From assembly GCA_016868455.1 (NCBI GenBank), contig VGGV01000005.1, positions 62,001-126,000 on the forward strand: a stretch of 64,000 bases of DNA. Reading direction: 5' to 3'. A model generated the notes under the pieces. That model was not told the DNA's origin, did no database searches, and worked only from the letters and a program-made list of their open reading frames with translations. The DNA is from Bacteroidota bacterium. GTDB taxonomy: Bacteria > Bacteroidota > Bacteroidia > Chitinophagales > Chitinophagaceae. Each line of letters opens with the position of its first letter. Within the stretch, counting starts at the first letter, position 1. Positions 1 through 64,000 of this stretch are shown in pieces. Made by a program: the position numbers and the translations under genes.

Positions 1-280
1 CCAGCCAGGGAAGGCACATGATTAAGCTGTTGGCAAAAAAAGCTGCCAATGCCCCCGGTTCGGAGGCATTCCATATCCACCAGGTGGTGGATACATTCCA
101 GATGAACATGGTGATATAAGTAAGACCGAAAAATTTTTTCCGGCTGGTCACCCTTGATTCAAGCCATAACAGCGGAACCCAGGCAACAAATATCAGCAAT
201 GTAAGCGGCGAGACAGGCCATGCAGCCCAGAGCAAGAGTCCGCAACCGATGGCGATGAATAGATTGGTAAATTTTTTCAA
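1..280 (-). CDS. lnt: Apolipoprotein N-acyltransferase, N-terminal part (cut by window edge)
   Basis: Lnt is the inner-membrane enzyme that adds the third acyl chain to lipoproteins. About 93 codons are visible; the catalytic nitrilase-like domain lies beyond the left edge. The visible part is two or three hydrophobic segments with the tryptophan-rich stretch WNVSTTWWIWNASEPGALA, which I recognise from Bacteroidota Lnt proteins. The start is a TTG at 278-280: an in-frame TAA lies three codons upstream and there is no ATG between. The family call rests on the N-terminus alone, so it is good but not certain. Confidence 0.72.
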   Translation of the reverse strand, partial: MKKFTNLFIAIGCGLLLWAAWPVSPLTLLIFVAWVPLLWLESRVTSRKKFFGLTYITMFIWNVSTTWWIWNASEPGALAAFFANSLIMCLPWL

Positions 281-389
281 GAAGATTTATTTAAAATAAA
301 CGGCAGCGATTCCCGTTAGTGAAATTTCCATAAAAATAAAGTTTTGTGGAAAGATCAGCACGGTTAATCTGATAATAAAAGTATAAACC

Positions 390-877
390 ATGCAAACCAA
401 TCAAATTCTGTCAGCCCCGCTGATTGACATCATCTTTGATGGCCGCAATAAGGACTATGGCGCTTATGAGCTTCGCAAAGCGTATGAAAAGAGAATCCGA
501 AAGGCGCTGCTTATAACCCTCCTGCTGGCAGTACTGGGTTTTGGCAGTGTAGTACTGGCAAACACCATGAAAATAATTACCGGATTACTAAGGACATTAT
601 CCTGATAGATATAGAGAATAACAAGAAGCCCGACAAACTGCCGGAAGCTAAAAAGCCCAAACAAAAGGAACCGCAGGTGCAGACCGAACGCTTTAATATG
701 CCCGAAGTAAAACCGGATGAGGAAGTGGATTCGCCGCCGCCTTCACAAACAGATTTGGAAGAAGCCATCCGTGTAATAAAAAAATCAAAAAAATGGGAGC
801 CAGCTTTTTTAAATGGTTACCATATAAAGGCCTACAAAAAACAGGTGATTGTTTTCGATTTGCAGGGAGAGGAGTAG
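390..877 (+). pseudogene. Decayed TonB-like energy transducer (frameshift plus internal deletion)
   Basis: The first 70 codons read as the N-terminus of a Bacteroidota TonB protein: a cytoplasmic segment with DIIFDGRNKDYGAYELRK, then one membrane helix. The frame is lost at the A run 570-573. Adding one A gives MKNNYRITKDIILIDIENN and opens the second frame through a Pro/Lys-rich periplasmic linker to a stop at 875-877. The linker (PPPSQTDLEE) then joins directly to AIRVIKKSKKWEPA, which is the last third of a TonB C-terminal domain, so the start of that domain is missing. A frame repair alone would therefore not give a normal TonB. TonB normally couples the proton-motive force to outer-membrane receptors such as SusC. 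Confidence 0.72.
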
Positions 878-992
878 GCAGGAGTGATTTTTTCGCTGTT
901 TTAGTCGTCAGATCAGAATAAATAGTCCGGAGTTACAGCAAGAACTTAAAAAACAAGTTGCTGAACCCGGACTACCGGCTAATGACTTTTAA

Positions 993-2486
993 CTACATCC
1001 TGCTGTAATTCGGTGCCTCTTTCGTTATCTCAATATCATGGGCATGGCTTTCTTTCATGCCGGCATTGGTGATTTTTACAAATTTGGCTTTTTGCAATTC
1101 GTCAATTGATCCTGCACCGCAATATCCCATACCGGCCCGCAAGCCGCCGGTGAATTGGTAAACAATTTCTTTTACAAATCCTTTATAAGCCACCCGGCCT
1201 TCAATACCTTCCGGTACAAATTTCTTTACATCATCTTCCACATCCTGGAAATAACGGTCGCTGCTGCCGGTGGCCATAGCGCCTAAAGAACCCATACCAC
1301 GATACTCTTTGAACTTTCTTCCTTCATAGATAATCGTTTCACCGGGACTTTCTTCCGTTCCCGCAAAAATGCTGCCCATCATTACACAATTGGCACCTGC
1401 CGCCAATGCTTTTACCATATCGCCGGTGTAACGAATACCGCCATCTGCAATGAGCGGAATATTTCGTTGCTTTAAAACAGAGGTGGCTTCCATAATAGCA
1501 GTAAGCTGCGGCACACCTGCGCCGGCCACAATTCTTGTGGTGCATATAGATCCGGGGCCGATACCTACTTTTACTGCATCTGCCCCGGCATCTGCCAAAG
1601 CTTCGGCCCCCGCAGCCGTGCCCACGTTGCCCGCAATCACATGTATCCCTTTAAAATTCTTTTTTACTTTTTTCAGAGCCTCAATTACGCCTTTGCTATG
1701 TCCGTGTGCACTGTCCAGTGCAATTACATCAGCGCCTACATTTTGCAGTGCATCCACCCTTGCCAGCAAATCTCTGGTAATGCCCGCACCGGCGCCAACC
1801 AGTAACCTGCCGAATGCATCTTTTACGGCATTGGGATGGCTTTTCAGCTTCAGGATATCGCTGTAAGTAAACAAACCTTTCAATCTTCCCTGCTTATCAA
1901 CGATGGGTAATTTTTCAACCTTGGTTTTTTTGAAAAGTTCTTCTGCTTTTTTCAGATCGGTGCCTTCCGGGGCTACAAACAGATTTTCCTTCGTCATGGC
2001 CTCACTTACCTTTTTCTTCATGTCTTCTTCAAACCGAAGGTCACGGTTGGTAAGAATGCCCACCAATTTTCCATGCTTATCAATAATAGGAATTCCGCCG
2101 ATCTTGTTTTCCCGCATGATGCGCAGCGCATCGCCGATGGTGGCGTTAACAGTTAGGGTTACCGGGTCAATGATCAAACCGCTTTCACTTCTTTTCACTT
2201 TACGAACCTGCTCTGCCTGTTTTTCAATCGTCATGTTTTTGTGCAGGATGCCAAGACCGCCTTCCCTTGCCAATGCTGTGGCTAATGCAGCCTCCGTTAC
2301 CGTGTCCATCGCTGCTGATAGCAGGGGAACGTTCAGCATGATGTTTTTGGTAAGACGGCTTTTGATGTTTACATCCCGCGGCAGCACCTGGCTGTAGCCG
2401 GGCATCAACAATACATCATCGAAGGTGAGGCCTTCGCCAAAAAACTGATTTGGGTCTTGTTTACGGGGAGAATTTCTTGTTGCCAT
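993..2486 (-). CDS. guaB: IMP dehydrogenase
   Basis: Oxidises IMP to XMP with NAD, the first committed step of GMP synthesis, in the cytoplasm. The 497-residue product has the family layout: a TIM barrel interrupted by a pair of CBS domains (about residues 95-215), the catalytic loop [11 protein letters not shown] with its cysteine near residue 312, and the mobile flap near residues 400-430. I chose the ATG at 2484-2486 (MATRNS). A longer frame exists upstream, but a TATCTTTG -7 promoter box lies between the two candidate starts and the extra ten residues do not look conserved. The gene is transcribed alone; the four-helix-bundle element lies just upstream. Confidence 0.96.
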
Positions 2487-2489
2487 GTG

Positions 2490-2523
2490 CAAAGATAGGG
2501 GAAAGTGAATTGTCAATGGTCAA
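2490..2523 (-). promoter_or_regulatory. guaB promoter, -33 TTG and -7 TATCTTTG
   Basis: On the minus strand the perfect -7 box TATCTTTG (2490-2497) is preceded by a 20-base spacer and TTGACC (2518-2523), matching the Bacteroidota pattern TTG...TAnnTTTG. The box ends 3 bases before the guaB ATG, so the transcript would be leaderless or nearly so. The TTG lies inside the repeat that bounds the neighbouring four-helix-bundle element. Confidence 0.5.
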
Positions 2524-3061
2524 TGGTGAATACGGAACAGTCAATAAAATCGTTGATAATCTGGAATTCATTGACAATTCACTATTGACCATTCACTTAA
2601 TCATTCCGGTAAGCAATTTGAAACATCTAATCATTTTTTCTCCTAATGAAGATGAATGATATTTTTTTAGATAATTGAGATCATTTGCAATATCCAGCGC
2701 TGCATCAATTTCGATAATCGAACCTCTTGCAACTTCATAATACCGTTTTCGTTCTCCTTCCGATTTTCGGGAAGCGCCTTCAGCAATATTTAAATGGACA
2801 GAAAGGGCTGCTCTCCGGATCTGTGTAATCATACCATATTTTTCTCCGCCCGGAAGAGTTAAGGTTAGCCGGTAGCATTCAAATACCAATTCTCTGGAAG
2901 CTGAATGAACATCCAGCTTTTGGTGATTAAGTGTTAGAAACATAACATTTAGATTTAATTTGTGAATATTTAAATTAAGTAAATCCGATTTCTCTTTCGG
3001 GGGGAAAACACTAATAAAAAAGGAGGTTTTCTAAATTGCCGATTGACTATTCACTATTCAC
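2505..3061. mobile_element. IVS-like element 1: four-helix-bundle gene bounded by inverted short repeats
   Basis: The unit holds one gene (2593-2943, minus). Its left end is built from iterated gtgaat/gtcaat words (2505-2531); its right end reads attgactattcactattc onward (3042-3061), roughly the reverse complement. The left side also holds an inverted second copy: attgacaattcac at 2570-2582 is the exact complement of 2505-2517, followed by attgaccattcac at 2584-2596. On the minus strand the T9SS gene ends ...AGG TGA at the right repeat and the four-helix gene ends ...AAG TGA at the internal repeat, so both stop codons are made of repeat sequence. No transposase is present. Mobility is inferred from structure only. 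Confidence 0.5.
2593..2943 (-). CDS. Four-helix-bundle protein of the 23S rRNA intervening-sequence (S23/IVP) family
   Basis: 116 residues, almost entirely helical, with the family motifs ITQIRRAALSVHLNIAEGAS and the later EIDAALDIANDL stretch. The family includes the proteins encoded in intervening sequences of some bacterial 23S rRNA genes and Avd of diversity-generating retroelements. Members assemble into pentameric barrels and their biochemical role outside retroelements is not established. The ATG at 2941-2943 starts the conserved part directly. The gene lies inside a repeat-bounded unit between guaB and a T9SS cargo gene, and its TGA stop is formed by the repeat. A second, diverged member is at 19511-19912. 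Confidence 0.85.
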   Translation of the reverse strand: MFLTLNHQKLDVHSASRELVFECYRLTLTLPGGEKYGMITQIRRAALSVHLNIAEGASRKSEGERKRYYEVARGSIIEIDAALDIANDLNYLKKYHSSSLGEKMIRCFKLLTGMIK

Positions 3062-5106
3062 CTGATGAGCGTCACCGTTCCTTTTCGGAACACCGGCTGT
3101 TTGGTGTCGCGGTGCGTATAACTAAGCATCCATACATAAGTGCCCGTTGATTGCAATACACCGTTGATACGGCCGTCCCATTTTTCCTGCCAGTTACGGG
3201 AACGGAATACCGGTTGCCCCCAGCGGTTGTACACCCTAAAGTCATAATTGTCTGCTTTGATAGCATTGTGCGGACGGAAAAAATCATTCAGCCCGTCATT
3301 ATTGGGAGTAAATGCATTGGGCACATCAATAAAACAATGGTCCAATACGGTCAAAGTTTTCCGGGCGCTGTCGCTGCAGCCGAGTGTAAGACTGGTTACT
3401 GTAAGCTTCACCGTGTAATAGGCTTCCCGGTTGATGGTGGGGAACAGGAAAGGCGGCGGATCTTTCAGGGTGCTGCTGCCGATAACATCATAATTCCAGC
3501 GCCACAGGTCAATATTACCGGTACTGGTATTGGTAACGGCAAGTCCGTCCTCAGGACAAAGAATATTTTCCATGTCAACGGAGGCCTTTACTTCGTTGTT
3601 GAATGTAATCACGGCTGAAGTTGTATCGCTGCAGGTACCATTGCTTACATAAAGCCGGACATTGTTGGTGCTGGAAGCGGGGAATACAATTGAATGGGTA
3701 CGGGGGGTTACCGGCGGGCCTCCGTTAATTGTCCATAACCAAGTGTTCACATCATGCGCCCCGTCATGTGAAAAAAACACCGTGTTGGTCAAGCACCCGT
3801 ACAACAGCTGGTAAGTAAAATCGGCATTCACCGTATCCGCGGTGATGAAGAAAAGGTTTTGCGGCAGAATGGGCTGACCGCAGGCGTCAAAAATGGGGCT
3901 GCCGTCAATACCCGGCTGGATGGTAAGGGTATAAGTGCCTTTTGTATAAACAGGAGAAGCAAACCTGACAACGATATAATCGGTTTGGTCGTTCACACAA
4001 TTGCCGCCAGCGGCGGAAACAGTAACCGGGGTGGGGCCGGTCACAGAAAAATCAGAACCTGAGGCGGTGATACTGCTGCAGCGTATTTTCTTGGGATAAT
4101 ATACCAGTATGGAATCTGTTGCACAACCGGGCCTGCGGACACTGTCGGCAAAAATGGGTTGTGGCGCTAAATAGGAAAATGAAATTCTTTCGCCAACGGG
4201 TATGCTGTTGTCACAGTTATCTTTGAGTGTATTGCCGTCGGTTCCGTCGCTGATGATGAGATCATAGGTGCCGTTAGTAAGCGGAGCGGCAAGAGTTAAA
4301 ACGATTTCATCAAAATCAAAACCAAAAGCGCAGGAATCAGGCGTTGCAGCCGTAATAGTAGTAACAGCAGGAAACAAACTGAATTCACTGCCTGCAGGGG
4401 TAGCAGTTGTGCATTTTACTTTTTTGTTAAGCCGCAGGGTTAATTTACTTCCATCGCATTCAGGCTGCACACTTACCGGCAGGGGTACCTGCGGGTCAGT
4501 AATAACGGCAGTGCCGCCGCCGAAAGATAAATCATATCCGCTTTGGCCATCGGTAAAATGGCTGATCATCAGCAGGTATTCACGGCCGGCAATCAGGTTG
4601 GGCATTTGGGCAAAAGCATTCCGGTTATCCTGCGGCTGAGAGCAGCATTGTATAAAATTTACTCCGGCGGCAGAAGCTCCGGTATTGCCAAATGTGCCGG
4701 CCCAGTTGCCGGTTACTATAAGAGAATTATTGGTAAAAATATCGTTGGGATTTCTGCCGGTAATATCATAAAGCTGCCAGTCATAATCTTCGTTGGCAGC
4801 AAGCGGCCTTACGACAAACCCGAGAGTTCCGGAAACAAAACAGGTAAACTTGTAATAAAACGGATTTTTATCTGCATAGGCACAACCATCGCCAGTACAG
4901 CCCGGCACAAATAATGGATCCCTGTTAACACAAATGGGAACCTGGTTTTGCCTGAAGGTGGTGCTGCCGCAAACAGGAAAGGCAGTGGAAGGGGTCTGGC
5001 CTAATGTGCTGCAAGCAGGAACCGGACCCTGCCCCGTAGCTTTTAAGCTGCAGGCAAAAAATATTGACTGCAGCAAAATGAACCGGTATTTGCGGATAAG
5101 ATTCAT
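3058..5106 (-). CDS. Secreted T9SS cargo with type-B (gliding-motility-associated) sorting domain
   Basis: 682 residues. A signal peptide (about 1-26, ending near KATGQG) is followed by a Cys-containing N-terminal module, two repeated Ig-like modules (each with a KIRCSS/KVKCTT type strand), a PKD-like domain (about 430-510), and a C-terminal type-B sorting domain of about 85 residues beginning VPNAFTPNNDGLNDFF and ending in GTVTLIR. That ending marks export through the type IX system and placement on the cell surface or in the medium. Function beyond adhesion or matrix is not visible. The TGA stop coincides with the first bases of the adjacent repeat element, yet the C-terminus looks complete for the family. 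Confidence 0.88.
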   Translation of the reverse strand: MNLIRKYRFILLQSIFFACSLKATGQGPVPACSTLGQTPSTAFPVCGSTTFRQNQVPICVNRDPLFVPGCTGDGCAYADKNPFYYKFTCFVSGTLGFVVRPLAANEDYDWQLYDITGRNPNDIFTNNSLIVTGNWAGTFGNTGASAAGVNFIQCCSQPQDNRNAFAQMPNLIAGREYLLMISHFTDGQSGYDLSFGGGTAVITDPQVPLPVSVQPECDGSKLTLRLNKKVKCTTATPAGSEFSLFPAVTTITAATPDSCAFGFDFDEIVLTLAAPLTNGTYDLIISDGTDGNTLKDNCDNSIPVGERISFSYLAPQPIFADSVRRPGCATDSILVYYPKKIRCSSITASGSDFSVTGPTPVTVSAAGGNCVNDQTDYIVVRFASPVYTKGTYTLTIQPGIDGSPIFDACGQPILPQNLFFITADTVNADFTYQLLYGCLTNTVFFSHDGAHDVNTWLWTINGGPPVTPRTHSIVFPASSTNNVRLYVSNGTCSDTTSAVITFNNEVKASVDMENILCPEDGLAVTNTSTGNIDLWRWNYDVIGSSTLKDPPPFLFPTINREAYYTVKLTVTSLTLGCSDSARKTLTVLDHCFIDVPNAFTPNNDGLNDFFRPHNAIKADNYDFRVYNRWGQPVFRSRNWQEKWDGRINGVLQSTGTYVWMLSYTHRDTKQPVFRKGTVTLIR

Positions 5107-5174
5107 CTATTGGCGGGCCGGTTTTTTGGGGTTATTGACAAGGCTACGAATTAAAATGTTGCTTTGCCCGGCAA

Positions 5175-6281
5175 TCAGGACAGGCGGTATAATTTACCCG
5201 GTAAAGATACTATCACATTCTGTAATTCTAAATTAAGCATGGCTGCTGCCACCGCCCCGCTGCTGAGGCCGCTGCGAAGGTTAATTTCATCTATGTGAAC
5301 GGAATCTTTCTCCTTCAGGATGCTGATAATTATTTTTTCATCCGGCAAAAGCTCAATGAACAGTTCTTTTTGAGATTTGATTTTTGTTTTTTGATTTTTT
5401 TTGTCCTGCCATCCCATCAGTTCCAGCAGTTCTTTGGCGCCGGTGAGCAACTGCGCCTTGCTGCTGCGGATAAGATAATTGCAGCCGGCGCTTTTGGTAT
5501 CGGTAATTTTTCCCGGTATGGCAAAAACATCTTTGTTATAACCGTTCGCCAGTTCAGCGGTGATCATACTGCCGCCTTTGATATCTGTTTCAATAACCAC
5601 GGTGGCGTCGCTCATGCCGGCCACGATCCGGTTGCGGCCGGGAAAATTATGCTTATCGGGTTTGGTTTTTCTCCGGAATTCGGTAAGCAGCCCGCCGCCG
5701 TGTTTAAGCATATCTTTTGCAAGGCCGGTATGTTCAGCAGGATATACCTGGTCAAGTCCGTGGGCAAGCACACCAACAGTGGGCAACCCGTTTTTAATGG
5801 CGGCTTTATGAGCAAGGGCATCCACCCCATAGGCCATGCCGCTTACAACGGTTACCTGCTGCTCCGCCAGTTCCTTTATTAATTTTTCGGTCACCCCTTT
5901 TGCATAATCAGTATGATTGCGGGTGCCGATGATGCAGATGATTTTGGAAGCGTTCAGATCAGCGTCGCCTTTGTAAAATAAAAGCGTGGGGGAATCGTAA
6001 CAGTTCAGTAACCGTTTGGGATAATCCTTATCAGTCAGGAACAATGATTTGATCTTGTACTTTTCAATGAATTTTATTTCGTCTTCGGCCTTGCCAAAAT
6101 CTTTAAAATGTTTGATGCCATCGGCCCGTACCGGGCCGATGCCTTCTATTTTTTCGAGGAAATGTTTTTTGGCATGAAAGATCTCTTCCGCTTCGCAGTG
6201 CTGTAACAATATCTTCGCCTGCACAGGGCCGATATTGGGAACAAGGGTAAGGGCTATTTGATAAAGCAAATCAGGATGCAT
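5175..6281 (-). CDS. dprA: DNA-processing protein DprA
   Basis: DprA binds incoming single-stranded DNA during natural transformation and loads RecA. The 368-residue product has an N-terminal helix-hairpin-helix region (IEGIGPVRADGI, about 43-54), the central Rossmann-like domain with IGTRNHTDYAKG, SGMAYGVDALAH, FPGRNRIVAGMS and GGSMITAELANGYNKDVFAIPG fragments, and a C-terminal winged-helix segment (HIDEINLRSGLSSGAVAAAM). Length is usual for the family. ATG at 6279-6281. A -7 box TATATTTG lies 20 bases upstream. The neighbouring PorE-like gene is on the same strand but has its own spacing, so an operon is not obvious. Confidence 0.94.
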   Translation of the reverse strand: MHPDLLYQIALTLVPNIGPVQAKILLQHCEAEEIFHAKKHFLEKIEGIGPVRADGIKHFKDFGKAEDEIKFIEKYKIKSLFLTDKDYPKRLLNCYDSPTLLFYKGDADLNASKIICIIGTRNHTDYAKGVTEKLIKELAEQQVTVVSGMAYGVDALAHKAAIKNGLPTVGVLAHGLDQVYPAEHTGLAKDMLKHGGGLLTEFRRKTKPDKHNFPGRNRIVAGMSDATVVIETDIKGGSMITAELANGYNKDVFAIPGKITDTKSAGCNYLIRSSKAQLLTGAKELLELMGWQDKKNQKTKIKSQKELFIELLPDEKIIISILKEKDSVHIDEINLRSGLSSGAVAAAMLNLELQNVIVSLPGKLYRLS

Positions 6282-6300
6282 ATGAACAGAAGCAAAAAGC

Positions 6301-6308
6301 CAAATATA
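6301..6308 (-). promoter_or_regulatory. -7 box TATATTTG upstream of dprA
   Basis: Exact match to TAnnTTTG on the minus strand, ending 19 bases before the dprA ATG. No clear -33 TTTG at the usual distance. Confidence 0.35.
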
Positions 6309-6330
6309 GTTGTAACTGCCGACTAAAAAA

Positions 6331-8259
6331 CTACTGACTCATCACTTTCATTTCTGTCCTCCGGTTTTGTGCCCGGCCTTCTTCTGTTTTATTATCGGCT
6401 ACCGGTCTGGTTTCGCCAAAGCCTTTAGAATTTAAACGGGAAACTGCAATATTTTTACTGATAAGATAATTTACCACAGCTTTTGCCCGGTTATTACTGA
6501 GAGTAAGGTTGTCTGCCGGCCCGCCCACATTGTCCGTGTGGCCGCTGATCTCAATTTTTAGCGAAGGATTTTCATGTAACAACTGAACCAGTTTGTCCAG
6601 CTCGGCCTGGGACTCAGGTTTAAGCTCCCATTTATTTATATCGAAAAAAATATTTTTCAGTACAATGCTGGCATTGATTTCAATAGGAGTGAGGGGAATA
6701 TCTTTCTGGTAAGTAGAATCGGGTGAATGGCCTGCCATCCAAAAATTATCCGAATAAAAAAGATAACCCTTCCGGTTCACTACAAAAGCATAATCTTTTC
6801 CAACCGGCAAAGTGATGAAATAATTACCCGCATCATCTGTTTCCGTTTTGCTGATGACCTGTTGGCCGGCAAGGTCAATGAGTTCAACTGATGAAACGAG
6901 GCCCGTTCTTGTTTTCTTGTCAAACACTTTTCCCTTTACCCAAAGGGTTTTAAAGGGTCTTATGCTTTCCCTTAGTTCAAAACTGTACAAATCAAGGCCG
7001 CCTTTACTGTCGCTCCGGTCGCTGGCATAGTAGGCTGTTTTTCCATCGGCTGCAATAAACAGGGTTCCTTCCCTGTCAATGGTATTGATGGGATAGCCCA
7101 GGTTTACCGGTGTGCTCCACCTGCCATCCCGTTGTTTTCTTGCATAAAAAAGGTCTTCATCACCATAGCCCTGCCATTGGCTTGATGTAAAATACAAGGT
7201 TTGGTTATCGGCATGAATAAAAGGGCACTGCTCATCACCCGGTGTATTGATGCCGGGCCCGAGGTTTTGAGGATAGCCCCAGCTGCCGTTGGGCTGCAGG
7301 TGCGACACATAAATGTCACTGCCCCCATAGCCGCCCAGGCGTTTGCTGGCAAAGTACAGGTCTCTTTTATCGGGAGAAAGGCAGGGCTGGGATTCCCACT
7401 GGTCGCTGTTGATCAAACGGCCCATGTTTTCCGGTGTTGTCCATCCGCCGGGAGTTTTATAGGAAATATAAATATCACAGGAGCCAAAACCGTCGGGCCG
7501 GTAGCAGCCTGTAAAAACCAGCCAGCCGCCATCGGAAGAAATATGCTGGGCTCCTTCGCTCAGGGATGTGTTAATTCCGGTAACAGGCTTTGCAATATCC
7601 CAATCGCCGCTGGTTTTTTTAGTGCAGGAAAAGAAATCTTCATTGTCGCCGCTCAGCTTCCGGGTAAACACCAGATCATTGCCATCAATGGTTAGCGATG
7701 GAAAATATTCCGACTCCCCGCTGTTGACGGCGCTTCCCATATTTTGGGGGGCAAACACATAGCTTGTATCCCTGTTGTTCTTTGCATAGTTTACAGCAAA
7801 TTCATATGACCTTCTTCTTGCCTCCGCTTCCTTAAGCCGGGTGGCATTTTTAGGCGGCGCTTTGGCAAACAGTTCATGGATGGCGGCCAGCGCTTTTTCA
7901 AATTGCCCGAGGCCGGCCAGCTGATGGGCATAGGTAAATTTGAAATTGATGGTATAAGCGGAGTCCAGTGCAAACGCTTTCTCAAAATAACCGGCGCTGC
8001 TATTATAATTCTTGAGTGTTGCATACACACTGCCAAGTGCCAGCCAGGCATCCACATAGTTTTTATCAATTTCAACAGCCTGCAAAAGCAACCCCGCCGC
8101 ACTGATATAATTTTCATCTTCTGCTCTTTCCTGCGCCTGGGTATAAAGCGCCACGGCTTTTTTGTTCACTTTGGAAGGATCATAGGGCTGGCCTGCGGCG
8201 CAAAATACAAAACCCAAAATGCAGAATGTACAATATAAAATAAGCAAAGCGGTTTTCAT
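6331..8259 (-). CDS. PorE-like envelope protein (TPR, PD40 propeller, CarbpepD-reg, OmpA)
   Basis: 642 residues with a signal peptide (about 1-23). Domain order is TPR repeats (about 30-150), a PD40/WD40-like beta-propeller with repeated LSPDKRDLYFASKR-type strands (about 190-430), a carboxypeptidase-regulatory-like Ig domain (about 440-510), and an OmpA/MotB peptidoglycan-binding domain (about 535-642) with ISGHTDNVGG and NRRTEMKV. This order matches PorE, the periplasmic T9SS component that ties the PorKN ring to peptidoglycan, but paralogs with the same order are common in this phylum. A T9SS cargo gene lies 1.2 kb away on the same strand. PorE identity is inferred from architecture only. 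Confidence 0.82.
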   Translation of the reverse strand: MKTALLILYCTFCILGFVFCAAGQPYDPSKVNKKAVALYTQAQERAEDENYISAAGLLLQAVEIDKNYVDAWLALGSVYATLKNYNSSAGYFEKAFALDSAYTINFKFTYAHQLAGLGQFEKALAAIHELFAKAPPKNATRLKEAEARRRSYEFAVNYAKNNRDTSYVFAPQNMGSAVNSGESEYFPSLTIDGNDLVFTRKLSGDNEDFFSCTKKTSGDWDIAKPVTGINTSLSEGAQHISSDGGWLVFTGCYRPDGFGSCDIYISYKTPGGWTTPENMGRLINSDQWESQPCLSPDKRDLYFASKRLGGYGGSDIYVSHLQPNGSWGYPQNLGPGINTPGDEQCPFIHADNQTLYFTSSQWQGYGDEDLFYARKQRDGRWSTPVNLGYPINTIDREGTLFIAADGKTAYYASDRSDSKGGLDLYSFELRESIRPFKTLWVKGKVFDKKTRTGLVSSVELIDLAGQQVISKTETDDAGNYFITLPVGKDYAFVVNRKGYLFYSDNFWMAGHSPDSTYQKDIPLTPIEINASIVLKNIFFDINKWELKPESQAELDKLVQLLHENPSLKIEISGHTDNVGGPADNLTLSNNRAKAVVNYLISKNIAVSRLNSKGFGETRPVADNKTEEGRAQNRRTEMKVMSQ

Positions 8260-8346
8260 GCAAAGGATGCGTTGTGATACAACGAAGCTACTTGAATTTT
8301 ATTCCCGTATAAGAGGAAAAAATGAAAGAAAAGGTTGGCAATCCTG

Positions 8347-8991
8347 TTACGGTACATGGATATATTTATGCAACTGCAGGCTCAGCTCCCATTCAGGATG
8401 CGCCTTGATATACTCAACGATAAGGGGGGTCATTTCAGCCGCTTTATCCCATTCGGGCTGCAAAAAAAGTTTGCAGCCGGGCGATACCTGTGCGGCATAT
8501 TTTTCAGCCCATTCAAAATCTGTTTTGTTGTAAACAACAATTTTCAATTCATGTGCAAGGGAAATAATTTCCGGCAAAGAGGCTTTGAATTTTTTGGGAG
8601 AAAGACAGATCCAGTCCCAAACGCCGCTCAGCGGATATGCCCCTGAGGTTTCAAGATGTGTCTTCAATCCTGCTTGCAGGAGTTCAGTCGTCAGTTCCCC
8701 GAGGTTGTGCATCAAAGGTTCGCCCCCGGTAACAACAACAATTGCCCCCTCCCTCTCTCCCCCCGGGGGGGAGGTGGTAGAAACTGCTTCATGTATGATC
8801 TGTTGAACAGATAGTAAAGGATGTTTTGATGCATCCCAGCTTTCTTTAACATCACACCACACACAGCCAACATCACAACCGCCAAGACGGATGAAATAAG
8901 CAGCTTTACCCTGGTGATAGCCTTCTCCCTGTAAGGTGTAGAAGTGTTCCATCACAGGCAGGTGAACCGTTTGCTTCATCATCGTATTCAT
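8347..8991 (-). CDS. queE: 7-carboxy-7-deazaguanine synthase (radical SAM), QueE
   Basis: QueE converts 6-carboxytetrahydropterin to 7-carboxy-7-deazaguanine in queuosine biosynthesis. The 214-residue product carries FYTLQGEGYHQGKAAYFIRL near the N-terminus, the radical-SAM cluster motif CDVGCVWC (C-x3-C-x2-C) and the glycine motif VVTGGEPLMHNL. I start it at the ATG 8989-8991, 5 bases past the folD stop, because a longer frame would run back into folD. Between the helix HEAVST and VVTGGEP lies a Gly/Pro-rich insertion encoded by a palindromic repeat (8745-8776). It probably sits in a loop before the strand leading to the GGEP motif, so the protein may still fold. Likely co-transcribed with folD. 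Confidence 0.9.
   Translation of the reverse strand: MNTMMKQTVHLPVMEHFYTLQGEGYHQGKAAYFIRLGGCDVGCVWCDVKESWDASKHPLLSVQQIIHEAVSTTSPPGGEREGAIVVVTGGEPLMHNLGELTTELLQAGLKTHLETSGAYPLSGVWDWICLSPKKFKASLPEIISLAHELKIVVYNKTDFEWAEKYAAQVSPGCKLFLQPEWDKAAEMTPLIVEYIKAHPEWELSLQLHKYIHVP
8745..8776. repeat. C-rich/G-rich palindromic repeat inside queE
   Basis: A C/T-rich arm (8745-8764) meets a G-rich arm (8765-8776) with ccccccgggggg at the centre. It is in frame with queE and encodes the insertion around SPPGGEREGA. It belongs to the same compositional family as 27331-27356, 31730-31745, 19011-19032 and 49930-49943. Confidence 0.6.
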
Positions 8992-8996
8992 TACAT

Positions 8997-9872
8997 TCAG
9001 TTCTTTTGCGCACAGGAGGTAAACGTATTCCTCAATAAGGCTGCAATGGTCATCGGTCCCACACCACCCGGTACCGGGGTAATCCAGGAGCATTTAGGGG
9101 CTACCGTTTCATATTGTACATCCCCTTTCAGCCTGAAGCCGCTTTTTTTGTTTGTATCTTCTATCCGGGTGATGCCCACATCTATTACCACGGCGCCTTC
9201 TTTTACCATATCTGCAGTTACAAATTCAGGTTTGCCCAGTGCGGCCACAATCATATCGGCCTGCAGGCAAAGCTCTTTTAAGTTGTGTGTACGGGAATGG
9301 CAAACCGTAACCGTACAGTTACCGGGATTGCTGTTCTGGCTGAGTAAAATACTCATCGGCCTTCCAACTATATTACTGCGCCCCACCACAACGGCATGTT
9401 TGCCTTTTGTTTCCACTTTATAATGTTCCAGCAGCAGCATGATGCCGTGGGGGGTAGCCGGCACAAATGCCGGCAAGCCCTGTACCATCTTTCCCACATT
9501 CACCGGGTGAAAACCATCCACATCCTTATCGGGATCAAGGGCATTGATAACATCGCTTTCTTTAATATGCTTTGGCAAGGGCAGTTGTACCAGTATGCCG
9601 TCCACATCAGGGTCATTGTTCAGTTCCTGTACTTTCTCCAGCAGTTTTACCGGGGATATATCTGCCTCAAACCTGATAAGGGTTGATTTGAATCCCACCT
9701 CTTCACAGGATTTCACTTTTGCGGCCACATAGGTTTCGCTGGCCCCGTTGTTGCCCACCAGAATGGCGGCCAGGTGCGGTATTTTTTTCCCTTCGGCTGC
9801 AAGTTGCGCCACATCTATTTTCAGTTTATCCTTTATGGCCTGTGCGGCTTTTTTACCATCTAATATTTCCAT
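8997..9872 (-). CDS. folD: Bifunctional methylene-THF dehydrogenase / methenyl-THF cyclohydrolase
   Basis: FolD interconverts 5,10-methylene-THF and 10-formyl-THF in one-carbon metabolism. The 291-residue product has the family motifs: [14 protein letters not shown] with the catalytic lysine (about 53), [13 protein letters not shown], and the cofactor-binding [16 protein letters not shown], then a [18 protein letters not shown] tail. Length is usual. ATG at 9870-9872. A TACATTTG -7 box ends 4 bases before it. queE follows 5 bases after the stop, so the two genes probably form an operon. Confidence 0.96.
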
Positions 9873-9876
9873 GCGG

Positions 9877-9884
9877 CAAATGTA
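9877..9884 (-). promoter_or_regulatory. -7 box TACATTTG immediately upstream of folD
   Basis: Exact TAnnTTTG match on the minus strand, 4 bases from the ATG, which predicts a leaderless or near-leaderless folD-queE transcript. The -33 element is not obvious. Confidence 0.42.
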
Positions 9885-9975
9885 CTTAACTCTCGGAGGG
9901 TTCTGAACTCCCCAGGAGTTTTTCGTTTTGTCAGTATAAACTAACTATTTAACTTACCTCAAAAATTCTTTCTGC

Positions 9976-10809
9976 TTGAGAAAAAAGACGAAGCTGAGCC
10001 TGCTGCTCTTTCTGTTTTTTGCAGCAAACACCGATGCCCAAACACTTCGCCGCCCTGTGGCAGCTGCCTACACAGGCTTCGGAGCCTACAGTCAAAATCA
10101 CATGGATGTTTTTTCCTTTATTTCCAACCAGGCTTCATTGGCACAGCTTAAAAATGCGGCTGCCGGAGTATATGCCGAGCGGAGATTTTTACTTAGCGAA
10201 CTGAGCAGCTATACTGCAGTTATAGGTTGGCCCACCCGTTCGGGCAATTTTGGTCTGCGGGCTAACTATTATGGCTTTAGTGATTACAATGAAACTCAGC
10301 TCGGGCTGGCCTATGGCAGACGCCTTGGCAAAAAAATAGATGCGGGGGCCCAGTTCAACTATCATGGCATCCATCTATCATCCGGTTACGGGAACGCATC
10401 GGCGGTTAGTTTTGAACTGGGAGCCGTGATGCATATCTCAGAAAGATTGCATGCCGGTATTCAGGCCGACAACCCCATGGGCGGTAAGTTTGGAAAAAAT
10501 GATGGGGAAAAGCTTTCATCCGTGTACACATTCGGGCTGGGATATGAAGCATCTGAAAAATTTTTTTTCAGCGCTGAAATTGTAAAGGAGGAAAACCGGC
10601 CGGTGAATGTAAATGCCGGTCTGCAATACAAATTCATTCCGCAGTTGCTGGTAAGGACCGGTATGTCGTCCGCCACTTCATCGGCCTGGCTGGGACTGGG
10701 ATTAACGGTCAAATCCTTCCGGCTGGATATAACGGCCGGTTACCATCCGCAACTGGGCATTACGCCCGGTTTGCTGTTTCTTTTTGAATTCAACACGAAT
10801 AAAAAGTGA
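9976..10809 (+). CDS. PorV/PorQ-like outer-membrane beta-barrel protein
   Basis: 277 residues with a signal peptide (about 1-21, ending NTDAQ), then GFGAYSQNHMDVFSFISNQA and alternating amphipathic strands with glycine/aromatic turns to a C-terminal FLFEF strand. This looks like the PorV/PorQ group of FadL-type barrels common in Bacteroidota, although the exact member cannot be fixed. The only start that gives a full signal peptide is TTG at 9976. The stop overlaps the next start: the stop TGA at 10807-10809 lies within GTGA, so the following helix-hairpin-helix barrel gene is probably translationally coupled and works with this protein. Confidence 0.7.
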   Translation: MRKKTKLSLLLFLFFAANTDAQTLRRPVAAAYTGFGAYSQNHMDVFSFISNQASLAQLKNAAAGVYAERRFLLSELSSYTAVIGWPTRSGNFGLRANYYGFSDYNETQLGLAYGRRLGKKIDAGAQFNYHGIHLSSGYGNASAVSFELGAVMHISERLHAGIQADNPMGGKFGKNDGEKLSSVYTFGLGYEASEKFFFSAEIVKEENRPVNVNAGLQYKFIPQLLVRTGMSSATSSAWLGLGLTVKSFRLDITAGYHPQLGITPGLLFLFEFNTNKK

Positions 10810-12845
10810 GGTGGTTGTTTCTCATATTATTTATTATTACCTGCCCATTATTTATCCCGGCGCAGGAAATACCGGTAAGCAGTGAACAGCAACTGGAAAA
10901 CCAGACGGATGCCGACCAAAGTGAAACAGAAGACGACAACTGGTTGCAGGACCTTGAACATTTCAGGAAAACCCCCGTCAACCTGAATACGGCCGGGGCG
11001 GAAGAACTGAGACAGCTTAGAATTATTACTGACCTGCAGATTACCAACCTGATTGCCTACCGCAACCTGTTTGGCCGGTTCATCAGCATTTATGAATTAC
11101 AGGCCATTCCCTCATGGGATATTGCCACAATAAAAAAAATACTTCCTTTTATAACCGTAAGTGCAGCCATTCCGCTTGCTGAAGAGATAAGGAAAAGATT
11201 CCGCGGTGGTGAACACAGCCTGCTGCTCCGTGTTTCCCAGGTAGTGGAAAAATCAAAGGGGTTTGACAAAACAAACTCCGGCACCAGGTATCTCGGCAGC
11301 CCGCAACGCATCTTGTTTCGCTACCGCTATGTTTACAAAAACCTGCTGCAGTTTGGGGTACTGGGCGATAAAGATGCAGGGGAACAATTTTTAAAGGGGG
11401 CGCAGAACAAGGGTTTTGATTTTTACTCTTTTCATTTGTTCATCAGGAAAACCGGCATCATACAGTCATTTGCTTTGGGCGATTTTACCGTGAATATGGG
11501 GCAGGGGCTGATACAGTGGCAAAGCCTGGCATTTAAGAAAAGTGTGGATGTAATGGGTATCAAGCGGCAGTCGGCCGTGCTGCGGCCCTACAATTCAGCA
11601 GGTGAATTTTATTTTCACCGTGGCGCCGGAATTACCATCCGGAAAAGGAATTTCGAATCAACGGTATTTGCTTCTTTGCGAAAACTCAGCGCCAACTTTG
11701 TTGCCGATACCGTAAATAATGAAGACTTCATTTCATCCTTTCTTAATTCGGGTTATCACCGCACCAATAGTGAAGCGGCCGACCGCAATAACCTGACTCA
11801 AACATCCTTTGGAGCCGCCCTCGCTTACAAAGCCGCCCGCTGGCATGCAGGTATCAACGGAGTGTATTATCATTTTTCACTGCCTGTGCAAAAAAGAGAT
11901 GAGCCATATAACCTGTATGCCATCAGCGGTAAGAACTGGTACAACCTGAGTGCGGATTACAGTTACACGTACAAAAACCTTCATTTTTTCGGAGAGGCGG
12001 CCACTGACAAAAATTTCAATTATGCTTTCATTAATGGTTTGCTGGTAAGTGTTGATGCCAGGGCAGATGTTTCCCTGTTGCACCGGCATATTTCACCTGC
12101 CTACCAGGCAGTGTATGGCAATGCTTTTACTGAAAATACGTATCCCTCCAATGAACGGGGCTTCTACGCAGGCATCACCATCCGCCCGGCCATTGGTTGG
12201 AGGATTGATGCTTATGGTGATGTTTTTAAATTTCCCTGGCTGAAATATCTGGTGGATGCCCCCGGCCACAGCACTGATTTTTTAACCCAGCTCACATACA
12301 CCCCGAATAAACAAACTGAGATTTACACCCGTTTTCGAAGCGAGGCAAAACAGGGTAACCAGCCGGACAATACAACAACGACGAACTATCTTGTTTTTCT
12401 TCCAAGGCAAAACTGGAGAACACAGGTTAGTTATAAAGTAAGCACTTCCTTTACACTGCGGACCAGAGCCGAGCTATTATGGTATGACAAAAACGGGCCC
12501 AACAGGGAGAATGGGTTTCTTCTTTTCACTGATGTGCTGTTTAAGCCGATGCAGAAACCATTGTCAGGCGGTATCCGGCTTCAGTATTTTGAAACGGATG
12601 GTTATAACTCCCGCATTTATGCCTATGAGAATGATGTGTTGTACAGCTATTCCATTCCGGCCTTTTTTGATAAGGGGTTCCGCTATTACCTGAACCTGAA
12701 TTACGATATTACCGGAAAAATCAGTTGCTGGCTTCGCTGGGCACAGACCATTTACCGGGATAAAAGCTCCGTGGGCTCCGGCCTTGACGAAATCCCCGGA
12801 AACAGCCGGACGGAACTTAGGTTGCAGGCAAGGTTTATATTTTAA
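10806..12845 (+). CDS. Helix-hairpin-helix protein with C-terminal outer-membrane barrel
   Basis: 679 residues. Signal peptide about 1-19; a helix-hairpin-helix (ComEA-like) segment at about 57-125 built on VNLNTAGAEELRQL and ISIYELQAIPSW; then about 500 residues of beta-barrel-like sequence ending in a C-terminal strand RLQARFIF typical of outer-membrane proteins. HhH segments bind DNA non-specifically in ComEA, and this combined form is widespread but poorly understood in Bacteroidota. It starts with GTG at 10806, overlapping the stop of the upstream barrel gene by three bases. A role in DNA uptake is possible, with dprA about 4.5 kb away, but unproven. Confidence 0.75.
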   Translation: MRWLFLILFIITCPLFIPAQEIPVSSEQQLENQTDADQSETEDDNWLQDLEHFRKTPVNLNTAGAEELRQLRIITDLQITNLIAYRNLFGRFISIYELQAIPSWDIATIKKILPFITVSAAIPLAEEIRKRFRGGEHSLLLRVSQVVEKSKGFDKTNSGTRYLGSPQRILFRYRYVYKNLLQFGVLGDKDAGEQFLKGAQNKGFDFYSFHLFIRKTGIIQSFALGDFTVNMGQGLIQWQSLAFKKSVDVMGIKRQSAVLRPYNSAGEFYFHRGAGITIRKRNFESTVFASLRKLSANFVADTVNNEDFISSFLNSGYHRTNSEAADRNNLTQTSFGAALAYKAARWHAGINGVYYHFSLPVQKRDEPYNLYAISGKNWYNLSADYSYTYKNLHFFGEAATDKNFNYAFINGLLVSVDARADVSLLHRHISPAYQAVYGNAFTENTYPSNERGFYAGITIRPAIGWRIDAYGDVFKFPWLKYLVDAPGHSTDFLTQLTYTPNKQTEIYTRFRSEAKQGNQPDNTTTTNYLVFLPRQNWRTQVSYKVSTSFTLRTRAELLWYDKNGPNRENGFLLFTDVLFKPMQKPLSGGIRLQYFETDGYNSRIYAYENDVLYSYSIPAFFDKGFRYYLNLNYDITGKISCWLRWAQTIYRDKSSVGSGLDEIPGNSRTELRLQARFIF

Positions 12846-13020
12846 AAAAATAACAGGTGTTCGGTTTTTTTTGGGGTCATTTAACTAATTGTTAAAAAAA
12901 GTTTTACATTGCGGCAGCATTTTCAAAGAAGATGCTGTCTTTGTTTACAATCCCAACCCGGAAAATAGACGGTTTTCCCTGATTTTCAATGCTTTTAAAT
13001 TTTTTAAAATTAACGTTAAC

Positions 13021-16000
13021 ATGAGAAAATTCGCATCACTGTTTACGATGCTGATGCTGTTTACTGCATTGGCGTTCGGTCAAACCCGTACCATTACCGG
13101 TACCGTGACCGATGAAACAGGTGCTCCTGTTGCGGGCGCATCTGTACTTATTAAAGGAACCCGGACGGGAGTTTCTACCGACAACAACGGTAACTTCCGT
13201 ATACTGGCCAAAACCGGCGATGTGCTGGTAATTACCGGTGGTATCACTCCCACCGAGGTTACAGTAGGCACTGAAAGCAATTATACCGTAAAAGCTGTAA
13301 AATCAGTTATCACGGGTGAAGAGGTTGTAGTAACCACTGCCTATGGTATGAAGCGGCAGTTGCGCAATGCCACGGTAAACGCCCAGGTAGTATCGGGTGA
13401 CCAGTTGAACACCATCCGCCAGACCAATGTAAACAATGCCCTTGCCGGTAAAGTTTCAGGTCTGCAGGTAAGAAGCCAGTCGGCTGCCAAGCTGGGTAAT
13501 GCCGGCACCGGTAACATCAGGCTTCGCGGCGAAACTGGTTTTGGCGGAGGCGGCGACCCTCTTTATGTGGTGGACGGTACCATCCTGCCCAACATTAACG
13601 ACATAAACAATGATGACATTGGAGATATCACTATCCTTCAGGGTCCTGCAGCTTCAGCTCTCTTTGGTCCCCAGGGTGCAAGGGGCGCTATCGTTATCTC
13701 CCTGAAAAAAGCAAAGAAAACCGATAAAGGATATGGGGTTGAACTGAACCTCGGTATGCAGGTTGACAGGGTATACATTTTACCCAACTATCAAAACTCT
13801 TACGCCGGCGGTAACACTGCCGATATGTATAAATATACCTGGCAGCCCGGACATCCGGAACTGTGGAAGAAATTAGACGGTAAATATTACCATGATTATT
13901 CTGACGATGCCAGCTGGGGCCCCCGCATGGTAGGCCAGGAATATATACCCTGGTATGCATGGTATGGCGGCCACAGGTATGAAGGCCAGACCGCCAAACT
14001 GCTTCCCCAGCCCGATAATGCAAGGGACTTTTATGAAACAGGTATTACCTTCAACAACTCTGTGGCGTTTTCCAAAGCAGGTGAAAATGCTTCACTCCGT
14101 CTTGCATTTAATAATGTGGAAACACAGGGTCTTATCCCCACCACATTCCTGAAGAAAAATGTATTTAACCTTGCCGGATCTATAAACCTGACTTCCAAAC
14201 TAACTGCTTCTATCAACCTCAATTATGCCACACAGGTTTTGAACGGCGAATTTGATGACGGTTATTCCAACCAAACCACCGGCTCCTTTAACCAGTGGTT
14301 CCACCGTAACCTGGATATGAAGATCCTGAGGGAACTGAAAGACCTGCGTACCCCGCAGGGCATCTGGGCAAGCTGGAACAAGGCCAACCCCAGCACCTAT
14401 AACCCGGCCAACGAAAGGGCTTTCTATGCCGGTAACTACTGGTATGGTTTTTACAAGTGGTTTGACCTGGTAAAAATTGTAACCAATACCGACAGGTATT
14501 TCGGCGATATCTCCCTCATGTACCAGATTCATAAGAACTGGAGATTCAGGGCTACTTATCGCAAGCAGCAGAATCTTGTCTGGTCTGAACAAAAATACTC
14601 CTCTGACCTGGGCGAAAGTGCCACCCAGTCAACCGGTAACTGCGGGGAGTGTTTTGGTTTTTATTCAACCAATACCTCCAATTCCAACCGCACCAATATG
14701 GAGGCACAACTGTATTTTCAAAGGAAGTACAATAAATTCAACATCAACTCCAGCTTTGGTACAGATATCCTGCGTCAGCTGATAAAGGGTAACAATGCCA
14801 ATACCAACCAGGGCTTAAGTGTACCCAACCTGTTCTCGATCGCTAACTCCAAAAATCCCGCTACAATCGGTAACACCCGTACGGATTTCAGGTACAGCGC
14901 AATTTTCTGGACAAACTCTATCGGTTATGATAACTTCCTGAACCTTGACTTCACCCTCCGCCAGGACTGGATGTCTGATCTTCCGCCGAGCAAGTCCTTT
15001 ATTGTTTCCAAATCAGCCGGCTTGTCCTTTATTTTCAGCCAGCTGCTGAAATGGGCTCCGCTCAACTATGGTAAACTCCGTGGTTCAGTGGGTGAAATCC
15101 CCACCGGTATCGGTACATATGCTTATCCCGGATTTAACTACGCTCCCAGCCAGTTCCAGTGGAATGCTAATATCCTGATGAGCACTCCTGATCAGCTTGT
15201 TGACCCGAACATTAGGGGCTCGGTAACCCGCCAGTATGAGCTGGGACTTGACCTTGAGTTCCTGAAACGCAGAATCGGCGTTTCATACACTTACTGGAAA
15301 GGAGAAGATAAAGACTTCCCCACTGCAGTAACTGTGAACGGCACCAGCGGTTTTACATCACAGCTTACCAATGCCGGTTTGATAGAAAAGAGCGGACATA
15401 ACATTAAACTGATGGGCCGCCCGGTTTGGAACAGCAATATAAAATGGGAAATCAATACCAACTGGGGAATCCTTGCTTCCAACAAAATAACTGAGCTGGC
15501 CCCCGGTATTGATAAAACAACCGGCATCCAGGGCAACTGGGGAACCGTAGGGCCTTACATGCTGCACCAGGTAGGTAAAGACTGGGGCCAGTTGTTTGGC
15601 AACGGTATGAAGCGGATCAACGGTCAGCCCGTAGTTGATGCCAGCGGTTTGTATGTAAACGACCCGGCTGTATCATATGGCTCCGTACTGCCCAAACATA
15701 CTTTCGGCGCACAAACCACATTTGAATTCAAGAGACTGATTGTGGCTGCCAATGCCGATGGCCAGATTGGCGGTAAGTTCTTCTCACTGTCAAACATGTG
15801 GGGTTCTTATTCCGGTCTTACTGCCCGCACTGCCGTGCTGAATGACAAGGGCAATCCCATTCGTGATGCGGTAGCAGACGGAGGAGGAGTACATGTATTT
15901 GGAGTGGACAATACCGGACGCCCGGTTGATTATTATGTGGATGCTCAGAACTACTTCCACTCTTTCTACGACAGAAGGGCATTTGACCCCTATGTGTATG

Positions 16001-16239
16001 ACCTTACTTTTGTGAAGCTTCGTGAAGTATCGCTGGGCTATAAACTGCCTATAGAAAAATGGGGCTTTACCAAAAAATGGATGAACAGGGCCGAACTTTC
16101 ATTTATAGCCCGCAACCTGGTGCTTATTTATGCTGAAACAGATGATTTCGATCCTTCTGAGATCAGCAACCTGAGCGGTGAGGCGGGTAACTTGCCCGGT
16201 ACAAGAGGTTATGGTGTTAACCTGAGGATCGGCTTCTGA
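13021..16239 (+). CDS. SusC/RagA-family TonB-dependent outer-membrane receptor
   Basis: 1072 residues, starting at the ATG 13021 (MRKFASLF), which begins a signal peptide of about 20 residues; the longer upstream frame adds non-signal sequence. A carboxypeptidase-regulatory-like domain (about 24-95, ITGTVTDETGAPVAGASV) is followed by a plug (about 110-220: NALAGKVSGLQV, GDPLYVVDG, LQGPAASALFGPQGARGAI) and a large barrel ending in GYGVNLRIGF. SusC proteins import ligands captured by a SusD lid using TonB energy. SusD and a third lipoprotein follow within 30 bases of one another. No glycoside hydrolase or regulator is nearby, so the ligand cannot be guessed. Confidence 0.95.
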   Translation: MRKFASLFTMLMLFTALAFGQTRTITGTVTDETGAPVAGASVLIKGTRTGVSTDNNGNFRILAKTGDVLVITGGITPTEVTVGTESNYTVKAVKSVITGEEVVVTTAYGMKRQLRNATVNAQVVSGDQLNTIRQTNVNNALAGKVSGLQVRSQSAAKLGNAGTGNIRLRGETGFGGGGDPLYVVDGTILPNINDINNDDIGDITILQGPAASALFGPQGARGAIVISLKKAKKTDKGYGVELNLGMQVDRVYILPNYQNSYAGGNTADMYKYTWQPGHPELWKKLDGKYYHDYSDDASWGPRMVGQEYIPWYAWYGGHRYEGQTAKLLPQPDNARDFYETGITFNNSVAFSKAGENASLRLAFNNVETQGLIPTTFLKKNVFNLAGSINLTSKLTASINLNYATQVLNGEFDDGYSNQTTGSFNQWFHRNLDMKILRELKDLRTPQGIWASWNKANPSTYNPANERAFYAGNYWYGFYKWFDLVKIVTNTDRYFGDISLMYQIHKNWRFRATYRKQQNLVWSEQKYSSDLGESATQSTGNCGECFGFYSTNTSNSNRTNMEAQLYFQRKYNKFNINSSFGTDILRQLIKGNNANTNQGLSVPNLFSIANSKNPATIGNTRTDFRYSAIFWTNSIGYDNFLNLDFTLRQDWMSDLPPSKSFIVSKSAGLSFIFSQLLKWAPLNYGKLRGSVGEIPTGIGTYAYPGFNYAPSQFQWNANILMSTPDQLVDPNIRGSVTRQYELGLDLEFLKRRIGVSYTYWKGEDKDFPTAVTVNGTSGFTSQLTNAGLIEKSGHNIKLMGRPVWNSNIKWEINTNWGILASNKITELAPGIDKTTGIQGNWGTVGPYMLHQVGKDWGQLFGNGMKRINGQPVVDASGLYVNDPAVSYGSVLPKHTFGAQTTFEFKRLIVAANADGQIGGKFFSLSNMWGSYSGLTARTAVLNDKGNPIRDAVADGGGVHVFGVDNTGRPVDYYVDAQNYFHSFYDRRAFDPYVYDLTFVKLREVSLGYKLPIEKWGFTKKWMNRAELSFIARNLVLIYAETDDFDPSEISNLSGEAGNLPGTRGYGVNLRIGF

Positions 16240-16269
16240 TAATCATTAATAATAACAACAATAAACATC

Positions 16270-17727
16270 ATGAATATGAAAAAGACAAGCATTCAAAGGT
16301 TAGCGGTACTGACCCTTGCTTTTGGACTGTTTTTTACCAGTTGTAAAAGATATTCCAGCGACTTCGGGAATACCAATGTTAACCCCGGGGTAACGGGCAG
16401 CCCGCTATTCAATGCACTGCTGACAAACGTACAGGCAGGTATTGGCGGCTACGCCAGCCTTACCCGCGGAGGATTATACTGCCAGTATTTCTCTGAAACG
16501 CAGTATACCGATGTGTCACTGTATTCATTGCCGCAGATCAATTTCGAAGGCAATTATTCTGGTCCTTTAAATGACCTTCAAAACATTATAAGCAATGGGC
16601 CTAATGATAATATGAAGGCTGTGGCCCGAATCCTGAAAGCATACATTTTCAGTATTCTGACCGATCAATACGGCGACATTCCTTATTCACAGGCATTGCA
16701 GGGTAACGGTACGCCGGTTTTCGACCGTCAGTCTGATATCTACACCGGTATGCTGAATGAACTGGCTGCCGCTGTAAACCAGTTGGGTGGCGGCGGTGCC
16801 ATTACCGGAGATGTTCTTTACGGAGGCAATATTGGCAATTGGCAAAGATTTGCCAATTCACTGCGCCTCCGTCTTGCCATGCAAATGAGCAAAAAATACC
16901 CTTCAGCCGGTCAGTTAGCTGCAGTACAGTTCAACGCAGCATTGACCCACCCGGCTGGTGTAATCACCAGTAACGCTGATAACATAGCGGTTGCTTACCC
17001 GGGCGGTAATTACAGGAACCCCTGGTTCAATACTTATAACGGAAGAAGAGACTTTGGCGAAAGTGAGCCGATGGCCTTACTGATGACTTCGCTTACTGAT
17101 GGTCGCCAGGCTTCTTATGGCGGCAAATCAGAAGACCCTGCCAGTCCCGATTATAATCTGAGCTCAAGCCAGGGAGTGCCTTACGGCCGCCTCAGGGCCT
17201 TTATGGAGTCATGGACTTCAGCCAATCCCAACTGGGCAAGGATATTAAGAGGGCCATTCAGGAATGCTAACAGTACCTTGGTTATTTTATCTGCGGCCGA
17301 AACCTACTTAACAAGGGCTGAGGCTGCCGACAGGGGCTGGACCGGTGAAAATATGAACCAGATGTATCAGAATGGTATAAATGCCTCCCATGCACAATGG
17401 GGTGTTGCTGCTCCGGGCGCTGCCTATTTTGCTCAGGCCGGCGTAGTACTGGCCAATCCGCAGGGCACGGCTGCCAATATCCGCAATATTGCCATACAGG
17501 AATACATTGCTGCTTATCCAGATGGTATGCGTGGCTGGAACCTGTGGAGAAGAACCGGCTGGCCGGTGCTTACACCAGCGCAGGATGCCACTAACAGTTC
17601 CCGCCAGATACCGCAGCGCTATACCTATGGTCAGCAATCGTATGGCTCCAACACAGCCAATACCAATGCGGCTGCTTCGGCCATTGGAGGAGATAACCAG
17701 GATACCAAAGTATGGTGGGCCCAATAA
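16270..17727 (+). CDS. SusD/RagB-family surface lipoprotein (SusD-like 2 type)
   Basis: 485 residues. The lipoprotein signal ends FFTSC with the acylated Cys near residue 26. The body is helical with TPR-like packing (AVARILKAYIFSILTDQYGDIPYS, NWQRFANSLRLRLAMQM) and a late AETYLTRAEAADRGW segment; these are usual in the SusD-like family that lacks the canonical SusD N-terminus. It forms the lid on the SusC barrel. It starts 30 bases after the SusC stop and is followed by another lipoprotein 27 bases on, so all three are one transcription unit closed by the terminator at 18854. Confidence 0.92.
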   Translation: MNMKKTSIQRLAVLTLAFGLFFTSCKRYSSDFGNTNVNPGVTGSPLFNALLTNVQAGIGGYASLTRGGLYCQYFSETQYTDVSLYSLPQINFEGNYSGPLNDLQNIISNGPNDNMKAVARILKAYIFSILTDQYGDIPYSQALQGNGTPVFDRQSDIYTGMLNELAAAVNQLGGGGAITGDVLYGGNIGNWQRFANSLRLRLAMQMSKKYPSAGQLAAVQFNAALTHPAGVITSNADNIAVAYPGGNYRNPWFNTYNGRRDFGESEPMALLMTSLTDGRQASYGGKSEDPASPDYNLSSSQGVPYGRLRAFMESWTSANPNWARILRGPFRNANSTLVILSAAETYLTRAEAADRGWTGENMNQMYQNGINASHAQWGVAAPGAAYFAQAGVVLANPQGTAANIRNIAIQEYIAAYPDGMRGWNLWRRTGWPVLTPAQDATNSSRQIPQRYTYGQQSYGSNTANTNAAASAIGGDNQDTKVWWAQ

Positions 17728-17754
17728 AATTGATCACCTAAAAACCACAGATAC

Positions 17755-18834
17755 ATGAACACTAAACATGCACTATACGGCCTCCTCTTTACAGCAGTGG
17801 CTTTTGCTTCCTGCATAAAGAAAGAAGTGACGCCCCTTAAAAGTGAGGGCACCACTATTGTAAAAATCCTTGGCGGCGGAACCCCTGCCGAGGTAAAAAA
17901 GAACCCCATTGACTTTGTGAGTACTTCCCAGCAAATACTGGTGTGTGATATACGCAAAGACGCCCCCAATGAAGCGGCTGCCAATGCTGCAACAACCGTG
18001 GTTATTAAAGACGACACGGCTGCTGTAAGGGCGGCAAACCCGGCTTACCTGCATTTCCCGGCTGCCTGGTACACCATCCAGTCAGATGCAGCTAAAGTGG
18101 GCGGTATGGGCGGCTCCTGGACCTTTACATTTGATAACGGCGATTTTGCCAAGCAGATATACATCACAATTCCCAATGCCCAGGTGCTGAACCCCAGCGC
18201 CCTGTATGGCCTTGGTTTTACCATTACTTCGGTTAGCGCCGATAGTAAAATATCCACCCAAAAATCACTGGTGGTGGAAATAGGCGCCAAAAACAACTGG
18301 GATGGCATTTATGCCGTAACCGGCCCGATGATTGACCTGGTAGTGCCGGCACTTGTACAGTGGAACAACAATAATGCAACCTCACCTGTGGGTGATCCAT
18401 TTCCTATTGCCAACGGCGGCGCCTGGGAAGCCCACCTGATAACAACCGGCGGAACAGAGTGTATTGTATTTGACAATACCATCTGGGGTACTATCGGCCA
18501 CCCGATATTGAACGGAGGCGGCCACTCGGGTTACGGAAGTATGGGTATTGTTATCAATTTCGATCCCGCTACCAACAGGGTTGCCAGGATTCATAACTAT
18601 TATGGCGACCCCACCCGTGGCGGCTCTACTGCGCTTGGCAACCCGCAAACCGGCAGCGGTCCACCACTGTATGCAGCATCTAATACCAGAAGAATTGAAC
18701 TCGATCCCAGCGGTGTAAATGCCGTGCAGGGCAACCGGGATATACTGATCAAATACTTCATGTACCATCCTTCAGCTATTGCAGGTGTACGTACTTATTT
18801 TGATGAGCTTTGGAAATATAGAGGACCGAGATAA
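17755..18834 (+). CDS. Surface lipoprotein with DUF1735-like domain, SusCD-associated
   Basis: 359 residues. Lipobox AFASC (Cys about 20). The N-terminal half resembles DUF1735, the beta-sandwich often found in surface glycan-binding proteins encoded next to SusC/SusD; NNWDGIYAVTGPM starts a second beta-rich domain of about 170 residues that I cannot name. It is third in the SusC-SusD cassette and probably acts as an accessory ligand-binding protein on the outer face. A rho-independent terminator follows after about 20 bases. Confidence 0.75.
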   Translation: MNTKHALYGLLFTAVAFASCIKKEVTPLKSEGTTIVKILGGGTPAEVKKNPIDFVSTSQQILVCDIRKDAPNEAAANAATTVVIKDDTAAVRAANPAYLHFPAAWYTIQSDAAKVGGMGGSWTFTFDNGDFAKQIYITIPNAQVLNPSALYGLGFTITSVSADSKISTQKSLVVEIGAKNNWDGIYAVTGPMIDLVVPALVQWNNNNATSPVGDPFPIANGGAWEAHLITTGGTECIVFDNTIWGTIGHPILNGGGHSGYGSMGIVINFDPATNRVARIHNYYGDPTRGGSTALGNPQTGSGPPLYAASNTRRIELDPSGVNAVQGNRDILIKYFMYHPSAIAGVRTYFDELWKYRGPR

Positions 18835-18853
18835 TTTGCTTATGAATATTTTT

Positions 18854-18885
18854 AAACGTCCTGCATTTTGCGGGACGTTTTTTTA
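18854..18885 (+). terminator. Rho-independent terminator of the SusCD cassette
   Basis: An 11-bp stem (aaacgtcctgc / gcgggacgttt, one G-U pair) with a five-base loop, followed by a T run and located 20 bases after the third gene of the cassette. Confidence 0.88.
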
Positions 18886-18912
18886 TTCCCCGTAACGACA
18901 GCCCTGCAGAGC

Positions 18913-19104
18913 AATAAGCTTAACCGGCGTCTGCATATATAAACTGGTACATTCTTTTCTTGTTCTCGGGCCTCACCCCATTAAAATTCCCAAAATTGAA
19001 GATTCTACACCCCCTCTCCATATGGAGAGGGGTAACGGATACTCCAATAATTGGAGTTTTGGTGGGGTGAGGTTGTTATATCCGAATAGCCGGTTAAGCT
19101 TATT
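18913..19104. repeat. 192-bp element with 16-bp perfect terminal inverted repeats and nested palindromes
   Basis: aataagcttaaccggc at 18913-18928 is the exact reverse complement of 19089-19104. Nested inside are cctcacccca (18971-18980) pairing with 19063-19072, a perfect 22-bp palindrome at 19011-19032 centred on catatg, and actccaataattggagt at 19041-19057. There is no open reading frame of note. The structure is MITE-like and could fold as a cruciform or RNA hairpin. Its right end lies 20 bases before the DUF3467 start codon. Confidence 0.65.
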
Positions 19105-19124
19105 TTTGGACAAATAACCGAAAC

Positions 19125-19436
19125 ATGGAACAGCCAACCGGGCAACCCAGCCAACTGAATATTGAAATATCCGAAGAGGTGGCCGAAGGCACCTATGCCA
19201 ACCTGGCCATCATCACCCACTCCCATGCCGAGTTTGTAATTGACTTTGTGAATGTGATGCCCGGCACACCCAAAAGCAAGGTGAAATCAAGGATCATCTT
19301 CACCCCGCAGCATGCCAAACGGTTTATGAAAGCCATAATGGAAAATATCCAGAAATACGAAGGGGTAAACGGGCCGATAAAAGACCTGGAGGAATTTCAG
19401 CTGCCGTTGAATTTCGGACCGGCGGGACAGGCGTAG
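19125..19436 (+). CDS. DUF3467 protein
   Basis: 103 residues. It matches DUF3467 in size and in the conserved stretch YANLAIITHSHAEFVIDFVNVMPG followed by AKVKSRIIFTP-like and AKRFMKAIMENIQKYE segments; the closest functional name known to me is simply a conserved small cytoplasmic protein of unknown role. It stands alone, downstream of the 192-bp inverted-repeat element and convergent with the four-helix-bundle gene. No signal peptide or membrane segment. Confidence 0.85.
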   Translation: MEQPTGQPSQLNIEISEEVAEGTYANLAIITHSHAEFVIDFVNVMPGTPKSKVKSRIIFTPQHAKRFMKAIMENIQKYEGVNGPIKDLEEFQLPLNFGPAGQA

Positions 19437-19440
19437 GGGG

Positions 19441-19965
19441 TTCATAGTCCGGAGTTTAAAGTTCATAGTTCATAGTTCATAGTTTATAGTTCATAGTTTC
19501 ACTCAGGATATTATTTTTCCCTTGCCTTAAACTTTTGACCCCTGAAATCGCTTTTACCGAGATAATCAATCAGTCCAAATATCATTTTACTGATTTCATC
19601 AATCAGGGTTGATACCTCTTCCATTTTTTCATTATTAATATACTTTCTATCAAACGCCCTGTAGAGTTGCGATTTCACTTCCATTGCCGATCCATTTGCA
19701 ATTGTCAGGAAATTGATAAACTCATTGTTTCCCTGTCTGCCAAATCCTTCTGCAATATTGTCCATTACAGAACCTGATGAACCATTGATCTGGTCTTTTA
19801 GCTTATAATCTCTTGAAAAATTTTCTTGCTGAATCATCTCAAAAACCAACTGGCATAATAACCTTGATTTCTGCCAAACTTTTAGATCTTCGAATTTGCT
19901 GATAGTTGCCATTGCTCTCTTTTTTTAGACAATTTAGAACTTTGAACTCTCAACTGTGAACTATA
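19441..19965. mobile_element. IVS-like element 2: four-helix-bundle gene bounded by iterated repeats
   Basis: One gene (19511-19912, minus) lies between a left end of tandem agttcat words (19441-19500) and a right end with complementary gaactttgaact / caactgtgaactata words (19937-19965). On the minus strand radC ends ATA TTA TAG with the TAG formed by the first repeat bases. Its layout is the same as 2505-3061 although the repeat words and the encoded protein differ. No transposase is present. Mobility is inferred. Confidence 0.5.
19511..19912 (-). CDS. Four-helix-bundle protein of the S23/IVP family, second copy
   Basis: 133 residues, all helical, with the family signature FEDLKVWQKSRLL at the N-terminus and IAEGFGRQGNNEFINFLTIANGSAMEVKSQL in the middle. 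It is diverged from the copy at 2593-2943 (about 17 residues longer, few shared residues beyond the family motif), so it is not a recent duplicate. It shares the family with 23S IVS proteins and retroelement Avd; the cellular function is unknown. No reverse transcriptase or variable-repeat template is in the window, so this is not a visible retroelement. Start is ATG at 19910-19912. Confidence 0.88.
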   Translation of the reverse strand: MATISKFEDLKVWQKSRLLCQLVFEMIQQENFSRDYKLKDQINGSSGSVMDNIAEGFGRQGNNEFINFLTIANGSAMEVKSQLYRAFDRKYINNEKMEEVSTLIDEISKMIFGLIDYLGKSDFRGQKFKAREK

Positions 19966-20653
19966 ATATTCCTTCATCCGCAAAACTGTAATATCCGCTG
20001 TTGCTTACTATGATATGATCCAGTACTGCAATGTCCAGCAGGGCGGCGGCACCTTTAATTTTTGCAGTAAGTTCTTCATCAGCCCTGCTTGGTTTCAGGC
20101 TGCCGGAGGGATGATTGTGACATAAGATGATGCTGACAGCGTCTTCTTCAAGGGCCCTTCTTAATATGATGCGGGGGTCGGCCACGGTGCCGGTAATACC
20201 CCCTTCACTGATGATCTCAAAATGGTTTACCTTATTGGCACGGTTTAAAAATAATACGGCGAACACCTCATGCCGGTGGTCCTGCAGCCTGGTTTGAAGA
20301 TAGCGGGCAATATCATGACTGGTTTTGATAACCGACTTATCCAGCGGGGCTTCTGCTATTCTCCTGCGGCCCAGTTCAAGGGCAGCGGCAATGGTAATTG
20401 CTTTGGCTTCGCCGATACCTTTAATTTTCATCAGCTCTTTTACCGAAAGTTTTCCCAGTTCACCAAGGTTATCTTTTCCCAGTTTCAGTATTTCCTTGGC
20501 CAGGTCAACAGCGGTTTTTTGCCGGGTGCCATGGTGGATAAGGATGGCCAGCAACTCAGAATTACTGAGGCTGGCTGCCCCCGCGGATAGTAATTTTTCT
20601 CTCGGCCTGTCGTCTTTTGACCATTGTTTAATTGAGTACATGTGCTCTTGCAT
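19961..20653 (-). CDS. radC: RadC-like JAB-domain protein
   Basis: 230 residues. An N-terminal helix-hairpin-helix part (LMKIKGIGEAKAITIAAALE, about 70-90) precedes a JAB/MPN domain with the metal motif HNHPSG...D (ILCHNHPSGSLKPSRAD, about 178-194). RadC family members were named for a repair phenotype later assigned to another gene; their true role is unsettled. Start ATG 20653 or the near ATG at 20641; the longer is used because residues before the second Met are usual in homologs. The stop codon TAG overlaps the repeat bounding the next element. Confidence 0.93.
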   Translation of the reverse strand: MQEHMYSIKQWSKDDRPREKLLSAGAASLSNSELLAILIHHGTRQKTAVDLAKEILKLGKDNLGELGKLSVKELMKIKGIGEAKAITIAAALELGRRRIAEAPLDKSVIKTSHDIARYLQTRLQDHRHEVFAVLFLNRANKVNHFEIISEGGITGTVADPRIILRRALEEDAVSIILCHNHPSGSLKPSRADEELTAKIKGAAALLDIAVLDHIIVSNSGYYSFADEGIL

Positions 20654-20749
20654 ACAACCAATTTAGCTAATAATTTTAATCCATGAATACCAGAAACGGT
20701 ATTTCATGAAGCCGCCAGCAACCCTTTGAAAAACCCAAATCCGGTACGT

Positions 20750-20944
20750 ATGAAACCAAGATCAATGACCCCGATGGGCTCGCTTCACCCCATCCTTTTT
20801 TTTGCAGGGGTGTATGTGGTGGCGCTTGTATTCTCCATTTTTATCTGTTTTTCTCTTTTTTACAGTTGCAATGCCCATGGTTCCGGGCCGGCTGTAAGGC
20901 ATAATCAGGTAACAGAAACACCAGGCTCTGTAGCGAGCAGGTAA
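20750..20944 (+). CDS. Small single-pass membrane protein
   Basis: 64 residues from the ATG at 20750; a TTG eight codons upstream is possible. One strong hydrophobic segment (about residues 14-40, ILFFAGVYVVALVFSIFICF) follows a basic N-terminus and is followed by a short polar tail. I do not recognise the family. It lies in the gap between divergent radC and prs. Coding status rests on composition and the well-formed membrane helix only. Confidence 0.4.
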   Translation: MKPRSMTPMGSLHPILFFAGVYVVALVFSIFICFSLFYSCNAHGSGPAVRHNQVTETPGSVASR

Positions 20945-21016
20945 GAACCAGCTTTACCGGTTATTTTAAAAAACAGCCGGTCATGATTCGCCAGCTGTTT
21001 GCAGGGTGGCAGTTTT

Positions 21017-21049
21017 TTTGTTAATCAGAAAAGTGAATCAGTATCTTCG
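21017..21049 (+). promoter_or_regulatory. prs promoter, -33 TTTG and -7 TATCTTCG
   Basis: TTTG (21017-21020), a 21-base spacer, then TATCTTCG (21042-21049), one base off TAnnTTTG. It precedes the prs ATG by 17 bases. Confidence 0.5.
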
Positions 21050-21066
21050 CCGCACATTTTTCTGCC

Positions 21067-22014
21067 ATGCAATCCGCAAAAATCTTCTCCGGCACCGGCT
21101 CGCAGCAACTGGCCGAACAAATTTGTAAGCGTTATGGTACCCGCCCCGGCAAAGTCAACATTCAGCGGTTCAGCGACGGGGAAATTTGCCCGGTTTTCCT
21201 GGAAAGTGTAAGGGGTGATTATGTATTCCTGGTGCAAAGCACTTTCGCCCCCGCTGAAAACCTGATGGAACTGCTGCTGATGATTGATGCCGCCAGAAGA
21301 GCTTCGGCCTATAAAGTGATCGCAGTCATTCCATACTACGGATATGCCCGGCAAGACAGAAAAGACAGGCCCCGTGTGGCTATTGGAAGCAAGCTGATAG
21401 CCAATATGTTAGTTTCTGCCGGGGCCGACAGAATAATTACTATGGACCTTCATGCCCCCCAGATTCAGGGGTATTTTGACATCCCGGTTGACCATCTTGA
21501 CAGCCATGCGGTTTTTATTCCTTACATAGAAAATCTGCGCCTTGAAAACCTTACCTTTGCGGCCCCCGACGTAGGGGCTACCAACCGCATCAGGGAAATA
21601 GCCAATTACTTTAATGCGGAAATGGTGATCTGCGATAAGCACCGTAAAAGAGCCAACGAGATTGCCAGTATGGTGGTGATAGGAGATGTGACAGACCGGG
21701 ATGTAGTGATTATTGATGATATCTGTGATACGGGAGGCACCCTTGCCAAAAGTGCAGGTCTTTTAAAAGAAAAAGGAGCCAGAAGCGTAAGGGCGCTGAT
21801 TACCCACCCGGTACTCAGCGGCAAGGCCTACGAGAATATAGAGAACAGTGTACTGGAAGAACTGGTGGTTTGCGATACCATACCGGTTAGAAAGGAAACC
21901 ACTAAAATTAAAGTGATTTCGGTAGCCGAACTGTTTGCAGTAGCCATCCGGAATGCGTTTGAGAACAAGAGCATCACAAGTCTCTTTATTCACTCGCAGC
22001 GCAGGGATAAGTAA
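21067..22014 (+). CDS. prs: Ribose-phosphate pyrophosphokinase
   Basis: Makes PRPP from ribose-5-phosphate and ATP, the precursor of nucleotides, histidine and tryptophan. The 315-residue product shows the N-terminal FSGTGSQQLAEQI region, the ATP-binding YYGYARQDRKDRPR loop, the metal-binding DLHAPQIQGYFDIPVDH motif and the PRPP loop VVIIDDICDTGGTL. Full family length. The ribosomal L25 gene follows 27 bases on, a common Bacteroidota arrangement. Confidence 0.97.
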   Translation: MQSAKIFSGTGSQQLAEQICKRYGTRPGKVNIQRFSDGEICPVFLESVRGDYVFLVQSTFAPAENLMELLLMIDAARRASAYKVIAVIPYYGYARQDRKDRPRVAIGSKLIANMLVSAGADRIITMDLHAPQIQGYFDIPVDHLDSHAVFIPYIENLRLENLTFAAPDVGATNRIREIANYFNAEMVICDKHRKRANEIASMVVIGDVTDRDVVIIDDICDTGGTLAKSAGLLKEKGARSVRALITHPVLSGKAYENIENSVLEELVVCDTIPVRKETTKIKVISVAELFAVAIRNAFENKSITSLFIHSQRRDK

Positions 22015-22041
22015 GTAACCAAACAATATAAATAACAACAA

Positions 22042-22713
22042 ATGAAAACAATTACCATCGAAGGACAACTGAGGACCGGATTCGGGAAAAACGCCACCCG
22101 GCAAATCCGCTCTCAGGAACTGGTGCCCGGTGTAATTTATGGCGGCGCACAGGAAATTAATTTTACAGCCCCTGCTGCAGCTTTCAAAAATCTTGTGTAC
22201 ACCCCCAGTTTTCAGCTGGCTGAGGTAAAAGTGGATGGCAAAACCTATAAGACCATTCTGAAGGACCTGCAGTTTGACAAAATAACCGACCGGCTTATTC
22301 ATGTGGACCTGCTGGAGCTGATGGAAGACAAAAAAGTGATTGCCGATATTCCCCTGAAATTTACAGGCGCCTCACCGGGTGTAAAAGACGGCGGTAAGCT
22401 GGTGATCAAAATGAAATCGCTGAAGGTAAAAACCTATCCCCGGTATCTGAAGGAACAAATTGAAGTTAGCGTGGATAACCTGGAGCTGAATGGTAATATC
22501 CGGGTGGAAGATGTAAAGGAAGAGAACTATGAAATCCTGAACTCTCCCCGTATCCCCATCGCATCCGTAACACTCACCCGGCAGTTGAAACAGGAAGAAG
22601 CTGCTGTTGCCCCTGCCGCCGCAGGCGCTACTGCACCTGCTGCCGGCACCGCTGCTGCACCGGCCGCTGCCGCCGCACCTGCTGCCCCGGAAAAAGAAAA
22701 AGGGAAAAAATAA
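22042..22713 (+). CDS. rplY: 50S ribosomal protein L25/general stress protein Ctc
   Basis: 223 residues. The N-terminal L25 domain binds 5S rRNA (about 1-95: EGQLRTGFGKNATRQIR, VPGVIYGG, KTILKDLQFD), followed by the longer C-terminal TL5/CTC beta domain (about 98-185) and an Ala/Pro-rich low-complexity tail ending in lysines. The tail is typical of this form. Co-transcribed with prs; a terminator-like hairpin separates it from pth. Confidence 0.95.
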   Translation: MKTITIEGQLRTGFGKNATRQIRSQELVPGVIYGGAQEINFTAPAAAFKNLVYTPSFQLAEVKVDGKTYKTILKDLQFDKITDRLIHVDLLELMEDKKVIADIPLKFTGASPGVKDGGKLVIKMKSLKVKTYPRYLKEQIEVSVDNLELNGNIRVEDVKEENYEILNSPRIPIASVTLTRQLKQEEAAVAPAAAGATAPAAGTAAAPAAAAAPAAPEKEKGKK

Positions 22714-22734
22714 TTTTTCTATTAAGCATACTGC

Positions 22735-22786
22735 AACCCGCCCGGCTCCTTCAGCAAGTACAGGATATCGGACGGGTTTTTTGTTT
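22735..22786 (+). terminator. Probable terminator after rplY
   Basis: Stem aacccgcccg (22735-22744) with cggacgggtt (22769-22778), one mismatch, loop of 24 bases, followed by a T run. The long loop lowers confidence. Confidence 0.5.
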
Positions 22787-22821
22787 TGTTAATCCGATAT
22801 TTGATAAGCTGTAAACAAGAG

Positions 22822-23397
22822 ATGAAATTCTTAATTGCTGGTTTGGGAAATGCGGGTGATGAGTATGCCCATACCCGTCATAACATCGGCTTTGATGTGG
22901 TGAATGCCTTTGTACAGAAGCATGGCGGCAGTTTCCGGGCGGACAGGTATGCTTATGTGGCCGGTGTAAAATGGAAGGGAAAAAGTTTTGTCTGTATTTG
23001 CCCGACCACTTATATGAACCTTAGCGGCAAAGCGGTAAAATACTGGGCTGATAAAGAGAAGGTGAACCTGTCTAATATGCTCGTGGTGGTGGATGAAATT
23101 GCCCTCCCCCTAAGTAAACTGAGGCTGAGACCCGGCGGCAGTGATGCAGGGCATAATGGGCTTAAAAGCGTGGAGGAATTGCTGGGTACCCGGGATTATC
23201 CCAGGCTGCGTTTTGGTATCGGTAACAACTATCCCAAAGGCCACCAGGCAGATTATGTGCTCAGTAAATGGAAAAAAGAGGAAGAAGCCCTGGTGAAGCT
23301 CAAGATTGAAAAAGCAGTGGAGATTATTGAATGCTTTGCCATACAGGGTATTACTGCAGCCATGAACCAGGTAAATAATCAGGAATTTTCGCTATGA
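22822..23397 (+). CDS. pth: Peptidyl-tRNA hydrolase
   Basis: Releases tRNA from peptidyl-tRNA that drops off ribosomes. The 191-residue product begins at the ATG 22822 with FLIAGLGNAGDEYAHTRHNI (catalytic His in RHN), then PTTYMNLSGKAV and LRPGGSDAGHNGLKSVEELL, which includes the second family motif. The frame can be extended 12 codons upstream but the extension lacks conservation and lies after the terminator hairpin. A hairpin (23427-23452) followed by a T-rich tract may end the transcript. Confidence 0.96.
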   Translation: MKFLIAGLGNAGDEYAHTRHNIGFDVVNAFVQKHGGSFRADRYAYVAGVKWKGKSFVCICPTTYMNLSGKAVKYWADKEKVNLSNMLVVVDEIALPLSKLRLRPGGSDAGHNGLKSVEELLGTRDYPRLRFGIGNNYPKGHQADYVLSKWKKEEEALVKLKIEKAVEIIECFAIQGITAAMNQVNNQEFSL

Positions 23398-23596
23398 TAA
23401 ATCAGATTGATTACTTACTTTAGCCTTCCTGCTGTTGCCTCAGGCACAGCAGGCCACCTGACTTTTTATTCCCGGCTGACGATGACCGAATTGCGGGGAA
23501 ATCCAATAAACAACATGATGACCGCTGAATATATGGGATAAACAACACAACAAAGTGTAAAGTATCCAATGTATTTATCACTAACACCACCTGTTT

Positions 23597-24208
23597 ATGA
23601 AGATTTTTTGTGTAGGCCGTAACTATGCAGCGCATGCAGCAGAGCTTGGCAACGAGGTTCCGGAAGAACCGGTCATTTTCATGAAACCCAAAAGCGCCAT
23701 GCTGCAGCCGCCTACGCCGTTTTACTACCCTGAATTCACCAATGAACTGCATTATGAATGTGAGCTGGTCATCCGTATCAGTAAAAATGGAAAATACATC
23801 CAGGAAAAATTTGCATCGAAGTATTATGATGCAATCACTGCCGGTATTGATTTTACAGCCCGGGATGTGCAGAACGAACTAAAAGAAAAAGGGCTTCCCT
23901 GGGAAAAAGCCAAAGCCTGGGATAATTCAGCCGTGATAGGGAAGTGGATACCGCTGACCAATATCAAGAATAAGAAAGACATCAATTTCTGCCTGTACAA
24001 GAACAAGGAACTGGTGCAGCAGGGCAATTCTGGAAATATGATCCATAATTTTGATAAAATTGTATCGTACATTTCCAATTATTTTTCAGTGAACATCGGC
24101 GATGTGATTTTTACCGGCACACCTGCAGGTGTGGGCGAGGTGGTAGTGGGAGATGAACTGGAGGCCTTCATCGAAGATGCCAGTATGTTCACCCTTGAAG
24201 TGAAATAA
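23597..24208 (+). CDS. Fumarylacetoacetate hydrolase family protein
   Basis: 203 residues covering the whole FAH fold: N-terminal IFCVGRNYAAHAAELGNEVP, the metal-binding ECELVIRI (Glu-x-Glu), GIDFTARDVQNE, and IFTGTPAGVGEVVVGD. Short FAH proteins of this kind act on acylpyruvates or oxaloacetate; the substrate cannot be told from sequence. It stands alone with its own terminator; the 199 bases upstream (23398-23596) contain only the hairpin after pth and no clear promoter. Confidence 0.93.
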   Translation: MKIFCVGRNYAAHAAELGNEVPEEPVIFMKPKSAMLQPPTPFYYPEFTNELHYECELVIRISKNGKYIQEKFASKYYDAITAGIDFTARDVQNELKEKGLPWEKAKAWDNSAVIGKWIPLTNIKNKKDINFCLYKNKELVQQGNSGNMIHNFDKIVSYISNYFSVNIGDVIFTGTPAGVGEVVVGDELEAFIEDASMFTLEVK

Positions 24209-24239
24209 AGATTTTTACGAGAACCAATACTAACTGCAC

Positions 24240-24277
24240 AAAACCATCCTGTACACAACGGGATGGTTTTCTTTTTA
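24240..24277 (+). terminator. Rho-independent terminator after the FAH-family gene
   Basis: Stem aaaaccatcc / ggatggtttt around an eleven-base loop, then cttttt. It lies 30 bases past the stop. Confidence 0.88.
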
Positions 24278-24329
24278 CAGCTCTGCAGCATACCCTATTT
24301 TTGCTTCGCCTCAAAATAACTGTTTGCCC

Positions 24330-26396
24330 ATGATCAGTCCCGACATATTGCTGCAGGCATACCGGCTGATGTGCCGGGTGAAAGTGATGGCAGAGACTTA
24401 TGAAGCCAACCGCAGTGTCTGCAAATATGTTCACTCCACTTCCCGGGGGCATGAGGCGATACAACTGGCCACAGCCTTTCAGTTGCAGCCCTGCGATTTT
24501 GTAAGCCCTTATTACCGTGACGAAAGCCTTATCATGGGTCTTGGTTTTACTCCTTATGAGCAAATGCTGCAACTGCTTGCCAAAGGCGATGATATTTTTA
24601 CCGGCGGCAGGGAATATTATTCGCATCCCAATTACCGGGGCAGTGATAAACCCGGCATCATCCACCAAAGCAGCGCCACGGGTATGCAGGCCATTCCCAC
24701 CACCGGCATTGCACAGGGGATTCAATATTTAGAAAAACATTTGACCGAAAAGCTGAAAAAAGGCATGAATGGAGAACTGCCTGTAGTGATATGCTCGCTG
24801 GGTGATGCAAGCATCACTGAAGGCGAAGTGAGTGAGGCCTTCCAGTTTGCCGTGTTAAAGCAACTGCCCATTATCTATTTGGTGCAGGACAACAACTGGG
24901 GCATCAGCGTTACTTCAGAAGAATCCCGGTCAATGAACGCTTTTGAGTTTGCTGCCGGATTTAAAGGGATGAACAGGGTACAGGTGGATGGCAGTGATTT
25001 TGAAGCATCGTATTCCGTGATGAAAGAAGTGGTGGATTATGTCCGGGAGAAAAGAAAACCCTATCTCGTTCATGCATCCGTTCCGCTGCTGGGACACCAT
25101 ACCAGCGGGGTGAGAAAAGAATTTTACCGGAGTGATGAAGACTGGGCAAAGCACCTGGCCCATGATCCCAATCCCAAACTGAGAAAAAAATTGCTGGAGA
25201 AGGGAGTTGGCGAAGAGGAATTGCAGCAAATAGAAAAGGAGGCAGCTGAAGTGGCAGCTGCTGATTTTGCCAGGGCTGTTGCATCGCCGGAACCCGACCC
25301 GGCAACCGTGGATGAACATGTTTTTGTTCCCACAGCGGTTACGGAAGAAAAGGGAGAAAGAAACCCGGCCGGTGCAGAAAAAGTGATTATGGTGGATGCG
25401 GCTTTGTTTGCCATCCGGGAAATAATGGAGCAGCATCCTGAAGCGGCGCTTTACGGACAGGATGTGGGGAAAAGATTAGGCGGAGTTTTCCGGGAAGCAG
25501 CCACGCTGGGGGAACAATTTGGCGACCATCGGGTGTTTAATACAGCTATTCAGGAAGCCTATGTGGTAGGTTCTTGTGTTGGGATGAGTGCGGTGGGATT
25601 AAAACCCATAGTGGAAGTGCAGTTTGCCGATTATATCTATCCGGGCTTTAATCAATTGGTATCTGAAGTTTCGAAAAGCTGTTATCTCAGTTGCGGAAAG
25701 TTTCCCGTATCAATGATCTTAAGAGTTCCCATCGGCGCTTATGGCGGCGGCGGGCCTTATCACAGCGGGAGTGTGGAGACAACTGTTCTTTCGGTGAAGG
25801 GAATAAAGGTTGCTTATCCTTCAAATGCAGCTGATATGAAAGGATTGATGAAAGCTGCTTACTATGATCCCAACCCTGTGGTGATGCTGGAACATAAAGG
25901 CCTTTACTGGAGCAAAGTACCGGGTACAGAAGATGCAAAAACACCTGAGCCTTCCCGGGATTATATACTGCCGTTTGGCAAAGCCAATATCGTTTTACAT
26001 GCAGATAAAAATAAAATTAACGATGGTGAAAGCTGTGTAGTGATCACTTACGGCATGGGAGTATATTGGGCCAAAGCGGCGGCAAAAAAATTTAACCGGC
26101 AGGTAGAAATAGTTGATTTAAGAACTTTATTTCCCCTCGATGAAGATTTGATATACGAAAGAGTAAGAACCCACGGCAAATGCCTGGTGTTGACGGAAGA
26201 ACAACAGAACAATTCCTTTGCCGAAGCATTGGCCGGACGCATATCCAAAAACTGTTTTCAGTCGTTAGATGCACCGGTGGAAGTACTGGGGGCATTGAAT
26301 CTGCCGGCTGTACCGATGAATATGGGGCTGGAGCAGGCCATGCTGCCGGATAGCGAGAAGGTAGCGGCCATTTTGATGCAATTACTCAATTCATAG
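24330..26396 (+). CDS. 2-oxoacid dehydrogenase E1, alpha and beta subunits fused
   Basis: 688 residues from the ATG at 24330. The alpha half (about 1-310) has the thiamine diphosphate motif GDASITEGEVSEAF...NNWG and the phosphorylation-loop region HTSGVRKEFY. After a Glu/Ala-rich linker (about 290-350) the beta half starts at VIMVDAALFAIREIM with YGQDVGKRLGGVF, EVQFADYIYPGFNQL and ILRVPIGAYGGGGPYHS. It would supply the decarboxylating E1 of a branched-chain or pyruvate-type complex; the branched-chain assignment is more likely for the fused form in Bacteroidota. E2 and E3 are not nearby. A TTG two codons upstream is an alternative start. Confidence 0.92.
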   Translation: MISPDILLQAYRLMCRVKVMAETYEANRSVCKYVHSTSRGHEAIQLATAFQLQPCDFVSPYYRDESLIMGLGFTPYEQMLQLLAKGDDIFTGGREYYSHPNYRGSDKPGIIHQSSATGMQAIPTTGIAQGIQYLEKHLTEKLKKGMNGELPVVICSLGDASITEGEVSEAFQFAVLKQLPIIYLVQDNNWGISVTSEESRSMNAFEFAAGFKGMNRVQVDGSDFEASYSVMKEVVDYVREKRKPYLVHASVPLLGHHTSGVRKEFYRSDEDWAKHLAHDPNPKLRKKLLEKGVGEEELQQIEKEAAEVAAADFARAVASPEPDPATVDEHVFVPTAVTEEKGERNPAGAEKVIMVDAALFAIREIMEQHPEAALYGQDVGKRLGGVFREAATLGEQFGDHRVFNTAIQEAYVVGSCVGMSAVGLKPIVEVQFADYIYPGFNQLVSEVSKSCYLSCGKFPVSMILRVPIGAYGGGGPYHSGSVETTVLSVKGIKVAYPSNAADMKGLMKAAYYDPNPVVMLEHKGLYWSKVPGTEDAKTPEPSRDYILPFGKANIVLHADKNKINDGESCVVITYGMGVYWAKAAAKKFNRQVEIVDLRTLFPLDEDLIYERVRTHGKCLVLTEEQQNNSFAEALAGRISKNCFQSLDAPVEVLGALNLPAVPMNMGLEQAMLPDSEKVAAILMQLLNS

Positions 26397-26404
26397 CCAG
26401 TGTT

Positions 26405-26464
26405 CAGGGCTAAAGCCCCTGAGCGGTTTCGGTTATTAACCCCAGCCTTGAGGCCGGGGTTAAT
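26405..26464. repeat. Two palindromes between convergent genes, probable bidirectional terminator
   Basis: cagggctaaagccc (from 26405) is followed by a 13-bp stem with loop ttga (26435-26447 with 26452-26464, one G-U). It lies between the E1 gene (plus) and aspS (minus). The second hairpin ends in taattt on one strand and aataacc on the other, so termination is plausible. The words resemble dispersed Bacteroidota repeats. Confidence 0.6.
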
Positions 26465-26471
26465 TTATGAG

Positions 26472-28304
26472 CTATCCCCTCAAATCCAGCTTTATCTGCA
26501 ACTCCTCCAGTTGCTTCTCATCAATCGTAGAGGGTGCATCCAGCATCATGTCTCTTACTGCATTGTTTTTAGGAAATGCAATAAAATCACGGATGCTTTC
26601 ACTGCCGCCGAGGATGGCGCAGAGACGGTCGAAACCAAAGGCGATGCCGCCGTGTGGCGGGGCCCCGTATTCAAAGGCTCCAAGCAAAAAACCAAATTTG
26701 TGCTGCTGTTCTTCTTTGTCCATTCCGAGAGCGGCAAACATTTTTTCCTGTAATTCTCTTTGATAGATCCGGATAGAGCCTCCGCCAATTTCATTTCCGT
26801 TCAGTACCATATCATAGGCATTAGCTTTGATATTAGCATAAGGATGCTTAACGTATTCAGCCGTATTTTCAATCGCAGGGTTGTTGCTGATCATTGTTTC
26901 AATCTGCGAGGGCTTGGGTGCGGTAAACGGGTGATGGCGGGCCACCCAGCGATTGCCTTCCTCATCGTATTCAAACAGCGGAAAATCCAGCACCCACACC
27001 GGTTTGAATTCATCTTTTTTGCGAAGATCCAAACGTTCAGCCATTTCAAGACGAAGCTCACTGATGGCCTTTCTGGTTCTTTCTTCCGGCCCGGCAAGTA
27101 TCAGTACCAGATCGCCGGCTTTGGTGCCGGCAGCTTCTGCAATGGTTTTTAATTTGTCTTCACTGTAAAATTTATCTACACTGCTCTTATAACTTCCGCC
27201 GGTATTACATTTAATAAATACTAAACCCTTCATCCCAATTTGCGGCCGTTTTACCCATTCTGTTAATTCATCAGTCTGTTTTCTTGTGTAATCGGCACAA
27301 CCTGGTACGGCTATTGCCAATACAGCCTCGGCCCCCCCGCCCCCCCAAGGGGGGATTGCAAACATTTCTTCCGGAAGAACAGTGCTTTTATTTGGAAACA
27401 TTTGCTTTGAAAAAACAAGGTTTGTTACTTTCATATCAAACCGGATATCCGGCTTATCATTGCCATAATTCCACATGGCATCTTCCCAGGTCATCCGGGG
27501 AACCGCTTCATTATATTCAATTCCCTTTACTTCTTTAAAGATGTGCTTTACCATGCCTTCGAACATGTTCAGTACGTCTTCCTGTTCCACAAAAGCCATC
27601 TCGCAGTCAATCTGGGTGAATTCCGGCTGGCGGTCGGCCCGCAGGTCTTCATCCCGGAAGCATTTTACAATTTGATAATAACGGTCATACCCGCTTATCA
27701 TCAGCAACTGCTTAAAAGTTTGGGGCGATTGCGGTAAAGCATAAAATTGCCCCGGGTTCATTCTTGAGGGTACTACAAAATCCCTTGCCCCTTCCGGCGT
27801 GGATTTGATTAGATATGGCGTTTCAACTTCTATAAAATTTTGTCCGTGTAAATAACTCCGGGCTGCCCGGTTTACAGCATAACGCAATTCGAGGTTTTTC
27901 TTTACTTCGTTTCTTCTCAGGTCAAGGTAACGGTATTTCATCCGGAGGTCATCCCCTCCGTCCGTATCATCCTGGATGGTAAAAGGAGGTACGGAGGATT
28001 TACTCAGTATTGTAAAGGAGGAAACCAGTATTTCAATATCGCCTGTTGGAATATTGGGGTTCTTGTTGCTTCTTTCATTTACGGTACCGGCGGCCTGTAA
28101 AACAAACTCACGGCCCGGCGGATTTTCCTCAAGCTGTTTATTCAGTTCCTCGCCAAATAAAAGCTGGGTGATACCATAACGATCCCGCAAATCAACAAAG
28201 GTGATGGCGCCGAACTTTCTGACCGTTTGCACCCAACCGGCCAGAGTTGTTTTTGCACCTTTGTCTGCCAGTCTTAATTCGCCGCAGGTATGGGTTCTGT
28301 ACAT
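26472..28304 (-). CDS. aspS: Aspartyl-tRNA synthetase
   Basis: 610 residues of a class II synthetase, bacterial type: an OB-fold anticodon-binding domain (about 1-110), class II motif 2 [18 protein letters not shown], the GAD insertion domain (about 290-420), and motif 3 [15 protein letters not shown]. Within the GAD domain about 25 extra residues precede [11 protein letters not shown], ending in PPWGGGG; the last part is encoded by the palindromic repeat at 27331-27356. The insertion is in frame and on the surface of a non-catalytic domain. A TATCTTTG -7 box sits 82 bases upstream of the ATG. Confidence 0.96.
27331..27356. repeat. C7/G6 palindromic repeat inside aspS
   Basis: Two C runs followed by the hairpin ccccccaagggggg (27341-27354), in frame, encoding Pro-Pro-Trp-Gly-Gly-Gly-Gly on the minus strand. 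Same family as the insert in queE. Confidence 0.6.
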
Positions 28305-28385
28305 GATCCGTTTAAAAATTGATGGGTTGAAAAGTTGTTCTGAAATCTTTCAGGACAACTATATTAAGTTAGCCTTTCCGCGGCG

Positions 28386-28393
28386 CAAAGATA
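28386..28393 (-). promoter_or_regulatory. -7 box TATCTTTG upstream of aspS
   Basis: Exact TAnnTTTG match on the minus strand; the predicted leader is about 75 bases. No clear -33 element. Confidence 0.38.
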
Positions 28394-28467
28394 ACCCTGT
28401 AGGCTCTATTTTATGTGTTTTGCCCTTATTTAGCCCTGCTTCTTAAATTCGTATTGACTTATAGCTA

Positions 28468-29471
28468 ATGCCGCCCGATACTATTTATTTACCGGATCTA
28501 ACCGGGGCCACAACAGGGATAACCGATACAGGAATGCTGAACCGGGACAGTTTGCTGTGGTAGCAATCGGTTCAGCAGCATCTGGACTCGCTGGGCGAAG
28601 CATATCTACGCAGCAAAGCGGATGAAGGGCCGCATTATCCTTTTCCCGAATGGCAGATGTTCCTGGCGCTTTTTACCATCATTGCACTCTCGGCCTGGTT
28701 TTATATCATCCGGCCATCTCTTAAAAAGGGACAGGTATAAGAAGAACAGCAAAAGATGACCCTGCCGGCCGCACCCTGCAGGAAATACAGTATGACCAGT
28801 GGCTGAACAGATACAATCCCTATTATGGTTCATTGCCAGATACACAAAAGAAAAGGTTTTTGCACCGGGTGATACAGTTCATGCAGTCAAAGGAATTCCG
28901 TTTTCACTCCATGGTGGAGGAAGAATACATCCCGGTATTGATCAGCGGGGCAGCGGTACAACTGACTTTTGGCCTGCGCAATTACCTGATGGATGATTTT
29001 GATGTGATCCATGTGATGCGGAAAGAATATGTGCTGAATATTGATAAGGAAACGTATTATGGTCATGTGAGTAAGAACGGCATTCATACTTCCTGGAACC
29101 GTTTTCTGGAAGGGTACAGCGATTATACCGACTCGGTAAATGTAGGCCTGCATGAAATGGCGCATGCCCTGCAGGTTGATGCCTATCTTGGCATGGAGGA
29201 TCATCATGACCGTACCTTTAAGGAAAGACTGCAGGAATTTTCAGAAGAAGGCAAGCCTGTATTCAGGGCCATGCACAAGGGAATGAGCCACCTGCTGGAC
29301 GATTATGCCATGACCAATTTTGATGAGTTCTGGGCCGTATCAGTTGAAACATTCTTCGAAAATCCACAGGAATTTAAAGAAAAACTGCCGGCTCTTTATG
29401 AAGAAATGCGGCAGTTGCTGAGCCAGGATCCGCTGGAGCCGGGCCGGGTATTAAATACAACACCGGGCTGA
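28468..29471 (+). pseudogene. MtfA-like zinc peptidase with membrane anchor, broken by a stop and a frameshift
   Basis: Reading from the ATG 28468, the frame meets TAG at 28561-28563 (between LLW and QSVQQ; CAG would restore it), passes a membrane segment (WQMFLALFTIIALSAWFYII), then needs one extra A in the run 28723-28727 to reach the MtfA domain. That domain is intact from about 28770 to the stop: QKKRFLHRVIQFMQ, a zinc motif HEMAHALQ (HExxH) and a later FDEFWAVSVETFFENP. MtfA peptidases bind the regulator Mlc in enterobacteria; here only the fold is claimed. The domain could still be made from the TTG at 28833, but it would lack the membrane anchor. Confidence 0.7.
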
Positions 29472-29882
29472 TTACATGGTCACCGCTTTTTTCATTTTCA
29501 TATCTTTTGGCCGCTGCACTGCATAGTAGTAAAGCAGTATGGAAGCACCGGTAAAGAAAGGAATCAAAGCCATGTGTTTGCCCGTAACCCAGTTCCAGAT
29601 AATGTGTTCGTTAAAAGCGAAGAATTCGCTGATCATCCAGTAGCCATTGGCCGTAATCCAGAAAGCGATAGCAAGATTGTGGGCCAGCTCTGCCCGTATG
29701 CTTCGGGTTCGCCATGCAATGATGATAGCAATGGTAAGAGTGGGAACAAACATGGCAATCCCCAGTTCTCTCCAGATCAAACACCAGCTGATATCTTTTA
29801 CAAGCCAGAATACAATATGCATATTTTCCATGCGGCGGAACCGGGCCGGAATAATGTACCGGGCCTCCTGTTGGTTGGTCAT
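29472..29882 (-). CDS. Four-helix integral membrane protein of unknown function
   Basis: 136 residues with four hydrophobic segments (about 24-42, 43-58, 70-92 and 105-125), each rich in Trp and Phe, and a basic C-terminus (RPKDMKMKK). I do not recognise the family. It is convergent with the MtfA-like gene; the two stop codons touch. ATG at 29880-29882 is the first in frame after an upstream stop. Confidence 0.68.
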   Translation of the reverse strand: MTNQQEARYIIPARFRRMENMHIVFWLVKDISWCLIWRELGIAMFVPTLTIAIIIAWRTRSIRAELAHNLAIAFWITANGYWMISEFFAFNEHIIWNWVTGKHMALIPFFTGASILLYYYAVQRPKDMKMKKAVTM

Positions 29883-29934
29883 GATAAAAAATTAAGTGAA
29901 GGAAGATAGAAAACAATGGGCAATTGGCAATTGG

Positions 29935-30993
29935 CTATCGGGTAAGAATCCTTGTAAACCGGCTGATATCTGCTTCCGGGTTAATGGGTTTGTTGTACAA
30001 AAGGTAATCAGCCAATTGTTTTGCAAAGAATGGGGCCAGCGGGCAGCCCTTGGTACCCATGCCATTCAATATGCCAATGTTTGGATGTTGAGGGTGTAAT
30101 CCTATAAAGGGTCTTCGTTCCAGTGTGGCGGGACGAATACCACAAAAATGTTCCTTGATTGTAAATGGTATTTTCAGCCAGTTTTTCAAAAGAGCTTCTG
30201 TTTTTTCCCTGAACTCAGCTGTCGGATTTTCATTATCGAATTTCCAGGCATAATTGGAACCGATCCACCATTGCCCTGGTGCTGCCAGCGGGGCCAGCGA
30301 TAATCCTTTTTTATAAATATGGGTATCCGGCAGTTCAGGAATCTCCAGTGTCAAAGCTTCGCCTTTGTTGGGTGCAAAGGGAAGATTTCTGAAATACGGA
30401 TTGCTGGCGCTGCCATTGCCATCGCAGAAAATGATTTTTTGTGCTATGATGTTTTTGTATTCAATTTTTCTGACAGTGATTTTTAACTGTGAGATATCAA
30501 ACTCTTCTTCCAGCAGATAATTATTTTGCTGCAGCAAATTTCTCCAGGCGGGTAATATGGTTTCAAGATGGGCTGTATAAACGGGTTTGATCTCGCCATA
30601 GCCAAAATCATAATTAAATTGGGTGCGGAGATCTCCCAACGATTCAGCCAGCGAAACATAGTTTGCATTTTCTTCCGCCCGCTGCTGAAAACTTAACCGC
30701 ATTTGCAGACCGGGAAAAAAATCAATGATGTTTTTTTGCGAGATGGCTGTAATGCCGAGTTCATTTCCCAGTCCAGTATAAGCTTTCCAGGCAAAGGGCA
30801 TTATTTCCTCAGCCATCCATACCTCCACATGCCGGCGCCCGGTAACGGGATTGATGATGCCGGCAGCAATGCGGGAGGGAGAGTTGGGCTGGTTTTCGTC
30901 TATTACGAGAAATGATTTGCCTTCTTTTTGGAGAAAATAACTGAGCCAGGTGCCGCTTATTCCTTGTCCAATAATAAGATATTCAATTTGCAT
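29935..30993 (-). CDS. FAD-dependent oxidoreductase of the D-amino-acid oxidase fold
   Basis: 352 residues. The N-terminal dinucleotide motif is LIIGQGISGTWLSYFL with a ribose-binding Asp (VIDENQP), followed by SRIAAGIINPVTGRRH, which is typical of the DAO/MnmC-C group. The C-terminal FAD-contact motif is GIRPATLERRPFIGLHP and GILNGMGTKGCPLAP. The substrate is unknown; glycine oxidase-like and tRNA-modification (MnmC-C) relatives are both possible. The C-terminal stop lies beside short iterated ggcaattgg words (29917-29934). Confidence 0.88.
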   Translation of the reverse strand: MQIEYLIIGQGISGTWLSYFLQKEGKSFLVIDENQPNSPSRIAAGIINPVTGRRHVEVWMAEEIMPFAWKAYTGLGNELGITAISQKNIIDFFPGLQMRLSFQQRAEENANYVSLAESLGDLRTQFNYDFGYGEIKPVYTAHLETILPAWRNLLQQNNYLLEEEFDISQLKITVRKIEYKNIIAQKIIFCDGNGSASNPYFRNLPFAPNKGEALTLEIPELPDTHIYKKGLSLAPLAAPGQWWIGSNYAWKFDNENPTAEFREKTEALLKNWLKIPFTIKEHFCGIRPATLERRPFIGLHPQHPNIGILNGMGTKGCPLAPFFAKQLADYLLYNKPINPEADISRFTRILTR

Positions 30994-31038
30994 GCTGCAA
31001 ATTTATGTTGGTGAAATGTATAAGACACCAAAAAGAAG

Positions 31039-31099
31039 ATGCCGGGTCAAGCCCGGCATGACGAATGAAATTGATGTCATTCCGGCTTTAAGCCGGAAT
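31039..31099. repeat. REPIN-like pair of palindromes in inverted orientation
   Basis: atgccggg...cccggcat (31039-31059) and attccggctt.aagccggaat (31079-31099) each end in a shared gtcat word on the inner side, in opposite orientation, with 19 bases between. This is the layout of a REPIN. They lie between the FAD oxidoreductase start and the 3' end of the macroglobulin gene. Confidence 0.6.
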
Positions 31100-31110
31100 C
31101 TTCATATTGA

Positions 31111-34100
31111 CTATTCTACATTAATTCTGACTCCTTCGCTATGACTGCTAAACTCCGGTGCATACATACACTGAATCGTTGTTATCCCATTGCTGAAGTT
31201 GCCGGTATGGGTTACCAACAACGGATACTCGAACACATAGGTACCTTTTCTCAGGTAGCTAAAGAAAAAGTTGGTGCTGGCATCCTTGGTGCTTTCATAA
31301 TAACCCAGGCCGCCCTGCCATTTGTACTGGCTCAGCACATTTACAGGCTCCAGTGCGGAGGCCCGCATGTCTTTCATGTGCACATATTCCATGTCACGGT
31401 CAACCCGCAGTTCCACCCTTACTTTTATTTTATCACCCACTTTCAATACATCGCCATCGTTTACGGGTGTGAGCACCGGGCCACGGTCGGTATTCTTTTC
31501 TGTGAACAGCTTCTTAGATAGTTTCAGCGGGGTAGAAGCGGTAGTAATTTTATCCAGGTCTTCAAAATACTGCCAGTAAACGCCACCCCATGACACCAGG
31601 GATTGGTTAATTGGTTTATTGGTTAATTGGGAGCTTACAGTTACAGAAATATTTCCCATTTGAGGTGTCACTTTTACTCCATCAATTGTTTTTTTGAAAT
31701 AACCGGTTCCGGCTTCGGCGGGTTCTGTTCCTCCTCCGGAGGAGGAGGTTAGGAGGAGGCCTCCCATTTTTATTTCAATGGCGGGTTCATCGCTTAACCC
31801 CCCGATACCTATCGGGGCTGTGCCCTGCAGCAGCAAAGCATAACAAGCCTCTGCGGTGGCCTTCGTGGTTTTCCAGTTATTGGTTTGTTTGTTTTTCAAT
31901 AACCATGTCCGGAGGTCGTCAACGGTTTTGGTATCCTTGCCGGCTTCCTGGAAGGCTTCAATCAGTAATGAATGTGTTTCTATCGGCGCTTCGTACCAGA
32001 ACCATCCATTGCGCTGGTCTTTCCAGTACATGCCAAGTTCTTCATGGGTGATGGAAGTTTCTTTGAGTGATTTTAATATGGCTTCAGGAGTTTTTATATC
32101 GCCTGTTCTGAACAGGGCCAGGGCAATCATACCCTGCATGTACTTGCTTTGTGTCAGCCATGTTTGCTGTATCCGGCCACGGAAATAGTCATAAGCCGTT
32201 TTTGAAGCTGTGACAAGCTGGTAATCCGGCAAGAAACTTCGCATATACAAGTACTGAATGGTGGTATAGCCCGGAGTATATGTTTTCAGATTGACTTTGT
32301 ATTTAATAAGGTCGTCAAAATCTTCTTTTATTTTTCTGTCGAGATAGGGGATTGCAGTCTGAAGAATCGCTTTCAGTTTATTCTCCTGCCCTTTGGCAAC
32401 AGCCTTCAGTTTCAACAGGTGGCCAATACCGGTAACAATGTACTGGGTAATGTAACGGTCATCGGGTCCGCCGGTGAACCATACAAAACCGCCGTTGCTG
32501 CTCTGCATTTGTTTCAGCTTGTCGTAGGAACTATTGAGTTGTTCACTCATCTTCACCATATCAAACAGCAGGGCGATATTTCTTTTTTGCTCGGCTTCAT
32601 TCTTTGCCTGCAATACCCAGGGCGTTTCTTCCAAAAGAACTGCCTTCAGTTCCTGGTTTTTCTGCAGGTTGCTCATCAATGCTGCTGTGTCTTTAATCTT
32701 CCACTTTTCAAATACCTGTTTGATCTTCGGTGATGAGTTAGCGATATAAGCAGCCAGTGAATTGGCATAGTAGCGGTTCCATGTCTGTTCTGCACATTCA
32801 TAAGGATATTCCATCAGGTAGGGCAGAGCCTGCACGGCATACCAGGCGGGATTGCTGGTGTACTCGACGGTAAGAGCATGATGCTGCAGTGTTTCAGAGC
32901 TGCCTGAGTTCAGCAGTTTGGTAAAACTGAAATTTTTGGTACTGGTTCCCCGCATGGGCAGTGGCATGGTCTCGGTTACCAGCATCCGGTTGGTGAGGAC
33001 AGGCATTGCGTTTTCCTCACCGTCGCTGTAAGCCCCGGCTTTGGCAACAATCCTCCATAGAAGGGCTTTGTTAAACTGGTAGGGTACTTCAATCGGAAAT
33101 TTCACCAACTCACTTTGTCCGGCAGCAACCGTAAAGTACTGGTTGGGCATCTGATTTTTGAAATAACCATCCACCGGTTGGTCGGTGGCAGCATCAAACA
33201 GTTGAAATTCGGCGGTGCCTGTAATTTCTTTACCGGTCAGATTCACCACCTTGGTGCTGAACTCCATTTTATCGCCTTCCCGCATAAACCGCGGGGCATT
33301 GGGCTGCACCATCAGTTCTTTTTGTGTCACAATTTCTTTAGTGCTGCTGCCAAAAGCGGCCTCTTTTGTATGTGCCAGGGCCATGAACTTCCATTTGGTC
33401 AACGCTTCGGGCATAGTAAATGAAAACTCAATAGCGCCGGTACTGTCCGTTTTCAGATCAGGGAAGAAGAAAGCGGTTTCGTTGAAGTTTTTTCGGATTT
33501 TGACAGAGGGATCTTGTTGGCCTTTTTTTTCTTTATCGAGTTTATCAGCAACCCCATCGGCATCAGAGTCTCCATTTTTTTTCTTTTCAACGTTTTCAGC
33601 GTTTTTTAAGACGATGTCTGTTGATGCAAGTTCTTCCATAGCCGGAGCACCAGCAGGTTTTTGCAATCGCATTAATCTGGGATTTCTGTAATCTCCTACT
33701 TCAGAAAACAAAATATCATATCTCTTGTCAACATATTTTAATTGCTCGTCACTCAAATACTTTTGCTTTGACTGTAACTGGTTAAAATTCTGTGTACCAC
33801 TCCAGCTTTTGCTATTATAGAAATAAGGCCATATTGAAGGTACTCTCCAACCATGCGGGTAAAACTGATCCAGTGATGCATCATACATACTGGCCAGCAT
33901 CTCAGCCGCCATTTTTTCTTTTTTATAACCGGTAATTTTTACTTTCCATTTTTCCTCGCTGCCGGGTAAAGTCTTGTCCCTGTATGTGGCATATTCAATC
34001 GCAAGGTCTTTGTTCGTCCATGGCACACTGATGTTCTGGCTTAGCTGGTACAGCCGGTTATGTTTGATGAACATCCAGCCTGCGCCAAAGCCGCCCCGGT

Positions 34101-37100
34101 CTTTTTCAGAAGCATCAAAAGAAAAAATCTTCTTTTCATTGGTAAGTTTTAGAAAACTATAAATTCCTGCTTCCTGCCTTCCGCCTCCCGCCTCTTTATT
34201 TATTTGATGAACTACAAACAAATTATCAGCAGCAGTGCCGAGTTCCACTTTAGCAGTTTCACCCAGCTCCACAGTTGTTTTCTTTATACCTGTCCATAAA
34301 TAATCCGGCCGGCTAAGCTGGTTGCTCTTTTCATCAAACAGCTCCATGTATTTCACATCCTTTACCTCTTCACCATTCTGATCTTTAGTTGACATTTCAA
34401 CTATATAAAAGCCCGGTTCAAATTTTTTATTCACTATTGCCCATTCACCATTCACCTTTGCTGAATCACTCTTCTCTAAAACAACCTCGCCCTTCTCCCA
34501 ACTTTTATAATCACTTTCGTTATCATATTCATCATAGGGAAAATTTTTTATGTATTCATCCTTTGTCATCACAAACTGGTCGGGCCTTTCCCAGTAGCGG
34601 CCCCGGATAAGACGTTTTTCTTCTTTTAGTTTACTTATAGAAACTTTCACTATAGCCGGTTCATGTTCTCCGTTCATGTTTTGGGTGCGGATGGAGAGTT
34701 TCTTCAGACTGTCGGCCGGCAGGGTGGAGGGAATACTGCTCACCAGCATCAGTGATTTATAGCTCACAGATACCGACTTTTCACCGCTTCTTGTTTCCCC
34801 ATTGATGTCTGTTACATCAGCATACACAGTATAGTCAAATACCGGTTCAAATTTCCTGTCAATTTTCAGATCGGGTATGGCCGTAAATTCTACAACAAAT
34901 TTTCCGTCTTTATCTGTTTTGGCCTCTCCGTGGGCAATTTCCATTTCTTCAGAGGGTGGCTGCCACCAGCGCCAGAATATCCATGGATAGATAAAGCGGG
35001 GTTGCCTTACTACCCGGTAACTTACCGAAGCCCCGTCAATATTATTGCCGGCATAGGCTTTAGCGATACCGGTCACTTTTATTTCGTCATTTACTTTATA
35101 AGTGCCTTTGATCGGTTCGTATTCAACATAAAATTTGGGACGTTTATATTCTTCCACTTTAAAACCAGCATTACCATTATCAGCTCTTGTATAAATGCTG
35201 AACTGGCCGTTCATGCCGCTTTGGGGCAACTGGAATTTACCGCTGAAGGAGCCGTACCCGTTCGTTTTTACCTTAATAGTGTCAACATCCTTATAATTAG
35301 CATCACGCAGGATAACAGTGGTACTGTACCCGGAATTTACCGAGCCTGTTTTTTCTTTCCTGTTACTGGTAAGCACTATCCCTTTAAAAAAAACTGTTTG
35401 GCCGGGACGGTAAATACTTCTGTCGGTAAACAGAAATACGGTATTGATGGTCTTTGGTTCTTCTGCATCCTGGTTATAGTAATAATAATCGTAAGTGTAA
35501 TCGTTCATAAACAGCCTGTCGCCGTTATGGGTGATATCGAGGAGGTAGGAATAAGAACGGTAATCATTTTTTTCTCTTTTGATTTTTTCGAAGCGGAAAA
35601 AGCCATTTCCATCAGTTGTATAAGCCCTCCCTTTTTCTTTAATGTACTTTGACTGGTTATAATCATAGCGCTGTTCCCAAACCTGCACGGCAGCTTTGGC
35701 AAGCGGTTGGCCGTTATCACGGTTCAGTACAAAATAATCATTGCTGCTGTTGACATAACTGATGCCTGACACATAGAAAAACCGGACGCAGAGTATGGTT
35801 TTCTTTCCGCTAAAATCTTTATTGTCTGATGCAAGCAGGATATATTCACCGGAAGGCAAACCTTCCACTTTTATTTCTGTGCTGTGCTGCTGGTAATCTT
35901 TGGCATCCGGAAGTTTTTGTTCCCAGCTTTTTTCTGATTTTGCCGAAACAAGCAGGGGCCAGTATTTTTCATCGTACTGGTTTTCCAGTTGTTTCTTCAG
36001 GTTCTCATCGGGTTGAATGATCCGGAAATAGAGATTAGTTATATTCTTGTATTTAACCAAAGCCCGGAAGGACTGACCGGGTATATTCACTTTCTCAATG
36101 CTGAACTGAAATGAACGGTTGTTGATCTGGTTCAGCAGGTTATAACAATTGATTTTTCCTTCAGACGAGTCTTTTTGCTGAAGTATTCTTTCACAAATCT
36201 CTTTGGCTTTCAGCCGGCTGAACCGGTGGGTAGTATCGCCATATGGTTTGTAGGCATCGGCATTCTCATTATGGTATGCCGCCAGTAAATACCATGCCTG
36301 TGATGCAGCCGAAGTATTACCATACTGGCTGGCAATATGGTTAATGGCATTGAAATAGAGTTTATTTTTTTCGGGGTGTGTGGATTTGCTTTTTACAAAC
36401 TGAATCCGAAGGAGGTCCGCATCAATCAGTGCATCGGGCCGGGCATCGAATAAATGGAAGGCAATTAATTTCTGGTAAAGCAGCAGGGCTTTATGCTGCA
36501 GCGACAGAGAATCTTTGGTAGGAAATTTCCGGATAACAAAATCTGCTGCAGGGTCAAATGCACTGGCCTGGCTGATTTCAAAGGCATAGGCCGGTTTCTT
36601 AATGTCCCTTTCGTCATTTTCAAAATAATGGATGGCCCGTTGTGCCAGCAGGTCAAACAGGGTGGGGCGCAGGTGGCGCACATTACCTTTTATAATGATG
36701 GCATCGTAGTTATTCAGTTTCGTTTGCTGTAACAGTTTTTCGGGCAGAAGCGATTGCAGGTACAGGTTGCTTATCTTTTTATGAAAATCCTCGGCATCCC
36801 AGGTGGCAATATCTTTTTTGGAAAATTCCTTTGTCCTGCTGCGGTCATACAGCTGCCAGCGGTGCTGCTGGTAATAATTCCAGTACATTTCAGCCAGCAG
36901 GTTTTTCAGGATAGCAGTTACCGGCTCTTTGCTTACTGAAATCTCTTTTTCCACCTCAGCGATGGAAAATATTTCATTGTCTTCACGGTTCTCACTTTGC
37001 AGACCGGTCATGTACACCAGGGCTTTAATCAACTGGGCATCCTGTTTTTCTTTTTTGGCCAGGGCGTGTATTTTTTTCACTTCTTCCAGAGCTGATTTCG

Positions 37101-37239
37101 GCAGGCCTTTTTTTGCAAAGCCTTCCACTTTCTTCCACTCCCTTTCATAGTTTTTAATGTTCTGGCTGCGGGCACTCATGATAAACAGGCTGATGAATAA
37201 AACGAATAACACGGATCGTCTGATAACGGACAGGTTCAT
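31111..37239 (-). CDS. Alpha-2-macroglobulin family protein, thioester-containing
   Basis: 2042 residues from the ATG at 37237-37239, which opens a signal peptide (about 1-26); the longer frame upstream does not. MG-type beta domains run through the middle (YRPGQTVFFKGIVLTSNRK near 620; MEFSTKVVNLTGKEITGTAEFQ), with an acidic DSDADGVADKLDKE calcium-repeat-like segment. The thioester motif CAEQ (32785-32796, Cys about 1482) is intact in YPYECAEQTW, followed by the helical thioester domain. Bacterial macroglobulins trap proteases in the periplasm or on the surface. Four in-frame repeat-derived segments lie in the gene (31605-31630, 31730-31817, 34166-34194, 34429-34456). It is not paired with pbpC here. 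Confidence 0.94.
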   Translation of the reverse strand: MNLSVIRRSVLFVLFISLFIMSARSQNIKNYEREWKKVEGFAKKGLPKSALEEVKKIHALAKKEKQDAQLIKALVYMTGLQSENREDNEIFSIAEVEKEISVSKEPVTAILKNLLAEMYWNYYQQHRWQLYDRSRTKEFSKKDIATWDAEDFHKKISNLYLQSLLPEKLLQQTKLNNYDAIIIKGNVRHLRPTLFDLLAQRAIHYFENDERDIKKPAYAFEISQASAFDPAADFVIRKFPTKDSLSLQHKALLLYQKLIAFHLFDARPDALIDADLLRIQFVKSKSTHPEKNKLYFNAINHIASQYGNTSAASQAWYLLAAYHNENADAYKPYGDTTHRFSRLKAKEICERILQQKDSSEGKINCYNLLNQINNRSFQFSIEKVNIPGQSFRALVKYKNITNLYFRIIQPDENLKKQLENQYDEKYWPLLVSAKSEKSWEQKLPDAKDYQQHSTEIKVEGLPSGEYILLASDNKDFSGKKTILCVRFFYVSGISYVNSSNDYFVLNRDNGQPLAKAAVQVWEQRYDYNQSKYIKEKGRAYTTDGNGFFRFEKIKREKNDYRSYSYLLDITHNGDRLFMNDYTYDYYYYNQDAEEPKTINTVFLFTDRSIYRPGQTVFFKGIVLTSNRKEKTGSVNSGYSTTVILRDANYKDVDTIKVKTNGYGSFSGKFQLPQSGMNGQFSIYTRADNGNAGFKVEEYKRPKFYVEYEPIKGTYKVNDEIKVTGIAKAYAGNNIDGASVSYRVVRQPRFIYPWIFWRWWQPPSEEMEIAHGEAKTDKDGKFVVEFTAIPDLKIDRKFEPVFDYTVYADVTDINGETRSGEKSVSVSYKSLMLVSSIPSTLPADSLKKLSIRTQNMNGEHEPAIVKVSISKLKEEKRLIRGRYWERPDQFVMTKDEYIKNFPYDEYDNESDYKSWEKGEVVLEKSDSAKVNGEWAIVNKKFEPGFYIVEMSTKDQNGEEVKDVKYMELFDEKSNQLSRPDYLWTGIKKTTVELGETAKVELGTAADNLFVVHQINKEAGGGRQEAGIYSFLKLTNEKKIFSFDASEKDRGGFGAGWMFIKHNRLYQLSQNISVPWTNKDLAIEYATYRDKTLPGSEEKWKVKITGYKKEKMAAEMLASMYDASLDQFYPHGWRVPSIWPYFYNSKSWSGTQNFNQLQSKQKYLSDEQLKYVDKRYDILFSEVGDYRNPRLMRLQKPAGAPAMEELASTDIVLKNAENVEKKKNGDSDADGVADKLDKEKKGQQDPSVKIRKNFNETAFFFPDLKTDSTGAIEFSFTMPEALTKWKFMALAHTKEAAFGSSTKEIVTQKELMVQPNAPRFMREGDKMEFSTKVVNLTGKEITGTAEFQLFDAATDQPVDGYFKNQMPNQYFTVAAGQSELVKFPIEVPYQFNKALLWRIVAKAGAYSDGEENAMPVLTNRMLVTETMPLPMRGTSTKNFSFTKLLNSGSSETLQHHALTVEYTSNPAWYAVQALPYLMEYPYECAEQTWNRYYANSLAAYIANSSPKIKQVFEKWKIKDTAALMSNLQKNQELKAVLLEETPWVLQAKNEAEQKRNIALLFDMVKMSEQLNSSYDKLKQMQSSNGGFVWFTGGPDDRYITQYIVTGIGHLLKLKAVAKGQENKLKAILQTAIPYLDRKIKEDFDDLIKYKVNLKTYTPGYTTIQYLYMRSFLPDYQLVTASKTAYDYFRGRIQQTWLTQSKYMQGMIALALFRTGDIKTPEAILKSLKETSITHEELGMYWKDQRNGWFWYEAPIETHSLLIEAFQEAGKDTKTVDDLRTWLLKNKQTNNWKTTKATAEACYALLLQGTAPIGIGGLSDEPAIEIKMGGLLLTSSSGGGTEPAEAGTGYFKKTIDGVKVTPQMGNISVTVSSQLTNKPINQSLVSWGGVYWQYFEDLDKITTASTPLKLSKKLFTEKNTDRGPVLTPVNDGDVLKVGDKIKVRVELRVDRDMEYVHMKDMRASALEPVNVLSQYKWQGGLGYYESTKDASTNFFFSYLRKGTYVFEYPLLVTHTGNFSNGITTIQCMYAPEFSSHSEGVRINVE
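31605..31630. repeat. Direct repeat of ggttaattgg inside the macroglobulin gene
   Basis: ggttaattgg at 31605-31614 and 31621-31630 with tttatt between. In frame; encodes QLTNKPINQ on the minus strand. Confidence 0.5.
31730..31817. repeat. Two palindromic repeats 54 bases apart inside the macroglobulin gene
   Basis: cctcctccggaggagg (31730-31745) is a perfect 16-bp palindrome, followed by further ggagg words to about 31765. ccccgata-cc-tatcgggg (31800-31817) is a perfect 8-bp-arm palindrome. Both keep the frame, encoding SSSGGG and PIGIGG segments in the thioester-proximal C-terminal part. Confidence 0.62.
34166..34194. repeat. Iterated cctgc/cctcc words inside the macroglobulin gene
   Basis: Four related C-rich words in tandem; on the minus strand they encode AGGGRQEAG. 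Likely another inserted simple repeat, but less distinctive than its neighbours. Confidence 0.35.
34429..34456. repeat. Solo copy of the element-1 end repeat inside the macroglobulin gene
   Basis: attcac / attgcc / attcac words repeat four times, the same words that bound the four-helix-bundle element at 2505-3061. In frame; encodes VNGEWAIVN on the minus strand. No four-helix gene is attached. Confidence 0.5.
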
Positions 37240-37557
37240 GCCGGTAATTTTTTTACAAGGTAAATAAAACATTTCTGTGGGAATATGATGCGGGTAAATG
37301 CATGATTTCACACCGCTTTATTAAAATCTCAGCCAGTCTAGCAACAGCTAAAAAAATTTATAAATAATTAAGGAAGGCCTATGTGTGATTTTTAAACCTG
37401 GTGAAATGCTTGCCAGGCAAGGATTCCGGCATAAACCGGCATTAACTGTTTCGGGATGGTTTTTTCCATTAACATTTTGTTGCCTTGTTTTTTGGCACCA
37501 ATGGCATGGCTTTGGAAATAAGGTTAACGGAAATAATTATTGTTAACCCTAAAACAA

Positions 37558-38265
37558 ATGACCATGAAAAAAATTTTTACCCTTTTACTAAGCTCACTAT
37601 TCTCTCTTTCACTCCTTGCTTTTGACGGCAGCCGCCTGAGTATTTCCGCTCCTGGTACCAGTACCGAGCTGAAAGTGGAAATTAACGGCCGCAAATTCAC
37701 CATGAAGAACAACAGCATCACCCTCGGTTACCTTGGCGAAGGCTATCATGATGTGAGGATTTTCAAGGAAAGAAGGAGAAACGGCTTCGGTTTCGGCCGC
37801 CGGGAAATTGTGTACAGCAACAGTATTTTCCTGAAAAGAGGTTTTCACCTCGATATTACCGTAAACCGTTTTGGCAAGGTACTGGATGAACGCCGGATTG
37901 ACCGCCGCGACGAATGGTACAATGATGAAGATGAGTATTATGATGACAACAATGGCTGGGGCCATGGCAATGCCAATGTTATGAGCGGCCGGGAGTTTGA
38001 ACCGGTGAAAGAATCGCTCCGTAAAGAATGGTTTGAAAACAACAGGCTTACTTCTGCCAAGTTCATTATGGACAAAAACAATATGACGACTGCCCAGGTG
38101 AAAGAACTGATGCTCCTGTTCTCTTTTGAAAGCAACAGGCTGGAAGTAGCCAAGTATGCTTACCGCAAAACGGTGGACAAACATAACTACTACCAGCTGA
38201 ATGAAGCGCTGACCTTCAGCAGCAGTAAAGAAGAACTGGCCCGTTTTATCCGTGAATCCCGTTAA
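37558..38265 (+). CDS. Secreted DUF4476 protein
   Basis: 235 residues from the ATG at 37558 (a second ATG at 37564 is equally possible). Signal peptide about 1-21 (KKIFTLLLSSLFSLSLLAF). The middle is beta-rich and basic (GFGFGRREIVYSNSIFLKRG), then a very acidic stretch DEWYNDEDEYYDDNNGWGHG, and a C-terminal helical DUF4476 domain of about 90 residues (FIMDKNNMTTAQVKELMLLF). The domain is common in Bacteroidota and its function is not known. It is divergent from the macroglobulin gene; the 318 bases between (37240-37557) hold both upstream regions and no further gene. Confidence 0.85.
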   Translation: MTMKKIFTLLLSSLFSLSLLAFDGSRLSISAPGTSTELKVEINGRKFTMKNNSITLGYLGEGYHDVRIFKERRRNGFGFGRREIVYSNSIFLKRGFHLDITVNRFGKVLDERRIDRRDEWYNDEDEYYDDNNGWGHGNANVMSGREFEPVKESLRKEWFENNRLTSAKFIMDKNNMTTAQVKELMLLFSFESNRLEVAKYAYRKTVDKHNYYQLNEALTFSSSKEELARFIRESR

Positions 38266-38307
38266 CCTGTCTGCTTCTCACACACTATACACCAAGGGTT
38301 AAAAACA

Positions 38308-38339
38308 AAGCCCCGGCAGTATCGCCGGGGCTTCTCCTT
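38308..38339. terminator. Bidirectional rho-independent terminator
   Basis: 10-bp stem aagccccggc / gccggggctt with a six-base loop between the DUF4476 gene (plus) and sucD (minus). T-rich tracts follow on both strands. Confidence 0.85.
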
Positions 38340-38349
38340 TTCAGGAAAA

Positions 38350-39225
38350 TTATTTTTTCAGCACTTCAGCCATTTTCTTTCCGATATCAGCCGGGCTGTT
38401 TACCACATGGATGCCGCATTCTTTCATGATCTTCATTTTGGCCGCTGCAGTATCATCCGCCCCGCCTACGATGGCGCCGGCATGACCCATTCTTCTGCCG
38501 GGTGGTGCTGTTTGTCCGGCAATGAAACCCACCACTGGTTTTTTATTTCCGGTTTCTTTTATCCAGCAGGCAGCTTCGGCTTCCATGCCGCCGCCTATTT
38601 CACCAATCATGACTATGGCATCGGTGGCGGCGTCATTCATAAAAAGTTCAACAGCCTCTTTGGTAGTGGTGCCGATAATAGGATCGCCGCCAATTCCGAC
38701 AGCCGTAGAAATGCCCAAACCTGCCTTAGCTACCTGGTCAGCCGCTTCATAAGTCAGTGTTCCGGATTTTGAAACGATGCCCACCCTGCCCGGAATAGAA
38801 ATAAAACCGGGCATAATGCCCACTTTACATTCCCCTGATGTAATAACACCGGGACAGTTGGGGCCCACCAGTCTCGTATTTTTTCCCTGCAGGTAATTTT
38901 TCACTTTTACCATATCCTGAACCGGTATTCCTTCCGTGATGCACACCACCAGGCGGATACCCGCATCGGCCGCTTCCATTATTGCATCAGCGGCAAAAGC
39001 TGGAGGTACAAAGATGATGCTTACATCGGCCCCTGTGGCCTTTACACAATCAGCAACCGTGTTAAAAACAGGTTTTTCAAGGTGTTTGGTCCCGCCTTTT
39101 CCGGGTGTAACGCCGCCCGCCACATTGGTTCCGTATTCAATCATCTGGGTGGCATGAAAAGTGCCCTCGGTACCGGTAAAACCCTGTACTAATATTTTCG
39201 AATTTTTATTGACCAGTATACTCAT
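38350..39225 (-). CDS. sucD: Succinyl-CoA synthetase, alpha subunit
   Basis: TCA-cycle ligase that makes ATP or GTP from succinyl-CoA. 291 residues: the N-terminal CoA-binding [18 protein letters not shown], then [20 protein letters not shown] and the phosphohistidine motif [13 protein letters not shown] (about 245-257). The beta subunit gene is not adjacent, which is common in this phylum. A TACTTTTG -7 box lies 20 bases upstream of the ATG. Confidence 0.97.
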
Positions 39226-39244
39226 ATTTTTCCGGAAAGTCCGG

Positions 39245-39252
39245 CAAAAGTA
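39245..39252 (-). promoter_or_regulatory. -7 box TACTTTTG upstream of sucD
   Basis: Exact TAnnTTTG on the minus strand, ending 19 bases before the ATG. Confidence 0.38.
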
Positions 39253-39299
39253 AGGCTTAAAGTGTAAACAGGAGAGGCTGCCGAAAAGCTGTAATGCAG

Positions 39300-40109
39300 C
39301 TATTTCAGCATATCATCCATATTCCGGTCTTCGGGTAATTTCCCTTTTTGTTCCAGCATCCGCATGTCTTTGGCATCCTGCAGGAACTCTGAAGCGAAGA
39401 TGAAATCATTCAACCGCTGATTTTTGCTGAAGATGATTTCTTTATTGTTGCCTTCCCATTCTTTTTCCCCCTTGTACATATAAAGAATATAATTGCCGAT
39501 CTCCATCACACTGTTCATGTCGTGGGTGTTTACTACCGTGGTAATATTATACTCCACAGTAATTTCCCGAATAAGTTTGTCAATCACAAGCGAAGTTTGG
39601 GGATCGAGGCCGGAGTTGGGTTCATCACAAAAAAGATATTTGGGGTTCAGCACAATGGCCCTTGCCAGCGCCACCCTTTTTTTCATTCCTCCGCTCAGTT
39701 CAGCAGGGTATTTCCGGTTTACATCGGGCAGATTTACCCTTGCCAGCACTTCATTCACCCTGTCCAGTTTTTTTCTATAGTGCCAATCAGTAAACATACT
39801 GAGGGGAAACATGATGTTTTGCTCCACTCTCAGGCTGTCGAACAGGGCAGAACCCTGGAAAAGCATTCCAATCTCTTTCCGTATCTCTGTTTTATCATGT
39901 CCCTTCATGGCGGTGAAGTTCTGGCCATGATAAAGCACTTCCCCGCTGTCGGGTTCAAAAAGGCCCACCATGCATTTCATCAAAACGGTTTTACCGCTTC
40001 CGCTGGCGCCGATGATCAGGTTGCATTGCCCCGCTTTCATCACAGCGCTAACATCCTCTATGATGACTTTACCGTTAAAACTTTTATGTATGTTTTTTAC
40101 TTCAATCAT
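39300..40109 (-). CDS. mlaF: Mla-type phospholipid transport ATP-binding protein
   Basis: 269 residues of an ABC ATPase: Walker A GASGSGKT (about 36-43), the LSGGMKKR signature, Walker B with [10 protein letters not shown], and a His switch (VVNTHDM). The sequence is of the MlaF/Mkl type that powers phospholipid movement between the membranes. It starts 15 bases after the MlaE-type permease gene. MlaD-type substrate-binding protein is not encoded alongside, so it is expected elsewhere. Confidence 0.92.
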
Positions 40110-40124
40110 GTTTCAAATTTCGTA

Positions 40125-40868
40125 TCAGGTTGGCAGCAGCAGGGCTGAGAGTATATAGTCAAAAAACAATATCAGGATACAACTGACAACCACCGCTTTT
40201 GTACTGGCCCGCCCGATTTCAAGGGCGCCGCCTTTTACATAATAGCCGTAAAATGCCGGAACGCTTGAAATAATAAAGGCAAATACATAGGCTTTGGTAA
40301 GGGCAAAAATTACATTATACGGAACAAAAAACTCGAGCAGGCCTTTATCATAAATACTGCCTGATATAATGCCTGATGCCCCACCGGCCACCCGGCCGCC
40401 CCAGATACTGAGAGCCATGGCAATCACCACCAGCAGAGGAATCATCAGCAGCGCTGCTGCAATTTTGGGCAATACCAGGTAAGTTTTTGTTTTAATGCCC
40501 ATGATCTCGAGGGCATCTATTTGTTCACTTACCCTCATATTTCCCAGTTCGCTGGCTATCCGGCTTCCGGCCACACCGGCCAGTACAATACATACAAGGG
40601 TAGGGGCAAATTCAAGTATAACAGTATCTCTTACTATTTGTGCAATAGTTGAGGGAGGAATCAGCGGACTTACAAGCTGGTAAGCTGTTTGAATAGTGGA
40701 AACGGCGCCGATAAAAACGGATATGATCGCAACAATGCCCAGTGACCCAAACCCGATCTCTGTACACTGGTGAATCAATTCCTTCCAGTACATCTTCCCG
40801 TTTTCAGGTCGGGAAAACATACCCTTGATCATCAGGAGGTAGCGGCCTATATCACTGAAAATGGTCAT
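40125..40868 (-). CDS. mlaE: Mla-type phospholipid transport permease
   Basis: 247 residues with about five hydrophobic segments and the MlaE family core: FGSLGIVAIISVFIGAVSTI, PTLVCIVLAGVAGSRIASELG (the conserved coupling-loop region), and EQIDALEIMGIKTKTYLVLP. It is the membrane partner of the downstream ATPase, in the same operon. Confidence 0.92.
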   Translation of the reverse strand: MTIFSDIGRYLLMIKGMFSRPENGKMYWKELIHQCTEIGFGSLGIVAIISVFIGAVSTIQTAYQLVSPLIPPSTIAQIVRDTVILEFAPTLVCIVLAGVAGSRIASELGNMRVSEQIDALEIMGIKTKTYLVLPKIAAALLMIPLLVVIAMALSIWGGRVAGGASGIISGSIYDKGLLEFFVPYNVIFALTKAYVFAFIISSVPAFYGYYVKGGALEIGRASTKAVVVSCILILFFDYILSALLLPT

Positions 40869-40936
40869 TGTCGGATTTAGAATGTAAAATACGGAGGAAA
40901 GTTGACAGGCTGAAAAGTCAGCCTGCCTGCAAAGCG

Positions 40937-43279
40937 TTATATATCTCTTGATATTTTACGGAACCTTTTCCACCATCTTGACTTTTTTACAATTTCATCC
41001 GTCGGGGCCTTGCTTTTAATCTGAGCATCCACCACAGCTATCAGCGCCATATTAATGATGCTTCTTACGGAGCTTCCCAGCTGAAGGATATGAACCGGTT
41101 TTTTCAGGCCCAGCAGGATGGGCCCTACTGCATCGGCTGTCTCCAGTTCTTTCATCAGGTTATAAGCAATATTTCCCGCTGCGAGGTTGGGAAAAATGAG
41201 GGTATTCACATCTTTGTCCGCCAACTCGCTGAAAGGATAGTTTTCCTTCATCAGTTCTTTATTGAATGCCACACTGGCCTGCATTTCTCCGTCCACCAGC
41301 AACGCCGGCATTTTTTCCTTGACAATGCGGCGGGTCTCCGCCACCAGTCTTGCTTCCGTTGAATTGCTGCTGCCGAAATTAGAGTAACTGAGCATGGCAA
41401 TGCGGGGAGTGATGTTGAAATGGCGGATTTCTTTGGCCACCAGCAGGGTGATTTCGGCAAGCTCTTCAGCCGTCGGGTTGAAATTAACAGTGGTATCTGC
41501 CAGGAACAACGGCCCTCGTTTGGTAAGCATGAGATACATACCGGCAATTTTTTTCACCCCTTCCTCAGTGCCGATGGTATGCAGGGCCGGACGAATGGTA
41601 TCAGGATAGTTTTTGGAGAGTCCCGAAATCATCGCATCGGCATCGCCGCATTCCACCATCATACAGCCGTAATAGTTGCGGTCTTTCATCACTTTTTTTG
41701 ATTCATAGGCATTGAAACCCTTTCTGCCTCTTTTGGCAAAAAAGATCTCAGCATATTTATTCCTTCTTTCTTCGGTGGCATCGCTGCGCGGATCAAAGAT
41801 GGGCAGACCTTCCAGATCTATGCCATTGGCAGCAGCGATATTTGTAATTTTATTCTCATCACCCAGCAGTATCGGGTAACCGATGCCTTCATCAAAAACA
41901 ATCTGTGCTGCTTTCAGGATTTTTACATTGTCCGCTTCGGCAAACACAATCCGTTTCGGGTCGCGGCGGGCTTTATTGCCAACTACCCTCATCACCTGGT
42001 TATCGAGTCCAAGACGTTTGTTGAGATTGTTGGTATATCCCTCCCAGTTGGTGACGGGTTGTTGAGCCTCTCCGCTTTCCATAGCGGCTTTCGCCACAGC
42101 AGGGGCAACGGTGGCAAGCAGCCTTGGGTCAAGCGGTTTAGGTATGATATAGTTCGGTCCAAAAGTGATGTTCTTTTCTCCATAAGCCATGTTCACAATA
42201 TCCGGTACCGGTGTTTTGGTCAGTTCCGCCAATGCCTTCACGGCAGCCAGTTTCATTTCTTCGTTAATATGTTTGGCCCTTACATCCAGCGCCCCGCGGA
42301 AAATGTAGGGGAACCCAAGTACGTTGTTTACCTGGTTGGGATAATCGCTGCGGCCGGTTGCCATAATGATATCCTTTCTGGCAGCCGTAGCATCATCCCA
42401 GCTTATTTCAGGATCGGGATTGGCCATGGCAAATACGATAGGGTTCTTTGCCATGCCTTTTACCATTTCAGCGGTAACACAGTTGCCTGCGCTAAGGCCG
42501 ATGAAAACATCAGCATCCTTCATGGCTTCGGCCAGTGTCATTTCCGCTTTGGCATTGGCGTATGACTGTTTCAGCTCATCTATATCTGTACGTCCCTTGT
42601 GCAGCACTCCTTTGCGGTCAAACATCAGGAAATTGTCATGCCGGGCTCCGAGTGCCTCATATAATTTACAGCAGGCAATGGCTGCGGCGCCGGCGCCGTT
42701 CACCACAATTTTTGCCTTTTCAATTTTCTTTTTCTGCAGATCAAGGGCATTCAGCAGTGCAGCTCCGCTTATGATGGCCGTGCCATGCTGGTCATCATGC
42801 ATTACCGGAATATTCAGATCTTCTTTCAGTCTTTTTTCAATATAGAAACATTCCGGGGCCTTGATATCTTCCAGGTTGATACCTCCGAATGTAGGCTCCA
42901 GTGATTTTACAATCTGTACAAATTTCTCAGGGTCTTTTTCATTGATCTCGATGTCGAACACATCAATATCAGCAAAAATTTTAAAAAGCACTCCCTTTCC
43001 TTCCATCACCGGCTTGCCGGCCTCGGGACCGATATCACCCAGCCCCAGCACTGCGGTGCCGTTGCTTATTACCGCCACCAGGTTTCCTTTGGCAGTGTAT
43101 TTATAAACATTTTCTTTATTGCCGGCAATTTCTTTACAGGGTTCTGCCACACCGGGGCTGTAGGCAAGGGAAAGGTCTCTTTGTGTTTTGGCATCTTTAG
43201 TGGGTACTACTTCAATTTTTCCGGGCCTTCCTTTGGCGTGGTATTCGAGGGCCTGCTGTTTGCGGAGTTCGCTTTGCAT
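40937..43279 (-). CDS. maeB: NADP-dependent malic enzyme with C-terminal phosphotransacetylase-like domain
   Basis: 780 residues. The malic enzyme half (about 1-425) has the [24 protein letters not shown] and [10 protein letters not shown] motifs and the NAD(P) fold [14 protein letters not shown]. The C-terminal half (about 435-765) resembles phosphotransacetylase but in this family serves mainly as a regulatory acetyl-CoA-sensing domain. It decarboxylates malate to pyruvate with NADPH formation. Full length for MaeB. Probably monocistronic. Confidence 0.95.
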
Positions 43280-43350
43280 TGCTGATCATTAAAATGAACC
43301 TTCGGCACTTTTCAAAACGGGGATGCAATGTACGGAATAAAGAGAGAGGT

Positions 43351-43970
43351 TTAATTCTTTCTCTTATACCTGTCTTTTTTGATGATGTTGATGTCAAAGC
43401 CAATTTCTATTGTAATATGGTGCCGGTATCCCTTTTTATCAAAACTGAAAATTGCTGGTTTATATAACAAGGCAATGAAGAAAGTTTCTCTACTAAAGTA
43501 TTCGGGTCCAAAGGATAATCCTATTGTGTTGTCAGTTTTGTTGTTTTTATATCCACTATTAAATTGGGGAAGCCGTATTTGTATTTACTGAAGTTTACGC
43601 CACTGACAAATCTAACTCTATCTGTTACTACTTGTCTATGATATCGTATTTCAAATGAAAGACAAGTATTTCTTATCCATGTTCCGCCTTCTATATCTAC
43701 AGACCCGATAGGATAAGGGAAATCTGTTGAAAGAGAAAATCCTGCAGATATTTTCTGCCTGTCAGTTCTCCGGAATACATGGATTCCGAATCCTGCAAAG
43801 CCGTATGAAGTTGAATCTTTATCTTTTTCGTAGTGATGATAGCGGAAATTATTAAAATAAGGGAAAGAAATGGTAACGCCATATTCCACAGCTTCTTTTT
43901 CAGGTTTCTTTTGTCCATATAGTGAACAGGGAAAGACAAAAAGCAGAAAACATACAGCAGTAGTTTTCAT
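43351..43970 (-). pseudogene. Secreted beta-rich protein of unknown function, frameshifted
   Basis: A signal peptide (MKTTAVCFLLFVFPCSLYG; start ATG 43970, an earlier ATG 43991 is possible) leads into about 125 residues of alternating strands. The frame then ends early at 43521. Adding one G to the plus-strand run 43566-43569 opens a second frame that continues naturally (PQFNSGYKNNKTDNTIGLSF) through about 60 more residues to HHITIEIGFDINIIKK and a stop at 43351. The whole looks like a small outer-membrane or surface barrel protein. I do not recognise it. Confidence 0.6.
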
Positions 43971-44041
43971 GTCAGGCAGATTGTATTTCAATGTAAAAGT
44001 AAAATCTGATTTTTAATTTGCATCACTCTGCAAACTCATTT

Positions 44042-44135
44042 TCAGTATATGCTCACAGAATTCCCCAGTCACGCCATCATCCCCATTCCGATTTCAAGGC
44101 GGGTTCGTCAATGTTTATAAAAGTACCCTATAACC
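44042..44135 (-). pseudogene. Remnant of an M20-family amidohydrolase C-terminus
   Basis: On the minus strand, once an indel is allowed, this reads NIDEPALKS-G then MGMMA-stop-LGNSVSIY-stop, which aligns with FNIDENAIETGMGVMAWLGSRVIIP at the end of the intact M20 gene 45366-46547. The Trp codon has become TGA. It looks like the decayed 3' end of a tandem paralog, now 1.2 kb away across the ATPase gene. Confidence 0.6.
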
Positions 44136-44145
44136 GTAAAAAATC

Positions 44146-45309
44146 TCAGAAAATCTTTGATTCAATTAAAGCTTCAATACTGCACAATTGCAATCCTTTC
44201 CCAATATCAATTAACCCTTGATCCCTCCGGGGTGTAACCACAAAATTGTTTTTTGTTTTTAAGTCAGCAATGGCATTGTAGGTGCCTGCTGTAAGAACAG
44301 GGGCATTGTTTATTTTGGATTCAATGGCGGCAACAGGCCTGCCTCCTTTTACAATTACCAAATCAGCTTCTGTGCCATCCTGTGTGCGGTAAAAATGATA
44401 ATCATATTTTTTCCCAAAATGATTGACACACTGTTCCAATACAAATCCTTCCCATACCATGCCACACTGCGGATGCCCAAGCAGGTCTTTCATACTGTAA
44501 ATCTTCAGCAGGTTCAGCAAGATACCTGTATCTCTGATATATACCTTCGGGCTTTTAGCAATCCGCTTTTTTGCCTTGCTGAACCAGGGCTGCAACCGGC
44601 GTATCAGAAATGCGTCTTCGAGATAATTTATTGTCTTATGTAATGTGGGTGAACTAACACCCAGGGCAGAACCAAGCTGACTATAGTTAATTATGCCGCC
44701 ATGCCAATGGGCCAGCATCTGAAATAATCGGTGCACTAATTTTGGAGAAACGCTTAGTCCAAGTGCCGGAAGTTCCCGTTCTACATAAGTAGTGAGGAAT
44801 GACTGCTGCCACAACCGGGCTTCTTCTGATGTTTTAGCAAGAAAAGGGATTGGGAACCCCCCTCGTATCAGCAATCTTTCTGAAGAATATTTTGTAACAA
44901 CTTCTTTCAGAATAAATGGAGAAAGTTCATGATAGTAAATTCTTCCTGCCAGTGTCTCAGAACTTTTAGCCAGCAGATCAGGAGATGCTGAGCCTAGAAA
45001 AAAAAACCGGCCAGGTTTTCGGTGTTTGTCTATTACAGAACGAAGTATTGGAAAAAGTTCGGGTATTCGTTGAATTTCATCAATGATTATACAATCGTTT
45101 TTATACTGTTCAAAAAAGGGAACCGGGTTTTGCAACAGGAAATGATCATCCGGGTTTTCCATATCAAGATACAAGCCTTTCTTTTGTAATGATTTCAGCA
45201 GGGCCTTTGCAAGGGTGGTTTTACCTGCTTGCCGGGGGCCTAAGAGCGCCAGTGCCGGGAACAACCGGAAGGTTTTAATCAACTCCTGCTCAGCGAAACG
45301 CTTTATCAT
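44146..45309 (-). CDS. AAA ATPase with DUF4143 domain
   Basis: 387 residues from the ATG at 45309 (a TTG three codons earlier lies in a palindrome). Walker A LLGPRQAGKTTLA (about 26-38), Walker B IIIDEIQRIPEL, sensor FFLGSASPDLL, then the DUF4143 domain (about 160-370) with IRGGFPIPFLA and a C-terminal EADLVI...AIESK that fits a PD-(D/E)xK nuclease-like strand pair. Such genes are scattered accessory genes in many bacteria and archaea with no settled function. It sits between the M20 remnant and the intact M20 gene, so it probably entered or expanded there. Confidence 0.9.
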   Translation of the reverse strand: MIKRFAEQELIKTFRLFPALALLGPRQAGKTTLAKALLKSLQKKGLYLDMENPDDHFLLQNPVPFFEQYKNDCIIIDEIQRIPELFPILRSVIDKHRKPGRFFFLGSASPDLLAKSSETLAGRIYYHELSPFILKEVVTKYSSERLLIRGGFPIPFLAKTSEEARLWQQSFLTTYVERELPALGLSVSPKLVHRLFQMLAHWHGGIINYSQLGSALGVSSPTLHKTINYLEDAFLIRRLQPWFSKAKKRIAKSPKVYIRDTGILLNLLKIYSMKDLLGHPQCGMVWEGFVLEQCVNHFGKKYDYHFYRTQDGTEADLVIVKGGRPVAAIESKINNAPVLTAGTYNAIADLKTKNNFVVTPRRDQGLIDIGKGLQLCSIEALIESKIF

Positions 45310-45310
45310 A

Positions 45311-45347
45311 CCCTGCAAATTTAAAATTTTATTTTAAAATTGCAGGG
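45311..45347. promoter_or_regulatory. 37-bp palindrome at the ATPase start
   Basis: ccctgcaaatttaaaat (45311-45327) is repeated in inverse at 45331-45347 with one mismatch. The left arm touches the start codon of the DUF4143 gene. Could be an operator or an insertion boundary. Confidence 0.45.
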
Positions 45348-45365
45348 TTTAGGCAGGATTATTTT

Positions 45366-46547
45366 TTAAGGGATAATAACCCGGCTCCCCAGCCATGCCA
45401 TCACTCCCATACCTGTTTCAATGGCATTTTCATCAATGTTGAATTTTGGTGTATGTACCCCGGCGGTAATGCCTTTGGCTTTGTTCATCGTACCGAGGCG
45501 GTAGAAGCAGGCAGGTATTTGCTGTGCGTAATAACCAAAATCTTCAGCGCCCATGCGCAGCTCCGTTTCACTTACCTTTTCAGCCCCAAGATATTCTTCC
45601 GCTTTTTTGCGGGCAGCGGCATTCAGCTTTTCGTTGTTCATAACACTGGGATAGCCCACATCAATATGCAGATCAACACTGCCGCCCATGGATTCAACGA
45701 GGCTTGTTGCAATTTTCTTTATCAGGTCATGGGCTTTGAAACGCCATTCTTCATTCATGGAACGGAAAGTGCCCATCAGTTTCACTTCATCCGGAATAAC
45801 ATTGGTAGTGTTGCCGCCGTTAACAGCAGTTATGGAAAGCACACTGGGATTGAATGGATCATTATTTCTGCTGAGGAGCTGCTGCAATGCAATAATTAAA
45901 TGCGAACTGATGAGTATCGGGTCAACGGTAAGATGTGGTGAAGCGGCATGACCGCCTTTGCCTTTTACAGTAATATAAATTTCATCGGCGCTGGCCATTA
46001 CCTGTCCGCCCCGGAAACTTACTTTGCCTGCCTCCATGCCGGTATGCACATGCAATGCCAGGATACCCTGCGGACTGGGATTTTCCAGCACACCCTCCTT
46101 TATCATCAGCAAAGCACCGCCCGGGTTTTTTTCTTCGCCGGGCTGAAAGATCAGTTTGACGGTACCCTCCCACTGGTCTTTCAGTTCATTCAGGATTTTT
46201 GCAGCGCCGAGTAAACAGGTAGTATGCACATCATGCCCGCAGGCATGCATCACCCCTTTGTTTTTTGATTGATAAGGGATGTCGTTTTCTTCTTTTATGG
46301 GCAGGGCATCCATATCCGCCCGCAGGGCAATAACCCTGCTGTCAGGATTCGTTCCTTTTATCAGTCCTACCACACCTGTTGTGGCGTTAATTTCATATGG
46401 TATTCCAAATGAAGCCAGTTTGTTCTGAATAAATTTCGAGGTTTCAAATTCCTGGTAGCTCAGTTCAGGATGTGCATGTAAATGATGGCGTACTTCAATG
46501 AATTCAGGGGCGTACTTTTTTGCCAGTGCCTTGATTTGTTCCTGCAT
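45366..46547 (-). CDS. M20D-family N-acyl-amino-acid amidohydrolase
   Basis: 393 residues. Metal and active-site motifs are present: ALRADMDALPIKE (Asp, Glu), MHACGHDVHTT (Cys/His), FQPGEE (Glu pair) and, near the end, MGAEDFGYYAQQIP. The lid domain lies at about 185-295. This family removes acyl or acetyl groups from amino acids, or cleaves indole-3-acetyl-type amides; the substrate cannot be fixed. No signal peptide, so cytoplasmic. A decayed relative of its C-terminus lies downstream at 44042-44135. Confidence 0.92.
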   Translation of the reverse strand: MQEQIKALAKKYAPEFIEVRHHLHAHPELSYQEFETSKFIQNKLASFGIPYEINATTGVVGLIKGTNPDSRVIALRADMDALPIKEENDIPYQSKNKGVMHACGHDVHTTCLLGAAKILNELKDQWEGTVKLIFQPGEEKNPGGALLMIKEGVLENPSPQGILALHVHTGMEAGKVSFRGGQVMASADEIYITVKGKGGHAASPHLTVDPILISSHLIIALQQLLSRNNDPFNPSVLSITAVNGGNTTNVIPDEVKLMGTFRSMNEEWRFKAHDLIKKIATSLVESMGGSVDLHIDVGYPSVMNNEKLNAAARKKAEEYLGAEKVSETELRMGAEDFGYYAQQIPACFYRLGTMNKAKGITAGVHTPKFNIDENAIETGMGVMAWLGSRVIIP

Positions 46548-46563
46548 CCGGCAAAAATAACAT

Positions 46564-47028
46564 TTAAGGATTTATATCATCATCCAGCCCGCCTTTGCCG
46601 GGTTTTACTTCAATAATATCCTTCATGATAAAAACCCCCCGGGGAAAATAAGTGTTCATTCGCCTCTGGTAGGATTCAGCATCTTTACGGTCTTTAAAAT
46701 TGCCCGCTTTTACCCGGAAATAGGGCGACTGGTACCAGAGATAGGCTTTTAATTCAGGGAAATAGGTATACACTTTTGTTTTGGCGGCAATGGCCTCATC
46801 CCGGCTGGTGGTGCTGATGATCATGAGGCGGAATCCTTTATCCGTGCGGCGGGAATCCAGGCTGGTTACTTCATTGATGGCAGCCTGTTTTTTTACCAGC
46901 AGATCCAACCGGGGATCCTTATGGACTATAACAGAGTTGGAATCAACTATACCTTTTCCGGTAGTGTCTGTTTGGGCAAAGATGCCGGTTGATACCAAAA
47001 GCAGTATTGAGGATGCTATGAATTTCAT
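46564..47028 (-). CDS. Secreted SPOR-domain protein
   Basis: 154 residues from the ATG 47028, giving a signal peptide (about 1-19, SSILLLVSTGIFAQ). A short linker is followed by a SPOR-like fold (about 75-145: GFRLMIISTTSRDEAIAAK, PYFRVKAGNFKDRKDAES) that binds denuded glycan strands of peptidoglycan. Probably periplasmic. It starts 31 bases after the pseudo-ALDH stop, so it may be expressed with the ALDH-deoC group. Confidence 0.83.
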   Translation of the reverse strand: MKFIASSILLLVSTGIFAQTDTTGKGIVDSNSVIVHKDPRLDLLVKKQAAINEVTSLDSRRTDKGFRLMIISTTSRDEAIAAKTKVYTYFPELKAYLWYQSPYFRVKAGNFKDRKDAESYQRRMNTYFPRGVFIMKDIIEVKPGKGGLDDDINP

Positions 47029-47059
47029 AAATGGCGTAAAGGGCAACATTCCGGCCAAA

Positions 47060-48010
47060 TTAATATCCGCCGCCTGCACCGGCAATGTTTTCCACAGGGT
47101 GCCAGGTTGTTTTTATTTCCTGTGTATCCATGATGAAATAGGGTGATTGTCCTTTTGTTTTGTCCCAATTTACGGTATCATAGAAGAAGATACGTTTCAG
47201 ATTCAAGGCGCTTTTCTCCCGCATCATGGATTGAATGGCAGAGTCATTTTCGCAATAAAGGGTTGCATTTACATCCATGTGTGTCACAAACCATTCATTC
47301 AGTTCTTTGGGTTTACCGGTCAAAATATTCACCACACCTCCGGGTAAATCAGATGAATTCAAAACTTCTGCAAAAGTGACGGCACATAATGGTTTTGTTT
47401 CTGAAGCAAGTACAACACAGGTATTGCCCCCTGCGATAACGGGAGCAATTAAAGAAACTAGGCCAAGTAATGAATCTCCCTGCGGAGCTATGATAGCTAC
47501 TACACCGGTTGGTTCCGGAACGGAAAAATTAAAATGCGATGAAGACACGGGATTCACAGCACTGAAGAGTTGCTGAAATTTATCACACCATCCGGAGTAA
47601 TAAATCAGCCGGTCAATAGCAAGGTTTACTTCTTTCTCAGCTTTTGTTTTGGTGCTGTCCTGCTGTATCAGTTCTTCAATGAACTGGGCTTTTCTTCCTT
47701 CCAGCATTTCAGCCATGCGGTACAAAATCTGTCCGCGGTTAAAAGCGGCCCTTCCGCTCCATCCGCTAAAGGCACCTCTTGCCGCCACTACGGCGTCCCT
47801 AAAATCTTTTCTTGAACTCAGGCAAACATTACCCATTTTTTTCCCGGAGACATTTACAGGCTGGTAATACCTGCCGGATTCGGTCCGCGGAAACTGCCCC
47901 CCGATATAGATTTTATAAGTTTTTAATACTTCTAATCTTTTTGAGGATGTTTTTTTCTCTAATCCGTCCTCACTAATGCTGAGTGAAGATTTTTTTATTG
48001 TCTTTTCCAT
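47060..48010 (-). CDS. Pseudo-aldehyde dehydrogenase (non-catalytic half)
   Basis: 316 residues. It aligns with the first two-thirds of an aldehyde dehydrogenase: IYIGGQFPRTESG, ARGAFSGWSGRAAFNRGQILY, GVVAIIAPQGDSLLGLVSLIAP, and DLPGGVVNILTG. It then ends without the ELGGK glutamate or the catalytic cysteine. Its start lies 88 bases after the complete ALDH stop, across an inverted repeat. The pair plus deoC matches the domain content of bacterial ALDH16, where a truncated second domain follows the catalytic one; here they are separate genes. Confidence 0.85.
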   Translation of the reverse strand: MEKTIKKSSLSISEDGLEKKTSSKRLEVLKTYKIYIGGQFPRTESGRYYQPVNVSGKKMGNVCLSSRKDFRDAVVAARGAFSGWSGRAAFNRGQILYRMAEMLEGRKAQFIEELIQQDSTKTKAEKEVNLAIDRLIYYSGWCDKFQQLFSAVNPVSSSHFNFSVPEPTGVVAIIAPQGDSLLGLVSLIAPVIAGGNTCVVLASETKPLCAVTFAEVLNSSDLPGGVVNILTGKPKELNEWFVTHMDVNATLYCENDSAIQSMMREKSALNLKRIFFYDTVNWDKTKGQSPYFIMDTQEIKTTWHPVENIAGAGGGY

Positions 48011-48015
48011 GAGAG

Positions 48016-48092
48016 GAACGCTGATTTTTATGATTGTTATGATTGACGCTGATGCTCATAATTGATCTTAATAATCATGATAATCAGCGTTC
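48016..48092. repeat. 77-bp imperfect inverted repeat between the two ALDH genes
   Basis: gaacgctgat (48016-48025) is the exact complement of 48083-48092, and the similarity continues inward for about 20 more bases through atgatt words. A large hairpin would form between the two ALDH reading frames. The words resemble repeats I know from intergenic regions of other Bacteroidota. Confidence 0.55.
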
Positions 48093-48098
48093 TTGTTT

Positions 48099-49598
48099 TT
48101 ATACAGTATTCACATATGCCGATAGCCCATGCAATCCTCCCTCTCTTCCAAAACCGCTTTCTTTGTAACCGCCGAAAGGAGAACTTGGATCAAATTTGTT
48201 AAATGTATTTGCCCAAATCACACCGGCCCGCATCCGCTTCGTCATGTTGAAAATCTTTGAACCCTTGTCTGTCCATACACCGGCGCTGAGGCCATAAGGA
48301 GTGTTATTCGCTTTTTCAATCACTTCATCATCTGTTCTGAATGTGAGAATGGCCAATACCGGCCCGAAAATTTCATCCTGTGCAATTCGGTTGCTCTGCG
48401 CCACATTGGTAAACAGGGTGGGGCGGCAAAAAAATCCTTTGCCCGGCAACTTACAACTGCTCTCATACAGCTCAGCACCTTCCTGCTTACCTATCTTAAT
48501 ATACTTATGAATTGTTTCTAATTGTTGTTTTGAATTAATAGCGCCGATATCCGTGTTTTTATCCAGCGGATCGCCCACAATCAAGGATTCAATCCTGTCA
48601 CGCAGTTTTCTTATTACCTGCTTTGCCACAGATTCCTGCACATACAATCTGGAGCCGGCGCAGCACACATGGCCCTGGTTGAAATAAATTCCGTTGATCA
48701 CACCTTCCACCGCCTGGTCAAGCGGAGCATCTTCAAATATGATATTGGCTGCTTTACCGCCGAGTTCCAATGTTGCTTTTTTGTTGGTGCCTGCAATTGC
48801 CCGTTGAATGATTTTTCCCACATCCGTTGAACCGGTGAAAGCAATTTTATTTACATCAGGATGATTTACAATGGCTGCCCCGGTTGCTCCGGCACCGGTA
48901 ATGATATTCACTACACCGGGAGGCAGGTCTGATTCCTGTATTATTTCAGCCAGCTTCAATGCTGTAAGCGGAGTGGTTTCTGCAGGTTTCAGCACAACGG
49001 TGTTTCCCGTTGCAATCGCTGGGGCAATTTTCCATGCAGCCATCAGCAGCGGAAAATTCCAGGGAATGATTTGTCCGGCTACTCCCAACGGTTCTGCTAC
49101 ACGATTAGGAAATGCATATTCTAATTTATCGGCCCAGCCAGCATAATAAAAAAAATGGTTTGCAGCGGTGGGAACATCAAAGTCACGGCTTTCACGAATA
49201 GGTTTGCCGCCATCCAACGATTCAATGATCGCCAGCTCCCTTGCTTTTTCCTGAATCATTCTTGAAATACGGAACACATACTTGGCCCTTTCCTTTGCCG
49301 GCATTTTCTTCCACACTTTTTCATATGCAGTTCTTGCGGCCTTTACTGACTTGTCCACATCAGCTACATTGGCTTCTGCCACTTCGCTCAGTTGTTCTTC
49401 ATTAGCCGGGTTGATGGTATCAAAATATTTTCCACCAGCTGGCTTCACCCATTCACCGTTGATGAACAAGTCATATTGTTTATTGATGGTGGCAGCGCTT
49501 TTGCTTTCAGGCGCAGGAGCATATGACCAGCTTGTATCAAATTTTAATTTGATGGTGTTGGTTTTTTTTGGCGAAGCTTTATTTGTTTTTACAGCCAT
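48099..49598 (-). CDS. Aldehyde dehydrogenase, catalytic
   Basis: 499 residues with a basic N-terminal extension (VKTNKASPKKTN). PWNFPLLMAAWKIAPAIATG (cofactor region), the catalytic Glu in LELGGKAANI (about 276) and the catalytic Cys in QGHVCCAGSR (about 310) are all present, and the C-terminus (PFGGYKESGFGREGG) is complete. NAD(P)-dependent oxidation of an aldehyde to an acid. In this operon the likely substrate is the acetaldehyde released by deoC, an inference from context. Confidence 0.95.
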   Translation of the reverse strand: MAVKTNKASPKKTNTIKLKFDTSWSYAPAPESKSAATINKQYDLFINGEWVKPAGGKYFDTINPANEEQLSEVAEANVADVDKSVKAARTAYEKVWKKMPAKERAKYVFRISRMIQEKARELAIIESLDGGKPIRESRDFDVPTAANHFFYYAGWADKLEYAFPNRVAEPLGVAGQIIPWNFPLLMAAWKIAPAIATGNTVVLKPAETTPLTALKLAEIIQESDLPPGVVNIITGAGATGAAIVNHPDVNKIAFTGSTDVGKIIQRAIAGTNKKATLELGGKAANIIFEDAPLDQAVEGVINGIYFNQGHVCCAGSRLYVQESVAKQVIRKLRDRIESLIVGDPLDKNTDIGAINSKQQLETIHKYIKIGKQEGAELYESSCKLPGKGFFCRPTLFTNVAQSNRIAQDEIFGPVLAILTFRTDDEVIEKANNTPYGLSAGVWTDKGSKIFNMTKRMRAGVIWANTFNKFDPSSPFGGYKESGFGREGGLHGLSAYVNTV

Positions 49599-49952
49599 AC
49601 TATTTTTATTTAGCCGGCGACATTAACAGGGATGGACTTTTGTTGCGACGCCTGCCTGCCGGTAGGCAAGCTCCGTTCATCGTTCTGTTCGCTTATCATC
49701 ATTTATGTTGACCCCTACGGGGTTCAATTAATCTTTAATCGGTTTAATCACTCCGGATTTCATCCGGGGCTACCAATATATCGCCCTACGGGGCTCTGCG
49801 TACATTTCGTTCATCGTTTACCCCGGGTTAAAACCCGGGCCTACTAACGTATCGCCCCTACGGGGCTGGGAAAAAACTCTTTTATTCTTTAAGAAGTTAT
49901 CAAAAGCTAAAGTCTCATTGACCTAAGTTCCCCCTTTAGGGGGACAGGGGGT
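49599..49952. repeat. REP-like palindrome array in the deoC-ALDH gap
   Basis: No gene. Palindromes in order: a gcctgcctgcc-type copy (49650-49671), acccctacggggt (49711-49723), ccggatttcatccgg (49753-49767), gccctacggggc (49783-49794), cccgggttaaaacccggg (49822-49839), gcccctacggggc (49854-49866) and ccccctttaggggg (49930-49943). Two composite units share a palindrome + ggctac-aat-tatcg spacer + ccctacgggg order (49753-49795 and 49822-49867), each preceded by gttcatcgtt (49675-49684, 49809-49818). Confidence 0.65.
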
Positions 49953-50873
49953 TTAATCCACACTAAAATAGTTCGCCGCCTGGTACACACCCGTCTTTTC
50001 TTTCACAATCTGCATCAGCACATCATTCGCAAGGCTGCTGGCGCCAAAACGGAACCATTCATTCGTAAGCCAGTCTTCACCCAGCACTTCTTTCACCATC
50101 ACCAGGTAATGCAAAGCCAGTTTTGATTTGGAAATTCCTCCTGCCGGTTTCATACCCACCATTCTTCCGGTTTTGTAATAAAAATCTCTTATCGCTTCCA
50201 GCATTACCAGTGTTACCGGCATGGTGGCAGCTGGCTGAATTTTTCCTGTAGATGTTTTAATGAAATCAGCACCGGCATACATGGCAATATCGCTGGCACG
50301 GCGCACTTTATCAAAGGTGCCCAGTTCACCGGTTTCCAAAATCACTTTTAATCTGGCATCACCACAGGCTTCTTTGATGGCCGCTATTTCATCAAACACA
50401 AAGTTGTATTCACCGGCATGAAACTTGCCCCGGCTGATGACCATATCCACTTCATCAGCCCCTTCACTTACGGCGTATTTGGTATCTCTTATCTTAATGT
50501 CTTTTGGAGCTTGTCCGCTGGGGAAGGCCGTGGCTACGGATGCCACTTTTATTCCCGCATCACCCAATGCTTTCTTCGCCACTTTTACCATACTAGGATA
50601 TACGCATATCGCTGCCACGGTCGGAATATCCGGTACGGCATCATGCGGATGCATGGCCTTGTAGCACAGTTGTTTCACTTTTCCTTCGGTATCCTTTCCT
50701 TCCAGGGTGGTCAGGTCAATCATGTTCAGCACCAGCTTCAGACCGTTGAGTTTGCTTTCTTTTTTTATGCTGCGTTTGGTAAACCGGGATGCTCTTTCTT
50801 CGGCCCCTGCCTGGTCAATTCTTGGAGATACGGAAAAATCGGGAATAGCAAATAAGGATTGACTCCTGCTCAT
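49953..50873 (-). CDS. deoC: Deoxyribose-phosphate aldolase
   Basis: Splits deoxyribose-5-phosphate into glyceraldehyde-3-phosphate and acetaldehyde. 306 residues of a class I aldolase with an N-terminal extension of about 50 residues. VASVATAFPSGQ, DEVDMVISRG, ILETGELG, the Schiff-base lysine in FIKTSTGK, and the second lysine in GMKPAGGISKS are present. It heads a likely operon with the ALDH and pseudo-ALDH genes, separated from them by the REP-like array. A TATCTTTG -7 box lies 22 bases upstream. Confidence 0.95.
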   Translation of the reverse strand: MSRSQSLFAIPDFSVSPRIDQAGAEERASRFTKRSIKKESKLNGLKLVLNMIDLTTLEGKDTEGKVKQLCYKAMHPHDAVPDIPTVAAICVYPSMVKVAKKALGDAGIKVASVATAFPSGQAPKDIKIRDTKYAVSEGADEVDMVISRGKFHAGEYNFVFDEIAAIKEACGDARLKVILETGELGTFDKVRRASDIAMYAGADFIKTSTGKIQPAATMPVTLVMLEAIRDFYYKTGRMVGMKPAGGISKSKLALHYLVMVKEVLGEDWLTNEWFRFGASSLANDVLMQIVKEKTGVYQAANYFSVD

Positions 50874-50894
50874 ACATCTGAAATTGATTCAACT

Positions 50895-50902
50895 CAAAGA
50901 TA
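50895..50902 (-). promoter_or_regulatory. -7 box TATCTTTG upstream of deoC
   Basis: Exact TAnnTTTG on the minus strand, identical to the boxes of guaB and aspS; 21 bases from the ATG. Confidence 0.4.
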
Positions 50903-51022
50903 ACCAAAGTTCCGGGGAGAAAGGTAACCGGTTATTTTACGTCTAACACAGACCTTTTATCACATTATTGAATACCATAAGCCGGATTGCTTTAAATTCG
51001 GCCTCTTTAAAAACCACACAAT

Positions 51023-54000
51023 ATGAGAAGACCAGGTTTATGGCTCGCCGGGTTTTGCTGTCTGTTGTTCAGCATTCCCGTTTTGGCGCAGCCCACTTTC
51101 CCGGAAAATGGTGTAGCCGACCCCCGGCATGGCCATTATGCATTTACCAATGCCACTATTGTAAAGGATGCTTCCACCACGTTAACCCATGGTACTTTAA
51201 TTATCAAAGATGGAAGGATTGTTTCAGTGGGTACCGGTTTGGCGGTACCTGCCGGTGCAGTGGAAGTGGACTGCAAGGGTAAGTATATTTATCCGTCATT
51301 TATTGACATTTATTCTGATTACGGCACACCGCAGCGACAGCAACAACAGGGCGGCGGGGGATTCAATTTTAACCAGCAGCCACAACTGGAGACAAATGTA
51401 AAGGGCCCGTTCGGGTGGAACCAGGCAATCAAATCAGATGTGGACGTTTACAAGGTATTTAGTGTAAACGATGCAGCTGCCAAACTCCTCAGGGAAGCAG
51501 GTTTCGGCACCGTGCTTACTCATGTAAATGATGGTGTGGCAAGGGGCACCGGCGCCGTGGTTACACTGGCCAATGAAAAGGAAAATCTTGTAATTGTCAG
51601 GGAAAAAGCCTCGGCTCATTATTCATTCAGCAAAGGAACATCCACCCAGTCGTACCCGAGTTCCAAAATGGGTTATATCGCCCTGCTTCGCCAAACCTAT
51701 CTCGATGCTGCCTGGTATAAGAACAAACCCTACCTGGAAGGATTTAATGCTACGCTTCAGTCATGGAATGACAATCAAAACCTGCCGCAGATATTTGAGG
51801 CCAATGATAAATGGGATGACCTGCGGGCCGACCGAATTGGTGATGAGTTTGGTGTGCAGTATATCATCAAGGCCGGCCAAAATGAGTACCAGCGGATCAA
51901 AGAAATGAAAGCCACCAATGCCACTTTCATTTTACCGATCAACTACCCACAAGCCATGGATGTGGAAGACCCCGCTGATGCGAGGTTCGTTTCACTTGAG
52001 GATATGAAACACTGGGAACTGGCCCCAACCAACCCCGCAGCTTTTGAAAAAGCAGGTATACCGTTCTGCCTAACAACGGCCGACCTAAGGAGTACAACCA
52101 ATTTCTGGCCCAACCTGCGCAAAGCCATGGAATACGGCCTCAGCGAAACCAAAGTGCTGGAAGCGCTGACCAAAACTCCGGCCATGACTCTTGGCGTTTA
52201 CGATAAAGTGGGCAGCCTTGATGCCGGTAAACTGGCCAACTTTTTAATCACCAATGGCCCGCTTTTCAATGAGAAAACAAATATCCTTTACAACTATGTG
52301 CAGGGAATAAAATACGGAGTGAAAAGTGATGACAATATTGCCGGCACCTATGCGCTTACAGTAAATGCGCCGGCCGGAGCGGAAAAATATACGCTGGAAG
52401 TAAAATCCGGCACTTCGCTTACCATGTATGCAAAAGACACACTGAACACCCGTTTCAGTTTTGACGGCAAACAAATCAAACTGAGCTATGCACCGATGCA
52501 GAGAAGACAAAGACCGCAAATGGGCGGCACCGACACCACACAAAGGAGGCCCGGCGGTTTTGGCGGCAGCGCACAAACGCAAACACTTCCGGCAACAGCC
52601 ACACGATTAAGCGGTGTAAGCAATGGTACCGAATGGAACGGAACGGGTGTGGATTCTGCAGGAAACAATTTTACCTGGACAGCCGTGTTTGTAAAATGGG
52701 CCGAAGTAAAAACGGACAGTGCAAGAAAAAAAGAAGCCCCGGCAGTGGGGAAAGTAACCTATCCTTTTCTGCCGTATGGATGGGACGAAGCCAGCCAGCC
52801 TAAACAGGAAACCATTCTTATCCGCAATGCTACCGTATGGACCAGTGAAAAAGAAGGCGTATTGCAAAACACCGATGTGCTGATCAAAAACGGAAAGATT
52901 GCTGCTGTAGGTAAAAGCCTGCCTGCCGGACAGGCAGGCCTGAATGAGCCCGGCGCAAGAATTATTGATGGCACTGGCAAACATGTTTCAGCAGGCATTA
53001 TTGATGAACATTCTCATATTGCGGCAGCTTCCATTAATGAAGGGGCACAGTCTGTAACGTCGGAAGTACGTATAGCGGATAATGTAATGCCGGATGATAT
53101 AAACATCTACCGGCAGCTCAGCGGAGGGGTTACCTCTTCACATATCCTGCATGGATCAGCCAATGTCATTGGCGGCCAAACTCAGTTGCTCAAACTCCGC
53201 TGGGGTGCTAATGATGATGACATGAAATTCAAAGGCTGGCCCGGACAGATCAAGTTTGCGCTGGGAGAAAATGTGAAGCGTTCCAACTTCAACATTCCGG
53301 GAGGCAATAACCGTTATCCCGATTCAAGAATGGGAGTGGAACAGGTACTGGTGGATGCCTTTACCCGTGCAAAAGATTATAAGAAAGAATGGGATGCCTT
53401 TAATGCTGAAAAAGAAAAGCTGGTAAAGGCCAAAAAACCGCTGACGGGTTTAATCCCTCCCCGCCGTGACCTGGAACTGGATGCACTGGTGGAAATACTG
53501 GAAAAGAAAAGATTTATTACCTGCCACTCCTATGTGCAAAGCGAAATCACCGGTTTAATAAGGGTGGCAGAACAAATGGGTTTTACAGTTAATACATTTA
53601 CGCACATCCTTGAAGGTTACAAAGTGGCCGACAAGATGAAAGCCCATGGTTCTTTTGCCTCCACATTTTCTGACTGGTGGGCTTACAAGGTAGAAGTGGA
53701 AGATGCCATTCCTTACAATGCAGCCATAATGCATAAAGTGGGCCTTGTTGTTGCAATCAATTCTGATGATGCGGAGATGGCCCGCCGGCTGAACCAGGAA
53801 GCTGCCAAAACCATGAAGTACGGCGGTCTTTCGGCTGAAGAGGCATTGCACATGGTTACCATCAATCCGGCCAAAATGCTGCGTGTGGATGATAAAACAG
53901 GCAGCATTAAAGCGGGAAAGGATGCCGACCTGGTTGTATGGAGTGATAACCCGCTGAGCATTTACGCCAAATCCCTTTATACTATAGTTGACGGAACCAT

Positions 54001-54208
54001 TTATTTTGACAGACAGAAAGACGAGCAGATGCAGAAGGAAGTGGAAGTGGAAAGGGCAAGGCTGGTGAAGAAACTGAACGGTGAAAAGAGAAGCGGAGCG
54101 CCTACTGTTCCGGCCACCCCGTCATACCAGATTATGCATACCTGTCATGATCATGGGCACAGCCACGGGTTGCTCGTTATTGATGCTGATGAAATTGATA
54201 ACCAATAA
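51023..54208 (+). CDS. Secreted double amidohydrolase-like protein with His-rich tail
   Basis: 1061 residues. Signal peptide about 1-23 (LLFSIPVLAQ). Two imidazolonepropionase-like modules: the first (about 35-460) has ATIVKDASTTLTHGTLIIKDG but FIDIYSDYG where the metal HxH should be, so it looks inactive; a beta-rich spacer with a Gln/Arg/Pro-rich segment follows (about 495-530); the second (about 595-1030) keeps DEHSHIAAAS with HxH and VAINSDDAEMARRL. The tail TCHDHGHSHG could bind metal. In-frame palindrome-derived residues LPAGQAG occur at about 633-639. The next gene, 11 bases on, is a relative. Confidence 0.9.
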   Translation: MRRPGLWLAGFCCLLFSIPVLAQPTFPENGVADPRHGHYAFTNATIVKDASTTLTHGTLIIKDGRIVSVGTGLAVPAGAVEVDCKGKYIYPSFIDIYSDYGTPQRQQQQGGGGFNFNQQPQLETNVKGPFGWNQAIKSDVDVYKVFSVNDAAAKLLREAGFGTVLTHVNDGVARGTGAVVTLANEKENLVIVREKASAHYSFSKGTSTQSYPSSKMGYIALLRQTYLDAAWYKNKPYLEGFNATLQSWNDNQNLPQIFEANDKWDDLRADRIGDEFGVQYIIKAGQNEYQRIKEMKATNATFILPINYPQAMDVEDPADARFVSLEDMKHWELAPTNPAAFEKAGIPFCLTTADLRSTTNFWPNLRKAMEYGLSETKVLEALTKTPAMTLGVYDKVGSLDAGKLANFLITNGPLFNEKTNILYNYVQGIKYGVKSDDNIAGTYALTVNAPAGAEKYTLEVKSGTSLTMYAKDTLNTRFSFDGKQIKLSYAPMQRRQRPQMGGTDTTQRRPGGFGGSAQTQTLPATATRLSGVSNGTEWNGTGVDSAGNNFTWTAVFVKWAEVKTDSARKKEAPAVGKVTYPFLPYGWDEASQPKQETILIRNATVWTSEKEGVLQNTDVLIKNGKIAAVGKSLPAGQAGLNEPGARIIDGTGKHVSAGIIDEHSHIAAASINEGAQSVTSEVRIADNVMPDDINIYRQLSGGVTSSHILHGSANVIGGQTQLLKLRWGANDDDMKFKGWPGQIKFALGENVKRSNFNIPGGNNRYPDSRMGVEQVLVDAFTRAKDYKKEWDAFNAEKEKLVKAKKPLTGLIPPRRDLELDALVEILEKKRFITCHSYVQSEITGLIRVAEQMGFTVNTFTHILEGYKVADKMKAHGSFASTFSDWWAYKVEVEDAIPYNAAIMHKVGLVVAINSDDAEMARRLNQEAAKTMKYGGLSAEEALHMVTINPAKMLRVDDKTGSIKAGKDADLVVWSDNPLSIYAKSLYTIVDGTIYFDRQKDEQMQKEVEVERARLVKKLNGEKRSGAPTVPATPSYQIMHTCHDHGHSHGLLVIDADEIDNQ
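52917..52939. repeat. 23-bp palindromic repeat inside the amidohydrolase gene
   Basis: Arms gcctgcctg and caggcaggc around ccgga. In frame; encodes LPAGQAG. An intergenic copy of the same family is at 49650-49671 and a degenerate one may lie in atpG (62629-62644). Confidence 0.7.
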
Positions 54209-54219
54209 AACCATTATAC

Positions 54220-55557
54220 ATGAGAAAGATATTATTGCTGGCCGCAGTAATCACCTGCACCACGGCAGCTTTTTCGCAGGCAAACATTTTGCCGGCGCCT
54301 CCCCAAAAAGGAGTGATGTATATTAAAAATGCCATTATTCATGTGGGCAACGGAACGGTAATTGAAAACGGAACCATCCAAATAAAGGATGGTAAAATTG
54401 AAAAGGCAGGAAAAGATATTACCGTGCCTGAGGATGCACAGGCAGTGGATGCAAAGGGCAGGCATGTTTACCCGGGCCTCATTTTACCTACCAGTGCACT
54501 TGGCCTGATAGAAATCAGTGCAGTAAGAGCCACAAATGACACAAGGGAAATTGGGGATATGAACCCTAATGTCCGTTCCATAGTGGCATACAACACCGAT
54601 TCAAAAGTGATCAATACACTTCGTTCCAATGGCATACTGGCTGCCAATGTCGTTCCGCAGGGAAGTTTCCTGGCAGGTTCCTCATCCGTAGTGCAACTGG
54701 ATGCATGGAACTGGGAAGATGCGGCTATTAAAACGGATGTGGGGATGCATCTGTTTATGCCTTCTTTACTTGCCCGGCCAACTACCGGCAGGTTTGGAGG
54801 CGGTATGCCCGGTGGCCCCAATCCCGGAGCTCAGCAAACAGACCCGGTAAAAGAAGGGCTGGAAAAAATTGAGCAACTCAAAGCATTTTTTCGTGAAGCA
54901 AAGGCATATAACGGCAATGGGGCGAATGAAGAAACCAATCTGAAATATGAAGCGGTAAAGAAACTTTTCAGTAAACTGCAGAAGTTTTATGTGCATGCCA
55001 ATACAGTAAAGCAAATGCTGGTGGCGCTTGATTTTGTAAAGGAATTCGGATTTGATATGGTGATTGTAGGAGGCAGTGAAAGCTGGCAAATAGCCGACCT
55101 GCTGAAACAAAACAATGTGGCGGTGATCCTGCAGCAACCCCACAGCCTGCCCACCGCAACGCATGATGATGTGGACCAGCCTTATAAAACTGCAGCTGCC
55201 CTGCAAAAAGCCGGGGTGCTGTTTGCCCTTTCAGATGACGATTCGCAGACCCGTGGCCGCAACCTGCCATTTAATGCCGGTACTGCTGCTACATATGGAT
55301 TAACAAAAGAGGAAGCTTTAGCAGCTATAACACTGAATGCGGCAAAGATTATGGGTGTGGCTGATAAAACAGGTAGCATTGAACCGGGCAAGGATGCCAA
55401 TATTATCATCAGCAGCGGGGATATACTGGATATGAGTACCAGCAATGTGACAGATGCATTTATCCAGGGACGAAAAATTAACCTGGATGACAAACAAAAA
55501 CAACTGAATGATCGCTACGAACAGAAATATGATATAAAGCCGAAGAAAGGATTCTGA
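54220..55557 (+). CDS. Secreted amidohydrolase-like protein, metal site incomplete
   Basis: 445 residues. Signal peptide about 1-19. Amidohydrolase layout: YIKNAIIHVGNGTVIENGTI and the rear strand NAAKIMGVADKTGSIEPGKDA, with GLILPTSALGL in place of the HxH strand, so the first two metal ligands are missing. A later SDDDSQTRG may keep the metal-binding Asp of the barrel. It lies 11 bases after the double amidohydrolase and probably acts with it as a pair. Ends at a good terminator. Confidence 0.88.
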   Translation: MRKILLLAAVITCTTAAFSQANILPAPPQKGVMYIKNAIIHVGNGTVIENGTIQIKDGKIEKAGKDITVPEDAQAVDAKGRHVYPGLILPTSALGLIEISAVRATNDTREIGDMNPNVRSIVAYNTDSKVINTLRSNGILAANVVPQGSFLAGSSSVVQLDAWNWEDAAIKTDVGMHLFMPSLLARPTTGRFGGGMPGGPNPGAQQTDPVKEGLEKIEQLKAFFREAKAYNGNGANEETNLKYEAVKKLFSKLQKFYVHANTVKQMLVALDFVKEFGFDMVIVGGSESWQIADLLKQNNVAVILQQPHSLPTATHDDVDQPYKTAAALQKAGVLFALSDDDSQTRGRNLPFNAGTAATYGLTKEEALAAITLNAAKIMGVADKTGSIEPGKDANIIISSGDILDMSTSNVTDAFIQGRKINLDDKQKQLNDRYEQKYDIKPKKGF

Positions 55558-55583
55558 TCGAAAACCAATGATCACCTTTTACC

Positions 55584-55605
55584 AGCCGGGATCGCCCGGC
55601 TTTTT
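55584..55605 (+). terminator. Rho-independent terminator of the amidohydrolase pair
   Basis: 6-bp stem gccggg / cccggc with a four-base loop and a T run, 27 bases past the stop; it overlaps the 3' end of the convergent channel gene. Confidence 0.82.
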
Positions 55606-56446
55606 AATGTGGCTCATGATTGTGGTCATCCAGTTCGATTAGTTCGCCGCAGTTGGGGCATTTTTGTGTTTTCCTGGTCCTGTTCAGGCGGAACTCTTCC
55701 AGAAAACCGGCTGTAATAATACCGGCTGGCAATGCAAAAAAGGCAACACCGGTCAGCATAATGGTCATTGCCATAAATTTCCCAACTGCGTCATGGGATA
55801 CATATCGCCGTAGCCGGTTGTGGTAAGGGTTACAACGACCCACCAGATGGTGGCGGGTATGCTGGTGAATTTATACTGGTTTTCCGGATGCTGGTGTTCG
55901 GCAAAATATAAAATACAGGAAGAAAGAATAATCAGAAATACTACCAGGACAAGGCTAAGCGCCAGTTCATTGATTCTTTTTCTGAAAACGTTGGTGATCA
56001 TTTGTGCGGACCTCATGTATGCAGTAGACCTGAAAAGCCGGAAGAAACGCAGGAGCCTCAGTATCCGCAATACCCTCAGATCGAGCCCGATAATGGTATG
56101 AAGATAAGCCGGGAGAAACGCCAGTAAATCGATAATGGCGCCCGTCGATACCATATATTTAAGACGACCCTTTATGCTGCCTTTGTACTTTTCTTCATGA
56201 TTACTGCTCCATACCCTTAAAACATACTCGATAGTGAAAATAATGACGGATACCCAGTCGAAATAATAAAAGATTTTTTTTCATGCGGCTCATCATGCAG
56301 GTAGGGAACGGTTTCCAGCATTACGGCAATTATATTCAGGATAATCAGGGTGATGATACAAACATTGATGATTTTATCCCAGTGTTTATCTCCCACAATT
56401 TCAGGATGCAGCAGTCCGTGTACTTTTTTTTTGTTGCCTGGTACAT
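55604..56446 (-). pseudogene. Voltage-gated-type potassium channel, frameshifted in homopolymers
   Basis: Restoring single bases in homopolymers gives one continuous six-helix channel: S1 (INVCIITLIILNIIAVMLETV), an S4 voltage sensor with regular arginines (LDLRVLRILRLLRFFRLFR), the selectivity filter TLTTTGYGD, S6, and a C-terminal CPNCGELIELDDHNH zinc-ribbon-like tail. The breaks are at T runs 56274-56281 and 56424-56432 (minus strand A runs) and near 55778-55783. Each needs one added base. With the second repaired, the start is ATG 56446 (MYQATKKK). All channel parts are present, so base-calling error is as likely as true loss of function. Confidence 0.72.
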
Positions 56447-56477
56447 AAACGGTTGGCTTTGGCTGTTCTAAGTTAAA

Positions 56478-56514
56478 ATAAAATCCCCCTCTTTTTACAG
56501 GAGGGGGATTTTTA
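56478..56514. terminator. Rho-independent terminator, both strands
   Basis: Perfect 11-bp stem aaatccccctc / gagggggattt with a nine-base loop and T-rich tracts on either strand. It ends the lipoprotein gene that precedes the channel gene on the minus strand. Confidence 0.85.
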
Positions 56515-56533
56515 TGAAAATTCAGGTTGATTC

Positions 56534-56933
56534 TTATTTCGGCATCAGGTCTTTGGTAAGTGCCAGTACCCAGTCGGCCCATGCTTTGGCCTCTTCGGGC
56601 TTTGTGGCCAGTTTCATACCGATTTCAGTTGATCTGCTTGACCAGTCTGTCATTTTAGCGCTCAGGTCGGCGAGTCTAGCCGGATCGCTCATGCCAGCTT
56701 TGTATTCAGTGATGAAAGCTGCGTAGTCGTTTGCGAACTTTTGAACATCGGGATCAGAGAATGTGGGAACTCCGCTGTTATTGACAGGCGGATTGTCGGT
56801 AGTAGTTGTTTCTGTAGTAGTAGTGGTTGTGGTGGCAGTAGTGTCGCCTTCAGGTTTTTTTTTCATCCTTCTTTTTGTTGTTGCAGGAAGCCAGCATGCC
56901 AACCAGTGCCAATACGGCAAATACTTTTTTCAT
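56534..56933 (-). pseudogene. Small lipoprotein, frameshifted in a nine-base homopolymer
   Basis: The frame from ATG 56933 gives a lipobox LASC (Cys about 17) and then NNKKKDEKK before a stop. The downstream frame continues PEGDTTATTTTTTTETTTTD and about 90 further helical residues (VQKFANDYAAFITEYKAG, PEEAKAWADWVLALTKDL) to 56534. The break is in the T run 56855-56863: one fewer or two more bases would restore it. The C-terminal half resembles small helical Bacteroidota lipoproteins of unknown function. The Thr-rich segment is a linker. Confidence 0.65.
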
Positions 56934-57050
56934 TGTTTTGTTGATTTTAGGTTTAACAAATAGGGCCGCAAACGTAGAGTTTTTTTGCGATACCGCATAG
57001 CTTTTTGGCCCTTGTTTTCTCACAGAATTTGAAACTATCCGTAGTTACCC

Positions 57051-60000
57051 TTACTTACCATGACAATGTTTGTATTTTTTGCCTGAGCCACAGGGACATG
57101 GGTCGTTCCGGCCTATTTTGGGACCCACGGTTACCGGTACCAGTTTGTCTTTCTCATTGGCCGCATAATCTTCACCGGCTGTGTCCACTTCTTCTTTATT
57201 GGCACGCATACGGCTCATATCGGTTTTTTGCTGACGGCCTTCTTTTAAGGATGCATTTTCCTGCTGGATGGGGATTGAAGAATGGCAGAGAAAGGACACA
57301 ATATCTTTGTTTACTTCCGCATTCATATTGCGGAAGAGATTATAGGCTTCCATTTTGTAAATCACCAGCGGATCTTTCTGTTCAAGATAAGATGTCTGCA
57401 CACTCTGCTTCAGATCATCCATGGCCCGCAGGTGTTCTTTCCACGCTTCATCAATAACGGCGAGTGTAATTGTTTTTTCCAGGGCATTGCTCAGCTCCGC
57501 GCCGTTACTGCTGATTGTTTTATCCAGATTGGCCAGTACATTCAGTCCTTTTTTACCATCCGTAAAGGGCACCACCACATTTTCAATGTGGCTTCCCTGT
57601 GTGAGGCGGATATTTTTGAAAACAGGAACAGCCTGCTTCTGCAGATCTTCTTTATGCCGGCTGTATTTTTCTGTTGTTTCCTTATAAAGCTGATCTGACA
57701 GTAAGCTGATATCACCTTTGGCAAATTCTTCGGCGGATATTTTTGTATCAAGCCCGAAATTAACAATGCATGCTAATTTGAAACCTTCGTAATCTTCCTG
57801 TTCCCTGAATGACTCCACCAGCCCGTCGGCCATTGTGGAGAAGGAAGTATCAATATCCAGCGCCAGTCTTTCGCCAAAAAGGGCATGGTTGCGCTTATCA
57901 TATACGGCTTTCCGCTGTTTGTTCATCACATCATCATACTCCAGCAGCCTTTTACGGATGCCAAAGTTGTTTTCTTCCACTTTCCTTTGCGCCCTTTGGA
58001 TACTGTTGCTGATCATGCTGTGCTGGATGACATCGCCTTCCTTATAACCCAGTTTATCCATTAATGAGGCAATCCGTTCACTGCCGAACATACGCATCAG
58101 GTCATCTTCAAGCGAAACATAAAATTGTGAAGTTCCGGGGTCTCCCTGGCGGCCGGCACGGCCCCGCAACTGGCGGTCAACACGCCGGCTTTCATGCCGT
58201 TCGGTACCGATAATGGCAAGCCCGCCTGCTTCTTTTACACCCGGGCCCAGTTTTATATCCGTACCCCGGCCCGCCATATTGGTAGCAATAGTTACAGCCC
58301 CGGGTAAACCAGCTTCGGCCACAATCACCGCTTCTTTAGCATGCTGCTTTGCGTTCAAAACGTTGTGCGGAATTTTCTTTTGTTGCAACATGCGGCTCAG
58401 CAGCTCACTCACCTCTACAGAAGTGGTACCCACCAGGCAGGGCCTTCCGGCATTGCGCAGCGATTCTATCTCATCAATGACCGCTTTGTATTTTTCCCGC
58501 TTTGTTTTATAAACAAGATCCTGGTTGTCCTTACGGATCATTTTAACATTGGTAGGTATAGTAACCACATCCAGTTTATAAATGCTCCACAGCTCGGCTG
58601 CTTCGGTTTCGGCAGTACCCGTCATCCCCGCCAGTTTGTGATACATACGGAAATAGTTCTGCAGGGTAACGGTGGCATAAGTTTGTGTGGCCGCTTCGAT
58701 CTTTACATTTTCTTTTGCTTCAATGGCCTGGTGCAAACCATCCGAATAACGGCGGCCCTCGAGGATACGGCCGGTTTGCTCATCCACAATTTTTATGGCG
58801 CCGTCCATCACCACATACTCCACATCTTTATCAAACAATGTGTACGCCTTTAAAAGCTGCTGAACCGTATGGATGCGGTCTGCCTTTTGTGCATAATCGT
58901 TCAGCACCACTTCTTTTTGCTGCAGCTTTTCTTCGGCAGGGGCAGCGCTTTTTTCTATTTCGGCCAGTTTTACCCCGATATCCGGCAATACAAAAAACTC
59001 GGGGTCTTCACCGCTGCGGGTAATCATGGCAAGACCTTTGTCGGTGAGCTCAACTGAATTATTCTTTTCATCAATATGGAAAAGCAGCTCTTCATCTACC
59101 ATATGCATATTACGCTGCTGATCCTGCAGGTAATAGTTTTCCGCTTTCTGCATTTTCACTTTTGTACCGGCCTCACTCAGAAATTTAATCAGCGGGCTGT
59201 ATTTGGGCAGGCCGCGGTAAGCCCGGAATAAATGCAGGCCCCCGCCTTTGGGATCATCATCGCCATCCGCCATTTTTCTTTTTGCATCATTCAGGTTGTT
59301 CCGTACAATCCGTTCCTGTTCCTGCACCAGTTGGTGCACCCTTGGTTTATGGATATGAAACTGCTGGTCTTCACCCTTGGGTACGGGACCGGAAATGATA
59401 AGCGGCGTTCTGGCATCATCAATTAATACCGAGTCTACCTCATCCACCATAGCAAAATGGTGTTTGCGCTGCACCATTTCTTCCGCGGTGTGTACCATGT
59501 TATCACGGAGGTAATCGAACCCAAATTCATTGTTGGTTCCATAAGTGATGTCGGCGAGATAGGCCTTCCTTCTTTCTTCGCTGTTGGGCTGATGTTTGTC
59601 AATACAGTCCACTTTCAGGCCCAGCCATTCAAAGATAGGGCCGTTCCATTCCTGGTCGCGGCGGGCCAGGTAATCGTTTACAGTAACAATATGTACTCCT
59701 TCTCCGGCCAGTGCATTCAGGTAAGCAGGCAGGGTAGATACCAGTGTTTTTCCTTCACCGGTTGCCATTTCGGATATTTTGCCCTGGTGCAATACCACAC
59801 CACCAATAAGCTGTACATCATAATGCACCATGTTCCAGGTAACCTGTCCGCCGGCAGCAGTCCAGGTATTTTTGAAAACGGATTTATCTCCTTCAATGTG
59901 TACATAATCCCTCTTAACGCTTAAATCTTTGTCCAGCTCTGTGGCGCTTGCCGTTATTTCTGCATTTTCTTTAAAGCGGCGTGCTGTTTCTTTTACCACA

Positions 60001-60341
60001 GCAAATGCTTCAGGAAGTATTTCTTCCAGTATTTCTTCCATTTTTTTATCCCTTTCTTTTTTCAATTTATCCACTTCCTGGTAAATGGCATCTTTGCCCA
60101 TCAGGTCATTAAAGGGTAAGGCGTCAGCGGCCTCATTTTTTTCGGTAATTTCAGCATCTATTTCAGTCAGGTGTTCTTTGATGCGCAGGCGGAATTCCTG
60201 TGTTTTATTACGGAGCCCGTCATTATTGAGCGACTGGTAAGCATTGAAATGCTCATTGAATTTGACAAGATAGGGTTCAATTTTTTTTACATCTTTTTCC
60301 GACTTGCTGCCGCCGAAAACTTTTGATATGAAACCAAACAT
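57051..60341 (-). CDS. secA: Preprotein translocase ATPase SecA
   Basis: 1096 residues from ATG 60341 ([11 protein letters not shown]). NBD1 has the Walker A region [17 protein letters not shown] and [15 protein letters not shown]; the preprotein cross-linking domain follows; NBD2 has [16 protein letters not shown] and [14 protein letters not shown]. The C-terminus ends with the zinc-binding [16 protein letters not shown] that contacts SecB and ribosomes. Longer than E. coli SecA because of an N-terminal insertion typical of Bacteroidota. Drives export through SecYEG. Probably monocistronic. Confidence 0.97.
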
Positions 60342-60533
60342 AAAATGCGTGTTATTGGGTATTCTCAGGGCAGGAGGTTTAATAGATATTCGATGTGTCA
60401 AAAAAAATGCTACAAGTTACTGTGAGCCAATTTGACAGCCCCAAAGGAATTACCCTTTGGAGGGAGGCAAAGATAATGTAAATGGAATAGCAGTTATACC
60501 TTCTGACTGCTAAGGTTTTGAAAAGGCATTTAT

Positions 60534-61143
60534 ATGAAAAAAATAATCTTTTTGTCCTGTTTATTGCTGTTGGCAAAAATTACTTTTTGTCAGGATTATA
60601 TCGTTACCTGGAACAACGACACTATTCATTGTACTTTACCGGTCAGGCCCGGTAAAGAAGGAGTAAGGCCTTCTTTGAAATATGAAAACGGGCATATCAG
60701 GACGCTGGCTATTTTTCCTAACGACTCCATACGGGTATTGGAAGCCGGCCAGGTAAAAGGCTATTATCGTGAAAAGCATGGCAAATACCTTCTCTGTAAC
60801 GGGCATTTTGAGGCCAAAAAAAAGCTTTGGCAGGGCACGGACACCAATTGGTATTTTATGAGCCGGGTTGAAGCGGGTGAATATGCCAGTTTATACATGA
60901 TGTATCTCCGGATAAGCAGAAGCCCCGTACGCTACTATTTTCTTATGAAAAAAGATGATCCGGACCCCTCATTTCATCATATACCTCCGCAGATGGAGGC
61001 ATTTTCAGGAATTGCTTATTGATGAAGATATTAAACCGGGGATGCAAATTTTTTTTTCTGCCAGGGGTAAAAGAAATTATATTAAAGCAGTAAAGGAATA
61101 TAACCGGCTAAAGGGGCTTTCGGTGTCAGTTGTGCAAAACTGA
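60534..61143 (+). pseudogene. Secreted protein of unknown function, frameshifted near its end
   Basis: ATG 60534 opens a signal peptide (about 1-19) and about 140 residues with beta-strand character (YIVTWNNDTIHCTLPVRPG). The frame ends at 61022, but removing one base near 60985-61000 (for example one G of 60998-60999) joins HIPPQME to HFQELLIDEDIKPGMQ and a natural-looking tail to 61143. I do not recognise the family; the WNNDTI motif is seen in other Bacteroidota secreted proteins. Confidence 0.6.
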
Positions 61144-61205
61144 TATCAAATCTTCATCCTTTGCGGCTTTCTGTTTCCCCTGTATGCTTTACCTTGTCTT
61201 TATAA

Positions 61206-61904
61206 ATGAACAGCCTTATTAAAAATTTCTTCCCTGCAATCAGCCTGTCAGCATTCGTCTCAATGGCGGGTTGTTTTGGTTCTGCCAGCAGGGATAAGGC
61301 GGAGCCGGAACAGATTTATTTTGATTATAAAGTAACCGGGGAAGAGGGAAATGACAGTGTTTCCGTGGTGCTGAAGTTTAAAGAGTATGATGAATTCGGG
61401 CCGGCTGTTTCCATAGAACCCGGCACGGTTACCCTTGACGGAAGGCCGGTGCCGGCAGACAGCAGTTCCATGACAGGCCCCTATTATGCGGCGCACCGGC
61501 ATATCAGGGAGTTTACCGGCAGGCATACCATACAGGTTATATTACCGGATGACAAAAAATATGAAGATGAATTTTATTTCAGGCCATTTTCCGTCAGGTC
61601 AGGCATCAGCGATACCATCCACAGGAGCCGGTTGCTGCTGGAATTTGAAGGCCTGGATAAAAATGATATTGTAAGGATTTTGATGACAGATACCAGTTTC
61701 ACCGGCGAGGGCATTAACCGGGTGGATACGGTTTGGAATAATAAGCTCACCATTACCCGGAATGCTCTTTCTTACCTGGAAAACGGCCCCATCAACCTTG
61801 AGTTGGTACGGGAACAGGAAATGCCATTAAGAAACGCCACGGATGCCGGCGGCGCTATTTCAATTTTTTACAGCATCAGGAGGGAATTTTGGCTGAAAGA
61901 TTAG
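61206..61904 (+). CDS. Lipoprotein of unknown function
   Basis: 232 residues. A basic, hydrophobic N-terminus ends in VSMAGC (Cys about 23), a lipobox. The remainder is rich in beta strands with acidic and Asp/Thr turns (VTLDGRPVPADSS, ILPDDKKYEDEFYF), an Ig-like pattern. No family recognised. It lies between the frameshifted secreted gene and atpG. Confidence 0.7.
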   Translation: MNSLIKNFFPAISLSAFVSMAGCFGSASRDKAEPEQIYFDYKVTGEEGNDSVSVVLKFKEYDEFGPAVSIEPGTVTLDGRPVPADSSSMTGPYYAAHRHIREFTGRHTIQVILPDDKKYEDEFYFRPFSVRSGISDTIHRSRLLLEFEGLDKNDIVRILMTDTSFTGEGINRVDTVWNNKLTITRNALSYLENGPINLELVREQEMPLRNATDAGGAISIFYSIRREFWLKD

Positions 61905-61996
61905 CCTGTATTTATGCTATTTACATATTTTAATCATATCTGCAAGCAATCCCTTTTTTCTTCAGCAGTAACTATGGAATTTTAGCCTATTGCCCG

Positions 61997-62004
61997 TACT
62001 TTTG
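61997..62004 (+). promoter_or_regulatory. -7 box TACTTTTG upstream of atpG
   Basis: Exact TAnnTTTG, 18 bases before the ATG. No good -33 TTTG. Suggests atpG has its own promoter. Confidence 0.4.
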
Positions 62005-62022
62005 CGGTCAATTCGAAAAACA

Positions 62023-62922
62023 ATGGCAGGTCAGTTAAAAGAAGTTCGAAACCGCATCAAGTCAGTACAAAGTACCCAGCAGATCACCAAGGCAATGAAA
62101 ATGGTGAGTGCAGTCAAGTTGCGCCGGGCCCAGGATGCCATCATCCAGATGAGGCCCTATGCCCAAAAACTGCAGGCCATGCTGAGCAATATTGTAAGTA
62201 ACAGCGAAGGCGGATCAGGGATGATACTGGCAACGGAAAGACCTGTGGAAAAAGTGCTGCTGATCGTCATTACCAGCGACCGCGGACTTTGCGGCGCTTT
62301 TAACTCGAATCTGATTAAATTGGCCAAGGCCACCGTGGCAGAGAAATATGCTGAACAGCACAAAAAAGGAAACATTACTGTGTGGAACATTGGCAAAAAA
62401 GGCTATGCTCATTTTACCCGGCTGAACTACCGTGCCGATGCTTCCTTTAAAGATATTTTCCATAAACTGACATTTGAAAATGTACAGAAGGCCGCACAGG
62501 CGGCCATGAAGGCTTTTGAGGAAAAACATTTTGATGTGGTGGAGATCGTTTACAGCCAGTTTAAGAATGCGGCCACCCAACGTTTTGAAGTGGAGCGTTT
62601 TCTGCCCATTCCCAAAATGCCGAACCAGCCTGCCGGTAAGCAGGAAAAGAAGGCTATGAAAGCTGATTTTATTTATGATCCATCCAAAGAGCAGCTGATA
62701 GCCGAAATGATGCCTAAAATCCTCAACACACAATTATACAAGGCGGTGCTGGATTCCAATGCTTCTGAACACGGCGCCCGGATGACGGCCATGGATAAGG
62801 CCAGCGAGAATGCCAATGAAATGCTCCGTTCACTGAAAATATCTTACAACAGGGCAAGACAGGCTGCTATTACTACTGAACTGACAGAGATTGTAAGCGG
62901 TGCGGCTGCGTTGCAAGGGTAA
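62023..62922 (+). CDS. atpG: ATP synthase gamma subunit
   Basis: 299 residues from ATG 62023 (MAGQLKEVRNRIKSVQSTQQ); the longer frame upstream is out of place. The coiled-coil N-terminal helix and the conserved C-terminal helix (MTAMDKASENANEMLRSLKI, ITTELTEIVSGAAAL) form the rotor shaft; the central Rossmann-like region is complete (LLIVITSDRGLCGAFNSNLI). A Pro/Gln/Lys-rich segment with PNQPAGKQEKK may come from a repeat (62629-62644). The alpha subunit gene, usually next door, is not in the window on either side. Confidence 0.95.
   Translation: MAGQLKEVRNRIKSVQSTQQITKAMKMVSAVKLRRAQDAIIQMRPYAQKLQAMLSNIVSNSEGGSGMILATERPVEKVLLIVITSDRGLCGAFNSNLIKLAKATVAEKYAEQHKKGNITVWNIGKKGYAHFTRLNYRADASFKDIFHKLTFENVQKAAQAAMKAFEEKHFDVVEIVYSQFKNAATQRFEVERFLPIPKMPNQPAGKQEKKAMKADFIYDPSKEQLIAEMMPKILNTQLYKAVLDSNASEHGARMTAMDKASENANEMLRSLKISYNRARQAAITTELTEIVSGAAALQG
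62629..62644. repeat. Degenerate palindrome inside atpG
   Basis: cctgc-cggtaa-gcagg, five-base arms, similar to the palindrome in the amidohydrolase gene. Encodes PAGKQ in a surface loop. Short arms make this uncertain. Confidence 0.3.
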
Positions 62923-63058
62923 ACCCCGACCCCTAAAAGGGAGGAGCCAATCCAACAGTCCTTTATTTTCTAACATTATAAATTGACAGGTGTTGATAAT
63001 TGAGTTTTAACCTTGCTTGCAGTAATATTAATTTCGTTGAATTCGTTTTAAGATTAAC

Positions 63059-63727
63059 ATGGATAAAAATACCCTGATACCTTACGTTGAAGCGCTGATA
63101 TTTGCCAGTGACAAGCCATTGACGACTCTTGATATTTTAGAGCTGGTGAATAATGTACCGGAATTGACCGGGGAAAAAATCAGTCTTGATAAAATTGAGT
63201 CAGCACTCGATGGTATCAAAGAAAAATACAGCACTGATTTTTATCCTTTCGAAGTAGTTCAAAGCGGCGGGGGCTGGCAGTTTCTGACGAGGCCTGAATA
63301 CCATAAAACCGTGGCCCAGCTGAATAAAGATAAGTTCCAGAAAAACCTTTCTGCCTCTGCAATGGAAACCCTTGCTATCATTGCCTATAAACAACCGGTA
63401 AACAAAGGTGAAATAGAGGCTATAAGGGGTGTAAACTGCGATTATGCTGTGCAGAAGCTGCTGGAGAAAGAACTCATCATCATCAGCGGGAGAAATGAAA
63501 AGGCACCGGGACAACCCCTACTGTATTCCACTTCATCCAATTTTATGGATTACTTCGGTATCAACTCTTCTGAAGAACTGCCCCGGATAAAGGAAGTGCT
63601 GCCTGACCAGGCCATTGAACCTACCTCGATGAAAGATAAGCCGGAAAGCGAGGATGTAACGGCCCTTGCAGTGACAGAAGGCGGGGAACTTATTATCAAA
63701 GACGATACGACCGCAGAAGAAGACTAA
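63059..63727 (+). CDS. scpB: Segregation and condensation protein B
   Basis: 222 residues. ScpB dimers bind the ScpA-SMC complex and help chromosome compaction. Two winged-helix domains: EALIFASDKPLTTLDILELV, and LSASAMETLAIIAYKQPVNKGEIEAIRGV, followed by a short acidic tail (EDVTALAVTEGGELI). scpA is not visible nearby. A hairpin after the stop leads into lysA. Confidence 0.94.
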   Translation: MDKNTLIPYVEALIFASDKPLTTLDILELVNNVPELTGEKISLDKIESALDGIKEKYSTDFYPFEVVQSGGGWQFLTRPEYHKTVAQLNKDKFQKNLSASAMETLAIIAYKQPVNKGEIEAIRGVNCDYAVQKLLEKELIIISGRNEKAPGQPLLYSTSSNFMDYFGINSSEELPRIKEVLPDQAIEPTSMKDKPESEDVTALAVTEGGELIIKDDTTAEED

Positions 63728-63749
63728 CCTTCATTATACACCTTTATAG

Positions 63750-63780
63750 CAATGCCACTCTTTTTGGGTGGCATTGTTGT
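63750..63780 (+). terminator. Hairpin after scpB
   Basis: A 9-bp perfect stem caatgccac / gtggcattg with a nine-base loop and a short T-containing tail, overlapping the predicted lysA promoter. Confidence 0.55.
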
Positions 63781-63802
63781 TTGTGGCCACCCCTTATCTT
63801 CG
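63774..63802 (+). promoter_or_regulatory. lysA promoter, TTG and -7 TATCTTCG
   Basis: TTG (63774-63776), an 18-base spacer and TATCTTCG (63795-63802), the same near-consensus box as prs, five bases before the ATG. Confidence 0.42.
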
Positions 63803-63807
63803 CAGAT

Positions 63808-64000
63808 ATGCCGCTCCAGTTATCCCGGGAAGAATTATTGGATGCTGCCAGAGAATTTGGCACACCACTCTATGTCTACCATGCCGAAAGAATAAAGGAG
63901 CAATACCAAAAACTAGCCAGCGCCTTTTCCATATTGGATACAGACATTTTTTATGCCTGCAAGGCCCTTACCAATGTCAATGTACTGCGTTACATAAGGG
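63808..64000 (+). CDS. lysA: Diaminopimelate decarboxylase, N-terminal part (cut by window edge)
   Basis: 64 codons from ATG 63808. FGTPLYVYHAERIKEQY and IFYACKALTNVNVLRYI include the pyridoxal-phosphate lysine of the alanine racemase-like barrel. LysA makes lysine from meso-diaminopimelate. Ornithine/arginine-type decarboxylases share the fold, but the FGTPLYVYHAE start is characteristic of LysA. The remaining residues lie beyond the window. Confidence 0.85.
   Translation, partial: MPLQLSREELLDAAREFGTPLYVYHAERIKEQYQKLASAFSILDTDIFYACKALTNVNVLRYIR

Follow-up and report, generated by a model that had tools for sequence, protein, structure and literature searches.

A candidate intervening-sequence-like cassette built from an IVP gene and inverted arrays of seven-base words in Chitinophagaceae

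Background

At the junction between a DUF3467 gene and radC on contig VGGV01000005.1 of a Bacteroidota bacterium (Chitinophagaceae), a small minus-strand gene lies between two complementary arrays of short words, which raises the question of what holds gene and words together and whether such a unit can move. The window, i.e. the whole stretch of 64,000 nucleotides analysed here, had previously been described in a sequence-only reading, in which this locus was taken as the second of two units of the same plan, and in which a reverse-transcription-linked or RNA-based spread was considered.

Intervening sequences of 23S rRNA genes that carry an S23/IVP ORF, such as that of Coxiella, are called selfish elements, with mobility among the hypotheses, and the IVP/S23 family is given no known function in the available portion of that source (PMC4990558). 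In the REP/REPIN-RAYT systems, a class of repeats is tied to a particular protein, the phylogeny of whose gene is largely congruent with that of the species, according to the accessible text of PMC3116915. Tandem heptamers are a known and unexplained class of bacterial repeats in the excerpted text of PMC4692102, where those of Xanthomonas are partly arranged as inverted pairs; dispersed heptamers are described from Xanthomonas and Nostoc (GGGAATC, GGGGAYT) and, as TAACTGA, from Beggiatoaceae in the available parts of PMC4692102 and PMC4679880.

Results and Discussion

Structure of the unit between the DUF3467 gene and radC

The order of repeat, minus-strand IVP gene and complementary repeat that the sequence-only reading had described for 19441-19965 was confirmed, the unit extending over 19440-19972 (Table 1). 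The minus-strand ORF was assigned to PF05635 by profile search (E 4.8e-35; 120.4 bits against a cut-off of 33.8), and 2GSC and 2RLD are the only solved chains that match the encoded protein by sequence at E up to 1. The cassette fills the whole gap between the two stop codons: the left arm begins a few bases past that of the DUF3467 gene, and that of radC, read as CTA on the plus strand at 19961-19963, lies inside the right arm, as had been claimed. The longest pairings between the arms span 27-29 nt with 79-85% complementarity, and the flank-to-flank score of the locus (20) is reached by 1.6% of mispaired downstream flanks. No Rfam match was found in window positions 19000-20700, and the cassette is located at this junction of protein genes and not within a 23S rRNA gene.

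The first unit in the window (2497-3063) follows the same plan with GTGAAT/GTCAAT words. The words of the two units had been called unrelated; they do differ from each other, but the AGTTCAT words are members of the class [GA]TT[TC]NNN of their own IVP clade. Two runs of words without an IVP gene are found inside an ORF of 2066 aa, of which the GGTTAATT word resembles the arms of two resident cassettes, L008 and L010, and the GTGAATG-type word resembles the arms of the first unit. The same ORF contains a GAGGCGG/GGAAGGC-type array (34160-34202), and no resident cassette was recognised with such a word. A further word array is present within a dprA-like gene (5364-5411; the gene names dprA, HisS and purE were assigned by reading translations). 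In the orthologue of this gene at L368, the corresponding position of the protein is taken by an AGTC-type array, with the length unchanged, and since the two arrays differ in word and not in length, words may be replaced in place.

Table 1. Positions of the two IVP units, their neighbouring genes and gene-less word runs in the window
Feature	Position	Strand	Basis
First unit, one arm, GTGAAT/GTCAATG words	2497..2533	+	Word and flank comparison
First unit, IVP gene (L006)	2593..2943	-	IVP profile search
First unit, other arm	3026..3063	-	Flank comparison
DUF3467 gene, 3' end forming one cassette border	19125..19436	+	Profile match
Left arm, tandem 7-base AGTTCAT-type words, class GTTYNNN	about 19440..19499	+	Sequence reading, 26/28 lag-7 matches
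IVP gene, PF05635, four-helix-bundle family, 133 aa	19511..19912	-	Profile match
Right arm, complementary words, class as left arm	about 19933..19972	-	Sequence reading, arm pairing
radC, co-directional host gene upstream of IVP, 3' end forming the other cassette border	19961..20653	-	Profile match
Solo run of 8-base GGTTAATT words, no IVP gene, inside 2066-aa ORF	31605..31631	+	Word scan
Solo run of GTGAATG-type words, inside 2066-aa ORF	34422..34464	-	Word scan

Copy number in the genome and the genus

The argument for a recurrent unit had been built on two copies, and a search for others had been proposed. The two copies are indeed independent units, but the profile search revealed 13 IVP genes, not two, spread through the source genome (2.64 Mb in 64 contigs). 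Among 42 same-genus genomes, 210 IVP genes were identified in 30, while the other 12 are IVP-less. The latter are mostly small, G031 (2.6 Mb) alone reaching at least 2.5 Mb, and this small size of the IVP-less genomes counts against the cassette model. The 124 loci on which the flank comparisons are based are a non-random and mostly higher-scoring subset of the 210 matches (133 hits, of which 127 are unique and 124 have both flanks).

Flank pairing and the seven-base period

Each upstream flank was scored against the reverse complement of the downstream flank. Across the 124 loci, the median score of a flank with its own partner is 19, compared with 11 for mispaired flanks, and the own partner falls in the top 5% at 82 of the loci and is the best at 37. 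The flanks of 119 neighbouring genes, which served as controls, have a median of 10 (Mann-Whitney p 2e-27 against the IVP loci), and the control 95th percentile is exceeded by 84 of the 124 IVP loci; the 40 that do not exceed it count against the cassette model. The earlier argument that two copies of one plan speak against chance is thus upheld by the comparison of own flanks (19) with mispairs (11) and control genes (10), and a simple chance origin was rejected by the mispairs, control genes, shuffles and other periods. Autocorrelation in 46 arms is 0.47 at lag 7, 0.43 at lag 14 and 0.38 at lag 21, compared with mostly 0.27-0.34 at lags off the multiples of seven. Both arms contain little C (about 7-8%) on their inward-reading strand.

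A scan of genome contigs with the window IVP yielded 578 relatives, of which the best 80, at 50-68% identity, were kept; to go by their titles, these best 80 derive mostly from Bacteroidota, and they include a Rhodohalobacter as well as a contig labelled Planctomycetes. For the 77 of these wider relatives that have both flanks, own pairs reach a median of 18 and mispairs one of 12, and 30 loci lie above the mispair 95th percentile, a bar that stands as high as 21 since mispairs have their word class in common; the 47 loci that do not exceed it nevertheless count against the cassette model. The sequence-only reading had named, as adverse to its proposal, the restriction of the plan to two copies and the lack of a conserved flank plan in related genomes; instead, there are 13 copies in this genome and 210 in the same-genus genomes, and inverted flanks are conserved as a group in the 124 loci.

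IVP relatives are also encoded on 26 plasmid records, while a scan of 50,697 phage records with a threshold of E 1e-3 detected none. Eight of 18 plasmid loci are above the mispair 95th percentile, comprising three from Nostoc and one each from Anabaena, Calothrix, Geminocystis, Riemerella and Azospirillum; the 10 that are not count against the cassette model. The cassette of an IVP gene and words, with differing words, recurs across several bacterial phyla, and this recurrence suggests a kind of selfish DNA that has been overlooked. By eye, a Pseudanabaena plasmid IVP has the same plan. The IVP genes of three cyanobacterial plasmids (L394, L395 and L404) are located within CRISPR operons; in two of these, cas6 and cas4 are the neighbours on either side, and in the third, cas10 and a Cmr3-family gene.

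Arm similarity and word class

In 86 syntenic cassette pairs compared between species, the similarity of the same arm (0.40) hardly differs from that of opposite arms (0.39), the former being greater in 37 pairs. This comparison is free of the upward bias that affects the similarity of the two arms within one cassette (0.68), as two arms had to align for inclusion, which left 90 of the 124 arm sets. The same arm being no more alike than the opposite one between species, and the two arms being alike within a cassette, it follows that the arms change together. At non-syntenic sites, arm similarity climbs from 0.21 to 0.48 with IVP identity (Mantel r 0.218; maximum of 200 permutations 0.087) and, to judge by these comparisons, the arms go with the IVP gene.

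A pattern of three in-register [GA]TT[TC]NNN words, which was formulated after inspection of the data, is present at 64 of the 77 wider loci, mostly Bacteroidota (outward-strand control 10/77). Within the genus it was observed at nine of the 18 loci of the window's IVP clade (control 0/18) and at one of the 106 loci of other clades (control 8/106), with Fisher probabilities of 6e-35 for 64/77 and 3e-8 for 9/18, each against 1/106. The other IVP clades have other words, with a period of 8 or 9 in some. The fixed part of the word, as far as these counts indicate, follows the IVP clade.

Occupied and empty sites

Of 28 same-genus DUF3467-radC junctions, 10 are occupied by an IVP cassette, and at least five words are represented among these cassettes. 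The 18 junctions without a cassette comprise 3-40 nt in 13 and 89-146 nt in five; two further loci, of 30, did not extend to radC. At L032 (genome G004), radC was matched as two overlapping pieces, as if frameshifted. Including this junction, cassettes are present in some and absent from other related species at four sites. The cassette L092 of G001 is absent from the 90-92% identical site of G026, as well as from G003, G028, G014 and G033. L140, also of G001, is absent from the 88-91% identical site of G026, with gene-less inverted arms recognised by eye at the site in G003 and G033 and 553 nt of other sequence in G028, while the G014 junction is not alignable. L085 of G014 is absent from the 90-92% identical site of G033, where about 40 nt of different junction are found, and from G001, G026 and G028, with G013 matching one short part of the query only.

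Several features of these sites speak against the cassette model. L085 seems to stand in place of about 40 nt of its target, and the cassette encodes no transposase or other catalytic protein. All IVP pairs above 82.9% identity are syntenic on both sides, and the closest pairs not found syntenic are 80-83% identical, some of them doubtful owing to partial synteny; since the closest pairs are syntenic, movement is slow. Of the hallmarks of insertion sequences and MITEs, a clear target-site duplication was not seen at the three empty sites compared, and a transposase, absent from the cassette, may be supplied in trans. In some relatives, the empty sites of L092 and L085 show similar words in a short run on one side, and such solo arrays could represent either a target pre-dating the cassette or a scar post-dating its loss.

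Gene-less word arrays

Arrays of period 7 or 8 number 34 in 800 kb of six IVP-bearing genomes and one in 400 kb of two IVP-less genomes (G031 and G019), as compared to seven and four, respectively, for arrays of other periods, and at a stricter threshold none remain in the sampled IVP-less genomes. The 20-kb samples avoid listed IVPs only and, as the listing is incomplete, a few of the sampled arrays may be arms of unlisted IVP genes. The density of the arrays is uneven, with 10 in 160 kb each of G010 and G023 and one in 120 kb of G013, which is array-poor despite its 13 IVPs, an observation at odds with the cassette model.

Matches to an AGTC word pattern, AGTCNGGAGTCNGGAG, number 161, 97 and 63 in three genomes and 1-15 in ten others, and they outnumber arrays since they overlap inside an array. 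The 12 IVP-less genomes have no match, and 0-3 were obtained with the reversed control; the absence of the pattern from 17 of the 30 IVP-bearing genomes goes against the cassette model. In one genome, G023, the pattern is distributed over many contigs. Among 23 distinct loci of the 30 retrieved, a strong inverted partner lies within 250 nt in four, while 11 lie inside long open frames and lack such a partner, and one array is located in a gene whose translation resembles histidyl-tRNA synthetase. Short arrays also occur in frame within coding genes. When the words of 32 solo arrays were ranked against the cassette arms of 15 or 16 genomes, the resident genome was among the top four in 16 (about 8.5 expected) and ranked first in five; the words thus appear to match the arms of the resident genome weakly, and this weakness weighs against the cassette model.

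Other genes with inverted flanks

ORFs of the GxxExxY family (PF13366) resemble the IVP cassettes in having inverted word-like arms, with 19 of the 32 ORFs scoring higher than the mispair 95th percentile, in a profile-defined set that includes fragments and some long, poor alignments. The protein is, however, unrelated to IVP (its Pfam name is PDDEXK_3), and the style of the words differs (CGCAGAT, CACAGAG). Within the genus, GxxExxY genes are present in 24 of the 30 IVP-bearing and none of the 12 IVP-less genomes, a difference that may also stem from genome size. L164, L167, L168 and L180 have in common a second GxxExxY arm type, which is close to TGTCTGAACCATGATTTGGG. The Y1 transposase genes L185, L186, L194, L196 and L203 have inverted REP-type palindromes at their flanks, which is the conventional RAYT plan.

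A proposed mobile cassette and its alternatives

On balance, and with slightly better than even confidence, these loci are interpreted as mobile, intervening-sequence-like cassettes whose protein recognises its own word arms and which have REP/REPIN-like satellite copies. In such a selfish cassette, an IVP gene would be bordered on either side by an array of a 7-base (sometimes 8- or 9-base) word, the two arrays being inverted. The association of gene and word suggests that the protein, which is an oligomeric four-helix bundle, binds the words of its own arms, be it in DNA or in an RNA stem, in which case arms and gene would be selected together. The gene-less arrays may be satellites that exploit this recognition, in the way proposed for REPs and REPINs with RAYTs. 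The IVP gene would be expressed through read-through from the upstream host gene; the upstream gene is co-directional with it at 96 of the 109 loci where both neighbours could be assigned (of 124), which fits such expression, as for intervening sequences. The likeness of the arms may be maintained by template switching or conversion from one side of the hairpin to the other, and the cutting and joining enzyme would come from outside the cassette, either from host replication or repair or as a nuclease in trans such as GxxExxY. A broader proposal, which we put forward tentatively and with rather less than even confidence, is that these cassettes belong to an unrecognised class of mobile DNA, the sole gene of which would encode a four-helix bundle without enzymatic activity (the GxxExxY nuclease taking its place in a sister class), with ends formed by freely drifting seven-base arrays read by a clade-specific code, and that the heptamers of Xanthomonas, cyanobacteria and further bacteria are its gene-less satellites.

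The arms may instead be kept only for the stem that they form in the host mRNA, a stem that either is cut by RNase III or protects the message, so that compensatory change would explain their match and ordinary horizontal transfer and recombination the spread of the unit. The sense orientation behind the upstream gene is in keeping with such an RNA intervening sequence, as both neighbours run along the IVP direction in 69 of the 109 loci and against it in six, and so is the low C content of both arms on the inward strand, as a result of which each arm pairs poorly with itself. The window unit also folds slightly better as RNA than its shuffles (z -2.1; 3 of 100 shuffles as good), and the complementary ends of 23S intervening sequences are cut by RNase III in the available text of PMC4990558. 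Selection on the RNA alone should leave a wobble bias on the sense strand, for which there was no clear support: the ratio is 109:70 in the loose set (p 0.004), where a non-wobble asymmetry of 72:46 is seen beside it, 83:59 in the middle set (p 0.053) and 46:35 in the strict set (p 0.27, non-significant). A stem also leaves unexplained the solo arrays that lie without a strong partner inside ORFs (11/23), and an RNA stem as the sole explanation is considered rather unlikely. It is more doubtful still that the arrays are inert microsatellites produced by 7-base polymerase slippage, with the IVP genes as incidental passengers. Heptamer repeats are over-represented in many bacteria and slippage has been proposed for them, to go by the accessible parts of PMC4679880 and PMC4692102, and array length does vary among orthologues; slippage, however, would not account for one word pattern spread over the many contigs of G023, for arms that are inverted and matched and whose word class tracks the IVP clade, or for the near absence of arrays from the two IVP-less genomes sampled.

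Movement in trans by a Y1 (RAYT-type) transposase is highly improbable. The source genome does contain five Y1_Tnp matches, some weak or broken, and some Y1 genes of the genus have inverted REP flanks, a similar plan (7/21 over the mispair 95th percentile), but the REP palindromes (CCCCGAAGGGG type), which were seen at Y1 loci only, are unlike the word arrays, and such a transposase is not required, since IVP-bearing genomes without a Y1_Tnp match exist, including G003, G005, G015, G026, G028 and G029. The least credible of the alternatives is the spread linked to reverse transcription that the sequence-only reading had raised, in which IVP would act like Avd beside a reverse transcriptase. 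A resemblance of IVP to Avd would favour it, but the idea was not borne out, as PF00078 (RVT_1) finds no reverse transcriptase in this genome, which also sets the locus apart from a diversity-generating retroelement with Avd, and six of the 42 same-genus genomes have a match as against 30 with IVPs; a reverse transcriptase in trans is accordingly rejected for this genome and unlikely for the genus.

Relation to known systems

In the way it works, the mobile cassette favoured here combines traits of intervening sequences and of REPIN-RAYT systems, and the defining features tested place it in neither group. In the 23S rRNA intervening sequences, as far as the available text describes them, an IVP ORF lies in a transcribed unit between complementary ends, and the cassettes have complementary ends too; they differ in lying between protein genes, in their many copies per genome and in the dispersal of gene-less arrays. 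The arms of the cassettes are tandem 7-base words. With REP/REPIN-RAYT systems, described in the accessible text of PMC3116915 as small genes near inverted recognition sequences with dispersed singlets and inverted doublets, the cassettes share the inverted pair at the gene and the dispersed solo or doublet copies. They differ in encoding a PF05635 protein rather than a Y1 tyrosine transposase, and in having tandem direct words, not palindromic REPs, in arms that drift and change together. The heptamers of Xanthomonas, Nostoc and Beggiatoaceae are described, in the available excerpts, without a link to IVP genes, while the arrays considered here bound IVP genes and their word follows the clade. 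A literature search, the reach of which left most subscription journals outside, returned no paper linking IVP genes to heptamer arrays, and the available parts of PMC8934634 and PMC5524665 contain nothing on such a link.

The tie between IVP and heptamers gives both a testable role, in which each protein is predicted to bind the word of the cassette that encodes it and the repeats are predicted to be satellites, and IVP cassettes become a possible source of the puzzling seven-base repeats. If this is true, intervening sequences move beyond rRNA into general genome evolution, and the cassettes provide a natural series of protein-word pairs from which to learn how a small helical bundle reads nucleic acid.

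Neighbouring repeats in the window

The intergenic region at 18910-19105 contains nested inverted repeats, recognised by eye, in which AATAAGCTTAACCGG is paired with CCGGTTAAGCTTATT and CCCCTCTCC with GGAGAGGGG; these are possibly a MITE-like element of another kind.
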